Source: Nocardioides sp. JQ2195
GTDB taxonomy: Bacteria > Actinomycetota > Actinomycetes > Propionibacteriales > Nocardioidaceae
Length of the DNA stretch: 64,000 nucleotides
Assembly: GCF_012272695.1 (NCBI RefSeq)
Contig: NZ_CP050902.1
Location: 2,666,001 to 2,730,000, forward strand
Direction of reading: 5' to 3'
Under the pieces are notes generated by a model that made no database searches, was not told the DNA's origin, and saw nothing but the letters and a program-made list of their open reading frames with translations. A program made the position numbers and the translations under genes. This document shows positions 1 to 64,000 of the stretch, piece by piece (positions within the stretch are counted from its first letter, which is position 1; each line of letters starts with the position of its first letter).

Positions 1-1761
1 GTTGACCGCGGAGACCACTGCCTTCAGCGACGCCGTGACGATGTTGGCGTCGAGGCCGACACCCCACAGGACCTGGTCGCCGACGGCGCACTCGACGTAG
101 GCCGCGGCGATCGCGTCGCCGCCGGCGGACAGCGCGTGCTCGTGGTAGTCGAGGACCCGCACGTCACCTCGGTCGGCGTACGTCGGGTTGCCCGCCGCCT
201 GCTCGGACTCGACGAGCTCGTTCAACGCGTTGGTGAAGGCGTTGATCGGCCCGTTGCCACTGGCGGAGAGGGCACGCAGCTCCTCGTCGACGTAGACGTT
301 GACGTTGAGCTGGTCCTTCTCACCGGCCGCCGACGAGGTGTGCACCGAGTTGAGCTTGAGCGGGCTCTCGCGGTCGAGGTATTCGTTGCGGAAGACCTCC
401 CAGATCGCCTCGGGAGTCATCTCGCCACCGTCGGAGTCGGTGCGCTGCTGGACCACCCGGCTGAACTCGATCTGGGCGCGACGCGGCAGCTCGAGGTTGT
501 GCTCGGCCTTGAGGATGTAGGCGACACCACCCTTGCCGGACTGGCTGTTGACCCGGATCACGGCCTCGTAGTTGCGGCCGACGTCCTTCGGGTCGATCGG
601 AAGGTACGGCGCCTCCCAGTCGAGCTGCTCGACCGGCACGCCCTTCTCGGCGGCCTGCTTGTCGAGGTCCTCGAGACCCTTCTTGATCGCGTCTTGGTGG
701 GACCCGGAGAACGCGGTGTAGACCAGGTCGCCGGCGTAGGGGTGGCGAGGGTGCACCGGCAGGTTCGTGCAGTACTCGACCGTGCGGCGCACCTCGTCGA
801 TGTCGCTGAAGTCGACCTGCGGGTCGATGCCCTGGCTGAAGAGGTTCATCCCGAGGGTGACCAGGTCGACGTTGCCGGTGCGCTCGCCATGACCGAACAG
901 GCAGCCCTCGACCCGGTCGGCACCGGCCATCAGGGCCAGCTCGGTCGCGGCGACCGCCGTGCCCCGGTCGTTGTGGGGGTGCAGGCTGATCGCGGAGTGC
1001 TCGCGACGTGTGATGCCCCGGCCGAAGTACTCGATCTGGTCGGCGTAGGTGTTCGGCGTCGACATCTCGACGGTGGCCGGCAGGTTCAGGATGATCTCGC
1101 GCCCCGCCTCGGGCTGCCACACGTCGGAGACCGACTCGCAGACCGAGAGCGCGAAGTCGGTGTCGGACTGGGTGAAGATCTCGGGGCTGTACTGGTAGCC
1201 GAAGTCCTCGCTGCCGACGATGCCGCCGAGCAGCTCCTCGGCGTACTTCATCACCATCTCGGTGCCACGGACGGCGATGTTGCGGCACTCGTCGGGCGTG
1301 ACCCCGAACACCACCCGCTGGAACAGCGGGGCCGTGGCGTTGTAGAGGTGGACCGTGGCGCGGTCGGCACCGACCAGCGACTCGATGGTGCGCTCGATGA
1401 GGTCCTCACGGGCCTGGGTGAGCACCGAGATCTGGACGTCGTCGGGGATCCGGTCCTCCACGACCAGCTTGCGCACGAAGTCGAAGTCGGTCTGGCTGGC
1501 GCTCGGGAAGCCGACCTCGATCTCCTTGTAGCCCATCTTCACCAGCAGCTCGAACATGCTCAGCTTGCGGGCGGGCGTCATCGGGTCGATCAGGGCCTGG
1601 TTGCCGTCGCGCAGGTCGGTGGAGAGCCAACGCGGAGCATGGGTGATCTTCTTCGTCGGCCAGGTGCGGTCCGGGACGTCGACGGGAACGAACGGCGTGT
1701 AGCGCTGGAACGGCATGCCGCTGGTGGACTGCCGATTGCCGGTGTTGCTCAGATTGGTCAT
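1..1761 (-). CDS. leuA: 2-isopropylmalate synthase, 3' end cut by window edge
   Basis: Condenses acetyl-CoA with 2-oxoisovalerate, the first committed step of leucine synthesis. The reading frame starts at the ATG complementary to 1759-1761 and stays open for 587 codons to the left edge, so only the last residues are missing. Near residue 50 it has the HMGL-type signature [14 protein letters not shown], and further on the metal-binding [10 protein letters not shown]. The C-terminal part (about residue 460 on) matches the LeuA dimer/regulatory domain that carries leucine feedback in this family. The length fits the long actinobacterial LeuA type. The start follows the purine-rich AGCGAGG, which is itself part of a leader RNA switch. 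It is transcribed divergently from the flavodoxin-like gene. Confidence 0.96.
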
Positions 1762-1891
1762 GGAAACCTCGCTGCTTGAAGTCTGGGGTGCCGGGCGGCA
1801 GCACGCTTCTCCGCAACGAGGGGGCCGGCTTTCAGGCCTCGCTGCGGCAGCGAAGGAGGAGGCTGCGCATCTTCATGACGGTTCCACCATA
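1762..1891 (-). promoter_or_regulatory. leuA leader: promoter, leader peptide and anti-Shine-Dalgarno switch
   Basis: On the minus strand a TATGGT box (1886-1891) lies 6 nt before a predicted start point at 1879, three bases ahead of a leader ORF (1876-1832). The nonamer GCAGCGAGG occurs twice: inside the leader ORF (1837-1845) and over the leuA ribosome-binding site (1767-1775). Between them CCTCGTTGC (1813-1821) can pair with either copy, nine pairs with one G-U, so the pairings exclude each other. A ribosome finishing the leader would cover the upstream copy and let the pairing close the leuA site; stalling at leucine codons would free it. I recall a published 'LEU element' before actinobacterial leuA, and this appears to be one. 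The pairing is seen; the regulation is inferred. Confidence 0.75.
1832..1876 (-). CDS. leuA leader peptide (14 aa)
   Basis: A short ORF, ATG to TGA, reading [14 protein letters not shown]. Three consecutive leucine codons (CTC CTC CTT, 1861-1853) lie just upstream of the RCRSEA codons, and those codons form one arm of the alternative RNA pairing described for the leader region. A second in-frame ATG is codon 3. The ORF begins about 3 nt after the predicted start of transcription, so it would be translated as a near-leaderless message. It is a regulatory peptide sensing charged tRNA-Leu, not a functional protein. Confidence 0.75.
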
Positions 1892-1903
1892 ACGCAGTCT
1901 GGT

Positions 1904-1909
1904 TAGCCT
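1904..1909 (+). promoter_or_regulatory. leaderless -10 box for flavodoxin-like gene
   Basis: TAGCCT ends exactly 6 nt before the ATG at 1916, which places the first transcribed base on the A of the start codon. There is no Shine-Dalgarno sequence. This supports ATG 1916 over the upstream GTG at 1910, which would lie in the untranscribed spacer. Confidence 0.6.
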
Positions 1910-1915
1910 GTGACC

Positions 1916-2407
1916 ATGTCCCAGCTGCTGATCGTGCACCACTCCCCCACCCGCTCACTGCAGGCCCTCACCGACGCGGTGGTCGCGGGCGCCTCGGACG
2001 ACGCGATCGCGGGCGTCGAGGTCGTCGTCCGACCGGCCCTGGAGGCCACCGCGGACGACGTGCTCGCGGCCGACGGCTACCTGCTCGGCACCAGCGCCAA
2101 CTTCGGCTACATGTCCGGAGCCCTGAAGCACTTCTTCGACTCCACGTTCCTGCAGGTCGGTGGGGCGCTCGATCCCACCGGTGCCGCCGGGGAGTCGGAG
2201 GGGCAGACGAACAAGCGGCCCTACGGCCTCTACGTGCACGGCCGCTACGACACCGCCGGAGCCGTCCGGTCGGTGCAGTCGATCGTGGGGGCTCTCGGCT
2301 GGCGCCAGGGCTACGACGTGCTGGAGGTGCTCGGCGACGTGGGCGATCCCGAGACTGCGGCTGCCTACGAGCTGGGCGGTACGATCGCGGCACTGCTCAC
2401 GACCTGA
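1916..2407 (+). CDS. flavodoxin / NAD(P)H-dependent FMN reductase family protein
   Basis: A 163-residue protein with the flavodoxin-like fold pattern: a beta strand ending in a small phosphate-binding loop (LLIVHHSPTRSLQ, near the N-terminus), a long helix, then LLGTSANFGYMSGALKHFFDS around residues 60-85, the FMN-loop and helix pattern of flavodoxin-like reductases. It probably binds FMN and acts as a small cytosolic oxidoreductase; the substrate cannot be told. The gene is divergent from leuA and has a leaderless promoter. The following lipoprotein gene starts 13 nt after its stop and may be cotranscribed. Confidence 0.75.
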   Translation: MSQLLIVHHSPTRSLQALTDAVVAGASDDAIAGVEVVVRPALEATADDVLAADGYLLGTSANFGYMSGALKHFFDSTFLQVGGALDPTGAAGESEGQTNKRPYGLYVHGRYDTAGAVRSVQSIVGALGWRQGYDVLEVLGDVGDPETAAAYELGGTIAALLTT

Positions 2408-2420
2408 GGACTGCGATCCT

Positions 2421-3227
2421 GTGCCCCCTTCTCGACGACTGCTGCCGGCCGTCCTCCTGGCCTTCGCCGTCCTCCTGTCGGGCTGTGGCGACGACGGCGC
2501 GGCTGACAACGTCGACCCCGACCAGGTCGACTCGGTCGAGGCGCCCGAGCTGGGTGCCTGCCGAGACCTGCAGCCCGAGGACGTCCAGCAGGCCAGCAAC
2601 GCGACCGAGACCGTGGACTGCAGCGAGGACCACACCGCCGAGACCTATGCCATCGGCCAGCTGCCCGAGAAGTTCGCCTCCGCCGCCCACGACGCTCCGG
2701 AGGTCGCCGCCTTCGCCTACCAGAAGTGCTCCACCCAGTTCGAGAAGTTCCTCGGTGCCGATGAGTCGCTGGTGATGCGCACGGTGGTCAGCTGGGCCTG
2801 GTTCCGCCCCTCGGAGAAGGCGTGGGACGACGGCGCGCGCTGGTACCGCTGTGACGTGGTCGGTGGCGGCGAGCAGTCCAAGTCGTACGTCGACCTCCCG
2901 GTCACCGCCAAGGGGTTGCTCAGCGGTCGTCCCAACGACGAGTGGATGGTCTGTGCCGAGGGACCGACCGTCGTTGGCGACGTCAAGGTGCCCTGCTCGC
3001 AACCGCACAACTGGCGTGCGGTCACCACGATCAAGGTCGGCCAGGACGACGAGCCCTACCCCGGCGACCGACTGGTCGAGGTCAAGACCCGAGACTTCTG
3101 CTCCGACTCGGTCGGCGCCTGGATGAGCTACCCGGTCGACTACGACTACGCCTACACGTGGTTCCACGAGGCGGAGTGGAACGCCGGGAACCGGCGCTCC
3201 ATCTGCTGGGCAAGGACCAACAAGTGA
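2421..3227 (+). CDS. septum-formation-type lipoprotein (first of a tandem pair)
   Basis: A 268-residue protein read from GTG 2421 after a TGAGGA-like ribosome site. Its N-terminus is a lipoprotein signal: RR, a hydrophobic stretch, then the lipobox LLSGC, with Cys near residue 21 as the lipidated residue, so it should be anchored on the outer face of the membrane. The body repeats a motif of the actinobacterial 'septum formation' domain (PF13845 as I recall): ELGACRDL followed by VDCSEDHTAETYAIG, and a second C-x(n)-H block near the C-terminus (PCSQPHNWRAV). The many conserved cysteines suggest disulfides. The next gene overlaps its stop by 4 nt and encodes a paralogue. The exact role is unknown. 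Confidence 0.7.
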   Translation: MPPSRRLLPAVLLAFAVLLSGCGDDGAADNVDPDQVDSVEAPELGACRDLQPEDVQQASNATETVDCSEDHTAETYAIGQLPEKFASAAHDAPEVAAFAYQKCSTQFEKFLGADESLVMRTVVSWAWFRPSEKAWDDGARWYRCDVVGGGEQSKSYVDLPVTAKGLLSGRPNDEWMVCAEGPTVVGDVKVPCSQPHNWRAVTTIKVGQDDEPYPGDRLVEVKTRDFCSDSVGAWMSYPVDYDYAYTWFHEAEWNAGNRRSICWARTNK

Positions 3228-4060
3228 TCCGCGTCGTCGCCGCCGTCGTGCTCGCCCTGGGGCTCCTGACCGGGTGCTCCGGCGCCGACGAGCCAGCCGC
3301 CGACCAGACCCCCACCGCGACACCGACGAGCACACCGGAGCCGACTCCCGCCGAACCGGCGCCCCGGCCGGACGTCGGCGCCTGCTACGACCTGGCCTAC
3401 GACGAGGCCATCGCGCCGACGAGCGACCGGAAGGCGGTGCCCTGCAAGACCGAGCACACCGCGCAGACGGTCCACGTCGGCCAGCTCGACACGGTCGTCG
3501 ACGGCCACCTGGTCGCCGTCGACTCCGAGCGGGTGCAGCGGCAGGTGGCCTCGTCGTGTCCGGAGCAGATGGCGGCGTTCGTGGGTGGCACCGCCGAGGA
3601 CCTGGAGCTGAGCATGCTGTCGGCGGTGTGGTTCAGCCCGACGGTCGAGGAGTCCGACGGCGGACAGAACTGGTACCGCTGCGAGGTCGTGGCCCTCGCC
3701 GGGCGCCAGCAGCTGAGCCCCCTCAAGGCATCGATGAAGGGGATCCTGGCCACCCAGGAAGGACGGGACAGCTTCGGCATGTGCGGCACCGACCGCCCCG
3801 GGACCCAGGGCTTCGAGCGGGTTCCCTGCGCCCGCGACAGCTCGTGGCGAGCGATCTCGACCGTCGACGTGCCGGCCGGCAGGAACGGCACCTGGCCCGG
3901 TGCCGAGGCGGCCAAGGCCGCGGATGGCGACACCTGCAAGGACGCCGTGCGTGACGAGGCCGACGACCCGCTCAAGTTCACCTGGAGCTATGAGTGGCCG
4001 ACGAAGAAGCAGTGGCAGGCCGGCCAGCACCACGGATTCTGCTGGGCCCCCACCTCCTGA
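3224..4060 (+). CDS. septum-formation-type lipoprotein (second of the pair)
   Basis: A 278-residue paralogue of the preceding gene, translationally coupled: its GTG overlaps the previous TGA as GTGA. It has a short signal with lipobox LLTGC (Cys near residue 18), then a Thr/Pro-rich linker (about residues 25-45) typical of surface lipoproteins. The domain contains DVGACYDLAY, PCKTEHTAQTVHVG, NWYRCEVVA and VPCARDSSWRAIS, matching the first copy block by block. A recent tandem duplication with divergence is the simplest origin. A 22-nt repeat array begins 1 nt after its stop. Confidence 0.7.
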   Translation: MIRVVAAVVLALGLLTGCSGADEPAADQTPTATPTSTPEPTPAEPAPRPDVGACYDLAYDEAIAPTSDRKAVPCKTEHTAQTVHVGQLDTVVDGHLVAVDSERVQRQVASSCPEQMAAFVGGTAEDLELSMLSAVWFSPTVEESDGGQNWYRCEVVALAGRQQLSPLKASMKGILATQEGRDSFGMCGTDRPGTQGFERVPCARDSSWRAISTVDVPAGRNGTWPGAEAAKAADGDTCKDAVRDEADDPLKFTWSYEWPTKKQWQAGQHHGFCWAPTS

Positions 4061-4061
4061 C

Positions 4062-4180
4062 GCGAACGGGCAATTCTTGCTGCGCGAACGGGCAGTCCTT
4101 GCTGCGCGAACGGGCAGTCCTTGCTGCGCCAGCGGGCAATTCTTGCTGCGCGAACGGGCAATTCTTGCTGCGCGAACGAC
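4062..4180 (+). repeat. 22-nt tandem repeat array A (5 units plus a partial)
   Basis: Five head-to-tail 22-nt units (4062, 4084, 4106, 4128, 4150) and a 9-nt remnant fill the whole gap between the stop codon of the + lipoprotein gene (4060) and the stop codon of era on the minus strand (4181). The consensus is GCGAACGGGCA, then R-T-T/C-CTTGCTGC. Each unit contains the small dyad GCAA-TTC-TTGC or a G-T variant of it. There are no spacers, so it is not CRISPR. Related arrays lie at 22437 and 41534. Confidence 0.9.
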
Positions 4181-5182
4181 TCAGAAACCGAGCTTGCGCA
4201 GCTGACGCGGGTCGCGCTGCCACTCCTTGGCCACCTTGACCCGGAGGTCCAGGTGCACCGGGGTGCCGAGAATGGCCTGGATCTGCAGGCGCGCATCGGT
4301 GCCGACCTGCTTCAGGCGCGAGCCCTTGTGCCCGATCACGATGCCCTTCTGGGAGTCGCGCTCGACGTAGAGGAAGGCATGGATGTCGAGCAGGGGCTTG
4401 TCGGCCGGCCGGTCCTCGCGCAGCTGCATCTCCTCGACGACCACCGCGATCGAGTGCGGCAGCTCGTCCCGGACCCCCTCGAGTGCCGCCTCGCGGATCA
4501 GCTCGGCGACGATCGCCTCCTCGGGCGCATCGGACAGCTCACCGTCCGGGTAGAGCGGCGGACCCTCGGGCAGCATCCCGGCCAGGATGTCGGCGAGCAG
4601 CGTCACCTGGTCGCCGCCCTTGGCGGAGACCGGGATGATCTCGGCCCACTCCGTGCCGGTCTCCACGCCGAGCGCCTGGATCGCCAGCAGGTGCTCCCCG
4701 ATCTGCTCGGGGGTGGCCAGGTCGGTCTTGGTGGCGATGGCCACCTTGACCGTGCGGCGCACCTTCGCCAGCTCGTTGACGATGAACGTGTCGCCGGGGC
4801 CGATCTTCTCGTTGGCCGGGAAGCAGACCGCGACCACGTCGACCTCGGCCCACGTCGTCTTGACCAGGTCGTTGAGCCGCTCGCCGAGCAGGGTGCGGGG
4901 ACGGTGCAGCCCCGGGGTGTCGACCAGGATCAGCTGGGCGTCGTCGCGGTGCACGATGCCGCGCACGACGGTGCGGGTGGTCTGCGGCTTCGACGAGGTG
5001 ATCACCACCTTGGAGCCGACCAGGGCGTTGGTCAGCGTGGACTTGCCGGCGTTCGGACGCCCGACGAACGACACGAAGCCGCTGCGGAAGCCGTCCGCAC
5101 GCTCGCCGTGCAGGGGGCCGGCCGGTGCCACTCCCGAGACGTCGAAGTCCCGGTCCGACTCAGACTTGCCGTGCTCGCTCAT
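4181..5182 (-). CDS. era: GTPase Era
   Basis: An essential-type GTPase that binds the 3' end of 16S rRNA and helps mature the 30S subunit. It is 333 residues. The P-loop GRPNAGKST is at 41-49, followed by the TTRT switch-I region, the G3 motif DTPG and a G4 motif written TKTD in place of the usual NKxD. The C-terminal KH domain has GIVIGHKGSRLKQVG. The N-terminus carries about 30 extra residues before the G domain. The start codon overlaps the stop of the upstream siderophore-interacting protein gene (ATGA), so the two are translationally coupled. In many actinobacteria era follows the corC/deaminase genes directly; here three lipid or iron genes sit between. Confidence 0.96.
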   Translation of the reverse strand: MSEHGKSESDRDFDVSGVAPAGPLHGERADGFRSGFVSFVGRPNAGKSTLTNALVGSKVVITSSKPQTTRTVVRGIVHRDDAQLILVDTPGLHRPRTLLGERLNDLVKTTWAEVDVVAVCFPANEKIGPGDTFIVNELAKVRRTVKVAIATKTDLATPEQIGEHLLAIQALGVETGTEWAEIIPVSAKGGDQVTLLADILAGMLPEGPPLYPDGELSDAPEEAIVAELIREAALEGVRDELPHSIAVVVEEMQLREDRPADKPLLDIHAFLYVERDSQKGIVIGHKGSRLKQVGTDARLQIQAILGTPVHLDLRVKVAKEWQRDPRQLRKLGF

Positions 5183-5955
5183 TCGCTCTCCCGTGCTGCG
5201 TCGTAGTCGGCCCAGATCTGTTCGTCTGACTTGCCTGCGGCCTTGCCGGCCCGATAGATCGGGCCCGGGTCCACGGCCCGCGGTTGCCGCTTGGCCACCC
5301 CGCGCCAGTAGCCCATCACGTCGTACGCCGTCGACGGGAGCCTTCGCTCACGCATCAGGTGCTTGCGGATCGCCCGCATCTGCGCGGACTCCCCCGCCAT
5401 CCAGAAGTATCCCTCACCCTCGGGCCAGTCGATGCCCTCGACCACCTGCGCCAACGCGCTCTGCCCGTCGCCCGGCTGCTCCAGCCAGGTGACGTCGGCG
5501 TCCGCGGGAAGGTAGTCGGCCACGTCGGAGGGGACCTCGGCCCAGATCCGGATGGGTACGTCGGTCACGGTGGCGCTGATGCGTGCCATCGCCGGCATCG
5601 CGGTCAGGTCTCCCACGAGCAGCAGCCAACGGGCGCCGGCGGGCATCGCGAACGAGCCCTTCGCCTCGGTGATGGTCACGCCGTCGCCGGTGCAGTCACG
5701 CATCGCCCACTCGGTGACGAGTCCGACGTCGTGCACGGCGACGTCGACGACGAGCTCGCCGCCCTGCCAGGACCGCACCGTGTAGTAGCGGCTCTGGAAC
5801 TGGCCGGGCACCACGAGGCCCACCCACTCGTCGGGGATGCCGGTGCTGCGGAACGACGCCAGTCCCTCGCCACCGATGACCAGGCGGACCAGGTGCGGGG
5901 AGATCTGCTCACGACGCAGCACCACGGCGTCGTACTGCTCTGCTCGGGTGCTCAC
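5179..5955 (-). CDS. siderophore-interacting protein (flavin-dependent ferric reductase family)
   Basis: A 258-residue member of the ViuB/SIP family: an N-terminal FAD-binding barrel with the flavin motif SRYYTVRSW (about 57-65) and a C-terminal NAD(P)H-type SIP domain (LLLVGDLTAMPAMARI, then GEGYFWMAGESAQMRAIRKHL). Family members release iron from ferric siderophores in the cytosol using reduced flavin. No siderophore biosynthesis or uptake gene is visible in the window. It lies between the cyclopropane-synthase-type methyltransferase gene (20 nt upstream) and era (4-nt overlap). A role as electron donor to the neighbouring lipid reductase is possible but speculative. Confidence 0.85.
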   Translation of the reverse strand: MSTRAEQYDAVVLRREQISPHLVRLVIGGEGLASFRSTGIPDEWVGLVVPGQFQSRYYTVRSWQGGELVVDVAVHDVGLVTEWAMRDCTGDGVTITEAKGSFAMPAGARWLLLVGDLTAMPAMARISATVTDVPIRIWAEVPSDVADYLPADADVTWLEQPGDGQSALAQVVEGIDWPEGEGYFWMAGESAQMRAIRKHLMRERRLPSTAYDVMGYWRGVAKRQPRAVDPGPIYRAGKAAGKSDEQIWADYDAARESE

Positions 5956-5975
5956 CCGCGAAGGCTATCGCGCCG

Positions 5976-7268
5976 TCAGGCGGTCCAGTCCGGGCGCAGC
6001 GGGAACGAGTCCGCCGACTCGTCGTTGCGAGTTGCGAGCACGTGGTGGAGCTCGATCTCGTCACGCTCGAACGCGAGCCGGGATCCGGCCATGTAGAGGC
6101 CCCAGACCCGCGCCGTCCCCTCCCCCACCTCGGCCACGCACTCGTCCCAGTTGGCCTCCAGGTTGCGGCACCAGCCCGCGAGCGTCAACGCGTAGTGCCG
6201 ACGCAGGTTCTCGGTGTGCTGCACCTCGAGCCCCGCGTCCTGGGCCGCGGCCACGATCGTGCCGGAGCCGATCAGCTCGCCGTCGGGGAAGACGTAGCGG
6301 TCGATGAACGCACCCGTCGACGTGGGCCGGTTGTGGGACCGGGTGATGCAGTGGTTGAGCAGGCGGCCGCCGGGGCGCAGCTTCTCACGCAGGAAGCCGA
6401 AGTACGCGGGGTAGTTGCGCACGCCGATGTGCTCGGTCAGGCCGATCGAGCTGACCGCGTCGAAGTCGGTGTCCATCACCTCGCGGTAGTCGAGGTGGCG
6501 GACCTCGGCCAGGTCGGAGAGGCCCTCACGATCGATGGCCTCCTTGGCCCACTGGGCCTGCTCGAGCGAGAGCGTGACTCCGAGCGCCTTCACGCCGTAC
6601 TCCCGGGCGGCGTGGCGCACCATGCCGCCCCAGCCGCAGCCGACGTCGAGCAGCCGTTGCCCCGGCTGCAGCGCGAGCTTGCGACAGATCAGGTCGTACT
6701 TCGCGGCCTGGGCCTCCTCGAGGCTGACGCCGGCATCGTCGTAGAGGGCACAGGTGTAGGTCATCGACGGCCCCAGCACCAGCTCGTAGAACCGGTTGGA
6801 GACGTCGTAGTGGTGTGAGATGACCTCCGCATCGCGGCCGCGCGAGTGGCGCAGGCCCTCCATGGCCCGGCGCCAACGTGGCAGGTGCTCCTGGGGCGGG
6901 ACCGGTGGCGGCACCAGCTTGTCGATGCCCAGGCCACGCACGAGGCGCAGTGCCTCGGTGACGGTGGGGCGCCGGAAGCTCAGGTGGCTGAGCAGCAGCT
7001 CCATCGGCGCGTAGGGGTTGCCGGGGTGCGCGCCGACCAGGTCGAGGTCGCCCATCACGTAGGCCCGCGCCATGCCGAGGTCGCCGGGCGCGGTCATGAT
7101 GTAGGACAGCCCGCGCTCGTTGCGCAGGTGGATGCCCAGCTCCGCGTCATCGGGGCCGGCCGAGGAGCCGTCGTACGCCGTGAAGCGCACCGGCACCCCG
7201 TGTTTCAACAGGGACTCGATGGCCTCACCGATGGTCACCGGATCCGTTTGTGGCTTGGCAATACTCAA
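5976..7268 (-). CDS. SAM-dependent fatty acyl methyltransferase (cyclopropane synthase family, UfaA1/BfaB/TmsB type)
   Basis: A 430-residue cyclopropane-fatty-acyl-phospholipid synthase family enzyme. The family block SHHYDVSNRFYELVLG is at 151-166, the SAM motif LLDVGCGWGG at 206-215, and SIGLTEHIG and YVFPDGEL follow. Together with the FAD oxidoreductase immediately upstream it forms the pair known in mycobacteria (UfaA1/Rv0449c-like; bfaB/bfaA, tmsB/tmsA) that methylates oleoyl chains to 10-methylene and then 10-methyl (tuberculostearic-type) chains. The start is a TTG whose TG overlaps the TGA stop of the upstream gene (TTGA), implying coupled translation. It acts on membrane phospholipid acyl chains. 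Confidence 0.88.
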   Translation of the reverse strand: MSIAKPQTDPVTIGEAIESLLKHGVPVRFTAYDGSSAGPDDAELGIHLRNERGLSYIMTAPGDLGMARAYVMGDLDLVGAHPGNPYAPMELLLSHLSFRRPTVTEALRLVRGLGIDKLVPPPVPPQEHLPRWRRAMEGLRHSRGRDAEVISHHYDVSNRFYELVLGPSMTYTCALYDDAGVSLEEAQAAKYDLICRKLALQPGQRLLDVGCGWGGMVRHAAREYGVKALGVTLSLEQAQWAKEAIDREGLSDLAEVRHLDYREVMDTDFDAVSSIGLTEHIGVRNYPAYFGFLREKLRPGGRLLNHCITRSHNRPTSTGAFIDRYVFPDGELIGSGTIVAAAQDAGLEVQHTENLRRHYALTLAGWCRNLEANWDECVAEVGEGTARVWGLYMAGSRLAFERDEIELHHVLATRNDESADSFPLRPDWTA

Positions 7269-8662
7269 TGCCGTCGCACCGCCTTGTCATAGAGGGTCGT
7301 CAGTCTGTGGTCGGGGTCGTAGCGGTCCTTGACCGTGGCGAGGTTCGCTCCGTCGTAGAGCCGGTCGAACTCGTCGCGGTCGTAGAACGCCTCGGAGTAG
7401 AGCGACTTGTGGCCGTCGTGGTCGCCCAACCACGACTCGATGGCCCGGTTGGTGGGCGCCTCCTGCGCGCTGTCACCCACGGGTACCGTGCCCCAGAAGC
7501 CCGCGTTGACATAGGTCGTGTCCGGCTCGAGGGGGTAGGTCGGCCAGGTGCGCTCGCCGCGCAGGCGCAGCGGGCACAGCCACACCGGTCGCATCCCCAC
7601 GTTGTCGTCGAACCACGCGAGGAAGGCGGGCAGCTCGCCGATCGGCACCTCGACGTCCTGGATCACGCGTTCGCGGGCGGGGCGTCCCCTGCGCCGGTCG
7701 ATCCGGTCGATGATGCCGAAGCGACGATCCAGCCCGACCAGCTTGTGGAACACGTCGGAGCGGCGCCAGCGGCGGGGCCACAGCCTGCGGATCCTCGGGT
7801 CGTGCAGCCCGAAGGCGCCGGAGCACCAGAACCAGTCGGTGTCCCACCGCCACAGGTAGTCGTGCATGGTGAGCAGGTCGGTCGCGCGCTGCTGCACGGA
7901 CCGGTAGTAGATCTGCTGGCCGGTGTAGTCGCCCACCAACGGCTGCGCGTCGGTGGCAGCACCCGGCTCGTGACCGTCACTCCACCTGGCGAGGGTCAGG
8001 TAGAGCTCTCCGGGCTCGAAGAACACGCCGTCGAGCCCGTCGACACGCTGGCCCTGCCACTCGCCGGACTCGACGATGGCCTCGATCGCCTTGCCCAGCT
8101 GGTCGGTGTCGTCGAAGCGGACATGACGCAGCGCGACGTACCCCGGCACCTCCTCGAGCTCGATCCTGAGCCGGGTGGCGTAGCCGAGCGAGCCGTAGGA
8201 GTTGGGGAAGGTCGCGAAGAGGTCGGCGTGCTCGTCGGGACTGGCGGTGACGACGTCACCGGCGCCGGTGAGGATGTCCATCTCGATGACCGACTCATGG
8301 GGCAACCCGTTGCGGAAGCTGGTCGACTCGATGCCGAGCCCGGTGACCGCTCCGCCGAGGGTGATCGTGCGCAGCTGCGGGACCACCAGCGGGATCAGTC
8401 CGTGCGGCAGGGTCGCCTCGACCAGGTGCTCATAGGTGCACATGCCCTGGACGTCGGCGGTCCGGTTCTCGACGTCGACCTCGATCACCCCGTCCAGGCC
8501 GCTGACGTCGAGGCCCGGTGCACCGGCCGCGGAACGTGGGCGGAAGAGGTTGCTGGTGCGCTTGGCCAACCTGATCGGTCCCTGCGGCGAGATCTCGGCA
8601 TACGAGTCGAGCAGTCGGCGTACGGCGTCGTCGTGGGCTCCCCACCCACCTGTGAAGGTCAC
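7265..8662 (-). CDS. FAD-binding oxidoreductase, probable 10-methylene fatty acyl reductase (BfaA/TmsA type)
   Basis: A 465-residue FAD-linked oxidase family protein (FAD_binding_4 fold): the N-terminal half holds VPQLRTITLGGAVTGLGIES, with the GG loop typical of the flavin pyrophosphate site, followed by GAGDVVTASPDEHADLFATFPNSYG. In mycobacteria and related genera the gene next to the UfaA1-type methyltransferase encodes the reductase that turns the 10-methylene intermediate into the 10-methyl chain, and that context is conserved here. GTG 8662 is chosen because TACCGT lies exactly 6 nt upstream (leaderless) and because a longer frame would run through the palindrome at 8711-8769. It resembles DprE1-like oxidases, so another substrate is not excluded. 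Confidence 0.82.
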   Translation of the reverse strand: MTFTGGWGAHDDAVRRLLDSYAEISPQGPIRLAKRTSNLFRPRSAAGAPGLDVSGLDGVIEVDVENRTADVQGMCTYEHLVEATLPHGLIPLVVPQLRTITLGGAVTGLGIESTSFRNGLPHESVIEMDILTGAGDVVTASPDEHADLFATFPNSYGSLGYATRLRIELEEVPGYVALRHVRFDDTDQLGKAIEAIVESGEWQGQRVDGLDGVFFEPGELYLTLARWSDGHEPGAATDAQPLVGDYTGQQIYYRSVQQRATDLLTMHDYLWRWDTDWFWCSGAFGLHDPRIRRLWPRRWRRSDVFHKLVGLDRRFGIIDRIDRRRGRPARERVIQDVEVPIGELPAFLAWFDDNVGMRPVWLCPLRLRGERTWPTYPLEPDTTYVNAGFWGTVPVGDSAQEAPTNRAIESWLGDHDGHKSLYSEAFYDRDEFDRLYDGANLATVKDRYDPDHRLTTLYDKAVRRH

Positions 8663-8668
8663 GTCCCC

Positions 8669-8674
8669 ACGGTA
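8669..8674 (-). promoter_or_regulatory. leaderless -10 box for the FAD oxidoreductase operon
   Basis: TACCGT on the minus strand, followed by GGGGAC (6 nt) and then GTG at 8662. It fits the TAnnnT-6-start pattern seen at several other genes here and would drive the oxidoreductase, methyltransferase, SIP and era run. Confidence 0.55.
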
Positions 8675-8710
8675 GCGCGAAACTAATTGACCATCCCAAC
8701 CATGTCTCGG

Positions 8711-8769
8711 TAGTCCCCAACGTGCCGCAGGTGGAACCACCGGTTCGACCTGCCTGACGTTGGGGACTA
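8711..8769 (-). terminator. long hairpin overlapping the stop codon of the deaminase-like gene
   Basis: Arms of 28 nt (8711-8738 and 8742-8769) pair with 4 mismatches around a 3-nt turn; the outer 13 pairs (TAGTCCCCAACGT) are perfect. The right arm includes the TAG stop (8767-8769) of the minus-strand deaminase-like gene. There is no U-tract. It probably ends the phoH-ybeY-corC operon before the next operon's promoter. Confidence 0.65.
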
Positions 8770-9099
8770 TCGGGTGTGGAGGGTGCCCTTCGGGTCCCCG
8801 AGGCGTACGACGACGCCGGGGCCGGCGAAGTCGTCCAGGGCAGCCCGGTCGGCATCCGCGAGCTCCGTCGCCCCACCGAGCACCACGACGGCCTCGAGAC
8901 CTGTCGAGCCCGACGCGAAGGCCATCGCCACGCAGACCTGGACCGCGGAGATCTTCAACGACGGCAGGTCGACGGTGCCGGCGGCATAGGTGCGTCCGTC
9001 GGTGTCCCGCACGGCGGCGCCCTCAACGGCACGGGTCCGGGCCCGGGTGGCCCGGGCAAGGGTGACCAGCTTGGCGTCCTCGGGAGCGAGATCAGGCAT
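8767..9099 (-). CDS. cytidine deaminase-fold protein lacking the catalytic motifs
   Basis: A 110-residue protein at the position where many actinobacteria carry a small cytidine-deaminase-like gene between corC and era. The pattern of the fold is visible (RTYAAGTVDLPSLKISAVQ, then VAMAFASGSTGLEAVVVLGG), but where active deaminases have the zinc/proton-shuttle C/H-A-E motif it reads VQVCVAMA, and the P-C-x-x-C zinc motif is absent. So it is probably not a zinc deaminase. Its start overlaps the corC stop by 8 nt, indicating cotranslation. It could be a structural or ribosome-linked remnant; the function is unknown. Confidence 0.65.
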   Translation of the reverse strand: MPDLAPEDAKLVTLARATRARTRAVEGAAVRDTDGRTYAAGTVDLPSLKISAVQVCVAMAFASGSTGLEAVVVLGGATELADADRAALDDFAGPGVVVRLGDPKGTLHTR

Positions 9100-10408
9100 G
9101 CGGCTCAGCGTAGTCGTCGTCCTCCGCCGACTGCGGCGCCGGCTCGACCTTGCTGATCAGCACGGTGCCGATCCGGTTGCGGCGCCCGGTCGGCGCCTCG
9201 GCCTCGAAGCGCAGGCCGTGGGCCTCGATCGTGGATCCGGGGATCGGCACCCGGCCGAGCTCCTTGGCCAGCAGGCCCCCCACGGAGTCGACGTCGTCGT
9301 CGACGAAGACGTGACCCGGGAACAGCTCGTCGAGGTCGTCGACGGGGTAGCGGGAGGAGACCCGGGTCGAGCCGTCCTCGAAGACCTCGATCTCGATCTC
9401 GCCCTGGTCGTACTCGTCGGTGATCTCGCCGACGATCTCCTCGAGCACGTCCTCGATGGTGACGATGCCGGACGTGCCGCCGTACTCGTCGACCACCACG
9501 GCGATGTGCTGGCGCCGGGCCTGCATCTCGGAGAGCAGCTCATCGGCGGGCTTGCTGTCCGGCACCCAGTGCACGGGACGCAGCAGCTGGTCGATGCGCT
9601 CGGTGGTCTCGGCGTCGGCGTTGTCGAAGACCCGCTTGGTTACGTCCTTGAGGTAGGCGAACCCGACCACGTCGTCGAGGTTCTCCCCCACGACCGGGAT
9701 CCGCGAGTAGCCGCTGCGCAGGAACAGCGACATCGTCTGCCGCAGGTTCTTGTGGCGCTCGACGAAGAGCACGTCGGGGCGCGGCACCATCACTTCGCGC
9801 ACGGTGGTGTCGCCGAGCTCGAAGACGGAGTGGATCATCTTGCGCTCGCCGTCCTCGATCACGCTCGAGGCCTCGGCCATGTCGACCAGCTCACGCAGCT
9901 CGGTCTCCGAGGAGAACGGGCCGTCGCTGTAGCCCTTGCCGGGGGTGAGCGCGTTTCCGATGAGGATCAGCAGCTGCGGGATCGGGCCGAGCACGCGGGT
10001 GATCGCCTGGATCGGTCCGGCACACAGCAACGCCACGGTGATCGCGTGCTGGCGTCCGAGGGTGCGTGGGGCGACGCCGATCACCACGAAGGAGACCACC
10101 AGCATCGCGCCGATCGCGATCAGGATCGAGGCCCACCAGCCGGACACGTTGCTGGAGACCAACCGGGCCACCAGCACGATCGCGGCCACCTCGCACAGGA
10201 TGCGCAGCATCAGCGTGGTGTTGAGACAGCGCGCCGGGTCATCGAGGATCGCCAACAGCTTCTTGGCGCCCGGCTTCTTCTCGGCCACGATCTCCTCGGC
10301 CCGGGCGCGGGAGAAGGAGGAGAAGGCTGCATCGGCGGCGGAGAACACGCCGGCAAGGACCACGAGGACGGCTGCTGAACCCAGCAGCCAGAGATCGCCG
10401 CTGGTCAT
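9092..10408 (-). CDS. HlyC/CorC-family membrane protein with CBS pair
   Basis: A 438-residue protein with an N-terminal DUF21-type membrane region (hydrophobic segments near residues 5-25, 60-80, 95-115 and 130-150), two CBS domains in the middle ([11 protein letters not shown], later [19 protein letters not shown]) and a C-terminal CorC/HlyC domain ([30 protein letters not shown]). Such proteins are placed in divalent cation (Mg/Co) export or homeostasis. ATG 10408 is chosen because it overlaps the ybeY stop as ATGA and starts directly at the first hydrophobic segment; the longer open frame upstream lies within ybeY. Confidence 0.9.
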
Positions 10409-10854
10409 CGGGAGCGCCACCTGGCCAGGAGGTCGTCCTGGAGGCCGAACATCTCCTTGTGCTCCTCGGGCTCCGCGTGGTCGTAGCCGAGCAGGTGCAG
10501 GATGCCGTGGACGGTGAGCAGCTCGAGCTCGGCGAGCTTGCCGTGCCCTGCGGTCTCCCCCTGCTTCTCGGCCACGTCGGGGCACAGCACCAGGTCACCG
10601 AGCACACCCTCTTCGGGCTCCTCGTTGACCAGGCCCGGTCGCAGCTCGTCCATCGGGAAGGCCAGTACGTCGGTGGGGCCCTGCTTCTCCATCCACTGCT
10701 CGTTGAGCTGGGCGATCGTGGGCTCGTCGACGGCCTTGATGCACAGCTCGGCCTGGGGGTGCACCCGCATCTCGTCCATCACGAAGCGGCTCAGCGTGGC
10801 CAGGTGGTGGACGTCGAGCTCGTGGCCCGACTCGTTGAGCACCTCGATGGTCAC
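10405..10854 (-). CDS. ybeY: endoribonuclease YbeY (rRNA maturation factor)
   Basis: A 149-residue zinc-dependent endoribonuclease acting in 16S rRNA 3' processing and 70S quality control. The three metal-binding histidines are in HGILHLLGYDH (116-126). The upstream motif TDVLAFPMDE (61-70) is also typical. It is coupled to phoH (overlap at 10851-10854) and to corC (overlap at 10405-10408), the usual phoH-ybeY-corC order. Confidence 0.95.
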   Translation of the reverse strand: MTIEVLNESGHELDVHHLATLSRFVMDEMRVHPQAELCIKAVDEPTIAQLNEQWMEKQGPTDVLAFPMDELRPGLVNEEPEEGVLGDLVLCPDVAEKQGETAGHGKLAELELLTVHGILHLLGYDHAEPEEHKEMFGLQDDLLARWRSR

Positions 10855-11852
10855 TGGTGCGTCCCCTTCACGTCGAAGCTCTCGTAGGCGGCCACGATCT
10901 TGCCGACCAGCCGGTGGCGGACGACGTCGTGGGCGGTGAGCCGGTTGAACGAGATGTCCTTGACGTCGGTGAGGATGTTCTCGACGATCCGGAGGCCCGA
11001 CTTCATCCCGGAGGGCAGGTCGACCTGGGTGACGTCACCGGTGACCACGATCTTGGAGCCGAAGCCCAAGCGGGTCAGGAACATCTTCATCTGCTCGGGC
11101 GTGGTGTTCTGGGCCTCGTCGAGGATGATGAACGAGTCGTTGAGCGAGCGCCCGCGCAGGAAGGCGAGCGGCGCCACCTCGATCGTGCCGGCCGCCATCA
11201 GCTTCGGGATGCTCTCGGGGTCGATCATGTCGTGGAGCGCGTCGTAGAGCGGGCGCAGGTAGGGGTCGATCTTCTCGGTCAGGGTGCCCGGCAGGAAGCC
11301 GAGCTTCTCGCCGGCCTCGACCGCGGGCCGGCTGAGGATGATCCGGTTGACCTCCTTGGCCTGCAGGGCCTGCACTGCCTTGGCCATCGCCAGGTAGGTC
11401 TTGCCGGTGCCGGCCGGGCCGATGCCGAACGTGATCGTGTGCTTGTCGATGGCATCGACATAGCGCTTCTGGTTGAGCGTCTTGGGCCGGATGGTGCGGC
11501 CGCGGTTGGACAGGATGTTGAGGGAGAGGACCTCGGCCGGGTGCTCGGTGGTCTCGGTGCGCAGCATGGACATCACCCGCTCGACCGTCTCGTCGGTGAT
11601 GCCCTGCCCGGTGCGGATGATGGTGACCAGCTCTTCGAGCAGGCGCTCGACCAACGCGATCTCCGCGGGGGCGCCGTGCAGGGTCACCTGGTTGCCGCGC
11701 ACGTGCACGTCGGCGTCGAAGGCGTTCTCGATCAGGGAGAGGTGTTCGTCGCGGGGGCCGAGCAGGCTGACCATGTTGACGCTCGCGGGCACCACGACGG
11801 TGTGCTTGGTGGCCTTGCCCCGTGGACCGGAGGCGCTTTGGGATTCAGTCAT
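10851..11852 (-). CDS. phoH: PhoH family ATPase
   Basis: A 333-residue PhoH-like P-loop ATPase related to the RNA helicase core. An N-terminal KH-like region (about 20-80) precedes Walker A GPAGTGKT (145-152), the substrate-side motif LSRPAVEAGEKLGFLPG, Walker B FIILDEAQNT and the SIII-type motif VVTGDVTQVDLP. Its link with YbeY suggests a role in RNA metabolism. The gene starts with ATG after GGAGG, 5 nt spacing, and heads the phoH-ybeY-corC-deaminase-like operon, with stop/start overlaps at each junction. Confidence 0.94.
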   Translation of the reverse strand: MTESQSASGPRGKATKHTVVVPASVNMVSLLGPRDEHLSLIENAFDADVHVRGNQVTLHGAPAEIALVERLLEELVTIIRTGQGITDETVERVMSMLRTETTEHPAEVLSLNILSNRGRTIRPKTLNQKRYVDAIDKHTITFGIGPAGTGKTYLAMAKAVQALQAKEVNRIILSRPAVEAGEKLGFLPGTLTEKIDPYLRPLYDALHDMIDPESIPKLMAAGTIEVAPLAFLRGRSLNDSFIILDEAQNTTPEQMKMFLTRLGFGSKIVVTGDVTQVDLPSGMKSGLRIVENILTDVKDISFNRLTAHDVVRHRLVGKIVAAYESFDVKGTHQ

Positions 11853-11905
11853 GAGGCCTCCATGCTACGGCGCCACCCCGGCGTACGCCCATCGCGTTTG
11901 CCCGC

Positions 11906-12262
11906 TCAGCCGGGCGGCCAGGTCAGCTCACGGCCCGCGAGGACGTGCAGGTGGGCATGGAACACGGTCTGTTGGGCGGCAGCACCCGTGTTGAACACCG
12001 CCCGATAGCCCTCGAGCCCCTTCTCCTCGGCGACATCGCGGGCGGTCGTGAAGAGGTCGGCCAGCGCCGAGGGCTCGTGGACGGCCAGCTCCGCAGCATT
12101 CGCGTAGTGGCTGCGGGGAATGACCAGGAAGTGCGTGGGCGCCTGGGGGTTGAGGTCCTTGAACGCCACCGAGGAGTCACTGGCATGAACGACCTCGGCG
12201 GGCAGGTCACCCGCCACGATCTTGCAGAAGATGCAGTCGTCAGGAGGCACGGGAGTCGTCAT
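11906..12262 (-). CDS. HIT family protein (HINT-type nucleotide hydrolase)
   Basis: A 118-residue histidine-triad protein: CIFCKI near residue 10 (the zinc-binding C-x-x-C of the HINT branch), FKDLNPQAPTHFLVIPRSHY in the middle and the catalytic triad HAHLHVL near residue 105. HINT proteins hydrolyse nucleoside phosphoramidates such as AMP-lysine. The ATG at 12262 has TAGGGT 7 nt upstream, a leaderless promoter, which argues against the longer open frame. HIT genes commonly lie next to phoH in actinobacteria. Confidence 0.92.
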   Translation of the reverse strand: MTTPVPPDDCIFCKIVAGDLPAEVVHASDSSVAFKDLNPQAPTHFLVIPRSHYANAAELAVHEPSALADLFTTARDVAEEKGLEGYRAVFNTGAAAQQTVFHAHLHVLAGRELTWPPG

Positions 12263-12269
12263 GCCCCCA

Positions 12270-12275
12270 ACCCTA
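12270..12275 (-). promoter_or_regulatory. leaderless -10 box for the HIT gene
   Basis: TAGGGT on the minus strand followed by 7 nt and the ATG at 12262. No ribosome-binding sequence is present, consistent with a leaderless message. Confidence 0.55.
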
Positions 12276-12349
12276 GGTGTGAGTGCTGGAGCAAGAAAGT
12301 GCTGTCGGCGTGTAAACCCCCGGGGTCGGCGGCGCGTGCCACTAGCGTG

Positions 12350-12922
12350 ATGACCCATGCATGGGCGACGACTGCGACCAGACCGGTGACCACGCCGGCT
12401 CGGCCGCTCGACGCCGACTCGGCGGTCGAGCAGCTCTACGCCGCCCACTGGCGTTCCCTGGTCCGCCTCTCGGTGCTCCTCGTGCGTGACGTCGGCACGG
12501 CCGAGGAGGTGGTCCAGGACGCTTTCGTGGCGATGCACGGTCGTTGGCACACGCTGCGGGAGCCCGACAAGGCGCTGGCCTACCTCCGGCAGGCGGTGGT
12601 GAACCGTTCGCGCTCGGTCCTGAGGCACCGCAAGGTGGTCGATCGCCACATCGCCTCCGAGAAGCACGCGGCACCGCGCACGACTCCGGGAGCCGACCAG
12701 GCCACGATCGACCACGAGCGACGCGCGGCCGTCCTCGACGCGCTCAGCAGGCTCCCCCGCCGGCAACGCGAGGTGCTGGCGCTGCGCTACTACCTCGATC
12801 TCAGCGAGGCCCAGATCGCCGAGACCCTCGGCATCAGTCGCGGAGCAGTCAAGAGCCACGCCTCCCGGGGCGCCACCGCCCTGCGTCACCAGCTCGGAGA
12901 AGTCCTGGAGGACCAGTCATGA
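12350..12922 (+). CDS. SigE-family (ECF-type) RNA polymerase sigma factor
   Basis: A 190-residue two-domain sigma-70 protein: region 2 (EQLYAAHWRSLVRLSVLLV, then AEEVVQDAFVAMHGRW, with the core-binding and -10 recognition helices) and region 4 (LDALSRLPRRQREVLALRYY, LSEAQIAETLGISRGAVKSH, an HTH for -35 recognition). It belongs to the actinobacterial SigE-like/SigM-like ECF set. The next gene overlaps its stop by 4 nt and has an N-terminal cytoplasmic part plus one membrane segment, so it may be the anti-sigma factor. The start is uncertain: ATG 12350 is preferred; TAGCGT at 12343 lies too close to it to give a standard leaderless start. Confidence 0.85.
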   Translation: MTHAWATTATRPVTTPARPLDADSAVEQLYAAHWRSLVRLSVLLVRDVGTAEEVVQDAFVAMHGRWHTLREPDKALAYLRQAVVNRSRSVLRHRKVVDRHIASEKHAAPRTTPGADQATIDHERRAAVLDALSRLPRRQREVLALRYYLDLSEAQIAETLGISRGAVKSHASRGATALRHQLGEVLEDQS

Positions 12923-13965
12923 ACCGCCCCGAGAACAACGATCCGCTGCGGGAGCTGCTCTCCGACGCCGTCTCCGACATCGAGCCGGACGATGCCCTGG
13001 GGAGCATCCGCGAGCGGACCCGGGCCAGCTCGACGACCTCCCGTCGTCCGTGGCTCTACGGCGCCGGTGGTGCCGTCATCGCCACCGCCGCCACGATCAC
13101 CGCCATCGCGCTGGCCGGCAACCTCGGCAACGACGACAGCGCCGACCCCGGCCCGGCCGTCTCACCCGACGGACGGACCAGTGGCACGACCGACGGCCCG
13201 AGCGATGACGGGGCCGACTACGTGCTGCCGGTCTACTACGTCGGTGACGGGCCCGACGGACCCCGACTCTTCCGCGAGTTCCACCCGAAGCACGCGGCCG
13301 GGGGCGCGGAGCTGCGGCTGGCGGTCGACGAGGCCGTCTCCGGCAGCCCCTTCGACCCCGACTACCGCAACCCGTGGCCCGAGGGCACGGCCGTCGGGAG
13401 CGCGTCGTACGACGGCGACGTGATCACCGTCGACCTGTCCACCAGTGGACCGTCCTTGCGCCGACGACCGGCCGGCATGACCGCGACGGAGGCGTCATTC
13501 GCCGTCGAACAGGTCATCTTCACCGCCCAGGCCGCGGCCGGTGATGGTCGCCGGCCCGTGCGGCTGCTGGTCGACGGGAAGCAGTCCGACACGGTCCTCG
13601 GCGAGCCGGCCGCGGAGCCGTTGTCCAACGACACGGTCACCGAGGTCCTGTCCCTGATGAGCATCACTGCCCCCCGCGAGGGCGTCGAGGTCTCGGGCAT
13701 GTTCACCGCGACCGGCGTCAACAACGGCTTCGAGGCGTGGGTCGGGTGGCAGCTGGTCGACGCCACGGGAGCCGTCGTCAAGGACGGGTTCGGCACCGCC
13801 GCCGGGGCGGCGGAGACGAATCGTCTGTTCCCGTGGCGGATCGAGGTGGACCTGGCGGGGGTGGCCCCCGGCCGCTACACCTTCCGCGCCTACAACGACG
13901 ATCCGTCGGGCGGTGCTGAGGGCGCCGGTCCCGCGGAGGACACTCGCACCATCATCGTCCCATGA
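12919..13965 (+). CDS. membrane-anchored GerMN/Gmad2 domain protein, candidate anti-sigma or sensor
   Basis: A 348-residue protein. Residues 1-45 are charged and presumably cytoplasmic, 50-70 form one transmembrane helix (AVIATAATITAIALAG), and an Asp/Thr/Pro-rich linker follows. The extracytoplasmic part has a GerMN-like domain (DYVLPVYYVGDGPDGPRLFR, then VITVDLSTSG, FAVEQVIFTAQAAAGD) and a C-terminal immunoglobulin-like Gmad2 domain (SLMSITAPREGVEVSG, FTATGVNNGFEA, YTFRAYNDDPSGGAEG). These domains were named in spore germination proteins, but no sporulation gene is seen. The 4-nt overlap with the sigma gene and the topology suggest it controls that sigma factor; this is inference. Confidence 0.72.
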   Translation: MNRPENNDPLRELLSDAVSDIEPDDALGSIRERTRASSTTSRRPWLYGAGGAVIATAATITAIALAGNLGNDDSADPGPAVSPDGRTSGTTDGPSDDGADYVLPVYYVGDGPDGPRLFREFHPKHAAGGAELRLAVDEAVSGSPFDPDYRNPWPEGTAVGSASYDGDVITVDLSTSGPSLRRRPAGMTATEASFAVEQVIFTAQAAAGDGRRPVRLLVDGKQSDTVLGEPAAEPLSNDTVTEVLSLMSITAPREGVEVSGMFTATGVNNGFEAWVGWQLVDATGAVVKDGFGTAAGAAETNRLFPWRIEVDLAGVAPGRYTFRAYNDDPSGGAEGAGPAEDTRTIIVP

Positions 13966-13990
13966 GTCACACCGAGCCCAGGAGGTTCCC

Positions 13991-14962
13991 ATGACCCTGT
14001 CCCCCCACGCCCGCCACCGCCGCGCCCTCGTGGCGCTGGCCGTCTCGTCGCTGCTGGTCCTCACCGCGTGTGGTGACGAGGGATCCGGCGACAGTGCCGG
14101 CGACGACCCCAGCCGGGCCGAGTCCTCCGCACCGATCGAGGAGTCACCGAGTCCGGCCACGGAGTCCAGCAGTGCGCCGGAGCCTTCCGGCACCGAGGCA
14201 CCTGCCCCCGGCAAGGACATCACCGTTCCGGTCTACTACCTCGGCGACGATCCGCGCGGGACCCGCCTGTTCCGTGAGTTCCACCTGCTCTCCGGTGGCG
14301 ACGGCCTCGACATGTTGACGGGTGCTCTCGGCGAGGCACTGTCCACCCAGCCCGAAGACCCCGACTACCGCAACCCGTGGCCCGACGGCACGGCGCTGGG
14401 CAACGCGACGTACGACGGCGACGTGATCACCGTCGACCTGTCTCCCGGTGGGACCGCGTTGCGCAAGCGCCCCGCGTCGATGACCAAGGCCGACGCGGCG
14501 ATGAGTGTCGAGCAGCTGATCTACACCGCGCAGGCCGGGGCCGGGGAGGGCCGCAAGCCCGTGCAGTTCCTGGTCGACGGCTCGCACACCGACACGCTGC
14601 TCGGGGTGCCGGCCGCGGAGCCGCTGTCCAACGCGAAGGTGCTGGACACCCTGTCGTTGATGAGCATCACCTCCCCCGCCGAGGGCAAGCAGGTCTCCGG
14701 GAAGTTCACCGCGACCGGCGCCAACAACGGCTTCGAGGCCAACCTCGTCTGGTCGGTCCTCGACGGCGACAAGGTGGTCAAGGAGGGCTTCGGAACGGCC
14801 GACGGATGGATGGGCAACCGGCTGTTCCCGTGGAAGGTCGAGGTCGACGTGTCCGGGCTGGCCCCGGGCGACTACACCTTCCGGGTCTCCAACGACGACC
14901 CGAGCGGTGGCGCAGAGGGCAGTGGTCCCGCGGTCGACACCAGGACGATCGTCGTCAAGTAG
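13991..14962 (+). CDS. GerMN/Gmad2 domain lipoprotein, paralogue of the preceding protein
   Basis: A 323-residue lipoprotein with signal and lipobox LVLTAC (Cys near residue 22), a Ser/Pro/Glu-rich linker to about residue 75, then the same GerMN (ITVPVYYLGDDPRGTRLFREF, VITVDLSPGG, AMSVEQLIYTAQAGAGE) and Gmad2 (LMSITSPAEGKQVSGKFTA, YTFRVSNDDPSGGAEG) modules as its neighbour. Long blocks are almost identical, so this is a tandem duplication in which one copy gained a lipid anchor and the other a membrane helix with a cytoplasmic tail. AGGAGG lies 6 nt before the ATG. It is probably in the sigma factor operon. Confidence 0.75.
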   Translation: MTLSPHARHRRALVALAVSSLLVLTACGDEGSGDSAGDDPSRAESSAPIEESPSPATESSSAPEPSGTEAPAPGKDITVPVYYLGDDPRGTRLFREFHLLSGGDGLDMLTGALGEALSTQPEDPDYRNPWPDGTALGNATYDGDVITVDLSPGGTALRKRPASMTKADAAMSVEQLIYTAQAGAGEGRKPVQFLVDGSHTDTLLGVPAAEPLSNAKVLDTLSLMSITSPAEGKQVSGKFTATGANNGFEANLVWSVLDGDKVVKEGFGTADGWMGNRLFPWKVEVDVSGLAPGDYTFRVSNDDPSGGAEGSGPAVDTRTIVVK

Positions 14963-14978
14963 CCACGGGGGTGCCCGC

Positions 14979-14984
14979 TAGGTT
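14979..14984 (+). promoter_or_regulatory. leaderless -10 box for the AlkZ-like gene
   Basis: TAGGTT followed by exactly 6 nt (GAGGTC) and the GTG at 14991, just 16 nt after the preceding stop codon. It gives the downstream gene its own promoter. Confidence 0.55.
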
Positions 14985-14990
14985 GAGGTC

Positions 14991-16034
14991 GTGCAGCTCT
15001 CCGCTCGCGACCTCAACCGCACCCTGCTGGCCCGCCAGCACCTCCTCGAACGCAGCCACCACAGCGTGCCAGCGATGGTCGAGCACCTCATCGGGCTCCA
15101 GGCCCAGGAGAACCTCTCTCCCTACCTGGGCCTGGCCGCGCGGATCCGGGACTTCGACCCACGCGCCGTCAGCACCGGCCTCGAGGAACGTGGTCTGGTC
15201 CGGCTCCTCACCATGCGCGGCACCATCCACCTGCTGGTCCCCGGCGACGCGCTCTCGCTGAGGCAGTGGACCCAGCCGCGCCAGGACAAGGAGCGGGCCG
15301 CCAGCCAGAGCATCGGTGAGGCCCGGCACCTGGAGCCCGCAGTCTTCGCGAGCGCAGTCTCGGAGCTCCTCGCGCACGGGCCGTTGTCGGGCAAGCTGCT
15401 CGGCGTCGCTCTCGAGGAGCGCTTCCCCGGGCTCTCCCCGACAGCCCTGACCAACCTGGCCCGGGTCAACCTGCCGCTCGCCCAGCTGCCGCCGCGCGGG
15501 TGCTGGAAGCAGGGTGGCGGCGTGGTCTACCAGTACGTCGACCGCTGGCTGGAGCGCCCGTTGCAGGCGCCCCAGACCGAGACGATCGTGCGACGCTGGC
15601 TGCGTGCCCACGGCCCCGGCACATCCGCCGACGTCACCGCGTGGTCCGGAGTCACCGGCCTGGGGCCGGTGATGAAGGCGATGGACGACCTGGTCCGGCA
15701 CACCGACGAGTCCGGCCGGACGCTCTACGACGTCGCCGATGCACCGTTCGTGTCCGGGGACCGGCCGGCGCCGGTGCGGCTGCTCGGCACCTACGACAAC
15801 GTGTGGTTGTCCCACGCCGGGCGCGACCGGGTGACCACACCGGAGAACCGCCAGCGTTGGATGGGGCTCAACGGCGGCAACGCCCGCACCGTGTTCGTCG
15901 ACGGCTGGCTGGAGGGGCTGTGGCGCATCGTCGACGGTGCGATCGAGCTGGAGCTGTTCCGGGCCCTCACCCGGCGCGAGGAGCAGGAGCTCGACGACGA
16001 GGTGGAACGCGCCCGATCACTCCTGGCGAGCTGA
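14991..16034 (+). CDS. winged-helix DNA-binding protein of the AlkZ/YcaQ (HTH_42) family
   Basis: A 347-residue member of the winged-helix family that includes the DNA glycosylases AlkZ and YcaQ, which unhook interstrand crosslinks or excise bulky alkyl lesions. The Q-x-Q motif used in catalysis by AlkZ is present as GLQAQ (around residues 36-40). MRGTIHLLVPGDAL and the C-terminal wing region RPAPVRLLGTYDNVWLSH also match. Whether it is an active glycosylase cannot be told from sequence alone. GTG start with leaderless promoter. Its last 18 nt overlap tail-to-tail with the convergent P450 gene. Confidence 0.82.
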   Translation: MQLSARDLNRTLLARQHLLERSHHSVPAMVEHLIGLQAQENLSPYLGLAARIRDFDPRAVSTGLEERGLVRLLTMRGTIHLLVPGDALSLRQWTQPRQDKERAASQSIGEARHLEPAVFASAVSELLAHGPLSGKLLGVALEERFPGLSPTALTNLARVNLPLAQLPPRGCWKQGGGVVYQYVDRWLERPLQAPQTETIVRRWLRAHGPGTSADVTAWSGVTGLGPVMKAMDDLVRHTDESGRTLYDVADAPFVSGDRPAPVRLLGTYDNVWLSHAGRDRVTTPENRQRWMGLNGGNARTVFVDGWLEGLWRIVDGAIELELFRALTRREEQELDDEVERARSLLAS

Positions 16035-17360
16035 CCCCGGCTCCACGCCGACCGGCTCGCGCGCGGTGCTCTCAGGCCCAGGGAACACCGGCAGCCGCTC
16101 CACGCCGTGGACGATCGAGCTCTGCCGGAAGCCCAGGTCGCCACCGGCCAGCCGCATCTCCGGGAAGCGGCGTGCCAGCCCGGGGAACGCGGCCCGCAGC
16201 TCCATGCGGGCCAGCTCGGAGCCGATGCAACGGTGCAGTCCGTGGCCGAAGGCCAGGTGCGGTGCCGGAGCGCGGTCCGGGGCGAACGTGTCGGCGTCGC
16301 CACCGAAGGCCGCGGGATCGCGGTTGGCCCCCGGGATCGACACCAGGACCACGTCGCCCTTGCGCACCCGGTGGGCACCCAGGGTGAGGTCCTGCTTGGC
16401 GAAACGTGGGAAGGCAACCTGGACGACGGAGAGATGGCGGAGCAGCTCCTCCACGATCGGGCCCACCGACTCCGGGTCCTCGCGCAGCCTGTCCCACGAG
16501 CGCCGGTTGCCCGAGGAGTCGCGGTCCCCCAGGAGCACCGCGGAGCCCATCGCCAGCATGCCGGCACTGGTCTCCATGCCGCCGGTGAAGACGCCGTCGG
16601 CCAACCCGGCCAGGTCATGGTCGCTGATGGCGTCGCCGTGCTGACGGATGATCTGGCCGATCAGGCCCGGGCCGGGCTCACGGCGCTGTCGTGCGGTGGC
16701 CTCCTTGAGGAACTCCCGCGAGTCCGAGATGGCACCCAGCGTGCCGGTGCCACCGCCGGTCACGTCGAAGCGGGCACTGCCGAGCTTGCGGAACACGTCG
16801 CGGTCGTGGTCGGGCAGCCCGAGCAGCTCGCAGATGACCAGGAACGGCACCGGGAACGCGAAGGTCGGCACCAGGTCGACCACCTCGTTGCTTCGTGCGG
16901 CCGCAGCGATCTCGTCCAGCTGTCGATCGACGATGCGCGTCACCATCGGTCGGATCCTGGCCAGCCGGTGCATGGTGAACTCCGGTGTGATCAGCCTGCG
17001 CAGCCGGGTGTGGTCGGGTGGATCCGTGAAGCCCAGTCCCCCGATGTCGCCGTCGGCGGCGCCACGCCGGCCGACGTACGGGCGGATGTCGGTGCTGTAG
17101 GCCTTCGGCTCCATCAGCACCTGTCGGCCCTCCGCAAGGCCGGTGACCAGCCAGACGTTCATCCCCAGCAGCGTGGTCAGGTGGTGCACCGGGTCCTCGG
17201 CACGGGTCGCGGCCAACCGTTGCGGCGGGTCGAAGCCGTCACGCCTCAGCGGCCAGCCCAGTGAGTCCGGCACGTTGTCGAGCGCGGACAGGTCGAGGGT
17301 CTGCGCCGGCACCAGGCGCAGCAGGGTCTTGCGCACCAGGCCCTGCAGGTGGCGCTTCAT
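16017..17360 (-). CDS. cytochrome P450
   Basis: A 447-residue bacterial class P450. The cysteine heme ligand is in FGHGLHRCIG near residue 370. The K-helix ExxR appears as EELLRHL. In the I-helix the usual A-G-x-E/D-T is written GGMETSAGM. The B/C region LGFTDPPDHTRLRRLITPEF is typical of CYP107/CYP105-like bacterial enzymes. No ferredoxin or ferredoxin reductase gene is adjacent, so redox partners are elsewhere. The second ATG (17360) is preferred over 17369: GGAGG (17371-17375) is 10 nt from the former but only 1 nt from the latter. The substrate is unknown. Confidence 0.92.
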   Translation of the reverse strand: MKRHLQGLVRKTLLRLVPAQTLDLSALDNVPDSLGWPLRRDGFDPPQRLAATRAEDPVHHLTTLLGMNVWLVTGLAEGRQVLMEPKAYSTDIRPYVGRRGAADGDIGGLGFTDPPDHTRLRRLITPEFTMHRLARIRPMVTRIVDRQLDEIAAAARSNEVVDLVPTFAFPVPFLVICELLGLPDHDRDVFRKLGSARFDVTGGGTGTLGAISDSREFLKEATARQRREPGPGLIGQIIRQHGDAISDHDLAGLADGVFTGGMETSAGMLAMGSAVLLGDRDSSGNRRSWDRLREDPESVGPIVEELLRHLSVVQVAFPRFAKQDLTLGAHRVRKGDVVLVSIPGANRDPAAFGGDADTFAPDRAPAPHLAFGHGLHRCIGSELARMELRAAFPGLARRFPEMRLAGGDLGFRQSSIVHGVERLPVFPGPESTAREPVGVEPGSARQE

Positions 17361-17447
17361 GCGAGTCATGCCTCCAGCGTTGCTGAATCAGCGGTGATCC
17401 ACATCAGGATTTTCCCCGACCCGTCCCTTCCCTGCGCCGGCCTCCGG

Positions 17448-18188
17448 TCAGGACCACCTCGGGGTCCGGGCCAGCAGCGCCGCCACGGCCGCCACTCCGG
17501 CGGTCGAGGTGCGCAGGACCTCGCGGCCCATGCGCACCGGCTGTGCGCCTGCGGCCAGGAAGGTGGCCAGCTCCTCGTCGCTGATCCCGCCTTCGGGTCC
17601 GACCACCACGACCATGGTGGCATCCGGTGCCAACGCCACGGCGGACAAGGGCAGCGTGGCGTCCTCATGCAGCACGACGGCACCATCGGCCGAGCCCAAC
17701 AGCTCGGCCACCGCGTCGGTGCCGGCCAGTGGAGAAACCGTCGGGAACCAGCTGCGACGGGCCTGCTTGGCGGCCTCGCGGGCCGTGGCGGTCCACTTCG
17801 CGTGGGACTTGGCCACGCGTTCCCCGCGCCAGACCGCCACCGAGCGGGAGGCCGCCCACGGCACGATCACGTCGACCCCGATCTCGGTCAGCACCTCGAC
17901 TGCCAGCTCAGCACGGTCCCCCTTGGGCAGGGCCTGCACCACGGTGATCGACGGCTGCGCCTTCTCCTCGACGTGCACGTCGGCGACCTCGACGGTGAAC
18001 ACCCGCTTGCCGGTGGTGGCCACGACGCCGGGTGCCGACGTGCCGACCCCGTCGGTGAGCACGACCGACTCACCGACCCGAAGGCGGCGTACGGCGACCG
18101 CGTGGTGCGCCTCGTCCCCGGTGATCTGGACGACCGAGCCGGCGGCGACGCCCGCGAGCGTCGGCACGAGGTGCACGGGGAGAGTCAT
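17448..18188 (-). CDS. rsmE: 16S rRNA (uracil(1498)-N(3))-methyltransferase
   Basis: A 246-residue SPOUT-class methyltransferase that modifies U1498 in the decoding region of 16S rRNA. An N-terminal PUA-like domain (DEAHHAVAVRRLRVGESVVL) is followed by the trefoil-knot SAM site VVVVGPEGGISDEE and GREVLRTSTAG, both diagnostic of RsmE. Its start touches the dnaJ stop (1-nt overlap), so it is the last gene of the hrcA-dnaJ-rsmE operon, a common actinobacterial arrangement, and should be heat-induced with it. Confidence 0.95.
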   Translation of the reverse strand: MTLPVHLVPTLAGVAAGSVVQITGDEAHHAVAVRRLRVGESVVLTDGVGTSAPGVVATTGKRVFTVEVADVHVEEKAQPSITVVQALPKGDRAELAVEVLTEIGVDVIVPWAASRSVAVWRGERVAKSHAKWTATAREAAKQARRSWFPTVSPLAGTDAVAELLGSADGAVVLHEDATLPLSAVALAPDATMVVVVGPEGGISDEELATFLAAGAQPVRMGREVLRTSTAGVAAVAALLARTPRWS

Positions 18189-19366
18189 CAGTGGTTGAAC
18201 GCGTCGCGCAGTCGGCCGAAGACGCCCTTGTGGCCGGCCTCGACGTTGCCGGTCGGGGCCTCCTCTCCTCGCAGGTTGGCGAGCTCGCGCAGGAGCTCCT
18301 CCTGACGGGCGTCGAGCTTGGTCGGGGTCTCCACCACCACGGTGACGACCAGGTCCCCGCGTCCCACGTTGCGCAGGCCGGGGACGCCCTTGGCCCGCAG
18401 GACCTGCTCGCTCCCGGACTGGGTGCCCGGCTTCACCTCGAGCGGGAAGCTCGTGTCCACGTCGGAGTCGGCGTCAGCGACGTCGGCCTCGAGCGTCGGC
18501 AGGGTCAGGGTCACGCCCAGCGCGGCCGCGGTCATCGGCACCGTCACCGTGCACCGCAGGTCGGAGCCGTGACGGGTGAAGGTCTCGTGGCGCGCCACGT
18601 GGATCTCGACGAACAGGTCGCCGGCCGGGCCACCTCCGGGGCCGACCTCGCCCTGGCCGCTGAGCTGGACCCGGGTGCCGGTGTCGACACCGGCCGGGAT
18701 CTTGACGGTCAGGCCGCGACGCGACCGGACGCGACCGTCGCCGGCGCAGTCACGGCAGGGGTCCGGGATGATCGAGCCGAAGCCGCGGCAGGCAGCACAC
18801 GGGCGCAGGGTGCGGATCTCACCGAGGAACGACCGCTGGACGTGGGCGACCTCGCCCGCCCCGCGACAGGTCTCGCAGGTGATCGGCTCGCTGCCCTCGG
18901 CGGCACCGCCCCCGTGACAGGTCTCGCAGACGACCGCCGTGTCGACCTTGATCTCGCGCGTGACACCGAAGGCCGCCTCCGCGAGCTCGATCTCGAGGCG
19001 GATCAGGGCGTCCTGGCCGCGGCGTACTCGTGCCTTGGGCCCGCGGCCGGCCTGGCCGGCGCCACCCTGGCCGCCGAAGAACGCGTCCATGATGTCGGTG
19101 AAGGAGAACCCCTGACCCTGGCCGAAGCCGCCGGCGCCGCCCATGCCTCCGCCGAACGGGTCGCCGCCACGGTCGTAGGAAGCCCGCTTCTGCGGGTCGC
19201 TGAGCACCTCGTAGGCCAGCGAGACCTCCTTGAACTTGTCCTGGGTCTCCGGATCCGGGTTCACGTCGGGGTGCAGCTGGCGGGCCAGCTTCCGGTACGC
19301 CTTCTTGATCGCGTCGCCATCCGCGTCGCGGGAGACGCCGAGGATTTCGTACAGGTCCTGTCTCAT
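18188..19366 (-). CDS. dnaJ: molecular chaperone DnaJ (DnaJ2 type)
   Basis: A 392-residue Hsp40 cochaperone that stimulates the DnaK ATPase. The J domain (1-70) has HPD in [10 protein letters not shown]; a Gly/Phe-rich stretch follows ([15 protein letters not shown]); then the zinc domain with four C-x-x-C-x-G-x-G repeats ([32 protein letters not shown]) and the C-terminal substrate-binding domains. It is downstream of hrcA, the second DnaJ locus typical of actinobacteria, the first being in the dnaK operon. AAGGA precedes the ATG. Confidence 0.96.
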
Positions 19367-19413
19367 GAGTCCTTCTGGTTCGTTGGGAGGATGGTTCGTG
19401 TTCGTGGGGGGTC

Positions 19414-20436
19414 TCAGGCCTCGTCGAGGATGCGGGAGACATAGCGGGCGACGGCACGCACCGTCGCCATCGTGCCGGGGTAGTCCATGCGGGTCGGCCC
19501 CACGATGCCGAGCGAGGCCAGTGCCTGCTCCTCCGGGCCGTAGCCGGTGGCGACGACACTCGTGGTGGCCAGCTCCTGGTAGGGGCCCTCGTGGCCGATG
19601 CGCACGGTGACCGTGTCACCCGTGCCTGCCTCGCCGAGCAGCTTGAGCAGGACGACGTGCTCCTCGAGCGCCTCGAGGATGGGACGGATCGTGGTGTCGA
19701 AGCCGTCGCCGAACCGGGCCAGGTTGGCGGTTCCGCCGACCGCCACCCGTTCGTCGGAGCGGTGGTCGGACATCGCCTCGACGAGCGAAGCGACGACAGC
19801 GGTGGCGACAGGTCGCCCGCCCTCCGGCAGCTGGTCGACCACGTCGTCCAGGGCGGTGGCGGCCGTGGCGATCACCTCGCCGATGACGGCGCGGTTGACC
19901 AGGGTCCGGAGCGGGGCGAGGTCTTCCTCCGGCAGCTCGCCGGCGAGCTCGACGACGCGCTGCTCCACGCGACCGGTGCTGAGGATGAGCACCAGCAACA
20001 GGCGGTTGGGCGCCAGCGCCACGATCTCGACGTGCCGCACCGTGCTGCGACTGAGCGTCGGGTACTGCACGACCGCCACCTGGCGCGTCAGCTGGGCGAG
20101 CAGCCGGACGCTGCGCTGCACGACGTCGTCGAGGTCGACCGCGCCCTCGAGGAAGGAGGAGATCGCGCGCTGCTCCGGCCCACTCATCGGCTTGACCGTG
20201 GTCAGCTTGTCGACGAAGAGCCGGTATCCCTTGTCGGTGGGCACCCGGCCGGCGCTGGTGTGCGGCTGGGCGATGAACCCCTCCTCCTCGAGCGCGGCCA
20301 TGTCGTTGCGCACCGTGGCGGGCGAGACACCCAGCTTGTGGCGCTCGACCAGGGCGCGCGACCCGACCGGTTCCTCGGTGGAGACGTAGTCCTCCACGAT
20401 GGCGCGCAGGACGGCGAGTCGACGGGCCTCGACCAT
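19414..20436 (-). CDS. hrcA: heat-inducible transcription repressor HrcA
   Basis: A 340-residue repressor binding CIRCE operators of heat-shock genes. The N-terminal winged helix is visible ([59 protein letters not shown]), followed by the GAF-like and dimerisation parts. ATG 20436 is chosen because the family starts a few residues before RLAVLRAIV; the longer open frame has no support. It heads the hrcA-dnaJ-rsmE operon and is controlled by the CIRCE element 90 nt upstream, so it represses itself. Confidence 0.95.
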
Positions 20437-20527
20437 GTGGCTCACCTCTCGTCCTGGCTCGGTGGGTGCTGACGCTGTGCACCCGGGGTCTGGCAGTGGG
20501 GCTGTGGGCGGCACCCCGGGGTCAAGA

Positions 20528-20559
20528 TTGGCACTCCGAAACACCGAGTGCCAATGCTA
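20528..20559 (-). promoter_or_regulatory. CIRCE operator with overlapping hrcA promoter
   Basis: TTGGCACTC, nine bases, GAGTGCCAA (20528-20554) matches the CIRCE consensus (TTAGCACTC-N9-GAGTGCTAA) with one symmetric change per arm, and both arms are perfectly complementary. TAGCAT (20554-20559, minus strand) is a likely -10 box, putting the start of transcription near 20547, inside the operator. HrcA bound there would block initiation. Confidence 0.92.
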
Positions 20560-20721
20560 CTCGCCCGGACCTCGGAAGCCGAAGACGCTGGACGCGGGCC
20601 TGATCACGTTCCGGTCGTGGGCCGCCAGCTCGCGCGGATCTCTCCGCGCCCCTGGCGTGGTTCCGGACCTCCAGCACCAGGCGAGCGTGCAGGGGCGTCC
20701 GCGCGCTGCTCCCACTCCCAC

Positions 20722-20727
20722 TAGTCT
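20722..20727 (+). promoter_or_regulatory. leaderless -10 box for the metallo-hydrolase gene
   Basis: TAGTCT, then GGCCGG (6 nt), then the ATG at 20734. There is no ribosome-binding sequence. Confidence 0.6.
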
Positions 20728-20733
20728 GGCCGG

Positions 20734-21561
20734 ATGCCTGACTCCCTGACTGCGGTGGCCGATCGGGTCTGGGTCGCCCGCCACGCATGGTTCGACGTCA
20801 ACGTGACGGTGATCGGTGGGGAGGCCGGCCTGGTCGTCGTCGACACGCACGCCTCCCTGGACGCCGTGCGCGACACCCTGGCCCGGGTCAGGGAGGTGAG
20901 CTCCGCACCCGTGGTGGCGGTGGTCAACACCCATTCCCACTTCGACCACGTGCTCGGGAACGCCGTCTTCGAGGACGTGCCGGTCCTGGCCCACGAGGAG
21001 ACCGCCGCGGCCCTGGCCGCGTTCCGCGACGACCGACCGACGTACGACGGGGAGCGCGCGGCCGAGGTCGATGCCTCGCCGGTCGTGCTCCCGACCGACA
21101 CCTTCTCGTCGGCGCGCGTGGTGGACCTGGGCGACCGGCAGGTCGAGCTGTTGCACCCCGGCCGTGGTCACACCGCGGGAGACGTCGTCGTCCGCGTTCC
21201 TGACGCCGATGTGCTGCTCACCGGTGACCTGGTCGAGGAGTCGGCTCCCCCGGCGTACGGCGAAGACTGCTGGCCGATGGAGTGGCCCACCTCGCTCGAC
21301 CTGGCGATCTCCCTGATGACGGACCGGACCGTGGTGGTCCCCGGGCACGGAGCCGTGGTCGATCTCGACTTCGTGCACCAGCAGCGCGGCGAGATCGGCA
21401 TCGTCGCCGAGACCATCCGCGACCTTGCCGGACGCGGCGTCCCGGCGTCTCAAGCGCTGGCGCAGGGCGAGTGGCCTTGGCCACAGGAGCTGCTGGAGCA
21501 CGCCGTCGCCCGTGGCTACGAGCAACTCCCCCGCGCGTCGAAGCGGCTTCCGCTGATCTGA
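20734..21561 (+). CDS. MBL-fold metallo-hydrolase
   Basis: A 275-residue metallo-beta-lactamase fold protein with the zinc motif NTHSHFDHVLGN (about 68-79), GHTAGDVVV, LLTGDLVEE and VVPGHGAVVD, i.e. the complete set of metal ligands. The fold covers glyoxalase II-like thioesterases, lactonases and others, and I cannot assign a substrate. It is divergent from the hrcA operon, across a 297-nt gap to the hrcA start codon that contains CIRCE. The DUF3097 gene follows after 19 nt and has its own promoter. Confidence 0.88.
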   Translation: MPDSLTAVADRVWVARHAWFDVNVTVIGGEAGLVVVDTHASLDAVRDTLARVREVSSAPVVAVVNTHSHFDHVLGNAVFEDVPVLAHEETAAALAAFRDDRPTYDGERAAEVDASPVVLPTDTFSSARVVDLGDRQVELLHPGRGHTAGDVVVRVPDADVLLTGDLVEESAPPAYGEDCWPMEWPTSLDLAISLMTDRTVVVPGHGAVVDLDFVHQQRGEIGIVAETIRDLAGRGVPASQALAQGEWPWPQELLEHAVARGYEQLPRASKRLPLI

Positions 21562-21567
21562 TCCGAC

Positions 21568-21573
21568 TAGCGT
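21568..21573 (+). promoter_or_regulatory. leaderless -10 box for the DUF3097 gene
   Basis: TAGCGT followed by 7 nt and the GTG at 21581, within the short gap after the metallo-hydrolase stop codon. Confidence 0.5.
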
Positions 21574-21580
21574 TGACCCG

Positions 21581-22435
21581 GTGACTTCCCCCACCGACCG
21601 CTACGGCTCCGACGTCCTCAACACCGACTGGCGAGCGCCCCGCAACGGCCGTGCCATTGACGTCGAGGCCGACAACGGACTGGTCGTCGAAGAGGTGACC
21701 ACCGACTGGTGCGGCGAGATCGTTGCGGTCGACCGTGACATCGACACCGTCACCCTCGAGGACCGGCGCAACAAGCGCCGCACCTTCCCCCTCGGGCCCG
21801 GCTTCCTGATCGACGGCAAGCCCGTCATCCTCACCCGCCCGACCAGGCTGAAGACGCCCGCCAAGCCGACCCGGACCGCGTCGGGCTCGGTCGCCGTGCA
21901 CGGCGCGAAGGCTCGGGTGGCCCGGGCCAGCCGGATCTTCGTCGAGGGTCGCCACGACGCCGAGCTGGTCGAGAAGGTGTGGGGCGACGACCTGCGCATC
22001 GAGGGCGTGGTGGTCGAGTTCCTCGGCGGTGTCGACGACCTCTCGGACCACCTGCGCGACTTCAAGCCCGGCCCCGACCGCCGCGTCGGCGTGCTCGTCG
22101 ACCACCTCGTTCCCGGGTCCAAGGAGAGCCGGATCGCGCAGTCCATCGCCAAGTCACCGGTCGGCAAGCACGTGCTGATCGTCGGCCACCCGTTCATCGA
22201 CGTCTGGGCTGCGGTCAAGCCCGAACGGCTCGGCTTCAAGCGCTGGCCCGACGTGCCCCGCAACATCGAGTGGAAGCACGGCGTCTGTCAGCAGCTGGGG
22301 TGGCCGCACCGCAACCAGACCGACATCGCCCGCGCCTGGCAGCACATCCTCGGTGGGGTGCGCGGCTTCCAGGACCTCGACCCGGCGCTGCTCGGTCGCG
22401 TCGAGGAGCTCATCGACTTCGTCACCGCCCCCTAG
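21581..22435 (+). CDS. DUF3097 family protein
   Basis: A 284-residue protein I recognise as the actinobacterial DUF3097 family from its conserved blocks: YGSDVLNTDWRAP at the N-terminus, VEEVTTDWCGEIVAVDRD, RTFPLGPGFLIDGKPV, and a second half with RIFVEGRHDAELVEKVWGDDL, GVLVDHLVPGSKESRIA and VLIVGHPFIDVWAAVKP. The second half has the acidic, Toprim-like layout (VEG-H-D-A-E, later a DH pair) seen in some nuclease/primase folds, but this is only a resemblance. The family commonly neighbours hrcA and hemW. The function is unknown. A tandem repeat array begins 1 nt after its stop. Confidence 0.8.
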   Translation: MTSPTDRYGSDVLNTDWRAPRNGRAIDVEADNGLVVEEVTTDWCGEIVAVDRDIDTVTLEDRRNKRRTFPLGPGFLIDGKPVILTRPTRLKTPAKPTRTASGSVAVHGAKARVARASRIFVEGRHDAELVEKVWGDDLRIEGVVVEFLGGVDDLSDHLRDFKPGPDRRVGVLVDHLVPGSKESRIAQSIAKSPVGKHVLIVGHPFIDVWAAVKPERLGFKRWPDVPRNIEWKHGVCQQLGWPHRNQTDIARAWQHILGGVRGFQDLDPALLGRVEELIDFVTAP

Positions 22436-22436
22436 C

Positions 22437-22502
22437 GCGAACGGGCAGTTCTTGATGCGCGAACGTGCAGTTGTTGTCGCGCGAACGGGCAGTTGTTGTC
22501 GC
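22437..22502 (+). repeat. 22-nt tandem repeat array B (3 units)
   Basis: Three head-to-tail units (22437, 22459, 22481) related to arrays at 4062 and 41534: GCGAACGGGCAGTT followed by CTTGATGC or GTTGTCGC. A degenerate fourth unit may start at 22503. The array follows the DUF3097 stop codon (22433-22435) and points toward hemW on the opposite strand, again a convergent gap. Units 2 and 3 share the variant ending GTTGTCGC. Confidence 0.85.
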
Positions 22503-22602
22503 AGGACCGCAGGTTCTGGAGGCACGGGGCCGACGGGCAGGTGCCGGACGGTCAACGACCGTCGTCCCGACGCGCAGCAACCCGCAGCTCGCGCATCAAG
22601 AA
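22449..22602. repeat. perfect 14-bp inverted repeat spanning array B, with nested hairpin
   Basis: TTCTTGATGCGCGA (22449-22462, bridging units 1 and 2) recurs as its exact reverse complement at 22589-22602, 126 nt away and just before the hemW stop. Near the centre, GACGGTC-AAC-GACCGTC (22547-22563) forms a perfect 7-bp hairpin. The whole convergent gap can fold as one large structure; it may end transcription from both sides. Confidence 0.7.
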
Positions 22603-22613
22603 GACGCAGCTGG

Positions 22614-23876
22614 TCAGACCAGGTCGCGGACGATGGCGTCGGCGAGCAGACGACCGTCGCGGGTGAGCACCAGGCGCGCACCCGCAAGGTGGGCGTCGTC
22701 CGGCGATGCAGCGTCCGACAGCGCGTCTCCCAGTGGACCGGGCTCGACGAGTCCGCGAGCAACCAGGTCGGGCAGCTGCGCCCGACCTGCGTCGTCGAGC
22801 AGCGCGATGTCGAGCCCGTCGCGGATCCGGATCTCCAGGAGCACCCGCTCGACGAGCCTGGTCTCCTCGTCCAGGGTCTCCCGGGCATGCGCCGGACTGA
22901 CTCCGCGACCGATGCGCTCGGCGTACGCCGCGGGATGCTTGACGTTCCACCACCGGACGCCACCGACGTGGGAGTGCGAGCCGGGCCCGACGCCCCACCA
23001 GTCGGCGCCCTGCCAGTAGAGCAGGTTGTGCCGGCAGCGGGAGGCGTCGTCGCGCGACCAGTTCGACACCTCGTACCACCCCAGCCCGGCAGCGGCGAAC
23101 GCGTCATCTGCCGCGACGTACTTGTCGGCGAGGTCGTCGTCATCAGTCATCGGCACCTCGCCGCGCCGCACCCGCCTGGCCAACGCGGTGCCCTCCTCGA
23201 CGATGAGCGAGTACGCCGACACGTGATCCGGCGTGCAGGCCAGCGCAGCATCGATCGAGACCTGCCAGTCGGCCAGCGACTCCCCGGGCGTGCCATAGAT
23301 CAGGTCGAGGCTCACCTGCTCGAAGCCGGCCTGCCTGGCCCAGTCGACGACGGCCGGCACACGGAGCGGATCATGGGTGCGGTCGAGGGTCTGCAGCACG
23401 TGGGGCACCGCCGACTGCATGCCGAACGAGAGCCGGTTGAAGCCCCCGGCGCGCAGCGCCTCGAGATCCCACGACGTCACGCTGTCGGGGTTGGCCTCGG
23501 TGGTGACCTCGACGTCGTCGGCCAGTCCGAACTCCCCCGAGATCGCGGCAATGATGGCGGTCAGGTCCGCCGGTGGCAGCAGGGTCGGGGTCCCGCCACC
23601 GAAGAAGATCGTGTCGACCCGGCGGTCCACGTCGCCGAGCACCGTGCGCGCCCGACGGATCTCGGCGATCGCGGACTCGGCGTACGTCGCCCGGGTGACA
23701 CCTTCGCCGAGCTCGGTGGCGGTGTAGGTGTTGAAGTCGCAGTAGCCACACCGCACCGTGCAGAACGGCACGTGCACGTAGACCCCGAAGGGGCGCGTCG
23801 CGGCGCCTTCGAGGGCGGAGCCGGGCAGGCGGCCGTCGGACGGGGCCGGGTCACCGGGAGGAAACGCGGAGGGCAT
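22614..23876 (-). CDS. hemW: radical SAM protein HemW (heme chaperone, formerly 'HemN-like')
   Basis: A 420-residue radical SAM protein. The cluster motif is CTVRCGYCDF (about 39-48), preceded by the family's YVHVPFC; GGGTPTLLP, ANPDSVT, SFGMQSAVPHVL and LDLIYGTPGE follow in the order of the family. HemW proteins bind heme and deliver it to cytochromes rather than oxidising coproporphyrinogen; the C-terminal HemN_C region (HNLLYWQGADWWGVGPGSHS) is present. It lies in the lepA-hemW-hrcA-dnaJ block. No close upstream gene shares its transcript, since a strong hairpin (23957-24000) lies ahead of it. Confidence 0.93.
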   Translation of the reverse strand: MPSAFPPGDPAPSDGRLPGSALEGAATRPFGVYVHVPFCTVRCGYCDFNTYTATELGEGVTRATYAESAIAEIRRARTVLGDVDRRVDTIFFGGGTPTLLPPADLTAIIAAISGEFGLADDVEVTTEANPDSVTSWDLEALRAGGFNRLSFGMQSAVPHVLQTLDRTHDPLRVPAVVDWARQAGFEQVSLDLIYGTPGESLADWQVSIDAALACTPDHVSAYSLIVEEGTALARRVRRGEVPMTDDDDLADKYVAADDAFAAAGLGWYEVSNWSRDDASRCRHNLLYWQGADWWGVGPGSHSHVGGVRWWNVKHPAAYAERIGRGVSPAHARETLDEETRLVERVLLEIRIRDGLDIALLDDAGRAQLPDLVARGLVEPGPLGDALSDAASPDDAHLAGARLVLTRDGRLLADAIVRDLV

Positions 23877-23956
23877 CGGCCCATCCTCCCACCGACCGCA
23901 GCGCGCGAACGCATCGGTCGGTGACGCAGGAGCGCAGAGGAGGAAGCAGGAGGACG

Positions 23957-24000
23957 CGAGAACGGGTGCCGGTGGACCGTTCCACCGACACCCGTTCTCG
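23957..24000 (-). terminator. 20-bp hairpin downstream of the acyl-CoA synthetase gene
   Basis: Arms 23957-23976 and 23981-24000 pair over 20 bp with one mismatch around a CCGT turn, 34 nt beyond the synthetase stop (24034) on the minus strand. There is no U-tract, as in the 'I-shaped' terminators described for actinobacteria. Confidence 0.7.
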
Positions 24001-24033
24001 GTCCAGCTCAGCTGCCTCCGGGCAGCGCGGGAC

Positions 24034-25854
24034 TCAGCCGTAGAAGGACGAGATGACGTCCTGCTGGTTCCCCTCGACGACCTTGCGCTTGACCTTCATC
24101 GACGGAGTCAACTCCCCGGACTCGACGCTGAGGTCGTGGTCGAGGATCGCGAACTTCTTGACCGTCTCCCAGCGGTTGAGGCGCTGGTTGAGCTCGTCGA
24201 CGTAGCCCTGCACCATCTCGCGCACCTCGGGCGAGGCGACGACGTCGGCGTACGACGCCCCCTCCTTGCCGTTCTGCGCCGCCCAGTCGGTCATCTGGTC
24301 GGGATCCAGGGTGATCAACGCCGAGACGAAGTTGCGCTCGTTGCCGATCGCCAGGAACTGGCTGGCGTAGGGACAGATCGCCTTGAACTGCGACTCGATC
24401 GCCGAGGGCGCGATGTACTTGCCCCCTGAGGTCTTGAACAGGTCCTTCTTGCGGTCCGTGATCTTCAGGAAGCCGTCGTCGTCGAGCTCACCGATGTCAC
24501 CCGTGTGCAGCCAACCGTCCTCCGTGAGCGTCTCGGCGGTGACCTCCGGGAGGTTGTGGTAGCCCTCCATGACGTGCGGGCCACGGAGCAGGACCTCGCC
24601 GTCCTCGGCGATCTTGACCTCACTACCCGGGAACGGTGCGCCCACGGAACCGAACTTGTACTGGTCGGGGTGGTTGACCGTCGCACCAGCAGCGTTCTCG
24701 GTCATGCCGTAGCCCTCGAGCACGGTGATGCCCGCTGCGTGGAACCACTCAGCGACCTCGCGGTTCAGGGCCGCGGCGCCGGAGATGAAGAAGCGGACCC
24801 GTCCACCGAAGCGGGCACGGACCTTGGCGAAGACCAGCTTGTCGAAGAGGCCGTGCTGCAGCTTGAGGCCGAACGGGACCGACTTGCCCTCACGCTTCAG
24901 CCGGTCGACCTCGAGGCCGACCGCGAACGCCTTCTTGAAGAGCTTCTCCTTGGCACCGCCCTCGGCGGCCTGCATCGTGACGATGCGGGAGTAGGCCTTC
25001 TCGAAGATCCGCGGGGCAGCACCCATGAAGGTGGGCTTGACCACCGCCAGGTTGTCGATGATCTTGTCGACGCGGCCGTCGACGGCCGTCGCGAAGCCAC
25101 AGGCCAGCTGGGTCGAGAGCAGCACCTTGCCGAACGCGTGTGCCATCGGCAGCCACAGGAACTGGAGGTCGCTCTCGTCGAGGATGTTCTGCGACGCGAT
25201 CGCCTCGCCCTCGTAGACCCAGGACCGGTGCCGCAGGCGCACACCCTTGGGAGGACCGGTCGTCCCGGAGGTGTAGATCAGCGTCGCGAGCTGTTCGGGC
25301 TCGATCGCCTCGGCGTGCTCGACGACCGCGTTCGGGTTGCCCTCGAGGTAGGTCTCGCCCAGCGCGGCGAGGTCGTCGATGCCGATCACCCAGTCACCGT
25401 CAGCCTGGCCGTCGAAGGTGACCACCTTGGAGATGTGCGGCAGGTCGGACTTGTGCGCGACCAGCTTGGCGATCTGGTCGTCGTCCTCGGCGAAGACGAT
25501 CCGGCTCCCGGAGTCACTGAGGATGTACGCCGTGTCATCGGCGTTCGTCGACGAGTAGACCGTGGTCGTGGCGGCTCCGGAGAGCATGATCGCGAGGTCG
25601 GCCAGGATCCACTCGTAGCGGGTGGACGAGGCGATGCCGACGCGCTGCTCGGGCTCGATCCCGAGTGCCATGAGTCCCGCGGCCAGGTTGTTGACCCGGT
25701 CCCCTACCTGCTGCCAGGTCACGGACTCCCAGGTGTCTCCGACCGGGAAACGGTAGGCCTCCTTGTCCGACGACTTCGTGACCCGACCGAGGAACTGAAC
25801 AGCGACGTTCTTGGGCATGCTCTCGAGGAAGGACGCGTCGTGATTGATCGGCAT
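24034..25854 (-). CDS. long-chain acyl-CoA synthetase (AMP-binding, FadD15-like)
   Basis: A 606-residue adenylate-forming enzyme activating fatty acids to acyl-CoA. The ATP loop LIYTSGTTGPPKG (about 188-200) is followed by WLPMAHAFGK, LEGYGMTENAAGATVN, the A8-type GWLHTGDIGELDDDGFLKITDRKKDLFKTSGGKY, and the C-terminal lysine region (SGELTPSMKVKRKVV). The family is the FAA1/FadD15-type long-chain group. ATG 25854 with CAGGAG a few bases upstream is preferred over the longer frame. It is a single-gene unit by the hairpin downstream. Confidence 0.93.
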   Translation of the reverse strand: MPINHDASFLESMPKNVAVQFLGRVTKSSDKEAYRFPVGDTWESVTWQQVGDRVNNLAAGLMALGIEPEQRVGIASSTRYEWILADLAIMLSGAATTTVYSSTNADDTAYILSDSGSRIVFAEDDDQIAKLVAHKSDLPHISKVVTFDGQADGDWVIGIDDLAALGETYLEGNPNAVVEHAEAIEPEQLATLIYTSGTTGPPKGVRLRHRSWVYEGEAIASQNILDESDLQFLWLPMAHAFGKVLLSTQLACGFATAVDGRVDKIIDNLAVVKPTFMGAAPRIFEKAYSRIVTMQAAEGGAKEKLFKKAFAVGLEVDRLKREGKSVPFGLKLQHGLFDKLVFAKVRARFGGRVRFFISGAAALNREVAEWFHAAGITVLEGYGMTENAAGATVNHPDQYKFGSVGAPFPGSEVKIAEDGEVLLRGPHVMEGYHNLPEVTAETLTEDGWLHTGDIGELDDDGFLKITDRKKDLFKTSGGKYIAPSAIESQFKAICPYASQFLAIGNERNFVSALITLDPDQMTDWAAQNGKEGASYADVVASPEVREMVQGYVDELNQRLNRWETVKKFAILDHDLSVESGELTPSMKVKRKVVEGNQQDVISSFYG

Positions 25855-25977
25855 GGCACTCCTGTTCGCGGCCGCGGACCACGGCTCCACTTCATTGACT
25901 TGTGAGTAACCTAGATCACCGCGCCCGGCCACGCACGCGATCCCGACCAGCAGACGGCGAATGGGACGAAGTCCCCA

Positions 25978-26616
25978 TCACGTCCGGGTGATCCGTGCCC
26001 GGACGGAGGCCGCAAGTCCCTCGACCGCGAGCAACCCCGGAGCCAGCTGGCGCTCGGTGGTCAGGGCCCGGAACATGTGCGACACGGTGATGCCGTGGTC
26101 AGGGCGGTGCTCGACGACGATCTCGTCGCCGGCTGCCATCCGCCCCTCCTCGAGCACCCGCAGATAGGGGCCGGGGCGCTGGTCGGCGGCGAAGCGCTTC
26201 ACCCATGCCACGTCGTCGAAGCCGCCCAGTCCCATCCAGTTCTTGAAGACCGAGCAGGGGATGCGCACCTTGGCGACCTCGAGGAGCACCTCCCCGATCC
26301 GCCACCTCTCCCCCACGAGCGCTTCGTTGACGTCGATGCCCTGCGTGGTGAGGTTCTCGCCGAAGAAGCCGTTGCGGATCGGGCCGTCCAGCTCGCGCTC
26401 CCACCTGTCCAGGTCCTCGCGTGCGAACGCGTAGACCGCCATGTCGGGTCCCCCGTGGTGGACCGTGTCGGCGACCTGGTCGCCGTCGATGCCGTGACGG
26501 CGTACGTCGACCGGGCCGGCCACTGCCTTCTTGTCGATCGCCGTGCGCTTGAGGTTGCCTGCCCACTCCTCGTCCCGAGGCAGGCCGATGGAGATCTGGA
26601 GGACCGACGCAGTCAT
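25978..26616 (-). CDS. MOSC domain protein (YiiM-like)
   Basis: A 212-residue protein with the MOSC beta-barrel: VRRHGIDGDQVADTVHHGGPDMAVYAF (about 38-64), FGENLTTQGIDVNEALVGERWRIG and the conserved cysteine in VRIPCSVFKNWMG, expected to coordinate a molybdenum cofactor; then a C-terminal helical part. YiiM-type proteins reduce N-hydroxylated bases and related compounds. ATG 26616 follows AAAGGATC; the longer frame is not supported. No molybdenum cofactor gene is nearby. Confidence 0.9.
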   Translation of the reverse strand: MTASVLQISIGLPRDEEWAGNLKRTAIDKKAVAGPVDVRRHGIDGDQVADTVHHGGPDMAVYAFAREDLDRWERELDGPIRNGFFGENLTTQGIDVNEALVGERWRIGEVLLEVAKVRIPCSVFKNWMGLGGFDDVAWVKRFAADQRPGPYLRVLEEGRMAAGDEIVVEHRPDHGITVSHMFRALTTERQLAPGLLAVEGLAASVRARITRT

Positions 26617-26681
26617 GCGGGGGATCCTTTCACGCGCACCCACCACCGGGCACACGGTTTCGCGACTGTCGACGAGCCCAG

Positions 26682-27611
26682 CTAGCCCTGGACGGCCTTC
26701 GCGATGGTGATGCACCGAGTGACCCAGTCGCGGTCCTCGGTCGACAGCTCACGGTCGGCGCGCTCCGCGTCCTGCACCGCCCACATGGCGTTGTGCACCA
26801 TGCGCACGACGACCCAGTCGCGCGCCCGGTCCTCGTCGAGGTCGGCGTCGTCGACCAACGTGTGGAAGCGACGACGGAGCCCGCCACGCACGTCGCCGGC
26901 GAGCTCCTCGAAACGGTTCCACATCATCGGGGCAAGCTCGTAGTGCGCGTCACCGTTCATCGGCTTGGGGTCGATCACCAACCAGGGCTCACGATCGGCG
27001 GCCAGCACGTTCTCGTAGTGGAGGTCGCCGTGGATCATCGTGCCGACGCTGCCGGGATCCTGGACGAAGTCACGGCCCAGCGAGACCGCCTGCTACACCA
27101 GGCGCCGCGGGATGGGTGCGCCGCGGGGCAGCCGCGCGAGGTCGGCGGTCCAGCGGTCGACGTACGACGGGAGGGGACGCAGCTGCGGGAGCGCCCGCAG
27201 GTGGATCCTCCGGTAGAGGCCGGCCACGACCGAGCAGGCCTCGAGGTCCCAGACGTCGGTGAGGTCCTCGGTGTGCAGTCGCTCCAGCAGGAGGAGCCGC
27301 CGACCCGGATCCGCCCGCAGCAGCCGCACCGCTCCGTTGCCGGCGATGTGCTGCAGGGCCAGCGCCTCGTGCTCCTCCTCGTCACCGGCCGGTGTGCCGG
27401 GACAGACCAGCTTCAGCACCGCCGGTAGTCCGGCACGGTCACGAACCGGGAGCACCAGAGCGGTCCAGCCGTGCATCGGCTCACCATCGGGCCGGAGCTC
27501 CCACTCCGCGAGCACGTCCTCCACGAGCTTCGGGAGACGGTCGACCCACTCGGTCCAGGCCGGTCCGCGCTGGGCGAATCCGACGACGAAGGCGGGCAGG
27601 GAGATGCTCAT
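26682..27611 (-). pseudogene. streptomycin 6-kinase-type aminoglycoside phosphotransferase, interrupted by an amber codon
   Basis: Both halves are in the same frame and together make about 309 residues, the usual length for the APH(6)/hydroxyurea kinase family. The N-terminal half has the lobe with VLPVRDRAGLPAVLKLVCPG and LLLLERLHTEDL; the C-terminal half holds the catalytic loop MIHGDLHYENVLAADRE and the metal-binding LVIDPKPMNGDAHYELAPMMW, both intact. A single TAG (27093-27095) separates them at RLV-stop-QAVSLGRD; GAG to TAG would explain it. The rest shows no decay, so the mutation is recent, a sequencing error, or read through. The N-terminal product alone would lack the catalytic loop. 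The family phosphorylates aminoglycosides, but the natural role here is unknown. Confidence 0.85.
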
Positions 27612-27663
27612 GCCGTCCGGATCCACTGGTCGGCTCCAACAGCCGTGCCCTCGTGGGCGGACG

Positions 27664-29547
<1,884 letters not shown>

Positions 29548-29812
29548 GCTCTCTGGGCTGTGGTGCTGGGCTGTGGCGCTGGGCTACGGCGTACGGCTGG
29601 CCATTGTCCCACGCGGGCGAGCAACCACCGAACCGGCACGAGCTGCTGCCCCGAGCGCTCGCACCCGACGGGTTGCCGCGACGCCGACGGAACCCGGCAG
29701 GCACGGGTTCGACGGATTCGGCCATCTTCTTCGGCGATCTGGGTTTGCCACAGGAAATGCGGGGGTAAGCCGTGATTCGATCGACTGAATACGTACCCGA
29801 GAGGACTGGATC

Positions 29813-30307
29813 ATGCGCAAGACCAACCGTTTGCTGGCAGTGATCGCCACGCTGCTGCTGACGTTCGGGATCCTCGCTGCGTTCAACACGAGCGCCAGCG
29901 CCGACCCGAGCACCGGCCCGAGCGCCGGAACCACCGCCGGCTCCGTGGACGTCGCCCCCACCACGGCGGCCTACCAGACATCCCGTCGCCTGTACTACGG
30001 CGCCATCCACGTGAACTTCAAGGAGTTCACCGGTGGCTACTCCTACGACAAGCGCACCAAGACGAGGGCCAAGAAGTCCTCCATGGCCATGTGCAAGGCC
30101 AACTCCGACGTCAACAAGCGTTGCAAGCTGGCCCTGTGGGTCCGCAACGGTTGTGGCGCCGTGGCCGTCCGGGTGAAGGACGGCCAGGTCGTGAAGGCCC
30201 GGACCGCGATCGCCTTCAACAAGAAGAAGGCCATCCGCAAGGCCAAGCGCAAGGTCGGCCGCGGCGCCGAGCGCTACGCCTTCGTCTGCACCACGCGTTA
30301 CCGCTGA
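29813..30307 (+). CDS. secreted DUF4189-type small basic protein
   Basis: A 164-residue protein with a clear secretion signal (KTNRLL, a hydrophobic stretch LLAVIATLLLTFGILAAF, then ASA-DP as the cleavage site near residue 31). After a Thr/Ala-rich linker the mature part has RRLYYGAIHVNF, CKANSDVNKRCKLALWVRNGCGAVAV and AERYAFVCTTRY, with four cysteines and many lysines, matching the DUF4189 pattern of small secreted proteins. The function is unknown. GAGAGGA is 7 nt before the ATG. It is divergent from lepA across a 265-nt gap in which I see no other gene or clear promoter. A strong hairpin follows the stop. Confidence 0.8.
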   Translation: MRKTNRLLAVIATLLLTFGILAAFNTSASADPSTGPSAGTTAGSVDVAPTTAAYQTSRRLYYGAIHVNFKEFTGGYSYDKRTKTRAKKSSMAMCKANSDVNKRCKLALWVRNGCGAVAVRVKDGQVVKARTAIAFNKKKAIRKAKRKVGRGAERYAFVCTTRYR

Positions 30308-30321
30308 GCAACTGTCAGCTT

Positions 30322-30357
30322 CGAGGCGCCGGTGGACTGTGGTCCGCCGGCGCCTCG
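30322..30357 (+). terminator. hairpin terminator after the DUF4189 gene
   Basis: Arms 30322-30337 and 30342-30357 pair over 16 bp with one mismatch around TGTG, starting 15 nt after the stop codon. There is no U-tract. Confidence 0.75.
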
Positions 30358-30461
30358 TCGTTCGTCGGCCCACGCGGGCTGCTGGATCCGTCCGCCTGCT
30401 GGGTCCGGGCGCGGCGACTGCCGATAGCGTCGCCCCCGTCCCGACCAGGAGGAAACCCCGC

Positions 30462-31406
30462 GTGAACACCGAACTGTCCCCGCCGCCGAGTGGTCGCACT
30501 GCCCGCCGTCTCGAGTGGCAGTTCCTGCCAGCGCACATTCGCGGACTGGTCGAGGGGCACTGCGGCTCACCGGTGACCGGTGCGGTGTCCCAGGGAGGCG
30601 GGTTCACCCCCGGTTTCGCCTCGGTGCTCACCTGCGCGGACGGCACCCAGCACTTCGTGAAGGCTGCCTCGGTCAAGGCGCAGCGGATGTTCGCGCTCTC
30701 CTACCGGGAGGAGGCCCGCAAGCTGCTCGCACTGCAGGACGACGTACCCGCACCCCGCCTGCTGTGGACCCACGATGACGACGACTGGGTGGTGCTCGGG
30801 ATCGAGCATGTCGACGGGCAGCTGCCCACCCGCCCCTGGCAGCCGGACCACCTCGATCGTCTGCTCGACGCACTGGAGCAGGTCGTCGAGGTCACGCCCC
30901 CGCCGGAGCTGGGCCTGGCGCCCGTCACCGACGACCTGGCCGCGTGGCCGGCGTACTGGGACACCGTGCGGGCCAACCACCCGGACCTCACCCACGCCGA
31001 CGAGGCGGCCGGGCTGGCAGCTCGTTTCCCCGAGGCACTCGCCGGATCCACCCTGCAGCACACCGACATCCGCGACGACAACACGTTGCTCGGCAGCGAC
31101 GGCGAGCTGTGGATCTGCGACTGGAGCTGGCCGGTGCTGGCCGCGCCCTGGTTCGACACGCTGGCCGCGTTGATCGGCCCGCGTGGTGACGGCATCGACG
31201 TCGAAGCAGTCCTGGCCTCGCGTGCCCTCACTCGGGACGTCCCGGCCGAGCACCTCGACATCGCCCTGGCCCTGTTCGCCGGCTACTTCCTCAAGTCCGC
31301 CGATGACCCGGTGCCGCCGAGCTCGCCCCACATCCGCCACGCCCAGGCCTGGCAGGGGCAGGTCGTGTGGGGATGGCTCTGCGAACGCCGGGGTTGGGAC
31401 TGCTGA
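30462..31406 (+). CDS. aminoglycoside/choline-kinase-like phosphotransferase family protein
   Basis: A 314-residue APH-fold kinase. The catalytic loop is LQHTDIRDDNTLLG (the H-x-D-x-x-x-x-N pattern, about 202-215) and the metal-binding aspartate is in WICDWSWPV. The N-lobe lysine is probably in QHFVKAAS. Homologues are annotated broadly as aminoglycoside phosphotransferase, but the fold also covers choline, homoserine and sugar kinases, so no substrate is claimed. AGGAGG (30448-30453) is 8 nt before GTG 30462. It lies alone between two terminators or promoters. Confidence 0.85.
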   Translation: MNTELSPPPSGRTARRLEWQFLPAHIRGLVEGHCGSPVTGAVSQGGGFTPGFASVLTCADGTQHFVKAASVKAQRMFALSYREEARKLLALQDDVPAPRLLWTHDDDDWVVLGIEHVDGQLPTRPWQPDHLDRLLDALEQVVEVTPPPELGLAPVTDDLAAWPAYWDTVRANHPDLTHADEAAGLAARFPEALAGSTLQHTDIRDDNTLLGSDGELWICDWSWPVLAAPWFDTLAALIGPRGDGIDVEAVLASRALTRDVPAEHLDIALALFAGYFLKSADDPVPPSSPHIRHAQAWQGQVVWGWLCERRGWDC

Positions 31407-31412
31407 GTCGAT

Positions 31413-31570
31413 TTGGGGCGTACCCCCGCCGCTGATAGAGTTTCCCCTTGCGTGTCTGGCGCCCTCTTCGCTGACACGCCACGGGCTGAATTCCCGCGGC
31501 CCACCGGGTTGGTTCCCACCGACCCACCCCAGACCTGAATCCAGTCCGAACCAAGTGAAAGCGCAGCAAC
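31413..31570 (+). promoter_or_regulatory. rpsT promoter and structured 5' leader
   Basis: TTGGGG (31413-31418), 17 nt, TAGAGT (31436-31441) make a plausible sigma-A promoter, giving a transcript from about 31448 with a roughly 120-nt untranslated leader. The leader starts with a hairpin (GCGTGTC 31450-31456 / GACACGC 31473-31479). Autoregulation by free S20 through its own leader is known in other bacteria; here it is only a possibility. Confidence 0.5.
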
Positions 31571-31831
31571 GTGGCGAACATCAAGTCCCAGATCAAGCGC
31601 AACCGCCAGAACGAGCAGGCGCACGAGCGCAACAAGGCCGTCAAGACCAACCTCAAGTCCGCGGTGCGCAAGTTCCGCGAGGCCGCCGAGGCTGGCGACA
31701 AGGACGCCGCCGTGGCTGCTGCCACCGAGGCCAACAAGAAGCTCGACAAGGCTGCCTCCAAGGGCGTCATCCACAAGAACCAGGCCGCCAACCGCAAGTC
31801 GGCCATCAGCAAGAAGGCCGCAACGCTCTGA
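31571..31831 (+). CDS. rpsT: 30S ribosomal protein S20
   Basis: An 86-residue, lysine- and arginine-rich primary 16S rRNA-binding protein. The family ends are clear: [21 protein letters not shown] at the N-terminus (GTG start) and [21 protein letters not shown] at the C-terminus. It stands alone, convergent with holA, and ends in a strong intrinsic terminator. Confidence 0.97.
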
Positions 31832-31853
31832 CGTAGCCCTCCTGCTCGGCATC

Positions 31854-31888
31854 AGGCGCCCACCCGTTCCTCGGGTCGGCGCCTTTTT
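31854..31888 (+). terminator. intrinsic terminator of rpsT
   Basis: AGGCGCC (31854-31860) and GGCGCCT (31878-31884) pair perfectly, with an inner ACCCG/CGGGT continuation, and are followed by a T run (31884-31888). It begins 22 nt after the stop codon. Confidence 0.93.
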
Positions 31889-31912
31889 GCATGCCCGTGA
31901 TGCCGTCCGCCG

Positions 31913-32905
31913 TCAGCGACCTGAGCGCTGCTGCCGCAGCCCCGCCACGGTGAGCACGAGTCGCTCGAGGGTGTAGGCCGCGTCATGGGCGGCCCCCTTG
32001 ATGTCTGCGTCTGCGCGGGCCACGGCCCGGATCGCCTCACCCAGCCCTTGGGGGGTCCAGGTACGCGACTGCTCGCGCAGGGTACGGAGCTTCCACGGCG
32101 GCACACCCACCTCGCGGGCCAGGTCGGCCTCACGGATGCCCCGTGGAGCAGAGACGTAACGGGCGAGCCCGCGCACGCCACTGGCGAAGGCCGAGGTGAT
32201 GAGGACGGGCGGGGTGCCTCCGTCGAGCGCCCAGCGGAGCTCCTCGAGTGCCAGGGCCCGACGCCCGAAGAATGCGTTGTCGGCCACCGCGAAGGACTTC
32301 GCCTCCGCCCGGCCACCGAAGTAGCGCTTCACCTTGTCGGAGGTCAGGGTCTCGCCGGGGAAGTCGTTGACCAGCTGGTGGGCGGCGGCCGCCAGCGAAC
32401 GGATGTCCTGGCCGATGGCCTGGACCAGGAAGTCGGCTGCCTCCTCCTCGATGGTGGATCCGTGGCGACGCACCTCGGACGACACGAAGCGGGGGAACTC
32501 CGCCCCCTTGATCGAGGCCGACTTCACCTCGTTGACCGCCGTGAGCTTGCGCAGCTTGTTGAGGACCCCACTGCCCTTCTGCCCACCACCGTGCACCAGC
32601 ACCAGGGCGATGTCGTCGGCGGGCGCAGCGGCGTAGTCGAGGAGCCCGGCGACGGACTCGTCCGGCAGGTTCTCCAGGCCACGAACGACCACGCACCGCG
32701 TCGTGGAGAACAGTGACGGCGCGGCCAGCTCCCCCAGCGTGGCCAGGGTCAGGTCGCTGCCCTGGGCCTCGGACGACTCAGCCTCCGCGTCGTGCGCACG
32801 CACGGCGGCACGCACCGCGGCCACGGTGCGTTCATTGAAGAATTCCTCGGGCCCGGTCACCAAGGTGACGTGGCCCATCACGTCTGCTGCTCGAGGTCCG
32901 GCCAT
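31913..32905 (-). CDS. holA: DNA polymerase III delta subunit
   Basis: A 330-residue clamp-loader subunit that opens the sliding clamp. The N-terminal AAA-like domain starts at VTLVTGPEEFFNERTVAAV; LATLGELAAPSLFSTTRCVVV and IALVLVHGGGQKGSGVLNKL follow, and the C-terminal collar region has NAFFGRRALALEELRWALDGG and VPPWKLRTLREQSRTW. ATG 32905 is used; an internal ATG at residue 10 is also possible. It follows comEC after 40 nt, the standard comEA-comEC-holA order. Confidence 0.93.
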   Translation of the reverse strand: MAGPRAADVMGHVTLVTGPEEFFNERTVAAVRAAVRAHDAEAESSEAQGSDLTLATLGELAAPSLFSTTRCVVVRGLENLPDESVAGLLDYAAAPADDIALVLVHGGGQKGSGVLNKLRKLTAVNEVKSASIKGAEFPRFVSSEVRRHGSTIEEEAADFLVQAIGQDIRSLAAAAHQLVNDFPGETLTSDKVKRYFGGRAEAKSFAVADNAFFGRRALALEELRWALDGGTPPVLITSAFASGVRGLARYVSAPRGIREADLAREVGVPPWKLRTLREQSRTWTPQGLGEAIRAVARADADIKGAAHDAAYTLERLVLTVAGLRQQRSGR

Positions 32906-32945
32906 GGTGCGTCCAGCCTGCCACAGCGCGCCGACACCGCGACGG

Positions 32946-35246
32946 TCAGCCCCGGGCGCGAACCCGCAGCTGGTCCCCGTCGTCGACCACGAGGACGTCG
33001 CCGTCACGATCGGTGCGGAAGACCTTCGTTCCGGAGTCGCGCAGCGGACCCATCGTCGAGGCCGCCGGGTGACCGTAGTCGTTGTCGGCTCCCACCGACG
33101 CGATGGCCACGGCGGGGTGCAGGCCGAGGAGGAACTCCATGTCCTGGAAGCGGCTGCCGTGGTGGGGAATCTTCAGCACGTCGACCCGCAGGCCGGGGTG
33201 GGCGGCGGCCAGCCGGCTCTGGCCGTCGGGTTCCACGTCGCCGGTGAGCAGGATGCTGACGCCGTGCACCTCGGCAAGGACCACGAGCGACGAGTTGTTG
33301 GGATCATCTGCCACGACCGTCCCGGGAACCGGACCGATCACCTGCAGGCGGACCGCACCGACCTGCACCACCTCGCCGTACGCCGGCACACGGGTGCGCC
33401 CCGCCGTCTCCGCCTGCACCGCCACCGCGCGAGCCGCCGGCTCCGGCAACGCGCTGACCAGGACCTCCCCCACCCGCCGCCCGCTCATCACCTCCGCGAG
33501 CCCGTCCACGTGGTCAGCGTGGAAGTGGGTCAGGACCACCAGGGACAGCTCCTCGACACCGAGACGGTCCAGGCAGTGGTCGAGGTCTGCCGACTCCGGT
33601 CCGGCGTCGACCAGCACCGCGCGCCCCGGCCCCGCGTTGAGCGCGATGCCGTCTCCCTGACCGACCGAGCAGACGGCCATCACCCACCCGTCGGGCGGCC
33701 AACCGGGAGACGGCAGGGGGACCAGCACCACGACGACCATCACGGTGACGCAGGCGATCCCGGGAGTACGCCGGGTCAGGAGCGGGCCGAGGACCAGGGC
33801 CAGGGCCAGGCACAGGACGGTGAGCAGGGCGAGCGGGAGCCACCCGGTGCCCCACTCCACCGCCGGGAGCGACGTGCCGGCAGCGCGGTCGGCGATCGCG
33901 ATGATCGCGCGGGCGCACTGGCACGCAACCCACCCGCACGTCCGGCCGGCGCTCCCCCACACCAGCCCGGCCAGTCCGCCGAGGAGTCCGCACACGGTGG
34001 CGGGTGCGACGAGCGGTCCGGCGGCCAGGTTGGCGAGCACCGCGACCAGGCTGACCTGCCCGGAGATCGCGGCCACCACGGGCGTGCACGCCAGCTGGGC
34101 CGCCGTCGGCACGGCCAGTGCCTGTGCCATCCACAGTGGCATCCAGTGCGCCAACGCCCGCGACCAGGCTGGCGAGAGCAGCAGGATCCCCGAGGTCGCC
34201 AGCACGGACAACGCGAAGCCGACCGTCGTGGCCAACCACGGGTCGAGCAGCAGGAGTCCCACCACGGCCACACCCATCGCGCGAACCCCGCGCCCGGTCC
34301 CGTTGGTCCCCATCCCGATCAACGCCACCGTTCCCATGGCAGCGGCGCGTACGACGCTGGGCTCGGTGCGGGCCAGCAGCACGAAGCCGATGATGCCCAC
34401 GGCACCGAGGAGGTACTGCCACCTGCCACGCACTCCGCACCAACGCCCGACCACGAGGAGGAATCCGACGACCAGGGTGAGGTTGGTGCCGGACACCGCG
34501 AGGAGGTGCGTCAGTCCGGAGACCCGGAACTCCTCCTTCACCTGCTCCGGCAGCCCCTGGTCGTCACCGTCGACCAGCGCCGGCACCAGGTCGCGGGCCG
34601 GTGAGGGCCCGGCCGCGACGCTGGTTCGGATGGATCGGCGCACGGCACCCGCGCCGTGCCACATCATCGAGGGGGGCTCGACCACCGTGGGCCCGCCCCA
34701 CGGCACCAGCACCGCCGCGACGTCGTGGCCGTCGGCCGGCCCGAGCCTGCCGCTCACGACCATCGTCGTGCCGAGCTCGACCTCGGACCAGGACTCCTCG
34801 GCAATCACGAGGACCGGCGTGTGCACCTCGTAGGACGTTCCTCGGCTGGTCAGGCGGGTGACGTCGGCGCGCATCGTGATCGACGTGGCGAACTGTCCCT
34901 GCACGGGGCGCGGGTCGGACGTGACCGTCATCCGCACCTCGACAGCGGCGCGAGTCGGTGCCAGCTCGGCAGCGGGCCCCTCCCGCACGGCCAGGTCGCG
35001 CAACCAGGCGCACGAGCCGACCGCCAGCGCGACCAGGAACCAGGCCACGACCGACCTCCGCAGACGCGCGGACCCGACGAGTCGGAGCGCCACCAGGGTG
35101 AGCGCCACGGCACCGAGCACGGCGGGCACTGGGGCCAGCAGCCCGCCCAGGCCCCCGACCCAGGCGGCCAGCCCGGCGGCAGGCATCCGCAGGTCGGCCG
35201 CGATGTCGTCGTCCGCCGGTCGAGCAGCGTCGAGGGGCAGCGACAC
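32946..35246 (-). CDS. comEC: ComEC/Rec2-type DNA uptake channel
   Basis: A 766-residue polytopic membrane protein. N-terminal hydrophobic segments (about 27-62 and 65-85) flank an extracytoplasmic DUF4131-like region; the central competence domain has GLTHLLAVSGTNLTLVVGF and about seven further helices; the C-terminal metallo-beta-lactamase-like domain carries SVGQGDGIALNAG, THFHADHVDGL and KIPHHGSRFQD. ComEC passes single-stranded DNA through the membrane. Whether the organism is naturally competent cannot be judged: no pilus genes are in the window. It lies 9 nt downstream of comEA. Confidence 0.95.
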   Translation of the reverse strand: MSLPLDAARPADDDIAADLRMPAAGLAAWVGGLGGLLAPVPAVLGAVALTLVALRLVGSARLRRSVVAWFLVALAVGSCAWLRDLAVREGPAAELAPTRAAVEVRMTVTSDPRPVQGQFATSITMRADVTRLTSRGTSYEVHTPVLVIAEESWSEVELGTTMVVSGRLGPADGHDVAAVLVPWGGPTVVEPPSMMWHGAGAVRRSIRTSVAAGPSPARDLVPALVDGDDQGLPEQVKEEFRVSGLTHLLAVSGTNLTLVVGFLLVVGRWCGVRGRWQYLLGAVGIIGFVLLARTEPSVVRAAAMGTVALIGMGTNGTGRGVRAMGVAVVGLLLLDPWLATTVGFALSVLATSGILLLSPAWSRALAHWMPLWMAQALAVPTAAQLACTPVVAAISGQVSLVAVLANLAAGPLVAPATVCGLLGGLAGLVWGSAGRTCGWVACQCARAIIAIADRAAGTSLPAVEWGTGWLPLALLTVLCLALALVLGPLLTRRTPGIACVTVMVVVVLVPLPSPGWPPDGWVMAVCSVGQGDGIALNAGPGRAVLVDAGPESADLDHCLDRLGVEELSLVVLTHFHADHVDGLAEVMSGRRVGEVLVSALPEPAARAVAVQAETAGRTRVPAYGEVVQVGAVRLQVIGPVPGTVVADDPNNSSLVVLAEVHGVSILLTGDVEPDGQSRLAAAHPGLRVDVLKIPHHGSRFQDMEFLLGLHPAVAIASVGADNDYGHPAASTMGPLRDSGTKVFRTDRDGDVLVVDDGDQLRVRARG

Positions 35247-35255
35247 CGCGCAGGC

Positions 35256-36206
35256 TCAGAGCGTCACGTGGGGTGCGAGCTGGGCCAACGTCTTCTCACC
35301 GATCCCGTCGACCTCGAGGAGCTGGTCGACGCTGGCGAAGCCACCGTTCGCCTCACGCCAGTCCACGATCGCGGCCGCCGTGACCGGGCCGACTCCGGGG
35401 AGGGTCTCGAGCTCCGTCGTGGTTGCCGTGTTCAGGCTGACCAGGTCGCCGGTCGAGCCCGGGGACGAGGGGACGGAGGGGACGGAGGACGCGGCCACTC
35501 CCGGTGGCGCCGGGACGCCGACGACGATCTGCTCGCCGTCCTGCACCGGCCGGGCCCGGTTCAACCCGGTCAGGTCGGCTCCGCGGCGGGGGCCGCCGGC
35601 CGCCTTGATCGCATCGACCACCCGGGAGCCAGGGGGCAGGACCACGATCCCCGGCCGGCGGACCTTGCCGGTGACGTCGACGACCACGTCGGTCGAGGGC
35701 ACCCCGCTGCCCGGGGCCGTTGCCCCGGCGGTTGTCACCGGCGTGGCCAGCGCCGGTCCGGCCGTGGGAGCGACCACCGGGACCCCGGGGTCGTCGCGGA
35801 CCACCCACCATGCAGTGATCCCCAGGCCGACCGCGACGACGACGGCGATCACGGCCAGCGTCGTCGGGGTCAACGACACCGAGCCGCAGAAGGGCGAGAG
35901 GTCCAGCCACGAGGACCCTCGTCGGGCCGCATGCCGTCCGCCGACCGGGACCTTGGGTGGCAGTGTCTCGGCCACGGCTCGGGACTCAGCACTCGGGGGA
36001 AGTGTGGTCGCGGGCTCCGCCTCGGCAGGGTCAGCACCGCTGGCCCCCTCTCCACCCGCCGGACGCAACTCGCGCAGGTGCGTGTGTGGCTCGTCGAGGG
36101 CGAGGGGCTCCACCGGCGGACGGATCCCGTTGAGCTCGGCGCTCAACAGCCGCAGACGGCGGCTGACCGTCTCGGCGTGCTCAGATGCTTGGGCTCGCGA
36201 ACGCAT
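35256..36206 (-). CDS. comEA: ComEA-type helix-hairpin-helix DNA-binding protein
   Basis: A 316-residue membrane-anchored DNA receptor. An unusually long N-terminal cytoplasmic region (1-105) is followed by one transmembrane helix (TTLAVIAVVVAVGLGITAW, near residue 115), a SLBB-like domain (VDVTGKVRRPGIVVLPPG...VVDAIKAAGG), a Ser/Pro linker, and two helix-hairpin-helix motifs at the C-terminus (LNTATTTELETLPGVGPVTA and FASVDQLLEVDGIGEKTLAQL). It binds incoming DNA and hands it to ComEC. ATG 36206 has TAGCGT 6 nt upstream. Confidence 0.93.
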   Translation of the reverse strand: MRSRAQASEHAETVSRRLRLLSAELNGIRPPVEPLALDEPHTHLRELRPAGGEGASGADPAEAEPATTLPPSAESRAVAETLPPKVPVGGRHAARRGSSWLDLSPFCGSVSLTPTTLAVIAVVVAVGLGITAWWVVRDDPGVPVVAPTAGPALATPVTTAGATAPGSGVPSTDVVVDVTGKVRRPGIVVLPPGSRVVDAIKAAGGPRRGADLTGLNRARPVQDGEQIVVGVPAPPGVAASSVPSVPSSPGSTGDLVSLNTATTTELETLPGVGPVTAAAIVDWREANGGFASVDQLLEVDGIGEKTLAQLAPHVTL

Positions 36207-36212
36207 GGCCCG

Positions 36213-36218
36213 ACGCTA
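36213..36218 (-). promoter_or_regulatory. leaderless -10 box for comEA-comEC-holA
   Basis: TAGCGT, then CGGGCC (6 nt), then ATG at 36206 on the minus strand; no ribosome-binding site. Confidence 0.55.
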
Positions 36219-36313
36219 GGTTCAGCCGGCGAGCGGCGAAAGCCCTCGGCCCGGAGCCTGTGGATGACCGCCTGAAGAGCGTGCACGAAGGTGCACGGAC
36301 CACCGGGCCGGGC

Positions 36314-37180
36314 TCAGAGGTCGGCGCGGTCGGCCGGTGAGACGCAGACCGCCACCATGCCTGGACCCACATGTGCCCCGAGCACCGCGCCGAGCTCGGC
36401 GTTCCTGATCGGAGCCGCGAGATCGACCCGGGCCGAGATCTTCGACGCCAGCTGGTGGGCCCGGTCCGGGCTGGACAGGTGGGCCACCACCACGTGGACC
36501 CGGCGGTCCCCGGCTGCCTCGACCGCCTTGTCCTCCAGACGACCCAGGGCCTTGCCGGCGGTGCGCACCTTCTCGAACGAGACGATGCTCCCGTCCTCGA
36601 TGCGCAGCAACGGCTTGACCGCCAGGGCACCGCCGATGAACGCGGCGGCGCTGCCGACGCGTCCGCCCCGGCGCAGGTACTCCAACGTGTCGACGTAGAA
36701 CAGCGTGGTCGAGGCCTCGGCCCACGACCTGGCCAGCTCCACCGCGTCCTCGCCACTGGCACCCGCGGCGATCGCCTCAGCCGCCGCGATGGCGGCGTAC
36801 CCGACGGCCGGACCGACCTGACGGGTGTCGACGACGTGCACCGGGACCGGCGCGTCGCGGGCCGCCACCCGGGCCGAGTCGAACGTGCCACTCATCTCTC
36901 CGGAGATGTGCACCGCGACGATCTCGTCGTACCCCTCGTCGACCAGACGCTGGTAGGCCTCGAGCATCCCGGTCGGCGTCGGCTTCGAGGTCGAGACCGG
37001 CGTGAAGTTCTTCAACGCCTCCGCAACCATCTGCGGGCTGGCCCCGCCGACTCCCTCGTCGTACGACGTGGCGCCGATGATCACCTGCAGCGGGATCACG
37101 ACGATGCCGTGCTCAGCGGCCTCCTCGGCGGTCAACGACGACGTGGAGTCCGTGACGACGGCGATCCGGCGATCAGGCAT
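36314..37180 (-). CDS. DegV family fatty-acid-binding protein
   Basis: A 288-residue DegV protein. The N-terminal signature AVVTDSTSSLTAEEA (about 7-21), TSKPTPTGMLEAYQ with the ligand-contacting S/T residues, HISGEMSGTFDSAR and the C-terminal domain (GALAVKPLLRIEDG, HVGPGMVAV) are all present. Family members bind long-chain fatty acids; in Firmicutes (FakB) they deliver them to a kinase. No fakA-like gene is in the window. Between leuS and comEA, as in other actinobacteria. It has a leaderless start. Confidence 0.92.
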   Translation of the reverse strand: MPDRRIAVVTDSTSSLTAEEAAEHGIVVIPLQVIIGATSYDEGVGGASPQMVAEALKNFTPVSTSKPTPTGMLEAYQRLVDEGYDEIVAVHISGEMSGTFDSARVAARDAPVPVHVVDTRQVGPAVGYAAIAAAEAIAAGASGEDAVELARSWAEASTTLFYVDTLEYLRRGGRVGSAAAFIGGALAVKPLLRIEDGSIVSFEKVRTAGKALGRLEDKAVEAAGDRRVHVVVAHLSSPDRAHQLASKISARVDLAAPIRNAELGAVLGAHVGPGMVAVCVSPADRADL

Positions 37181-37186
37181 GGAGCA

Positions 37187-37192
37187 AGACTA
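37187..37192 (-). promoter_or_regulatory. leaderless -10 box for the degV gene
   Basis: TAGTCT, then TGCTCC (6 nt), then ATG at 37180 on the minus strand. Confidence 0.6.
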
Positions 37193-37215
37193 TCGGTAGG
37201 TCGCCGGCACGCCGT

Positions 37216-37254
37216 GGTGGTTTCGAGACGCTCGTGCCTCGCTCCTCGACCACC
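37216..37254. repeat. 39-nt dispersed palindromic repeat abutting the leuS stop codon
   Basis: Begins GGTGGTTTCGAGAC and ends ACCACC, one base before the leuS stop (37256-37258, minus). It differs at only 2 of 39 positions from the first half of the element inside glgE (60527-60565). The ends can pair (GGTGGT/ACCACC), so it may also serve as the leuS terminator. Confidence 0.85.
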
Positions 37255-37255
37255 G

Positions 37256-39784
37256 TCAGCTGGCGACGATGTTGACGAGCTTCGGCTCACGCACGATGAC
37301 CTTGCGCACGGTCCTGCCGTCCAGGGCCTTCACCACGGCCGGGTCCGCCATCGCGGCGGCCTCCAGGTCAGCCGCGCTGACGTCGGGCGAGACCTCGAGA
37401 CGAGCCCTCACCTTGCCCTGGACCTGCACGACGGCCACGACGGAGTCCTCGACCAGCAGCGCCTCGTCGACGGTCGGCCAACCGGCCCGGGCGACGGTGG
37501 GCTGGTGACCCAGCCGCTCCCACATCTCCTCGGCGGTGTAGGGCGCCACCAACGACAGCAGGATCGCCACGGCCTCGACCGCCTCGCGCACGGCCGGGTC
37601 CTCGGGGCCGCAGCCGGAGTCGATCGCCTTGCGGGTCGCGTTGACCAGCTCCATCGTGCGGGCCACGACCACGTTGAAGCGGTGGTTCTCGACCAGGCCC
37701 TCGGCCTCGTGCAACGTCTTGTGGGTGGCCTTGCGCAGGGCGACGTCACCGGCCGACGGGTCGACCCCCGGAGCACTGGTCACGTCACCACTCAACCGCC
37801 AGGCGCGCTGCAGGAAGCGCACCGAGCCACCGGGCGAGACATCCGCCCAGTCGATGTTGTCCTCCGGCGGGCTGGCGAAGACCAGGGTCAGCCGGACGGC
37901 ATCCACACCGAACTCCGCAAGTTGCTCCCCCAGACTGACGCCGTTGCCCAGCGACTTGCTCATCTTGCGACCGTTGTTGACCACCTTGCCCTGGGACAGG
38001 TACGCCGAGAACGGCTCGTCCCAGGTGACCAGGCCCATGTCACGCAGCGCCTTGGTGAAGAAGCGCGCGTACAACAGGTGCAGCACGGCGTGCTCGTCGC
38101 CGCCGACGTACAGGTCGATCGGTCCCCAGGCGTTGGCCAGCTCGGAGTCGAAGGCCTGCGTCTCGTCGTGCGGGGAGACGTAGCGGAAGAAGTACCAGGA
38201 CGAGTCCACGAAGGTGTCCATGGTGTCGGTGTCGCGCGTGGCCGGGCCACCACAGGTCGGGCAGGAGACGTTGACCCACTCGCTCGCCGCCCCCAGCGGC
38301 GAGGTGCCCTTGGGCTTCAGGTCGGCGCCACGCAGCTCGGGCAGCTCGACGGGCAGCTGGTCCTCGGGAACCGGGACCTCTCCGTCGACCGGGCAGTGGA
38401 TGATCGGGATCGGGGCACCCCAGTAGCGCTGCCGCGACAGCAGCCAGTCACGCAGCCGGAAGTTGACCGTGGCCTCACCCGTGCCCTGCTCGGCCAGGAA
38501 CGCGATCGTGGCGCTCTTGGCCTCTTCGACGGCCAGGCCGTTGATGTCCAACGGCGCGTCAGCGCCCTCGGCCGGCGAGTTGATCGTGCGTCCCTCGCCG
38601 CTGTAGGCCTCGCCCTCGAAGTCGGCCGGTGGCTCCGTGGTCCGCACGATCGGCAGGCCCATCTGCGTGGCGAACTCCCAGTCGCGCTGGTCACCGCCGG
38701 GCACCCCCATCACCGCGCCGGTGCCGTAGTCGGCCAGGACGTAGTCGGTGGCCCAGATCGGGATCTGCTCCCCGGTCACCGGGTTGCGAGCAGTGACGCC
38801 CAGGTCGACACCGGTCTTGGGGCGGTCGGTCGCCATCCGCTCGATCTCGGAGGCCTTGCGGATCTCGTCGCGGTAGGCCTCGAAGGCCGGCCGCTGCTCA
38901 TCGGTGACCAGCTCGTCGGCCAGCGCGGCGTCGACGGCGACGACCATGAACGTCGTCCCGAAGATGGTGTCCGGTCGGGTCGTGTAGACGGTGATGCTTC
39001 GAGACGCCTCGTCCCCCGGCTCCTCAGCACGGGCCCCGGGAGCGTCGGCCACCACGAAGTCGACGTGGGCGCCCTCGGAGCGACCGATCCAGTTGCGCTG
39101 GGCGTTGACCACCTTGTCCGACCAGGTCGGTTGCAGGTCGTCCAGACAGTCCAGCAGCTCCTGGGCGTAGGCCGTGGTGCGGAAGTACCACTGGGTCAGC
39201 TCGCGCTTGGTGACCTCGGCGCCGCACCGCTCGCACGAACCGTCGGCCAGCACCTGCTCGTTGGCCAGCACGGTCTGGTCGTTGGGGCACCAGTTCACCG
39301 GGCTGTTCTTGCGGTAGGCCAGGCCCTTCTCGTGGAACTTCAGGAACAGCCACTGGGTCCATCGGTAGTACGTCGGGTCGGAGGTGTTGAAGCGACGTGA
39401 CCAGTCGAAGCTCACGCCGTACTTCTGGAAGGACTCCAGCTGGGTGGCGATGTTGCCGTAGGTGTAGTCGGCAGGGTGTGCGTCGTTGCGGATCGCGGCG
39501 TTCTCGGCGGGCAGGCCGAAGGAGTCCCACCCCATCGGGTTCAGGACCTCGTAGCCCTTCTGCCACCAGTAGCGCGCGATCACGTCATGCAGTGCGGTGA
39601 CCTCGGCGTGGCCCATGTGCAGGTCGCCGGAGGGGTAGGGGAACATCGTGAGCGCGTAGCGCTTCTCGCGCTCGGAGTCGTCGTCCGCCTTGAAGGGCGC
39701 GATGTCCTCCCAGACCCGCTGCCACTTGTCCTGGACGGCCTCGACGTCGTACGTCTCCCGCTCGTTCCCGGCCTGCTCACTCAT
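37256..39784 (-). CDS. leuS: leucyl-tRNA synthetase
   Basis: An 842-residue class I aminoacyl-tRNA synthetase. The HIGH motif is [14 protein letters not shown] (about 48-61), the zinc/insert region has [14 protein letters not shown] and CERCGAEV, the editing (CP1) domain has [15 protein letters not shown] and [18 protein letters not shown], and the KMSKS loop is [10 protein letters not shown]. The C-terminal anticodon and tRNA-binding parts are complete. It is preceded by a leader peptide and a strong terminator, suggesting control by leucyl-tRNA supply. Confidence 0.97.
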
Positions 39785-39873
39785 CTGCGTCTCCTCGTGT
39801 CTTCCGCGACTGCCGCGGTTCCTGCCATCCCGTCGCCCTGGTCAGCGAGCTGTCCAGGACACTGTTCAGCGCA

Positions 39874-39899
39874 CAAAAAAACCCTCCGGGCAGGAGGGT
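39874..39899 (-). terminator. intrinsic terminator in the leuS leader
   Basis: ACCCTCC-TGCCC-GGAGGGT followed by seven or more T residues on the minus strand (hairpin 39881-39899, T-run 39874-39881). It lies between a leader promoter and the leuS start about 90 nt further on, so transcripts must pass it to reach leuS. It is the strongest U-tract terminator in the window besides rpsT. Confidence 0.88.
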
Positions 39900-39900
39900 G

Positions 39901-39969
39901 GCCGCGTTGATCGATGATCGATCAGCGCGGCTGGCGAAGAAGGAACCGCTGAGGCATACCGCCATGATA
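39901..39969 (-). promoter_or_regulatory. leuS leader promoter and first leader hairpin
   Basis: TATCAT (39964-39969) is followed by GGCGGT and the leader ATG at 39957, an exact leaderless arrangement. Just after the leader leucine codons a hairpin can form: GCCGCG/CGCGGC (39931-39926 with 39906-39901) extended by TGATCGA/TCGATCA around a 3-base turn, with the leader stop codon inside it. The terminator hairpin begins 1 nt later. I did not find an alternative pairing that would clearly break the terminator, so the mechanism is open. Confidence 0.65.
39922..39957 (-). CDS. leuS leader peptide (11 aa)
   Basis: ATG to TGA, reading MPQRFLLRQPR. Two adjacent leucine codons are CTT CTT (39942-39937), a rare choice in this GC-rich genome where leucine is nearly always CTG or CTC. 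The ORF starts at the predicted first transcribed base, so it would be translated without a leader. Its stop codon lies in the first hairpin. Position, codons and the downstream terminator point to leucine-dependent attenuation of leuS. This is inference from layout; the ORF is too short to prove by itself. Confidence 0.6.
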   Translation of the reverse strand: MPQRFLLRQPR

Positions 39970-40067
39970 CCGCAGGAGCAACGGATTTCCGCCCGGGGTT
40001 TCGCGAGGGCCGAGGCCGGGCAGGAAGAGCTCGCTCCCCACTCATCGCGTCCGAACCGAGGTCAGCC

Positions 40068-40691
40068 GTGCGCCTTCGTCTCCTGCTTCCCGTCGTGGCT
40101 GCGTTCGCGGCCCTCACGCTCACCGGCTGTGAAGGGACCAGCAGCGCCTCCGGTGGCACCGTGGGCGAGCCCGCAACCCCCTCCGGCAGTCCCAGCAGCG
40201 AGGCCACGGCAGCTCCGGTCGCCCCGGACCCTGCGCCACCGAGCGTGACCCGACCGCCGCCGCCCGCGGCCGGCGCCGGGGCCACCGCACCCGGGACCGT
40301 CCTGTCGTACGGCGATCCCGCAGTGGTCGAGGTCTACGCCTCGGGCAACCCCAAGGCGCAGGTCGAGTACACCGTGAAGGGCGTGAAGATGGCCGGCTCC
40401 GGGCAGGGCTTCGGCGAGACCGCGCTGATCACGATCGAGGTGCGCGCCATCGACGACCTCGAGGACGCCCTCGCCCTGGCACTGATCGACTGGTCCGGCC
40501 TCGACGAGAACGGCAACCAGACCGTGTTCGGCATCGCGGACGGCTGCGACGACGAGCTGCCCGTCGAGAAGGCCGGCGAGACCGGCACCATGTGCGTCGC
40601 GGTCGCGTTGACGGACGACGGCACGTCGATCTCCGAGGTGCACTACGACTCCGGCGCCTACCGCGGGAACCCGATCGTGTGGCGACCGTGA
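40068..40691 (+). CDS. lipoprotein of unknown function
   Basis: A 207-residue protein with lipobox LTLTGC (Cys near residue 21), then a long Ser/Thr/Pro/Ala-rich linker (to about residue 75), then a compact beta-rich domain: GDPAVVEVYASGNPKAQVEYTV, ALITIEVRAIDDLEDALALAL, NQTVFGIADGCDDEL and MCVAVALTDDGT. The domain resembles the immunoglobulin-like DUF4352-type fold in layout, but I do not recognise it with certainty. It is expected on the outer membrane face. GTG start, divergent from leuS. The stop codon is the first base triplet of a 24-nt imperfect direct repeat (40689 and 40722). Confidence 0.7.
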   Translation: MRLRLLLPVVAAFAALTLTGCEGTSSASGGTVGEPATPSGSPSSEATAAPVAPDPAPPSVTRPPPPAAGAGATAPGTVLSYGDPAVVEVYASGNPKAQVEYTVKGVKMAGSGQGFGETALITIEVRAIDDLEDALALALIDWSGLDENGNQTVFGIADGCDDELPVEKAGETGTMCVAVALTDDGTSISEVHYDSGAYRGNPIVWRP

Positions 40692-40766
40692 TCGCCCCGG
40701 GGCCCCGGTCGGGTGGAGTCCTGATCGCCTGAGGTCCCGGTCGGGCGATGCGGCATAGTGGCCGCC

Positions 40767-41528
40767 ATGCCTCTCACAGACATGTTTCGCCTCGACGACA
40801 AGGTCGCCATCGTCACCGGTGCCTCCAGCGGTCTCGGTGTCGCGTTCGCGCAGGGCCTGGCCGAGGCCGGCGCCGACGTCGTGCTCGGCGCGCGCCGGGT
40901 GGACCGCCTCCAGGAGACCGCTGACCTGGTCCGCGCCGCCGGGCGACAGCCGCTCACGGTGGCGACCGACGTCGCCGACCAGGCCCAGTGCCAGGCCTTG
41001 GTCGACGCCGCGATGGCTGAGTTCGGACGGGTCGACATCCTGGTCAACAACGCCGGCATCGGCACCGCAGTCCCCGCCACCCAGGAGAGCGTCGAGCAGT
41101 TCACCGGCGTCATCGACGTGAACCTCAACGGTTGCTACTGGATGGCCCAGGCCTGTGGCCGGGTCATGCAGCCGGGCAGCGCGATCATCAACATCAGCTC
41201 GGTCCTGGGGCTCACCACCGCGGGACTCCCCCAGGCTGCGTACGCCGCCAGCAAGGCCGGCCTGATCGGGCTGACCCGCGACCTGGCCCAGCAGTGGACC
41301 GGCCGCAAGGGCATCCGGGTCAACGCGATCGCCCCGGGCTTCTTCCTCTCGGAGATGACGTCGCAGTACCCGCCCGGCTACCTCGAGCAGCAGCAGGGCC
41401 GGATCCCGTCCGGTCGCAAGGGTGACCCGCGCGAGCTCGCCGCCACCGCAGTGTTCCTGGCCTCCGACGCAGCCGGCTACATCACCGGACAGACCCTGCC
41501 CGTCGACGGTGGCCTCACCATCGCCTGA
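40767..41528 (+). CDS. short-chain dehydrogenase/reductase
   Basis: A 253-residue classical SDR. The NAD(P) loop is VTGASSGLGVAFAQG (about 18-32), NNAGI is at about 90, the catalytic serine is in INISSVLG, the Y-x-x-x-K pair is YAASK, and IAPGFF follows. The C-terminus FLASDAAGYITGQTLPVDGGLT is typical of the gluconate 5-dehydrogenase/FabG-like group. The arginine at the end of beta-2 (ARRVDR) favours NADP. The substrate is not known. ATG 40767 is preferred to the GTG at 40758 because CATAGT lies 7 nt before the ATG. Array C of the 22-nt repeat begins 5 nt after the stop. Confidence 0.9.
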   Translation: MPLTDMFRLDDKVAIVTGASSGLGVAFAQGLAEAGADVVLGARRVDRLQETADLVRAAGRQPLTVATDVADQAQCQALVDAAMAEFGRVDILVNNAGIGTAVPATQESVEQFTGVIDVNLNGCYWMAQACGRVMQPGSAIINISSVLGLTTAGLPQAAYAASKAGLIGLTRDLAQQWTGRKGIRVNAIAPGFFLSEMTSQYPPGYLEQQQGRIPSGRKGDPRELAATAVFLASDAAGYITGQTLPVDGGLTIA

Positions 41529-41533
41529 CCCGC

Positions 41534-41621
41534 GCGAACGGGCAGTTCTTGCTGCGCGAACGGGCAATCCTTGCTGCGCGAACGGGCAGTTCTTGACGGC
41601 CGAACAGGCACTCGTTGCGCC
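41534..41621 (+). repeat. 22-nt tandem repeat array C (3 units plus a degenerate fourth)
   Basis: Units at 41534, 41556 and 41578 match the array A consensus at nearly every position (GCGAACGGGCAGTTCTTGC core); the fourth (41600-41621) is degenerate but in register, starting CCGAACAGGCA. The array fills the convergent gap between the SDR stop (41528) and the response-regulator stop on the minus strand (41624), leaving 2 nt. Confidence 0.9.
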
Positions 41622-41623
41622 GC

Positions 41624-42277
41624 TCAGGGCTCGATCAGGCCGACCCGGATCGCATAGCGGGTCAGCTCGGTCCGGTCACGCATGCCGAGCTTGCCGAGGA
41701 TGTTCTCTCGGTGGCGCTCGACCGTCCTGACGCTGATCGTCAGCTCCCGGGCGATCTCGCGCGACGAATTCCCCTCGGCGATCAGCTTCACCACCTCGTC
41801 CTCACGCGGGGTCAGCACGGCGGCGGGCAGTCGCTCGCCGCGACGGATCCGTTCGAGGTAGTCGCGCACCAGCGCCGACTCGGCCCCCGGATAGAGGAAC
41901 GACTCACCGCGCAGGGCAGCACGACAGGCATCGACCAGGTCGCGGTCGGCCACGGACTTGAGGACGTAGCCCGACGCGCCGACCCGCAGCGACTCGAAGA
42001 AGTACTGCTCGTTGTCGTGCATGGAGAGCATCAGGATCGTGGGCGCGTCGGGGCGCCGGGAGATCTCCCGGGCCGCCTGCAGACCGGTCAGCCGCGGCAT
42101 CGCCACGTCGAGGATGGCCAGGTCCACCGCTGTGTCCCGAAGCGCCGCCACGGCCTCCGCACCGTCCCCCACCTCGGCCACCACGGTGAAGTCGGGATGC
42201 TGGTCGAGGATCATCCGCACCCCGCGGCGTACCAGCGCGTGGTCGTCGGCGAGCAGGATCCGCGCGGTCTCGCTCAT
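41624..42277 (-). CDS. NarL/FixJ-family response regulator
   Basis: A 217-residue two-domain regulator. The receiver domain has LLADDHALVRRG (acidic pair near residue 11), the phosphorylated Asp in DLAILDVAMPR (about 54), the T/S switch in ILMLSMHD and the K in YVLKSVA. The C-terminal LuxR-type HTH is LTPREDEVVKLIAEGNSSREIA followed by ISVRTVERHRENI. It overlaps the histidine kinase gene by 4 nt, so the pair is coupled. Targets are unknown. Confidence 0.94.
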   Translation of the reverse strand: MSETARILLADDHALVRRGVRMILDQHPDFTVVAEVGDGAEAVAALRDTAVDLAILDVAMPRLTGLQAAREISRRPDAPTILMLSMHDNEQYFFESLRVGASGYVLKSVADRDLVDACRAALRGESFLYPGAESALVRDYLERIRRGERLPAAVLTPREDEVVKLIAEGNSSREIARELTISVRTVERHRENILGKLGMRDRTELTRYAIRVGLIEP

Positions 42278-43230
42278 GCCGGCACCACCAGTCGCACCTG
42301 GGTCCCGCCACCGTCGCGGCGCCCGATCTCCACCTGGCCGTCGACCAGCGTCGCTCGCTCGCGCATCCCGCGTACGCCGGTCCCGACGGCCCCGGGTGCG
42401 ATCCCGATCCCGTCATCCCTCACGGTGAGCACCACGTCTGTGCCCACCTGGTTCAGCGTCAGCTCGACGGTCCGGGCCCGGGCGTGCCGGGCGACGTTGG
42501 TCAGCGCCTCCTGCGCCACCCGGAACACGACGAGCTCCACGGGATCGTCGAGCGCGGGCAGGCCGGGCATGATCCCGCGCCGGACGTGGGTCTCCCCGTG
42601 ACTGAACAGTTCCGTGGTCAGGGCAACCAGGGCGCTGCGCAGGCCGAGGTCCTCGAGGACGTGTGGCCGCAGCTGCCGGGCCACCCCGCGCACCTCGTCG
42701 AGACTGGCCCGGGTCGTCTCGCGGACCCCGGTCAGGGCGGCTGCGGTGTCCGGGTCGGCCTGCTCGACGATCGCCCCGAGCTCGAGGAGGACGGCGGTCA
42801 GCGACTGTCCCACGCCGTCGTGCAGCTCCTGGGCGATGCGGGCCCGCTCGGCCTCCTGGGCGGCGAGGGCGGCCAGGCTGCTGTCCCGCCGCGCGGTGTC
42901 GATCCGTGCGAACAGGTCGTTCACGGACTCGGCGAGGTCATGGCCCAGGCCGGAGCGAGGCACCGGGAGTCGTTCGACCGGCTCCGTGGAGCGCACCCGG
43001 TCCAGCTGGGTGACCAGGCGGTCCAGCGGCCTGAGCGTGCCACCCACCAGGACACCGTTGGCCACGATCATCACCGCCAGCCCGACGACCAGGACGATCA
43101 CCTCCGACCACAACGGTCGGCTCGAGACCGTGGCTGGGGAGAAGGCCAGCAGTGCCGTCCCGAGGGCGAACAGCAGACCGTTGATGGCGATCACCCGGGA
43201 GGAGAGGGAGAACCCGTGCGCACTGAGCAT
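42274..43230 (-). CDS. sensor histidine kinase (HisKA_3 type)
   Basis: A 318-residue membrane kinase. Two transmembrane helices (about 15-32 and 42-64) enclose only a very short external loop, so it probably senses within the membrane. A HAMP-like segment with TLRPLDRLVTQLDRVRS follows, then the phosphoacceptor helix ERARIAQELHDGVGQSLTAV (His about residue 140) and the ATPase domain (QEALTNVARHARA, VVLTVRDDGIGIAP, GTGVRGMRERA). It pairs with the downstream response regulator. The start is preceded by GACGAT at 6 nt, a possible leaderless box. Confidence 0.93.
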   Translation of the reverse strand: MLSAHGFSLSSRVIAINGLLFALGTALLAFSPATVSSRPLWSEVIVLVVGLAVMIVANGVLVGGTLRPLDRLVTQLDRVRSTEPVERLPVPRSGLGHDLAESVNDLFARIDTARRDSSLAALAAQEAERARIAQELHDGVGQSLTAVLLELGAIVEQADPDTAAALTGVRETTRASLDEVRGVARQLRPHVLEDLGLRSALVALTTELFSHGETHVRRGIMPGLPALDDPVELVVFRVAQEALTNVARHARARTVELTLNQVGTDVVLTVRDDGIGIAPGAVGTGVRGMRERATLVDGQVEIGRRDGGGTQVRLVVPA

Positions 43231-43397
43231 GCGGCCATCGTCGCATCAACGTGCCCCGCGCGACGCGGGTTGCCCGCCGCACCCCGCTTTGGGTGCCGGA
43301 CCCCATGGGCTCCGCACGCACGGTCGCCGAGACTGGAGCCAGCGGCGCCCCGCTCACCCCGAGCGGGGCGACCGCGCCAACTCCGAAGGAGGCACTC

Positions 43398-43805
43398 GTG
43401 ATCGAGCTGGTCCTAGGTCTTGCCGCCCTGGCCGCGATCGCACTTGCCCTGCCGACCGTCGTACGCCGTCGGTGCGCCCCGGGGCGTGAGACGTCGCCCC
43501 CGCGCAAGCACCTGTGGGCCGTGGCCCAGGCAAACACGAGCGACGGGGTGACCGCGCGACTGGGCGTCGAGTTCACCGCGGCGATCGACGACCACGGGGC
43601 CAGCACGGTCATCGACGCCGTCGAGGGCCTGCTCCGCCACGAGATCGCCGCCTCCGCGGCGCACCAGCTGCCATCCGTCGGCGACGCGCTGCCCGACCTC
43701 GACGCCGGCGGCGCGGCCGGCACCGGCATCGACCGAGTTGTCGTCGCCTCCTCGGAGATCCAGGTGACACCCGAGTTCCGGCGACTGGTCAGCGCTCGGG
43801 ACTGA
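43398..43805 (+). CDS. small membrane-anchored protein of unknown function
   Basis: A 135-residue protein from GTG 43398 after GAAGGAGG. One N-terminal transmembrane helix (IELVLGLAALAAIALALPTVV) is followed by a basic cluster and a soluble domain of about 100 residues (LWAVAQANTSDGVTARLGVEFTA, VIDAVEGLLRHEIAASAAH, RVVVASSEIQVTPEFRRL). The layout of one helix then a short alpha/beta region resembles the start of SPFH/band-7 proteins, but it ends far too early for a full domain, and I do not assign it. It is divergent from the histidine kinase gene. Confidence 0.6.
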   Translation: MIELVLGLAALAAIALALPTVVRRRCAPGRETSPPRKHLWAVAQANTSDGVTARLGVEFTAAIDDHGASTVIDAVEGLLRHEIAASAAHQLPSVGDALPDLDAGGAAGTGIDRVVVASSEIQVTPEFRRLVSARD

Positions 43806-43817
43806 TCCCGAGGGCCG

Positions 43818-44627
43818 TCAGGCCACGTCTGTTGCGCCGGACTCGCGCCCGATCGTCTCGTCGACCAGGTCGATGATGGTGTCCGGGTCGTCGATCATCG
43901 GCACGTGGCCGCAGCCGGCCAACGGAACATGCCGAGCCCCGGGCAGCCTCAGCTTCGCGGTGCGGGACTGGGCGTAGGGCAGCAAGCGGTCAGCGGTTCC
44001 CCAGGCGACCGTCGTCGGCACGTCCACCCGCGAGTCGAAGACATAGGTGACGCCGGCCTGGAGGGTGGGCAGGAAGGCAGAACCGCGCTTCATCGCCAGG
44101 CAGTCGCCGTACGTCGCCTCCGCCGTGGCCCTCTCGGGGTGCACGTAGAGCGGGAAGCCGATCACCCGACGGCCCGCGGACGAGGCCGAGACGGCGCGCA
44201 GGACCGCGTCCGGGGCATGGCTTCCCGCCCACATGAGGCACAGCGGAACCAGCGCGCGGAACCTGGACAACCGGCCGAAGAAGCCCGCCGGGCTCAGGGC
44301 GGTGGCGGAGGAGACGAGGTCGCGCGCAGCCAGCTCGAGCGCGATCGCGCCACCGAGCGAGTTGCCGACGACATGGGGGCGGTGGACGCCCCACTCCTCG
44401 AAGTTGGCGGCCAGGTCCCGGCAGGCGTTGTCCATGTCGTAGGGCTGGTCCTTGCGGTACGGCGCCGACTCGCCGAAGCCGGCCAGGTCGACCGCGATCA
44501 CGTCGTACTTCGCGGCGAGCCTGTCGAAGATCGGCGCCCAGGCCGCACGGCGGTGACCGATCCCGTGGATGAGCACGACGGGCTCACCACTACCGGCACG
44601 GTCGTGGACGAGGTGGGACAGGACCAT
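43818..44627 (-). CDS. alpha/beta-fold hydrolase
   Basis: A 269-residue serine hydrolase. The oxyanion strand is VVLIHGIGHRRAAW (about 17-30), the nucleophile elbow is VVGNSLGGAIAL (Ser about residue 95), the acid is in VAWGTADRLLPYA and the histidine in LAGCGHVPMIDDP. The family spans esterases, dehalogenases and C-C hydrolases; no substrate is indicated. GAGGAGAG stands before the ATG. Upstream is a 16-nt tandem repeat and an inverted repeat that may bind a regulator. Confidence 0.88.
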   Translation of the reverse strand: MVLSHLVHDRAGSGEPVVLIHGIGHRRAAWAPIFDRLAAKYDVIAVDLAGFGESAPYRKDQPYDMDNACRDLAANFEEWGVHRPHVVGNSLGGAIALELAARDLVSSATALSPAGFFGRLSRFRALVPLCLMWAGSHAPDAVLRAVSASSAGRRVIGFPLYVHPERATAEATYGDCLAMKRGSAFLPTLQAGVTYVFDSRVDVPTTVAWGTADRLLPYAQSRTAKLRLPGARHVPLAGCGHVPMIDDPDTIIDLVDETIGRESGATDVA

Positions 44628-44638
44628 CAGGCTCTCCT

Positions 44639-44684
44639 CGGGTGGGTGTGACCGCTCGGGTGGGTGTGACCGGGAGTATCACAC
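44639..44684. repeat. tandem 16-mer and inverted repeat upstream of the hydrolase gene
   Basis: CGGGTGGGTGTGACCG occurs at 44639 and again at 44657 with a 2-nt spacer. The second copy also supplies the left half of GTGTGA-N9-TCACAC (44664-44684). The elements lie 12 to 57 nt upstream of the hydrolase ATG and could be an operator. Confidence 0.5.
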
Positions 44685-44732
44685 AAAGACGTCGACGCAG
44701 GTCCGCAGCGTCCACCCCGGACCCGGAAATGC

Positions 44733-44765
44733 GAGGAAGCCCGGGCCAGCGGCCCGGGCTTCCTC
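44733..44765 (-). terminator. perfect 15-bp hairpin after tRNA-Ala
   Basis: GAGGAAGCCCGGGCC and its exact complement surround an AGC turn, 6 nt beyond the 3' end of the tRNA on the minus strand. A short CATTTCC follows in place of a strong U-tract. Confidence 0.85.
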
Positions 44766-44771
44766 GTGTTG

Positions 44772-44844
44772 TGGAGCTGAGGGGACTCGAACCCCTGACC
44801 CCCTGCATGCCATGCAGGTGCGCTACCAGCTGCGCCACAGCCCC
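44772..44844 (-). tRNA. tRNA-Ala (anticodon GGC)
   Basis: A 73-nt cloverleaf on the minus strand. The acceptor GGGGCTG pairs with CAGCTCC (G-C and one wobble), discriminator A; the D arm is GCGCAGCTGGTAGCGC; the anticodon stem CCTGC/GCAGG encloses ATGGCAT, so the anticodon is GGC (alanine, codons GCC and GCU); the T arm GGGGTTCGAGTCCCC is perfect. CCA is not encoded. The G3-U70 identity pair of tRNA-Ala should be checked in the acceptor. Confidence 0.95.
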
Positions 44845-44880
44845 ATCATTGCTGCCTTGCGGCGAACAACGTCGGGAAGT

Positions 44881-45537
44881 TTAACCAGTCCTGGGCCCAG
44901 ATGCGAAATCGGGGGTGGCAGGGGTGGCAGTGGCCGTGAGGTTCCAGGCAGCCAACCGGAATCGCCCGCCCTCGACGAGCTCGTCGAGCACCACCCAGCC
45001 ACAGTTGTCCAGGCCCTGGAACCCCGAGGCGTGGTCGGCCGGCCAGCCCAGCAACGAGATGGTGGCCACCTTCAGCGCGGCTCCGTGGGAGACCACGACC
45101 CCGGTCTCCCCCGCCGCCAGGGCTCCCACGACGTCATCCAGGCCCGCACGGAACCTCAGGGCCACCTCGGTCGAGGTCTCGCCGCCGGGGACGGCCGTGA
45201 AGTGCCCGGCGCGGAAGTCGGCGTACTCGGCCGGGAACTGCTCGGCGTACTCCGCCATGGTCAGGCCGGTGCGCTCCCCGAGGTCGAACTCCCGGAAGCG
45301 CGCGTCCAGCTGCGGCTCGAGACCGCACTCCTTGCCGACGTACGTCGCCGTCTGGCGGGCGCGGGCCAGGTCCGAGGACCACAGCATGCTCGGGGCGTAC
45401 GCCGCGATGACCGGCCCCACTGCCGCGGCCTGGTCGTGCCCGAGGTCGTTGATCTCGACATCGGCATGCCCCTGGCCACGCCCGATCGCGTTCCAGTCGG
45501 TCTGCCCGTGCCGGAGCAGGACCAGGCGCCGACTCAC
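44881..45537 (-). CDS. histidine phosphatase family protein (phosphoglycerate mutase-like)
   Basis: A 218-residue protein. The phosphohistidine motif is LLRHGQTDWN (about 7-16), WSSDLARARQTA follows, the acid/base Glu lies in FREFDLGERTG, and the second His is in VVVSHGAALKV. It could act on sugar or nucleotide phosphates; the cofactor-dependent mutase role is unlikely from length. It is coupled to rsfS (overlap ATGA at 45534) and so part of the nadD-rsfS-phosphatase run common in actinobacteria. Confidence 0.92.
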   Translation of the reverse strand: MSRRLVLLRHGQTDWNAIGRGQGHADVEINDLGHDQAAAVGPVIAAYAPSMLWSSDLARARQTATYVGKECGLEPQLDARFREFDLGERTGLTMAEYAEQFPAEYADFRAGHFTAVPGGETSTEVALRFRAGLDDVVGALAAGETGVVVSHGAALKVATISLLGWPADHASGFQGLDNCGWVVLDELVEGGRFRLAAWNLTATATPATPDFASGPRTG

Positions 45538-45911
45538 GGCTCGTGCGAGACGACGTCGTCCGGGAGCCCGATCTCGGGGCAGTCGCGCCAGAGTCGCTCG
45601 AGGGCGTAGAACTCACGTTCCTCCTCGTGCTGCACGTGCACCACGATCTCGCCGTAGTCGATCAGCACCCAACGACCGTCACGGTGGCCCTCACGGCGGA
45701 TCGGCTTGGCGTCGATCGCGCGCAGCTTGTCCTCGATCTCGTCGACGATCGACTTGACCTGGCGGTCGTTGGGAGCCGAGGCGAGGAGGAAGGCGTCGGT
45801 GATGGCCAGCTGCTCGGAGACGTCGAACGCGATGATGCGCTGGGCCAGCTTGTCGGAGGCGGCACGGGCCGCCGCGTGGACGAGCTCAACTGCGTGCTCG
45901 GTGGCGGTCAA
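45534..45911 (-). CDS. rsfS: ribosomal silencing factor RsfS
   Basis: A 125-residue RsfS/Iojap-family protein that binds uL14 on the 50S subunit and blocks subunit joining during starvation. Conserved parts are [27 protein letters not shown] and the C-terminal [30 protein letters not shown]. The start is a TTG that overlaps the nadD stop as TTGA; the longer open frame lies inside nadD. The order nadD-rsfS-phosphatase is typical. Confidence 0.93.
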
Positions 45912-46519
45912 GAAGCTGCTCCAGACGGATAGAGGTTGTGCTTGGCGATGTATTGCACCACACCGTCGGGGACGAGGTACCAGACCGGCTCGCCTCGTTC
46001 CTTGCGGTTGCGGCAGTCGGTCGACGAGATCGCCAGCGCGGGGATCTCGACCAGGGTGACCCGGTCCTCGGGGATCCCCTCGAGGCTCTTCATCTCCATC
46101 TCGTAGCCCGGACGGGTGCACCCCACGAACCGGGCCAGCGAGAACAGCTCGTCGACGTCGCGCCAGGTGAAGATGTTGGCCAACGCGTCGGCGCCGGTGA
46201 TGAAGTAGAGGTCGGCGTCAGGCATCAACGCGCCGAGCTCGCGCAGCGTGTCGATGGTGTACGTCGGCCCGTCACGGTCGATGTCGACCCGGGACACGGT
46301 GAACAACGGGTTGGCCGCCGTGGCGATCACCGTCATGAGGTAGCGGTGCTCGGCCGGCGAGACCTGCCGGTCGGACTTCTGCCACGGATCACCCGTCGGC
46401 ACGAAGATGACCTCGTCGAGGTCGAACCACGCCTGCACCTCGCTTGCTGCGACGAGGTGTCCGTGGTGGATCGGGTCGAAGGTGCCACCCATGACCCCCA
46501 CGCGACGGCGCTCTCCCAT
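45908..46519 (-). CDS. nadD: nicotinate-nucleotide adenylyltransferase
   Basis: A 203-residue enzyme making deamido-NAD from nicotinate mononucleotide and ATP. The nucleotidyltransferase loop is [17 protein letters not shown] (about 9-25), with [10 protein letters not shown] and the C-terminal ISSTDCRNR. Its start lies 2 nt after the stop of a 49-residue membrane protein gene. It heads the coupled rsfS-phosphatase genes. Confidence 0.95.
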
Positions 46520-46521
46520 GG

Positions 46522-46671
46522 TCAGCTGTGCTCGCGCCCGCCACCGATGGCCATCACGATGAGCAGTGACACCAGCAGGATCGCCAGGGTGATCACCCCG
46601 ACCACGTAGGGATTGACGGCAGGCTCGCTGGAGGTCTCGGAGGCGGCGAGGATCAAAGAGGTCAACGACAT
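46522..46671 (-). CDS. 49-aa single-pass membrane protein
   Basis: ATG 46671 to TGA 46522, reading [20 protein letters not shown] at the start, then one transmembrane helix ([20 protein letters not shown]) and a short tail GGGREHS. Its stop is 2 nt from the nadD start, so they are one transcript, and TAGGAT lies 7 nt before its ATG. Small hydrophobic ORFs in this position occur in other actinobacteria as I recall. The function is unknown. Confidence 0.75.
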
Positions 46672-46678
46672 GGGCGCG

Positions 46679-46684
46679 ATCCTA
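46679..46684 (-). promoter_or_regulatory. leaderless -10 box for the small membrane protein-nadD operon
   Basis: TAGGAT, 7 nt, ATG at 46671 on the minus strand. Confidence 0.5.
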
Positions 46685-46693
46685 TCGTGAGGC

Positions 46694-47152
46694 TCAGTGG
46701 AACAAGTGCGTCAGCCCCGCCAGGATCGCCCACGACTGCAGGGTGCGGCCGACGAAGATCGTCGCGACGTACATCGACATGCGGAAGCGGAGCGCACCGG
46801 CGATGGCACCCATCACCAGCAGGGGCGGGAATCCGACCAACGAGGAGGAGAACATGAAGGCCGCCGCCAACCGCGGCCGCTCCTCGATGCGGTTCTGCCA
46901 CTTCGCGAAGCTGCGCTTCCACTTCTCGGACTCCATGCGGCGCTTCATCCACGGGAGCTCCATCGACTTCGCGGTGCCGTGGTACCAGAGGACCTTGCCG
47001 AGCGCCTGGCCCGCGCCGGCCGCGATCGCCACCGGCAACGCGGCGGACCTCGGGATCTGGGTGGCCAACGCCACGAGGTAGACCTCGACGTTGAAGACCG
47101 GCACGACCGCGGAGAGGATGCTGAATCCGAGCGTGCCGAAGAACGCCTTCAC
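46694..47152 (-). CDS. VTT/DedA-like small membrane protein
   Basis: A 152-residue protein with about four hydrophobic segments. The N-terminal reentrant-type motif SAVVPVFNVEVYLVALA and GAGQALGKVLWYHG resemble the VTT (DedA/YqaA) family of lipid scramblase-like membrane proteins, at the short end for that family. A basic middle part (MKRRMESEKWKRSFAKW) probably faces the cytoplasm. It ends 9 nt before the promoter box of the next gene. No specific substrate is indicated. Confidence 0.75.
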   Translation of the reverse strand: MKAFFGTLGFSILSAVVPVFNVEVYLVALATQIPRSAALPVAIAAGAGQALGKVLWYHGTAKSMELPWMKRRMESEKWKRSFAKWQNRIEERPRLAAAFMFSSSLVGFPPLLVMGAIAGALRFRMSMYVATIFVGRTLQSWAILAGLTHLFH

Positions 47153-47195
47153 TCCCCCGACCCCCCAAGCATGGTGCTGACGCTACAGGGGGTGG

Positions 47196-48446
47196 TCAGC
47201 GGATGTGACCGTCCCCTGTCACGACGTACTTCGTGCTGGTCATCTCCGGCAGCCCCATCGGGCCGCGCGCGTGCAGCTTCTGGGTGCTGATCCCGATCTC
47301 CGCCCCGAAGCCGAACTCGCCACCGTCGGTGAAGCGCGTGGAGGCGTTGACCAGCACGGCGGCCGAGTCGACGGCCGCCACGAAGCGGCGGGCGGCCTGC
47401 TGGTCCTCGGTGACGATCGCGTCGGTGTGCTGGCTGCTGTTGGCGCGGATGTGCCGGATCGCCGCTTCGATGTCGGGGACGACGGCCGCCGCGATGTCGA
47501 GGCTGAGGTACTCGTCGGCGTAGTCCTCCGCGGAGGCCTGCTCCACCCCGTCGTACTCGCAGAAGCGTTCGTCACCGTGCAGCGTGACACCCTTGTCCTG
47601 GAGGGCGTCGATGATCGTGGGCAGGAACTCGTCGGCGATGTCCTCGTGCACCAGCAGGGACTCCGCTGCGTTGCAGACACTGGTGCGGTGGGTCTTGGAG
47701 TTAATCACGATCGCCACCGCCTTCTCCAGGTCGGCCGCCCTGTCGACGTAGACGTGGCAGTTGCCGACGCCGGTCTCGATCACCGGCACGGTCGACTCCT
47801 CGACCACGCTGCGGATCAGCCCAGCCCCGCCTCGCGGGATGAGTACGTCGACCAGTCCGCGGGCCCGCATCAGCGCCTTGGCACCCTCGTGGCCCTCGCC
47901 CGGCACGAGCTGGAGCACGTCGGGGCCGACGCCCTGCTGCTCGATCGCCGTCCGCAGGACCTCGACGATGCGTGCGTTCGACGAGAGCGCACTGCTGGAG
48001 CCCTTGAGCAAGGACGCGTTGCCGGACTTGAGGCAGATGCCGGCGGCATCCGCGGTCACGTTGGGCCGTGCCTCGTAGATGATGCCGACGACACCGAACG
48101 GGACCCGCACCTGGCGCAGCTCCAAGCCGTTGGCGAGCACCCCACCGCGCAGCACCTCGCCCACGGGGTCGGGCAGGGCGGCAACCTGTCGCAGTCCGTC
48201 AGCCATCGCGGTGATCCGCTCCGCATCGAGACGCAGTCGGTCGATGATGTTGGCGGGTGTGCCCGAGGCTTCTGCCCGGTCCACGTCCTCGGCGTTGGCA
48301 GCGAGGATCGACTCCTGCTCCGCCTCGAGGGCGGCCGCCATGGCCAGCAGGACGGAGTCCTTGGTGGCCCGGGTCGCGACCGCGAGGTCGTGGCTGGCCT
48401 CCCTGGCCCTCAGCGCTGCGTCGCGGACGTCCTGCTCGATGCTCAT
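47196..48446 (-). CDS. proA: gamma-glutamyl phosphate reductase
   Basis: A 416-residue enzyme of proline synthesis that reduces gamma-glutamyl phosphate to the semialdehyde. The fold is that of aldehyde dehydrogenases: [34 protein letters not shown], and the catalytic Cys in [44 protein letters not shown] closes the domain. The ATG at 48446 has TAGGCT 6 nt upstream. The partner kinase gene proB is not adjacent. Confidence 0.96.
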
Positions 48447-48452
48447 CCCTCA

Positions 48453-48458
48453 AGCCTA
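48453..48458 (-). promoter_or_regulatory. leaderless -10 box for proA
   Basis: TAGGCT, then TGAGGG (6 nt), then ATG at 48446 on the minus strand. The spacer could also act as a weak ribosome site. Confidence 0.5.
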
Positions 48459-48536
48459 GTCGCGCGGGCAGGGGGCGGCGGCCCTGTCTCAGTCACCGCC
48501 AACCGCGCCGACCCGCCGCCAGACGTGTCGGAAATG

Positions 48537-48590
48537 CGCCGAGTCGGCACGTGTTGACCACAGGGGGCGTCAACTCGTGCCGACTCGGCG
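48537..48590 (-). terminator. 22-bp hairpin after etfA
   Basis: Arms 48537-48558 and 48569-48590 pair over 22 bp with one mismatch around a 10-nt loop, 9 nt beyond the etfA stop on the minus strand. There is no U-tract. Confidence 0.8.
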
Positions 48591-48599
48591 AGGGTCCGA

Positions 48600-49550
48600 T
48601 CACTTGCGCTTGTTGATCTCCTCGGTCAGCGCTGGGAGGACCGTGTGCAGGTCACCCACGACACCGAAGTCGACCAGCTCGAAGATCGGGGCCTCTTCAT
48701 CCTTGTTGACGGCCACGATGGTCTTCGAGGTCTGCATGCCGGCCCGGTGCTGGATGGCACCGGAGATGCCGTTCGCCACGTAGAGCTGCGGCGAGACGGT
48801 CTTGCCGGTCTGGCCCACCTGGAAGGTGTGCGGCTTCCAGCCGGAGTCGACGGCGGCACGCGACGCGCCGACCGCGGCACCGAGCGCGTCAGCGAGGTTC
48901 TCGACCGGCTCGAAGTTGCCGCCGGTGCCACGACCGCCGGAGACCACGATGGCGGCCTCGGTGAGCTCGGGGCGACCGGTGGACTGACGCGGCTGCGAGG
49001 CCACGATCTGGGCGGACTTGGCGGCGTCGGAGATCGTCGCTGCGAACTGCTCGACGGCGCCGGCACCGGCCACCTCCTCCGGAGCGGCGGAGTTGGGCTT
49101 GACCGTGATGATCGGCGTGCCCTTGCTGACCTTGGCCTGGACCGTGAAGGAACCGGCGAAGACCGACTGCGTGGTGACGCCGCCGTCGGTGACGTCCACG
49201 GCGTCGGTGATGACACCGGACTCGATCTTGATGGCCAGGCGACCGGCGATCTCCTTGCCCTCGGCGGAGGACGGGATCAGGATCGCGCCGATGCTGTCAG
49301 CACCAGCCTTCTCGACGACTTGAGCCAGCACCTCGGCCTTGGGGGCCACCAGGTAGCCCTTGATCTCGGCGTCGTCGACGGCGTAGATCTTCTCGGCACC
49401 GAACTTCTTCAGGGCGTCGACGGGGGCCTCCCCGGAGCCGATGAAGACGGCCGACGGCTCGCCGAGGCGACGAGCGATCGTCAGGAGCTCGTTGGTGGTC
49501 TTGCGGACGTTGCCGTCGACGTGGTCGACGAGTACCAGGATTTCAGACAT
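48600..49550 (-). CDS. etfA: electron transfer flavoprotein alpha subunit
   Basis: A 316-residue subunit of the FAD-containing heterodimer that carries electrons from acyl-CoA dehydrogenases to ETF-quinone oxidoreductase. The N-terminus is [19 protein letters not shown]; the C-terminal FAD-binding domain has [40 protein letters not shown] and [21 protein letters not shown], the family signature. ATG 49550 lies 11 nt after the etfB stop. The pair ends at the 48537-48590 hairpin. Confidence 0.96.
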
Positions 49551-49561
49551 GTTCAGGCTCC

Positions 49562-50362
49562 TCAGATGAACTTCTTGGAGGCAAGGAACTCGGCCAGCGC
49601 CGTGGCGCCCGAGCCGTCCTCGTCGGTCACGATCTCGCCGGCGGTGCGCGGCGGGCGGGCCGTGGTCTCCTCGACCGCGGTCCACGCGGCGTCGAGGCCG
49701 ACCTGGCCGGCGTCGACGCCGAGGTCGCTGAGCGAGTAGGTCTCCATCGGCTTCTTCTTGGCCGCCATGATGCCCTTGAAGGACGGGTAGCGGGCCTCAC
49801 CGGTCTGGTCGGTCACCGAGAGCAGCACCGGCAGGGTGGCTCCGATGACTTCGGTGGCGGCGTCACCGTCACGCTTGGCGCGGATCTGGTCACCCTGGGT
49901 CTCCACCACGGAGGCGAAGGTCACCTGCGGCAGGCCGAGGCGCTCGGCGAGCATCGCGGGCACCAGGCTGGTGCCGGCGTCGGTCGAGGCCATGCCGGTG
50001 ACCACGAGGTCGGCCGAACCATTGTCCTGGCCGATCTTCTCGATGGCCTTGGAGAGCACCAGGGAGGTGGCCACGGCGTCGGAACCGGCGATCGCGTCGT
50101 CGGTGACCAGGACACCCTGGTCGGCGCCCATCTGCAGCGCCTTGCGCACGGCGTCGACGGCCTGCTCGGGGCCGATCGAGAGCGCGGTCACGGTGACATC
50201 GCCCTCGGCCTTCTCCTTGATCTGGAGGGCCTGCTCGACGGCGTACTCGTCGAGCTCCGACAGAAGACCGTCGACGCCAACGCGGTCAACGGTGTTGTCC
50301 GACTCGAACCGCCGGTCGGCGGTGGCGTCGGGGACATGCTTCACGAGGACAACAATGTTCAT
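49562..50362 (-). CDS. etfB: electron transfer flavoprotein beta subunit
   Basis: A 266-residue partner of etfA, binding the structural AMP. MNIVVLVKHVPDATADRRFE is at the start, VDGLLSELDEYAVEQALQIKE follows, and VVTGMASTDAGTSLVPAMLAERLGLP is the conserved signature region. GGAGGGG lies about 25 nt before the ATG, so translation signals are weak. Acyl-CoA synthetase (24034) and enoyl-CoA hydratase (52141) in the same window fit fatty acid oxidation. Confidence 0.95.
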   Translation of the reverse strand: MNIVVLVKHVPDATADRRFESDNTVDRVGVDGLLSELDEYAVEQALQIKEKAEGDVTVTALSIGPEQAVDAVRKALQMGADQGVLVTDDAIAGSDAVATSLVLSKAIEKIGQDNGSADLVVTGMASTDAGTSLVPAMLAERLGLPQVTFASVVETQGDQIRAKRDGDAATEVIGATLPVLLSVTDQTGEARYPSFKGIMAAKKKPMETYSLSDLGVDAGQVGLDAAWTAVEETTARPPRTAGEIVTDEDGSGATALAEFLASKKFI

Positions 50363-50556
50363 GGTGGTGTGGCCGGTTCGGCCCCTCCTGTGCAGTCGGT
50401 TGCGGCGCGGCCGCTGCGCGCGACCGGCTCCATCCCCCAGGCCGTGACCTGAGGATTTGTTCGTGAGGTTACTAGTTGGTCGCCCACCCGCGGAACAGTG
50501 TCCATGGTGGGTTCAGTCACAGCGTCGGAGCTCCGAGCGCCGCCCCTGACGCGAAA

Positions 50557-50590
50557 GGGCCCGCCCCGCGCACTCGCGCGGGACGGGCCC
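50557..50590 (-). terminator. hairpin terminator after the secreted Ig-like protein gene
   Basis: Arms 50557-50570 and 50577-50590 pair over 14 bp with one mismatch around CACTCG, 20 nt beyond the stop codon on the minus strand. It is followed by TTTCGCG, a very short T stretch. Confidence 0.8.
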
Positions 50591-50610
50591 GGAATCCACC
50601 CAGGAGCGGG

Positions 50611-51477
50611 TCAGACCTTCTTCTTCACCTTGTCCGTGGAGGCCTTCAGGTTCTTGTTGCCCGAGTACGTCGCCTTGATGACGTACTTGCCCTTCTTGAC
50701 GCGCTTGACGGTGGCCTTGGCCACGCCCCGCTTGTTGACCTTGGCCTTGACGGTCTTGAACTTCTTCCCGTTCTTGGTGACCGCGAGCTTCACGGTGCCG
50801 GTCGCCTTCACGGGCGCCTTGACCTTGGCCGTGAGCTTGAACTGCTTCTTGGACTTGACGTACTTCACCGAGGCGCTGGTCCTGGTGCCGGCCTTCGCGA
50901 CCGCGATGGTGTCGACCGTTGCGTCCTGGCCCTCGTCGAGGGTGCAGGGCACGTCAGCCGTGAGCGCCTCGCTGCCGTCCGCCTTCTTGAAGACCAGGTG
51001 CGAGGTGAAGTCGGACGAGGCGAGGACGAGCTGGCCCGCCTTCGTCGCCGTCACCGGCGCACCCACACCGGTCGCCACGACGGCCAGGGGGCCCGCCGGG
51101 ATCTCGGTGAGCGGCACGGCCAGGTCGACGGCCTCCGTCCGGTCGCCGACGAGAGTCGTGACGACAGCAGTCCCCTCCACGGTGGTGGCACCGAGCACAC
51201 CGGAGATCAGGCCGGCGACGTCCTCGGGGATCGTCACCGTGGACGCCACGGCAGGGGTGAACGACTGGCCCACGACGGTCTTGGCCGGCGCGTCGGTGTC
51301 GGCCACCACCGTGAAGGTCTTGTCGCCGAGGATCGGCACCGTGCAGGTGTAGCTCAGCGAGGCACTCTCGGCCTGGGCGGGGCTGGTGGTGGCGATGGAC
51401 AGGCCGGCCGAGGCGAGCGCCAGAGCACCCACCGCCGCGACCTTGCGCAGACCAGTTCCGAGCATAGCAATAGACAT
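50611..51477 (-). CDS. secreted protein with DUF6801-like and Ig-like domains
   Basis: A 288-residue protein. A Sec signal (about 1-36) ends at SPAQA-ES. The first domain (38-185) begins ASLSYTCTVPILGDKTFTVVADTD and resembles the DUF6801 region of actinobacterial secreted proteins (assignment from memory). The last 95 residues form a lysine-rich bacterial Ig-like domain (SASVKYVKSKKQFKLTAKVKA, GKYVIKATYSGNKNLKAS), an unusually basic surface module. GGAGGG is 9 nt before the ATG. It is a single-gene unit with its own terminator. A cell-wall or matrix role is plausible but unproven. Confidence 0.72.
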   Translation of the reverse strand: MSIAMLGTGLRKVAAVGALALASAGLSIATTSPAQAESASLSYTCTVPILGDKTFTVVADTDAPAKTVVGQSFTPAVASTVTIPEDVAGLISGVLGATTVEGTAVVTTLVGDRTEAVDLAVPLTEIPAGPLAVVATGVGAPVTATKAGQLVLASSDFTSHLVFKKADGSEALTADVPCTLDEGQDATVDTIAVAKAGTRTSASVKYVKSKKQFKLTAKVKAPVKATGTVKLAVTKNGKKFKTVKAKVNKRGVAKATVKRVKKGKYVIKATYSGNKNLKASTDKVKKKV

Positions 51478-51581
51478 GTGTATATCCCTCCACAGCTTTC
51501 GCTGTCAGCGCGTGCCGTCACTCCCCTCCGAAGTGATGATCGACACGCACCGGACACACTAGAACAAGTTGCTGCATGAAA

Positions 51582-51627
51582 GTGACCGCCCAGTAGCGTG
51601 ACATGCATCACACCAGTGGGCGGTCAC
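51582..51627 (-). terminator. hairpin after the small membrane protein gene at 51640
   Basis: GTGACCGCCCA (51582-51592) and its exact complement (51617-51627) enclose 24 nt, 12 nt beyond the stop codon on the minus strand. No U-tract; the long loop makes it a weaker call. Confidence 0.6.
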
Positions 51628-51639
51628 CGCACGGTTGCC

Positions 51640-52026
51640 TCAGGGGCGGATGACCTTGTCGAGCACCTTGCCGATGATCAGCCAGGCGACCGCGCCCAGG
51701 CCCCAGTTGAACAGGGCGTTCTTGATCTCGCCGTTGTCGCCGCCGAACTGCTTGATGCCGTTGTCGATGCTGAAGATGCCCAGGTCGACACGACCGGCCC
51801 ACTCGCGCACGAACTCGACGAGACCGTTGTCGGTGTTGGCCTCCAACGCGTAGCTCAGCGCGCCCAGGGCCAGCACGAGTGCGAACAGGACGCACACGAT
51901 CCACACCACCTGGGCGACGCGGGTCCGCACCGAGGCGACGCTGATCTCGATCGGCGCCCGACGGGAGCCGTCACTGTCAGCCTTGGTCCCGGACTTGCCC
52001 TTGGTCTTGTCTTCCTTGTCGGCCAC
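51640..52026 (-). CDS. small membrane protein with two transmembrane segments
   Basis: A 128-residue protein. A charged Lys/Asp-rich N-terminus (1-30) is followed by a transmembrane helix (VWIVCVLFALVLALGALSYAL, about 42-62), an external acidic segment (EFVREWAGRVDLGIFSIDNG), and a second hydrophobic stretch (FNWGLGAVAWLIIGKVLDKVI). It resembles small actinobacterial membrane proteins of unknown function. No conserved catalytic residues are visible. Confidence 0.65.
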   Translation of the reverse strand: MADKEDKTKGKSGTKADSDGSRRAPIEISVASVRTRVAQVVWIVCVLFALVLALGALSYALEANTDNGLVEFVREWAGRVDLGIFSIDNGIKQFGGDNGEIKNALFNWGLGAVAWLIIGKVLDKVIRP

Positions 52027-52140
52027 AGCCGTCCTTCCACTCGTCGCACACCGGTCACGGCACGATATACGGACAACGCACCGGTCGCCGGTGAGTCACG
52101 CTGCGGGTCCTCGACGTGCAGCCAGCACGTGCGAGCCGGG

Positions 52141-52938
52141 TCAGGCGCCCTTGAACTGCGCCTTGCCCGGGCCCGCCTCGACGAACGAGCTCATGCCGAT
52201 GCTGCGGTCCTCGGTGGCGAAGAGCGCAGCGAACTGCACCCGCTCGATCTCCAACCCGGTCTCGAGGTCCACCTCGAGGCCCCGGTCGATCGACTCCTTC
52301 GCCGCGCGAACGGCGTACGTCGCGGCGCTGGCGAACTGGGAGGCCCACTTCACCGCCTCGGCGTACACCTCGTCGGCCGGCACCACCCGGTCGACGAGGC
52401 CGATGGCGAGCGCCTCGTCGGCCTTCACGAAACGGCCGGTGAGGATGATGTCCTTGGCCTTGCTGGGTCCGACCAGCCGGGTCAGGCGTTGGGTGCCACC
52501 GGCACCGGGGATGATCCCGAGCAGGATCTCCGGTTGACCCAGTGTGGCGTTGTCGGCTGCGAAGCGGACGTCGGCGCACATCGCCAGCTCGCAGCCGCCA
52601 CCGAGCGCGAAGCCGGTGACCGCGGCCACGACGGGCTTCGGGATCTTGGCCACGGCCGTGAAGGCCGACTGCAGCCCGGCAGAGCGGTCGACCATCTCCG
52701 TGTAGGTCATGTCGGCCATCTCCTTGACGTCGGCACCCGCCGCGAAGACCCGCTCCCCGCCGTAGACCACCACGGCCTTGACGTCGGCGCGCTCCGTGGC
52801 CTCCTGGGCGCAGGACCGGATCTCCTCCTGGACCTGCAGGTTGAGTGCGTTCATCTTGGGACGGTCGATGCGGATCGTGCCCACACCGTCCGCAACCTCG
52901 AGGTTGACGAACTCTCGAGCCGAGTCGGAATTGCCCAT
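52141..52938 (-). CDS. enoyl-CoA hydratase/isomerase family protein
   Basis: A 265-residue crotonase. The oxyanion-hole segments are VFAAGADVKEMA and VTGFALGGGCELAMCADVRFA; the hydratase glutamates are present in GQPEILLGIIPGAGGTQRL, so hydration of enoyl-CoA in beta-oxidation is likely. The C-terminus ends EAGPGKAQFKGA. ATG 52938 is used, with AGGAG upstream. It is divergent from glgX across 65 nt. Confidence 0.92.
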   Translation of the reverse strand: MGNSDSAREFVNLEVADGVGTIRIDRPKMNALNLQVQEEIRSCAQEATERADVKAVVVYGGERVFAAGADVKEMADMTYTEMVDRSAGLQSAFTAVAKIPKPVVAAVTGFALGGGCELAMCADVRFAADNATLGQPEILLGIIPGAGGTQRLTRLVGPSKAKDIILTGRFVKADEALAIGLVDRVVPADEVYAEAVKWASQFASAATYAVRAAKESIDRGLEVDLETGLEIERVQFAALFATEDRSIGMSSFVEAGPGKAQFKGA

Positions 52939-53003
52939 GATCTTGCCGCTCCTGTCGCGTGGGGTGGTGTCGGTTGCGACTCTAGTGGGGCCGGTCGTGG
53001 ACA

Positions 53004-55178
53004 ATGACGCGGGTGACACCAGGAATCTGGACCCACCCAGGACAACACTCCCCCATCTGGCCGGGGCGGAACCATCCGCTCGGCGCCACCTGGTCGGAGG
53101 AGGCCACCAACTTCGCGGTCTACGCCCCCGAAGCGACCGGGATGACCGTCTGCCTCTTCGACGAGCACGGTGGTGAGAAGCAGCACGCCCTCACCGAGCA
53201 GTCCCTCGGCATCTGGCACGGCGCGATCCCCGACGTCGCGGTGGGCACCCACTACGGCTACCGGGCCGACGGCCCGTGGCTGCCGGCCGACGGGCTCCGC
53301 TTCAACCCGGCCAAGCTGCTGATCGACCCGAATGCCCGGGCCATCGCCGGTGAGGTCACGCACGACCCGGCGATCTACGCCCACGTGCTGGACGCGCCCG
53401 ACGAGATCAACCCGACCGACTCCGCGCCGTACGTGCCACGCAGCGTCGTGGTACACGACGAGTTCGACTGGGGTGACGATGCACCGATGCGGCGCCGCTG
53501 GCGCGACAGCGTGATCTACGAGCTGCACGTCAAGGGCATGACCGCCCTGCACGACCGGGTGCCCGCGGAGCTGCGCGGAACGTACGCCGGCCTGGCCACG
53601 CCCGCCGTCACCGACTACCTGCGCGATCTCGGCGTGACCGCCGTGGAGCTGTTGCCGGTCCACCAGTTCGTCTCCGAGCCGCGGTTGATGGAGAAGGGAC
53701 GGGTGAACTACTGGGGCTACAACTCGATCGGGTTCTTCGCCCCGCACAACGCCTACTCCTCCTCGGGTGACAGCGGCGAGCAGGTCACCGAGTTCAAGGC
53801 GATGGTCAAGGCCTTCCACGATGCCGGGCTCGAGGTGATCCTCGACGTGGTCTACAACCACACCGCCGAAGGCGGGGCCCAGGGGCCGAGCCTGTCCTTC
53901 CGCGGCCTCGACGACCGCGGGGTCTACCACCGGGTGCGCCCGGAGCCCCACGAGGACGGCACCCCTGCGGGCTTCGACGACACCTACTGGGACGTCACCG
54001 GCTGCGGCAACACCGTCGACGCGTCCAATCCCCAGGTGCTGCGACTGATCCTCGACTCGCTGCGCTACTGGGTCACCGAGATGCACGTCGACGGCTTCCG
54101 CTTCGACCTCGCCTCCGCCCTGACCCGGGTCCGCCACGAGGTGAGCATGGACTGCCACCTGCTGACCGCGATCGGCCAGGACCCGGTGCTGCGTCACGTG
54201 AAGCTGATCGCGGAGCCGTGGGACGCATCGATGGACGGCTACCGGGTCGGCGAGTTCCCGCCACCGTGGGTGGAGTGGAACGACCAGTACCGCGACACCA
54301 TCCGCGACTTCTGGCGTGGCCGGTCCTCCGGGATCCGCACCGTCGCCACCCGGCTGGCCGGATCCTCTGATCTGTACGCCGACGACGACCGCTCGCCGTA
54401 CTCGACGGTGAACTTCGTGACCGCGCACGACGGGTTCACGCTGCGCGACGTGGTCAGCTACGACACCAAGCACAACGAGGGCAACGGCGAGCACAACCGC
54501 GACGGCTCCGACGACAACCGCTCGTGGAACCACGGAGTCGAGGGCGAGACCGATGACGACGACATCCTGGCCCTGCGGCGTCGTCAGGCGGCCAACCTGA
54601 TGGCCACGCTCTGCCTCTCCAACGGGGTGCCGATGCTGACCGCGGGCGACGAGCGGGGCCGCACCCAGGGCGGGAACAACAACGCCTACAGCCAGGACGA
54701 CGAGACGTCGTGGATCGACTGGCGTCCCGACGACGCCTGGTTGGACGTCTACGAGATCACCAAGGCCGCCCTGCGACTGCGTCGCGAGCATCCCGCGCTG
54801 CGCCAACGGCACTGGTTCGAGGGGCGGCCGGCGATCCAGGACGGACCCAAGGACCTGGCCTGGCTGCACGCCACCGGCCGGGAGATGACCGCCGACGACT
54901 GGTTCGACGAGTCCCTTGCCGTGGTGGGGATGTTCGTCTCCGGGGCACCGCTCCGCTCCCCCGGCCCCCGCGGCGAGCAGCAGGTGGACAACTCGTTCAT
55001 GATCTGGCTCAACGCTTCCGCCGAACCGGTCCGCCTGACACTTCCCGAGAACGCCTGGGTGCAGTCCGGCGAGGTCGTCCTGTCCACCGACCCGGAGCAC
55101 GGACCGGGCTTCCCCGCGAAGGCCGGCGACACCCTCGAGCTCGCCGCCCGCGCCGTCCTGGTGCTGCGCGAGACCTGA
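53004..55178 (+). CDS. glgX: glycogen debranching enzyme GlgX
   Basis: A 724-residue GH13 isoamylase-type debranching enzyme. The N-terminal CBM48 (HPLGATWSEEATNFAVYAPEA) precedes the barrel: VVYNHTAEGG, DGFRFDLASAL (nucleophile Asp), LIAEPWDA (acid Glu) and VTAHDGFTLRD (third carboxylate), then NLMATLCLSNGVPMLTAGDERG. It removes alpha-1,6 branches of glycogen. ATG 53004 is given; the GTG at 53013 is a good alternative because GACAAT lies 7 nt before it. Together with the divergent glgP it belongs to the degradative side of the pathway. Confidence 0.96.
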   Translation: MTRVTPGIWTHPGQHSPIWPGRNHPLGATWSEEATNFAVYAPEATGMTVCLFDEHGGEKQHALTEQSLGIWHGAIPDVAVGTHYGYRADGPWLPADGLRFNPAKLLIDPNARAIAGEVTHDPAIYAHVLDAPDEINPTDSAPYVPRSVVVHDEFDWGDDAPMRRRWRDSVIYELHVKGMTALHDRVPAELRGTYAGLATPAVTDYLRDLGVTAVELLPVHQFVSEPRLMEKGRVNYWGYNSIGFFAPHNAYSSSGDSGEQVTEFKAMVKAFHDAGLEVILDVVYNHTAEGGAQGPSLSFRGLDDRGVYHRVRPEPHEDGTPAGFDDTYWDVTGCGNTVDASNPQVLRLILDSLRYWVTEMHVDGFRFDLASALTRVRHEVSMDCHLLTAIGQDPVLRHVKLIAEPWDASMDGYRVGEFPPPWVEWNDQYRDTIRDFWRGRSSGIRTVATRLAGSSDLYADDDRSPYSTVNFVTAHDGFTLRDVVSYDTKHNEGNGEHNRDGSDDNRSWNHGVEGETDDDDILALRRRQAANLMATLCLSNGVPMLTAGDERGRTQGGNNNAYSQDDETSWIDWRPDDAWLDVYEITKAALRLRREHPALRQRHWFEGRPAIQDGPKDLAWLHATGREMTADDWFDESLAVVGMFVSGAPLRSPGPRGEQQVDNSFMIWLNASAEPVRLTLPENAWVQSGEVVLSTDPEHGPGFPAKAGDTLELAARAVLVLRET

Positions 55179-55189
55179 GGAGCACGAAG

Positions 55190-55960
55190 ATGTCGCACTG
55201 GATCCAGCTGACGCGTCAGCACCCTTCTGCGGTGCTGCTGTTCGTGCAGCTGCTGGGCATCGTGGTCTACCCGTTCCTCGGCGAGCAGCCGGTGGGCCGT
55301 GCGGCGTTCAGCACCTTCGCCCTGATCGTGCTGGTGATCGCGGTGATGGCCATCCGGATGACCCCAGCACTGAGCTGGGTGGCCGCGACGATCGGCGTAC
55401 CCGTGACCGTGCTGACGATTCTCGAGGCCTCGATGCCGGGCAACGAGGGCGTGGCCCTCTGGTCGGCCATCCTGCACGCGGTCTTCTACTTCTACACGGC
55501 CTATGCGCTGATCCGCTACATGTTCTCCGACGACGTGGTCACCACGGACGAGGTCTTCGCCACCGGCGCCACCTTCACCGTGGTGGCCTGGGCGTTCGCC
55601 TACGTCTACGCCGCCACCCAGATCATCTGGCCCGACTCGTTCACCGCCGCGGTGGACGCGGACTCGGCTCGCAACTGGACCGAGATGCTGTTCCTCTCGG
55701 TGACCACGCTGACCTCCACCGGGCTCTCCGACATCGTGCCGATCCAGCCCCAGGCACGATCATTCGTGATGCTCGAGCAGATCGCAGGGATGCTCTACCT
55801 CGCCCTGGTCGTGGCCCGGATCATCGCCCTGCTGAGCGCCCGCGCCGCACGCAAGACCACGAGGGACGAGTCGGCCGTGATCGAGGCCAGCACCTGGGAG
55901 CCTCCCGCCAACGAGCCCATCGCGAAGCAGGTCGCCGAGGATCCCGGTCGCGACGTGTGA
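55190..55960 (+). CDS. ion-channel-fold membrane protein with non-canonical filter
   Basis: A 256-residue protein with about six hydrophobic segments (near 12-30, 38-56, 62-80, 86-106, 120-140 and 200-222). Before the last helix a pore-type segment reads LFLSVTTLTSTGLSDIVP, at the place where potassium channels have T-x-G-Y-G-D. The Thr and final Asp are kept, but the Gly-Tyr-Gly core is not. A K+ channel is therefore unlikely without test. It begins 11 nt after glgX and is probably cotranscribed; GAGGAG precedes the ATG. The C-terminus is a soluble acidic tail. Confidence 0.75.
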   Translation: MSHWIQLTRQHPSAVLLFVQLLGIVVYPFLGEQPVGRAAFSTFALIVLVIAVMAIRMTPALSWVAATIGVPVTVLTILEASMPGNEGVALWSAILHAVFYFYTAYALIRYMFSDDVVTTDEVFATGATFTVVAWAFAYVYAATQIIWPDSFTAAVDADSARNWTEMLFLSVTTLTSTGLSDIVPIQPQARSFVMLEQIAGMLYLALVVARIIALLSARAARKTTRDESAVIEASTWEPPANEPIAKQVAEDPGRDV

Positions 55961-56015
55961 CCCGCCTCGGACTCACCCGCGGGCTCGCACGCGAGGAGAA
56001 CAGTGCAGGGGTTGC

Positions 56016-58610
56016 TCAGTCCGGCAGCGTGACGAGTCCGAGCTCGGCTCCGGAGGCCAGCTGGGCGTGCTTCGGGAGCACCCGCACCGAGTAGCCGAAC
56101 GGGCCCGGGCGGTCCAGGGCGATCGCGCCGTCGAAGCGGTGGCGCCCACCCTCGTAGGACTCCACGGCCCGCAGCTCCTCGACCTGCACGGCGCTGAGCG
56201 CATCATCGACTCCGGTGGTGCCGTGCACCACCTGCACCGAGACGTCATCGGGCCCGAGCCCACCCAACGCGACGAAGGCGCGCACCGCCAGCGACGACCC
56301 GACCGCGGGTGAGTCGGCCACCCCCCGGGACTCGACGTGCTCGACGCGCACTGCGTGCCACTCGGCGTGGACGCGATGCTTCCACGCGGCCAGGTCACGC
56401 GCGACCGAGTGGTCGCCGAGTGTGCGGGCGGACCGGGCCGCGGGGACGTAGAGCTGCTCCACGTAGTCACGCACCATCCGTGTGGAGAGCACCTTGGGCC
56501 CCAACGACTTGAGGGTGTGGCGAACCATCTCGATCCATCGCGACGGCACCCCCGACTCGTCCAGGTCGTAGAACCGGGGCGCGATCTCGGTCTCGACCAG
56601 GTCGTAGAGCGCGTTCGCCTCGATGTCGTCACGACGATCGGGATCGTCGATCCCGTCGGCCGAGGGGATCGCCCACCCGTTGCGACCGTCGTACCACTCG
56701 TCCCACCAGCCATCGAGGATCGACAGGTTCAGGCCGCCGTTCAACGCTGCCTTCATGCCGGACGTGCCACAGGCCTCGTAGGGACGCAGCGGATTGTTCA
56801 GCCACACGTCGCAGCCCGGATAGAGCGGCTGGGCCATCGCGATGTCGTAGTTGGGCAGGAAGACGATCCGGTGCCGGACCTCCGGATCCTCGGCGAACCG
56901 CACGATCTCCTGGATCAGGCGTTTGCCGCCGTCGTCGGCCGGGTGGGACTTGCCGGCGATGACCAGCTGCACCGGGCGCTCGGGGTCGAGCAGGATCCGC
57001 TTGAGCCGCTCGGGGTCGCGCAGCATCAGCGTCAAGCGCTTGTACGACGGGACCCGGCGCGCGAACCCGATGGTGAGCACGTCGGGGTCCAGCGCGGAGT
57101 CGATCCAGCTGAGCTCGGCGGCCGCGGCGCCGCGATGTGTCCACGACGCGTGCATCCGACGACGCGCGTCCTGGACCAAGATCTCGCGCAGCTGGCGCTT
57201 GACGTCCCAGATCCTGCGTGCCGACACCTGGTCGACCGCGTCCCAGACCTCAGGGCTGTCCGAACCGACGTCGGCGCCGGCCTCCTCGGCCAGACCGAAC
57301 ACCTCACGGGCCACCCAGGTGGGGGCGTGCACACCGTTGGTGATCGAGCCGATCGGCACGTCGGCCTCGTCGAAGCCCGGCCAGAGCCCGTTGAACATCC
57401 CTCGGGAGACGTGCCCGTGGAGCTCGGAGACCCCGTTCGCGCGCTGCGCGAGCCGGAAGCCCATGACGGCCATGTTGAAGACGCCCGGGTCCCCGCCCTC
57501 GTAGTCCTCGGCACCGAGGCCCAGGATCCGATCGACCGGCACGCCGGGAACCGGCCCGCCCGAGTCGTGGAACCCGCCGAAGTACTGGCTGACCAGGTCC
57601 CGCGGGAAGCGGTCGATGCCAGCCGGAACCGGGGTGTGCGTCGTGAACACGGTGCCGGCACGCGAGACCTCGAGGGCGGTGTCGAAGTCGAGCCGCGGAC
57701 CCGATGCGTCGACGGTCAGCTCCCGGATGCGTTCCAGCCCGAGGAAGCCGGCGTGGCCCTCGTTGGTGTGGAAGACCTCGGGATCGGGGGCGCCGGTGAG
57801 ACGGGAGTGGGCGCGCAGGGCCCGCACTCCTCCGATGCCGAGCAGCAGCTCCTGGAGCAGGCGGTGCTCGGTGGTGCCGCCGTACAACCGGTCGGTGACG
57901 TGGCGGAGCTCGCCACCGTTCTCCTCGATGTCGGTGTCGAGCAGCAGCAGCGGGACCCGGCCGACCCCGGCGACCCAGATGCGCGCGCGGAGGGGGACGT
58001 CGCCGGGCACCGAGACGCTGATCAGCGCCGGGCTGCCGTCGGCCTCCCGGAGCAGCGACAACGGGAGCCCGTCGGGGTCCATCACCGGGTAGGACTCCTC
58101 CTGCCACCCCTCGCGCGACAGCTGCTGGCGGAAGTAGCCGTGCCGGTAGAGAAGTCCGACACCGACGACCGGGACACCGAGGTCCGAGGCGGTCTTCAGG
58201 TGGTCGCCCGCGAGGATCCCCAGGCCGCCGGAGTACTGCGGCAGCACGGCAGTGATGCCGAACTCGGGCGAGAAATAGGCCACGGAGGCCGGCCACCCGG
58301 TCCGGTCCGCCGACGCCTTCTGGAACCACCGGTCCTCGGTCAGGTACTGCTGGAGGGCCTCGTGTCCGGTGCGTACCCGGGCGACGTACTCCGCGTCGGC
58401 GGCCAGCTCGTGGAGGCGATCGGGTGTGACGGCCCCGAGCAACCGCACCGGGTCGTGGTGCACCGTCTCCCACACGTCGGCGTCGACCTCTCCGAAGAGG
58501 TCCTGGGTCTCCGGATGCCAGGACCAACGCAGGTTGGTGGCCAACTCACCCAACGGGTGGAGTGCCTCGGGCAGGACGGGCTGGACGGTGAACCTTCGAA
58601 TGGCACGCAC
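56016..58610 (-). CDS. glgP: alpha-glucan phosphorylase (GT35, short actinobacterial type)
   Basis: An 864-residue enzyme cleaving alpha-1,4-glucans with phosphate to glucose-1-phosphate. The start (VRAIRRFTVQPVLPEALHPL, GTG 58610) matches the family's N-terminus (DUF3417-type), and the longer frame is not supported. The body has FSPEFGITAVLPQYSGGLGILAGDHLK, HTNEGHAGFLGLERIREL, FARRVPSYKRLTL and the PLP-site region YEACGTSGMKAALNGGLNLS. TACGGT lies 6 nt before the GTG, a leaderless promoter. It is divergent from glgE, with 158 nt between. Confidence 0.95.
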   Translation of the reverse strand: MRAIRRFTVQPVLPEALHPLGELATNLRWSWHPETQDLFGEVDADVWETVHHDPVRLLGAVTPDRLHELAADAEYVARVRTGHEALQQYLTEDRWFQKASADRTGWPASVAYFSPEFGITAVLPQYSGGLGILAGDHLKTASDLGVPVVGVGLLYRHGYFRQQLSREGWQEESYPVMDPDGLPLSLLREADGSPALISVSVPGDVPLRARIWVAGVGRVPLLLLDTDIEENGGELRHVTDRLYGGTTEHRLLQELLLGIGGVRALRAHSRLTGAPDPEVFHTNEGHAGFLGLERIRELTVDASGPRLDFDTALEVSRAGTVFTTHTPVPAGIDRFPRDLVSQYFGGFHDSGGPVPGVPVDRILGLGAEDYEGGDPGVFNMAVMGFRLAQRANGVSELHGHVSRGMFNGLWPGFDEADVPIGSITNGVHAPTWVAREVFGLAEEAGADVGSDSPEVWDAVDQVSARRIWDVKRQLREILVQDARRRMHASWTHRGAAAAELSWIDSALDPDVLTIGFARRVPSYKRLTLMLRDPERLKRILLDPERPVQLVIAGKSHPADDGGKRLIQEIVRFAEDPEVRHRIVFLPNYDIAMAQPLYPGCDVWLNNPLRPYEACGTSGMKAALNGGLNLSILDGWWDEWYDGRNGWAIPSADGIDDPDRRDDIEANALYDLVETEIAPRFYDLDESGVPSRWIEMVRHTLKSLGPKVLSTRMVRDYVEQLYVPAARSARTLGDHSVARDLAAWKHRVHAEWHAVRVEHVESRGVADSPAVGSSLAVRAFVALGGLGPDDVSVQVVHGTTGVDDALSAVQVEELRAVESYEGGRHRFDGAIALDRPGPFGYSVRVLPKHAQLASGAELGLVTLPD

Positions 58611-58616
58611 GCCATG

Positions 58617-58622
58617 ACCGTA
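58617..58622 (-). promoter_or_regulatory. leaderless -10 box for glgP
   Basis: TACGGT, then CATGGC (6 nt), then GTG at 58610 on the minus strand. It supports the short GlgP start. Confidence 0.5.
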
Positions 58623-58768
58623 GCCCACCGCCCGGAACCACGCGCCGGACAATTCGCCGGCAGTGAGCAGACCGCGAAGGGCTTCGCCCGGGAGCTCGGC
58701 CCTGGACGAAACCACCGTCTCCGGGTGAGGCGTTTGCGCGCAACCCGCTGATCGGCAAGTCTGATGCC

Positions 58769-60828
<2,060 letters not shown>

Positions 60829-60832
<4 letters not shown>

Positions 60833-62529
60833 CAGAGAGCCTGACCGACGCCATCGCCGGGGACCAGCCGGAATGGTTCAAGACCGCGGTCTTCTACGAA
60901 GTCCTGGTGCGCTCCTTCCGCGACTCCAACGGTGACGGCACCGGCGACTTCAAGGGGCTGACCGAGAAGCTCGACTACCTGCAGTGGCTGGGGGTCGACT
61001 GCCTGTGGGTGCCGCCGTTCTTCACCTCGCCGTTGCGTGACGGAGGCTATGACGTCGCCGACTACACCAACATCCTTCCCGAGGCCGGATCGGTGGAGGA
61101 CTTCCACGAGTTCCTCGACGAGGCACACAAGCGCGGCATGCGCGTGATCATCGACTTCGTGATGAACCACACCAGTGACGCGCACCCGTGGTTCCAGGCC
61201 AGCAGGGAGGACCCGGAGGGTCCCTACGGCGACTTCTACGTGTGGTCGGACACCGATGAGCTCTACCAGGAGGCCCGGGTCATCTTCGTCGACACGGAGC
61301 CGTCGAACTGGACCTGGGACCCCGTGCGCCAGCAGTACTTCTGGCACCGTTTCTTCAGCCACCAGCCCGACCTCAACTTCGACAACCCGTTGGTCCACGA
61401 GGCGATGTTCGAGGCGATGGCCTTCTGGCTCGACATGGGCCTCGACGGCTTCCGGCTCGACGCGGTCCCCTACCTCTACGAGCGGCCCGGCACCAACGGC
61501 GAGAACCTCCCTGAGACCCACGAGTTCCTCAAGAAGTGCCGCCGGTTCGTCGACGAGAAGTACCCCGGACGAGTGCTCCTGTGCGAGGCCAACCAGTGGC
61601 CCAGCGACGTCGTCGACTACTTCGGCCCCGAGGACGACGGCCACGGTGGCAGCGTCGGCACCGAGTGCCACATGGCCTTCCACTTCCCGGTGATGCCGCG
61701 CATCTTCATGGCCGTGCGCCGGGAGTCGCGCTACCCGATCTCCGAGATCCTGGAGCAGACGCCCGCCATCCCGAGTGACTGCCAGTGGGGCATCTTCCTG
61801 CGCAACCACGACGAGCTCACCCTGGAGATGGTCACGGACGAGGACCGTGACTACATGTGGGACGAATACGCCAAGGACCCGCGCATGAAGGCCAACATCG
61901 GCATCCGCCGGCGGCTGGCTCCCCTGCTCGACAACGACATCAACCAGATGGAGCTGTTCACCGCCCTGCTGCTGTCGCTGCCGGGCTCCCCCGTGCTCTA
62001 CTACGGCGACGAGATCGGGATGGGCGACAACATCTGGCTCGGTGACCGCGACGCGGTGCGCACGCCGATGCAGTGGACGCCCGACCGCAACGCCGGGTTC
62101 TCCGCGGCGACTCCCGGCAAGCTGCACCTGCCGGCGATCCAGGACCCGGTCTTCGGCTACCAGGCCGTCAACGTCGAGGCCCAGATGGAGAACTCGTCGT
62201 CGCTGCTGCACTGGACCCGGCGGATGATCCACGCCCGTCGCCAGCACGACGCATTCGGGCTCGGCACGTTCGTCGACCTCGGCGGCTCCAACCCGAGCGT
62301 GCTGTCCTACGCGCGCGAGCACGGCGACGACGTCATCGTGTGCGTCAACAACCTCTCCCGCTTCCCGCAACCCGTCGAGCTCGACCTGCGAGAGTGGGAG
62401 GGACGCCGCCCCATCGAGCTGCTCGGCGGTGTCCCGTTCCCCGCGGTCGGCGAGCTGCCCTACCTGCTCACGCTCGGCGCCTACGGCTTCTACTGGTTCC
62501 GGCTGCCCAAGGAGGAGACCGCACCATGA
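60829..62529 (+). CDS. treS: trehalose synthase (maltose alpha-D-glucosyltransferase)
   Basis: A 566-residue GH13_16 enzyme interconverting trehalose and maltose. [18 protein letters not shown] is the usual start of the barrel, DFVMNHTSD follows, the nucleophile is in [16 protein letters not shown], the acid in LLCEANQWP and the third carboxylate in [12 protein letters not shown]. The end is the C-domain ([20 protein letters not shown] onward). It has no fused maltokinase; that is the next gene. The TTG start overlaps the glgE stop as TTGA. Confidence 0.96.
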
Positions 62530-63917
62530 CTGCCCTGGACCAACTGACCGAGTTCGTCGGAACCGCACGTTGGTTCGGCGGCAAGGGCCGCACGTTCACC
62601 GTCACCGGCACCCGCCGGGCGGGCGTGCTGCCGAGCACGGGCGACGGTCCCCGGGTCGCCATCGACCTGGCCGAGATCACCTACGACGACGGCGACCAGG
62701 AGCTCTACCAGGTGCCGCTGGCCTTTCGGTCCGAGGCCGACGACCGCCTCGAGCACGCTCTCGTCGGCACCTGGGACGACCCCGACTTCGGCCCTTCGCA
62801 CGTGTACGACGCGGTGCACGACCGCGACGCGATGGGCCAGTGGCTGAGCGCGTTCGCCGAGGCCGAAGGCGGTTCCTCGACGCAGCAGGACCAGCTCGTC
62901 TTCCACCGGCTGCCGGGCCACGAGCTCGACCTCAGCGTGCACTCCACGCTGTTCAGCGGTGAGCAGTCCAACTCGTCGGTGGCGTTCGGTGACGACTCCC
63001 TGATGAAGGTCTTCCGCAAGGTCACTCCCGGAGTGAACCCCGACATCCAGATCCACCACGTGCTCACCGAGGCCGGGTCGGACCACGTGGCCGCCCTCTA
63101 CGGCTGGCTGGACACGGTCGACGAGACCTCCGACTCGATCATCCAGCTGGCCATGCTGCAGCAGTTCCTGCGCACCGCCAGTGACGGTTGGGAGCTGGCC
63201 CAGTCCAGCGTCCGCAACCTGTTCGCCGAGGCCGACCTCCACGCCGACGAGGTTGGGGGCGACTTCGCCGCGGAGAGCGAGCGACTCGGCGTGGCCCTGG
63301 CCGAGACCCACCACACCCTGGCCGAGGCGTTCCCCACCGAGACGTTCGACGAGGTCGGGCTGGCGGCCCTGGCCGCGGCCATGCAGGACCGGCTCACCGA
63401 GGCCATCGAGGTGGTGCCGGAGCTGGCCGAGCACGCCGAGCGGCTGCACGAGATCTACGGCCGCCTCGTCTCGCTCGCCGACGTGGCCGTGCAGCGCATC
63501 CACAGTGACCTGCACCTGGGCCAGACCCTGCGCACCGTCAAGGGCTGGAAGATCGTCGACTTCGAGGGCGAGCCCGCCAAGCCGTTGGCCGACCGGCTGC
63601 TGCCCGACTCCCCCTGGCGTGACGTCGCCGGCATGCTGCGCTCCTTCGACTACGCGTCGGCCGTCGTGCAACGCGCGTTCCAGGGCTCCGACGACACCGG
63701 CGGCCGTCAACGCGCCTACCGCGGTGCCGAGTGGACCGAGCGCAACCGCAATGCGTTCGTCTCCGCCTACGCCGGCCGGCAGCTGTCCTCCGACGAGCAG
63801 CTGCTGCTGGCCGCCTACGAGGCCGACAAGGCCGTCTACGAATGCGTCTACGAGGCCCGCAACCGGCCGTCCTGGTTGGCCATCCCGCTGGCCGGGCTCA
63901 CCCGGTTGACGGCCTGA
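62526..63917 (+). CDS. mak: maltokinase (Mak/Pep2)
   Basis: A 463-residue kinase producing maltose-1-phosphate, the substrate of GlgE. The N-terminal cap starts [15 protein letters not shown], the nucleotide lobe includes [39 protein letters not shown], and the catalytic loop is [15 protein letters not shown] with [16 protein letters not shown]. All are typical of Pep2. It overlaps treS by 4 nt (ATGA), and glgB follows after 14 nt, so the four genes form one unit. Confidence 0.95.
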
Positions 63918-63931
63918 GGAAGGGGTTCACC

Positions 63932-64000
63932 GTGCCGGTCAAACCGATCGAACCATCCGAGCTCGCGCTGCTCGTCGGAGGTGGGCACGGCAACCCGCAC
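63932..64000 (+). CDS. glgB: 1,4-alpha-glucan branching enzyme, 5' end only
   Basis: GTG 63932 after GAGGAAGGGG opens a frame reaching the window edge: VPVKPIEPSELALLVGGGHG then NPH. The glycine/histidine segment with N/D-P-H matches the N-terminal carbohydrate-binding repeat of GlgB (usually GRHHDPH), and glgB after mak completes the treS-mak-glgB order of the GlgE pathway. Only 23 residues are visible, so the call rests mainly on context. Confidence 0.75.
   Translation, partial: MPVKPIEPSELALLVGGGHGNPH

Follow-up and report, generated by a model that had tools for sequence, protein, structure and literature searches.

In the 64,000-nucleotide stretch of Nocardioides sp. JQ2195 DNA that was analysed (the window), leuS is preceded by a leader element that we take, with fair confidence, for a leucine-responsive, ribosome-mediated transcription attenuator, in which a hairpin called P1 would serve as the antiterminator of the starved state in front of an intrinsic terminator hairpin, T. 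A leader of this kind has been described before in Streptomyces; what our analysis adds, across 147 leaders, is the gap of 0-2 nucleotides between P1 and T, the NTT identity of the final regulatory codon and the effect of ribosome position on P1.

The leader element upstream of leuS

The minus strand carries all parts of the element. A −10 box, TATCAT (39969-39964), and the spacer GGCGGT that follows it place 6 nucleotides between the box and the ATG (39957) of an 11-codon leader ORF, MPQRFLLRQPR (39957-39922), for which leaderless translation is proposed. The ORF contains two regulatory leucine codons, CTT CTT (39942-39937), and its TGA stop codon (39924-39922) sits within the 5’ arm of P1 (39931-39901), the putative starvation-state antiterminator, which was delineated by folding and covariation. 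One nucleotide separates P1 from T, a 7-bp terminator hairpin (39899-39881) supported by terminator scan, fold and covariation, and seven T residues form the U-tract (39881-39875). While the box, the ORF, the leucine codons and the U-tract were read directly from the letters, the downstream gene (37256-39784, ATG at 39784) was identified as leuS by NCBIfam TIGR00396, against which its leucyl-tRNA synthetase product of 842 amino acids scores 921.6 bits (cut-off 548.4). Direct reading, folding and the terminator scan therefore recovered every part named in an earlier sequence-only reading of this DNA: the −10 box, the 11-codon ORF with two CTT codons, the hairpin holding its stop codon, the U-tract terminator and leuS downstream. 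The rarity of CTT that it had pointed out holds as well, with 1 CTT among 61 leucine codons in the window leuS and 22 among 2078 in the leuS genes of 29 relatives.

A simple scan of positions 39500-40500 gave one terminator-like site against 0.3 expected. The same kind of scan found no sigma-70 type promoter in this interval and a good −35 box is absent, so that the promoter assignment rests on the −10 box together with its conserved spacing. The upstream neighbour of leuS is a divergent ORF on the plus strand (40068-40691), and T consequently sits in the leuS transcript with no upstream gene to end. This divergent ORF has a lipoprotein-like start, MRLRLLLPVVAAFAALTLTGC, and the intergenic region is common to it and the leuS promoter. 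Given that the Rho-independent terminators predicted for a Nocardioides number just 30 according to the accessible part of PMC2965389, the terminator in the leuS leader stands out. Rfam models at gathering score returned a tRNA alone, and no T-box, from the whole window, and the leader itself, searched to E=10, matched sX13 alone (E=1.8), far under its cut-off.

Conservation in the family and distribution in actinobacteria

A search with the window LeuS found a match in each of the 149 family genomes, many of these matches being partial at ~50% identity, chiefly in one genus, g19. Most listed genomes of this genus match the window LeuS at ~50% over part of its length within frames of ~900-1100 codons, which suggests that g19 carries a different LeuS lineage. 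The DNA upstream of 90 family leuS genes was then taken as the family sample, and the element was present in 82 of these regions; a pattern demanding a −10 box and a short frame that holds two or more leucine codons in a row recovered 80, and two more (L017 and L098), carrying a Leu-Arg-Leu version of the leader, were read by eye. The other 8 of the 90 regions contained no element by the patterns used, which counts against the attenuator reading. Relatives thus keep the ORF and its leucine codons, whose absence from them the sequence-only reading had named as fatal to its interpretation.

Among the 80 pattern-found leaders, TAnnnT precedes the start codon by 6 nucleotides in 58 and by 7 nucleotides in 22 (the filter admitted 4-8 nucleotides), a spacing compatible with a leaderless start in all 80, and the final codon of the leucine run is CTT in 70. 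Two leader forms occur: 38 leaders end in TGA, for the most part as xQPR-TGA, whereas the ending of the other 42 is x-TAG. The P1 segment ranges from 22 to 48 nucleotides in length, and in 71 of the 80 it starts at the first searchable base and leaves a gap of 1 nucleotide toward T; this search opened 5 nucleotides past the last leucine codon and smaller offsets were invisible to it, while the analysis of 147 leaders described below had no floor at 5.

After removal of near-duplicates, 65 of the 80 leaders were placed in a structural alignment in which 94.6% of the cells are paired, compared with 39-57% in slid versions. Both sides vary in 10 of the 17 pairs (7 of 10 in P1 and 3 of 7 in T, over the 65 sequences), and none of 500 shuffles reached the observed covariation score, although relatedness alone can beat such shuffles. 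A TG just past the U-tract (39874-39872; alignment columns 99-101) is also kept, each of its two letters being present in 64 of the 65 sequences, in the contexts TTTTTTT-GTGCC or TTTTTT-CATGTC.

Two covariance models were used, R1 being made from the 65-leader family alignment and R2 from 12 leaders that all come from outside the family of the window, one of them with the peptide MRAVRLLLSEPR. R2 gave the window site a score of 46.9 bits (E=4.5e-10 within the window), a recognition by which the window element tests as homologous to the Streptomyces element, and a whole-genome search with R2 placed the leuS leader as top match (E=2.9e-8). Because a model of leaders from outside the family finds the element, and 82 of 90 family regions carry it, the leuS leader element is, as judged by its sequence, beyond chance. 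The third match of R2 in the genome (L315, E=0.031) was rejected as a chance hit, since reading of 521 bases there revealed neither a leader nor a terminator.

In the class, R1 matched 188 of 296 genomes at E<=0.01, and, among the matches listed, 112 class genomes had one of at least 45 bits; all 52 such matches whose DNA was read lie ahead of a leuS motif. Across a phylum sample, 29 of 296 genomes were matched at E<=1e-4, and 12 of these genomes do not belong to the class, both counts being made at the level of model matches. A DNA pattern for the TGA form found at least 119 stretches in named genomes, of which 80 were examined as loci. A leuS motif follows within 1400 bases in 73 of these 80 listed loci, and 6 end early (268 bases or fewer left) and have leaders with at least three adjacent leucine codons; the hosts among the pattern matches listed include Streptomyces, Nocardioides, Amycolatopsis, Kibdelosporangium, Actinopolyspora, Blastococcus and Actinomadura. 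MRAVRLLLSEPR, which is the published LeuL2 of S. lividans, was read in 38 of the 80 listed loci, as well as in the model-found L128 and L147. One locus among the 80, L223, was discarded as a chance match of the DNA pattern. At the level of these sequence matches, the putative leuS attenuator occurs widely, and the arrangement of its parts is unusually rigid.

The same layout ahead of cimA and ilvB, and its known relatives

Reading of 34 weaker R1 matches showed by protein motif that 22 precede citramalate synthase (cimA) and 12 precede ilvB. TIGR00977 is the best family for six of the cimA fragments, which are cut by their loci and score under the curated cut-off, and for the cimA copy of the window’s own genome, which scores over it. 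In this genome, the leader MSHSTIIIA, with isoleucine codons, P1 and a terminator, lies directly ahead of cimA on the plus strand (1183817-1183892; ~1480-1600 of locus L100), and sequence reading also found, on the plus strand, the ilvB leader MHKQLLVCTRRVS with a terminator (1156059-1156165; ~1480-1620 of locus L101). The cimA leaders contain isoleucine codons, as in ATC ATC ATT CCC TAG, and the ilvB leaders contain Ile-Leu-Val codons. The regulatory codons therefore track the gene, being Leu for leuS, Ile for cimA and Ile-Leu-Val for ilvB, and cimA is probably an isoleucine-sensing gene in actinobacteria. A literature search, mainly of open-access papers, found none that by title and opening of the abstract concerned a cimA or citramalate synthase leader peptide.

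For a comparison of geometry, 147 leaders were assembled from 80 family leuS, 34 class leuS, 22 cimA and 11 ilvB loci. The class leuS set represents 54 loci minus 14 family duplicates and minus 6 in which no ORF passed the −10 filter (L130, L138, L143, L153, L155 and L193, with L138 cut by a contig end); L182 was dropped from the 12 ilvB loci, and L167, L170, L173, L176, L180, L181 and L186, which the filter had failed or misassigned, were restored by a sequence pattern without the −10 requirement. Folding yielded exactly two hairpins in each of the 147 leaders, with a predicted P1-T gap of 0-2 nucleotides in every one. The distance from the last regulatory codon to P1 is 3-6 nucleotides in 139 leaders and 7-11 nucleotides in the other 8, and in 146 the stop codon extends at least to the base of P1. 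The final regulatory codon is NTT (CTT, ATT or GTT) in 143 of 147, a count that leans towards NTT because the script picked the final I/L/V codon in the longest run and moved to the codon before it if that yielded NTT; with this step omitted, the family leaders give 70 of 80. Given that the isoleucine codons ATC and ATT are read by one tRNA, tRNA charging alone would not explain the NTT preference.

As a control for hairpins adjoining terminators, 73 filtered terminators in 945,239 bases of loci were divided by script into 42 leader-like ones, all 42 with an adjacent hairpin, and 31 others, 27 of them with an adjacent hairpin. On reading, these 27 turned out to be leuS-type leaders that the classifier had missed and the remaining 4 had no adjacent hairpin, leaving a control that is weak because it comes down to 0 of 4 and the loci had been chosen for holding leuS leaders. 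Possibly, though we would not put this at even chances, the leuS, cimA and ilvB leaders of Actinomycetota represent one attenuator class, in which a starvation hairpin abuts the terminator (0-2 nucleotides) without sharing sequence with it, a fixed NTT codon stands just before that hairpin, and the isoleucine-sensing cimA leaders form an undescribed branch.

Attenuators of synthetases are reportedly the subject of Lopatovskaya et al. 2010 (Mol Biol 44:128). Two sources, in their accessible parts, already describe leuS elements of this kind: PMC1262725 (2005) predicted classical attenuators for the leuS genes of S. coelicolor and S. avermitilis, and S. lividans RNA-seq revealed leuL2 (PMC8079986, 2021), a leaderless ORF for the peptide MRAVRLLLSEPR with a hairpin and a U stretch behind it. 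A translated leuS leader in actinobacteria, which the sequence-only reading had thought unfamiliar, was accordingly on record already, and that interpretation, right in outline, is partly supported and not new in kind. Like the Streptomyces leuL2, the window element consists of a short ORF with a leucine run, then a hairpin and U-tract terminator ahead of leuS, leaderless there and proposed to be so here. It differs in its peptide, MPQRFLLRQPR having two leucines rather than three, and, whereas the published Streptomyces leuS account is classical as far as its accessible text goes, no conserved overlap of both hairpins was found here.

The ilvB and ilvBNC leaders of Actinobacteria, as portrayed in the accessible portions of PMC1262725, PMC11857589, PMC10272879 (the ilvB-II motif of Corynebacterium) and PMC13236596, resemble the window element in having a leader with branched-chain amino acid codons, two hairpins and a terminator, and 11 of the 12 ilvB loci matched by R1 have the same geometry. 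Unlike in the window element, however, the adjacent antiterminator and terminator hairpin bases of C. glutamicum ilvBNC compete for three nucleotides (a GCC overlap; PMC11857589, in part), and the regulatory codons of ilvB are Ile, Leu and Val. Changing the branched-chain amino acid codons of an ilvB1 leader to Ala led to low, uninduced expression (PMC13236596, in part), and altering codons of the ilvB leader in S. coelicolor was without effect according to the accessible part of PMC1262725, a result that counts against the attenuator model. The LEU element before leuA in Actinobacteria, also from that part of PMC1262725, shares with the window element a leader ORF with leucine codons ahead of a leucine gene, but it is a pseudoknot in which the leucine codons pair with the leuA Shine-Dalgarno box, and it has no intrinsic terminator.

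Ribosome position and the proposed action of P1

The ribosome was assumed to cover 10 nucleotides past the A-site codon. Under this assumption, a ribosome on the first regulatory codon left P1 of the 80 family leaders with a mean calculated energy of −20.7 kcal/mol, compared with −8.8 kcal/mol for one on the last and −2.3 kcal/mol for one on the stop codon. Between the first codon and the stop, P1 lost at least 5 kcal/mol in 145 of the 147 leaders, and P1 of the window went from −15.2 to 0.0 kcal/mol. Since P1 is lost with the ribosome on the stop codon and spared with the ribosome on the first codon, it would be the hairpin of the starved state if the ribosome halts at the first codon of the run. 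However, a ribosome on the last regulatory codon, which is the best conserved of them, already weakens P1, and this counts against the attenuator model.

In the trp-type attenuator of enterobacteria, the position of the ribosome on the regulatory codons decides termination; by contrast with that system, an antiterminator sequestering an arm of T was not found here, and the start codon is proposed to be leaderless. When the 80 family leaders were folded with the ribosome at L1, L2, L3 or the stop codon, no alternative helix displaced T on average. The mean probability of T was 0.88-0.99 at every ribosome position, with single type-B leaders down to 0.01, and it was slightly lower with the ribosome on the stop codon (means 0.965 and 0.882) than on the first codon (0.990 and 0.948); T was predicted to be equally stable with or without P1, and both results weigh against the attenuator model. 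Candidate overlaps by which P1 could pair into the base of T occur in 38 of 65 and 32 of 65 sequences and are not conserved, which likewise counts against that model. Folding, restricted to helices without pseudoknots, and the overlap pairs thus revealed no antiterminator that excludes T by shared sequence, in agreement with the remark of the sequence-only reading that no antiterminator pairing was evident. Pairing of a leader TCAGCG with a P1 arm CGCTGA can be drawn by eye in some sequences, as can pairing of the leucine codons with a purine-rich stretch near the leuS start in the style of the leuA LEU element.

In the proposed mechanism, transcription would start at the leader’s own start codon, as the −10 spacing implies and as reported for Streptomyces, and a ribosome would load on the 5’-terminal AUG. 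With charged Leu-tRNA present, this ribosome would get to the stop codon inside P1 and keep P1 unfolded, allowing T to form and RNA polymerase to stop near 39875. With charged Leu-tRNA short, the ribosome would halt at the first CTT, upstream of P1, and P1 would fold straight against the base of T, leading to failure of T and transcription of leuS. Expression of a synthetase gene is expected to rise on starvation, from which we infer that P1 stops T and must hinder it by adjacency. Because P1 and T have no conserved nucleotide in common, P1 would then act by junction competition or by a steric clash at the RNA polymerase exit channel.

P1 could instead be mainly a pause hairpin, holding the polymerase at a pyrimidine-G step in the T loop until the first ribosome arrives, so that the timing between ribosome and polymerase, and not blocking of T by P1, decides the outcome. 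The T loop has a TG in 68 of 80 family leaders, compared with 28 expected from shuffled loops, and it lies 9-11 nucleotides past the base of P1, which is the spacing after the hairpin in hairpin-stabilised pauses. A YG step 8-12 nucleotides past P1 is found in 141 of 147 leaders, a count without a shuffled control; YG steps, however, are frequent in such loops, and pausing alone gives no account of why a stalled ribosome leads to readthrough, which makes this explanation an unlikely one. Rather improbable, in our estimate, is classical attenuation via an unrecognised antiterminator that shares sequence with T through a pseudoknot, long-range pairing or a structure beyond nearest-neighbour rules. 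Its precedents are the antiterminator and terminator hairpins proposed for Streptomyces leuS in the accessible part of PMC1262725 and the three-nucleotide overlap of this kind in C. glutamicum ilvBNC (PMC11857589, in part), but no ribosome position displaced T on average in the 80 family leaders and the candidate overlap pairs are unconserved. That an ordinary terminator happens to follow a chance short ORF, with no regulatory leader at all, would fit the lack of a good −35 box in the leuS leader and is nevertheless highly improbable, given that the −10 spacing, frame, leucine codons and geometry are kept in 80-82 of 90 regions, that P1 and T covary, that the regulatory codons become Ile ahead of cimA, and that the upstream ORF, being on the other strand, leaves T without a gene that it could terminate.

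The reading we prefer thus remains attenuation in which P1 would act as the antiterminator during starvation. It would turn a prediction made on two Streptomyces genomes into a testable rule, namely that a hairpin adjoining the terminator, without a conserved overlap, can switch termination under the control of a leaderless leader peptide, and the covariance models pick these leaders out of whole genomes. The main interest of the element lies in how a hairpin that merely touches the terminator could switch termination.
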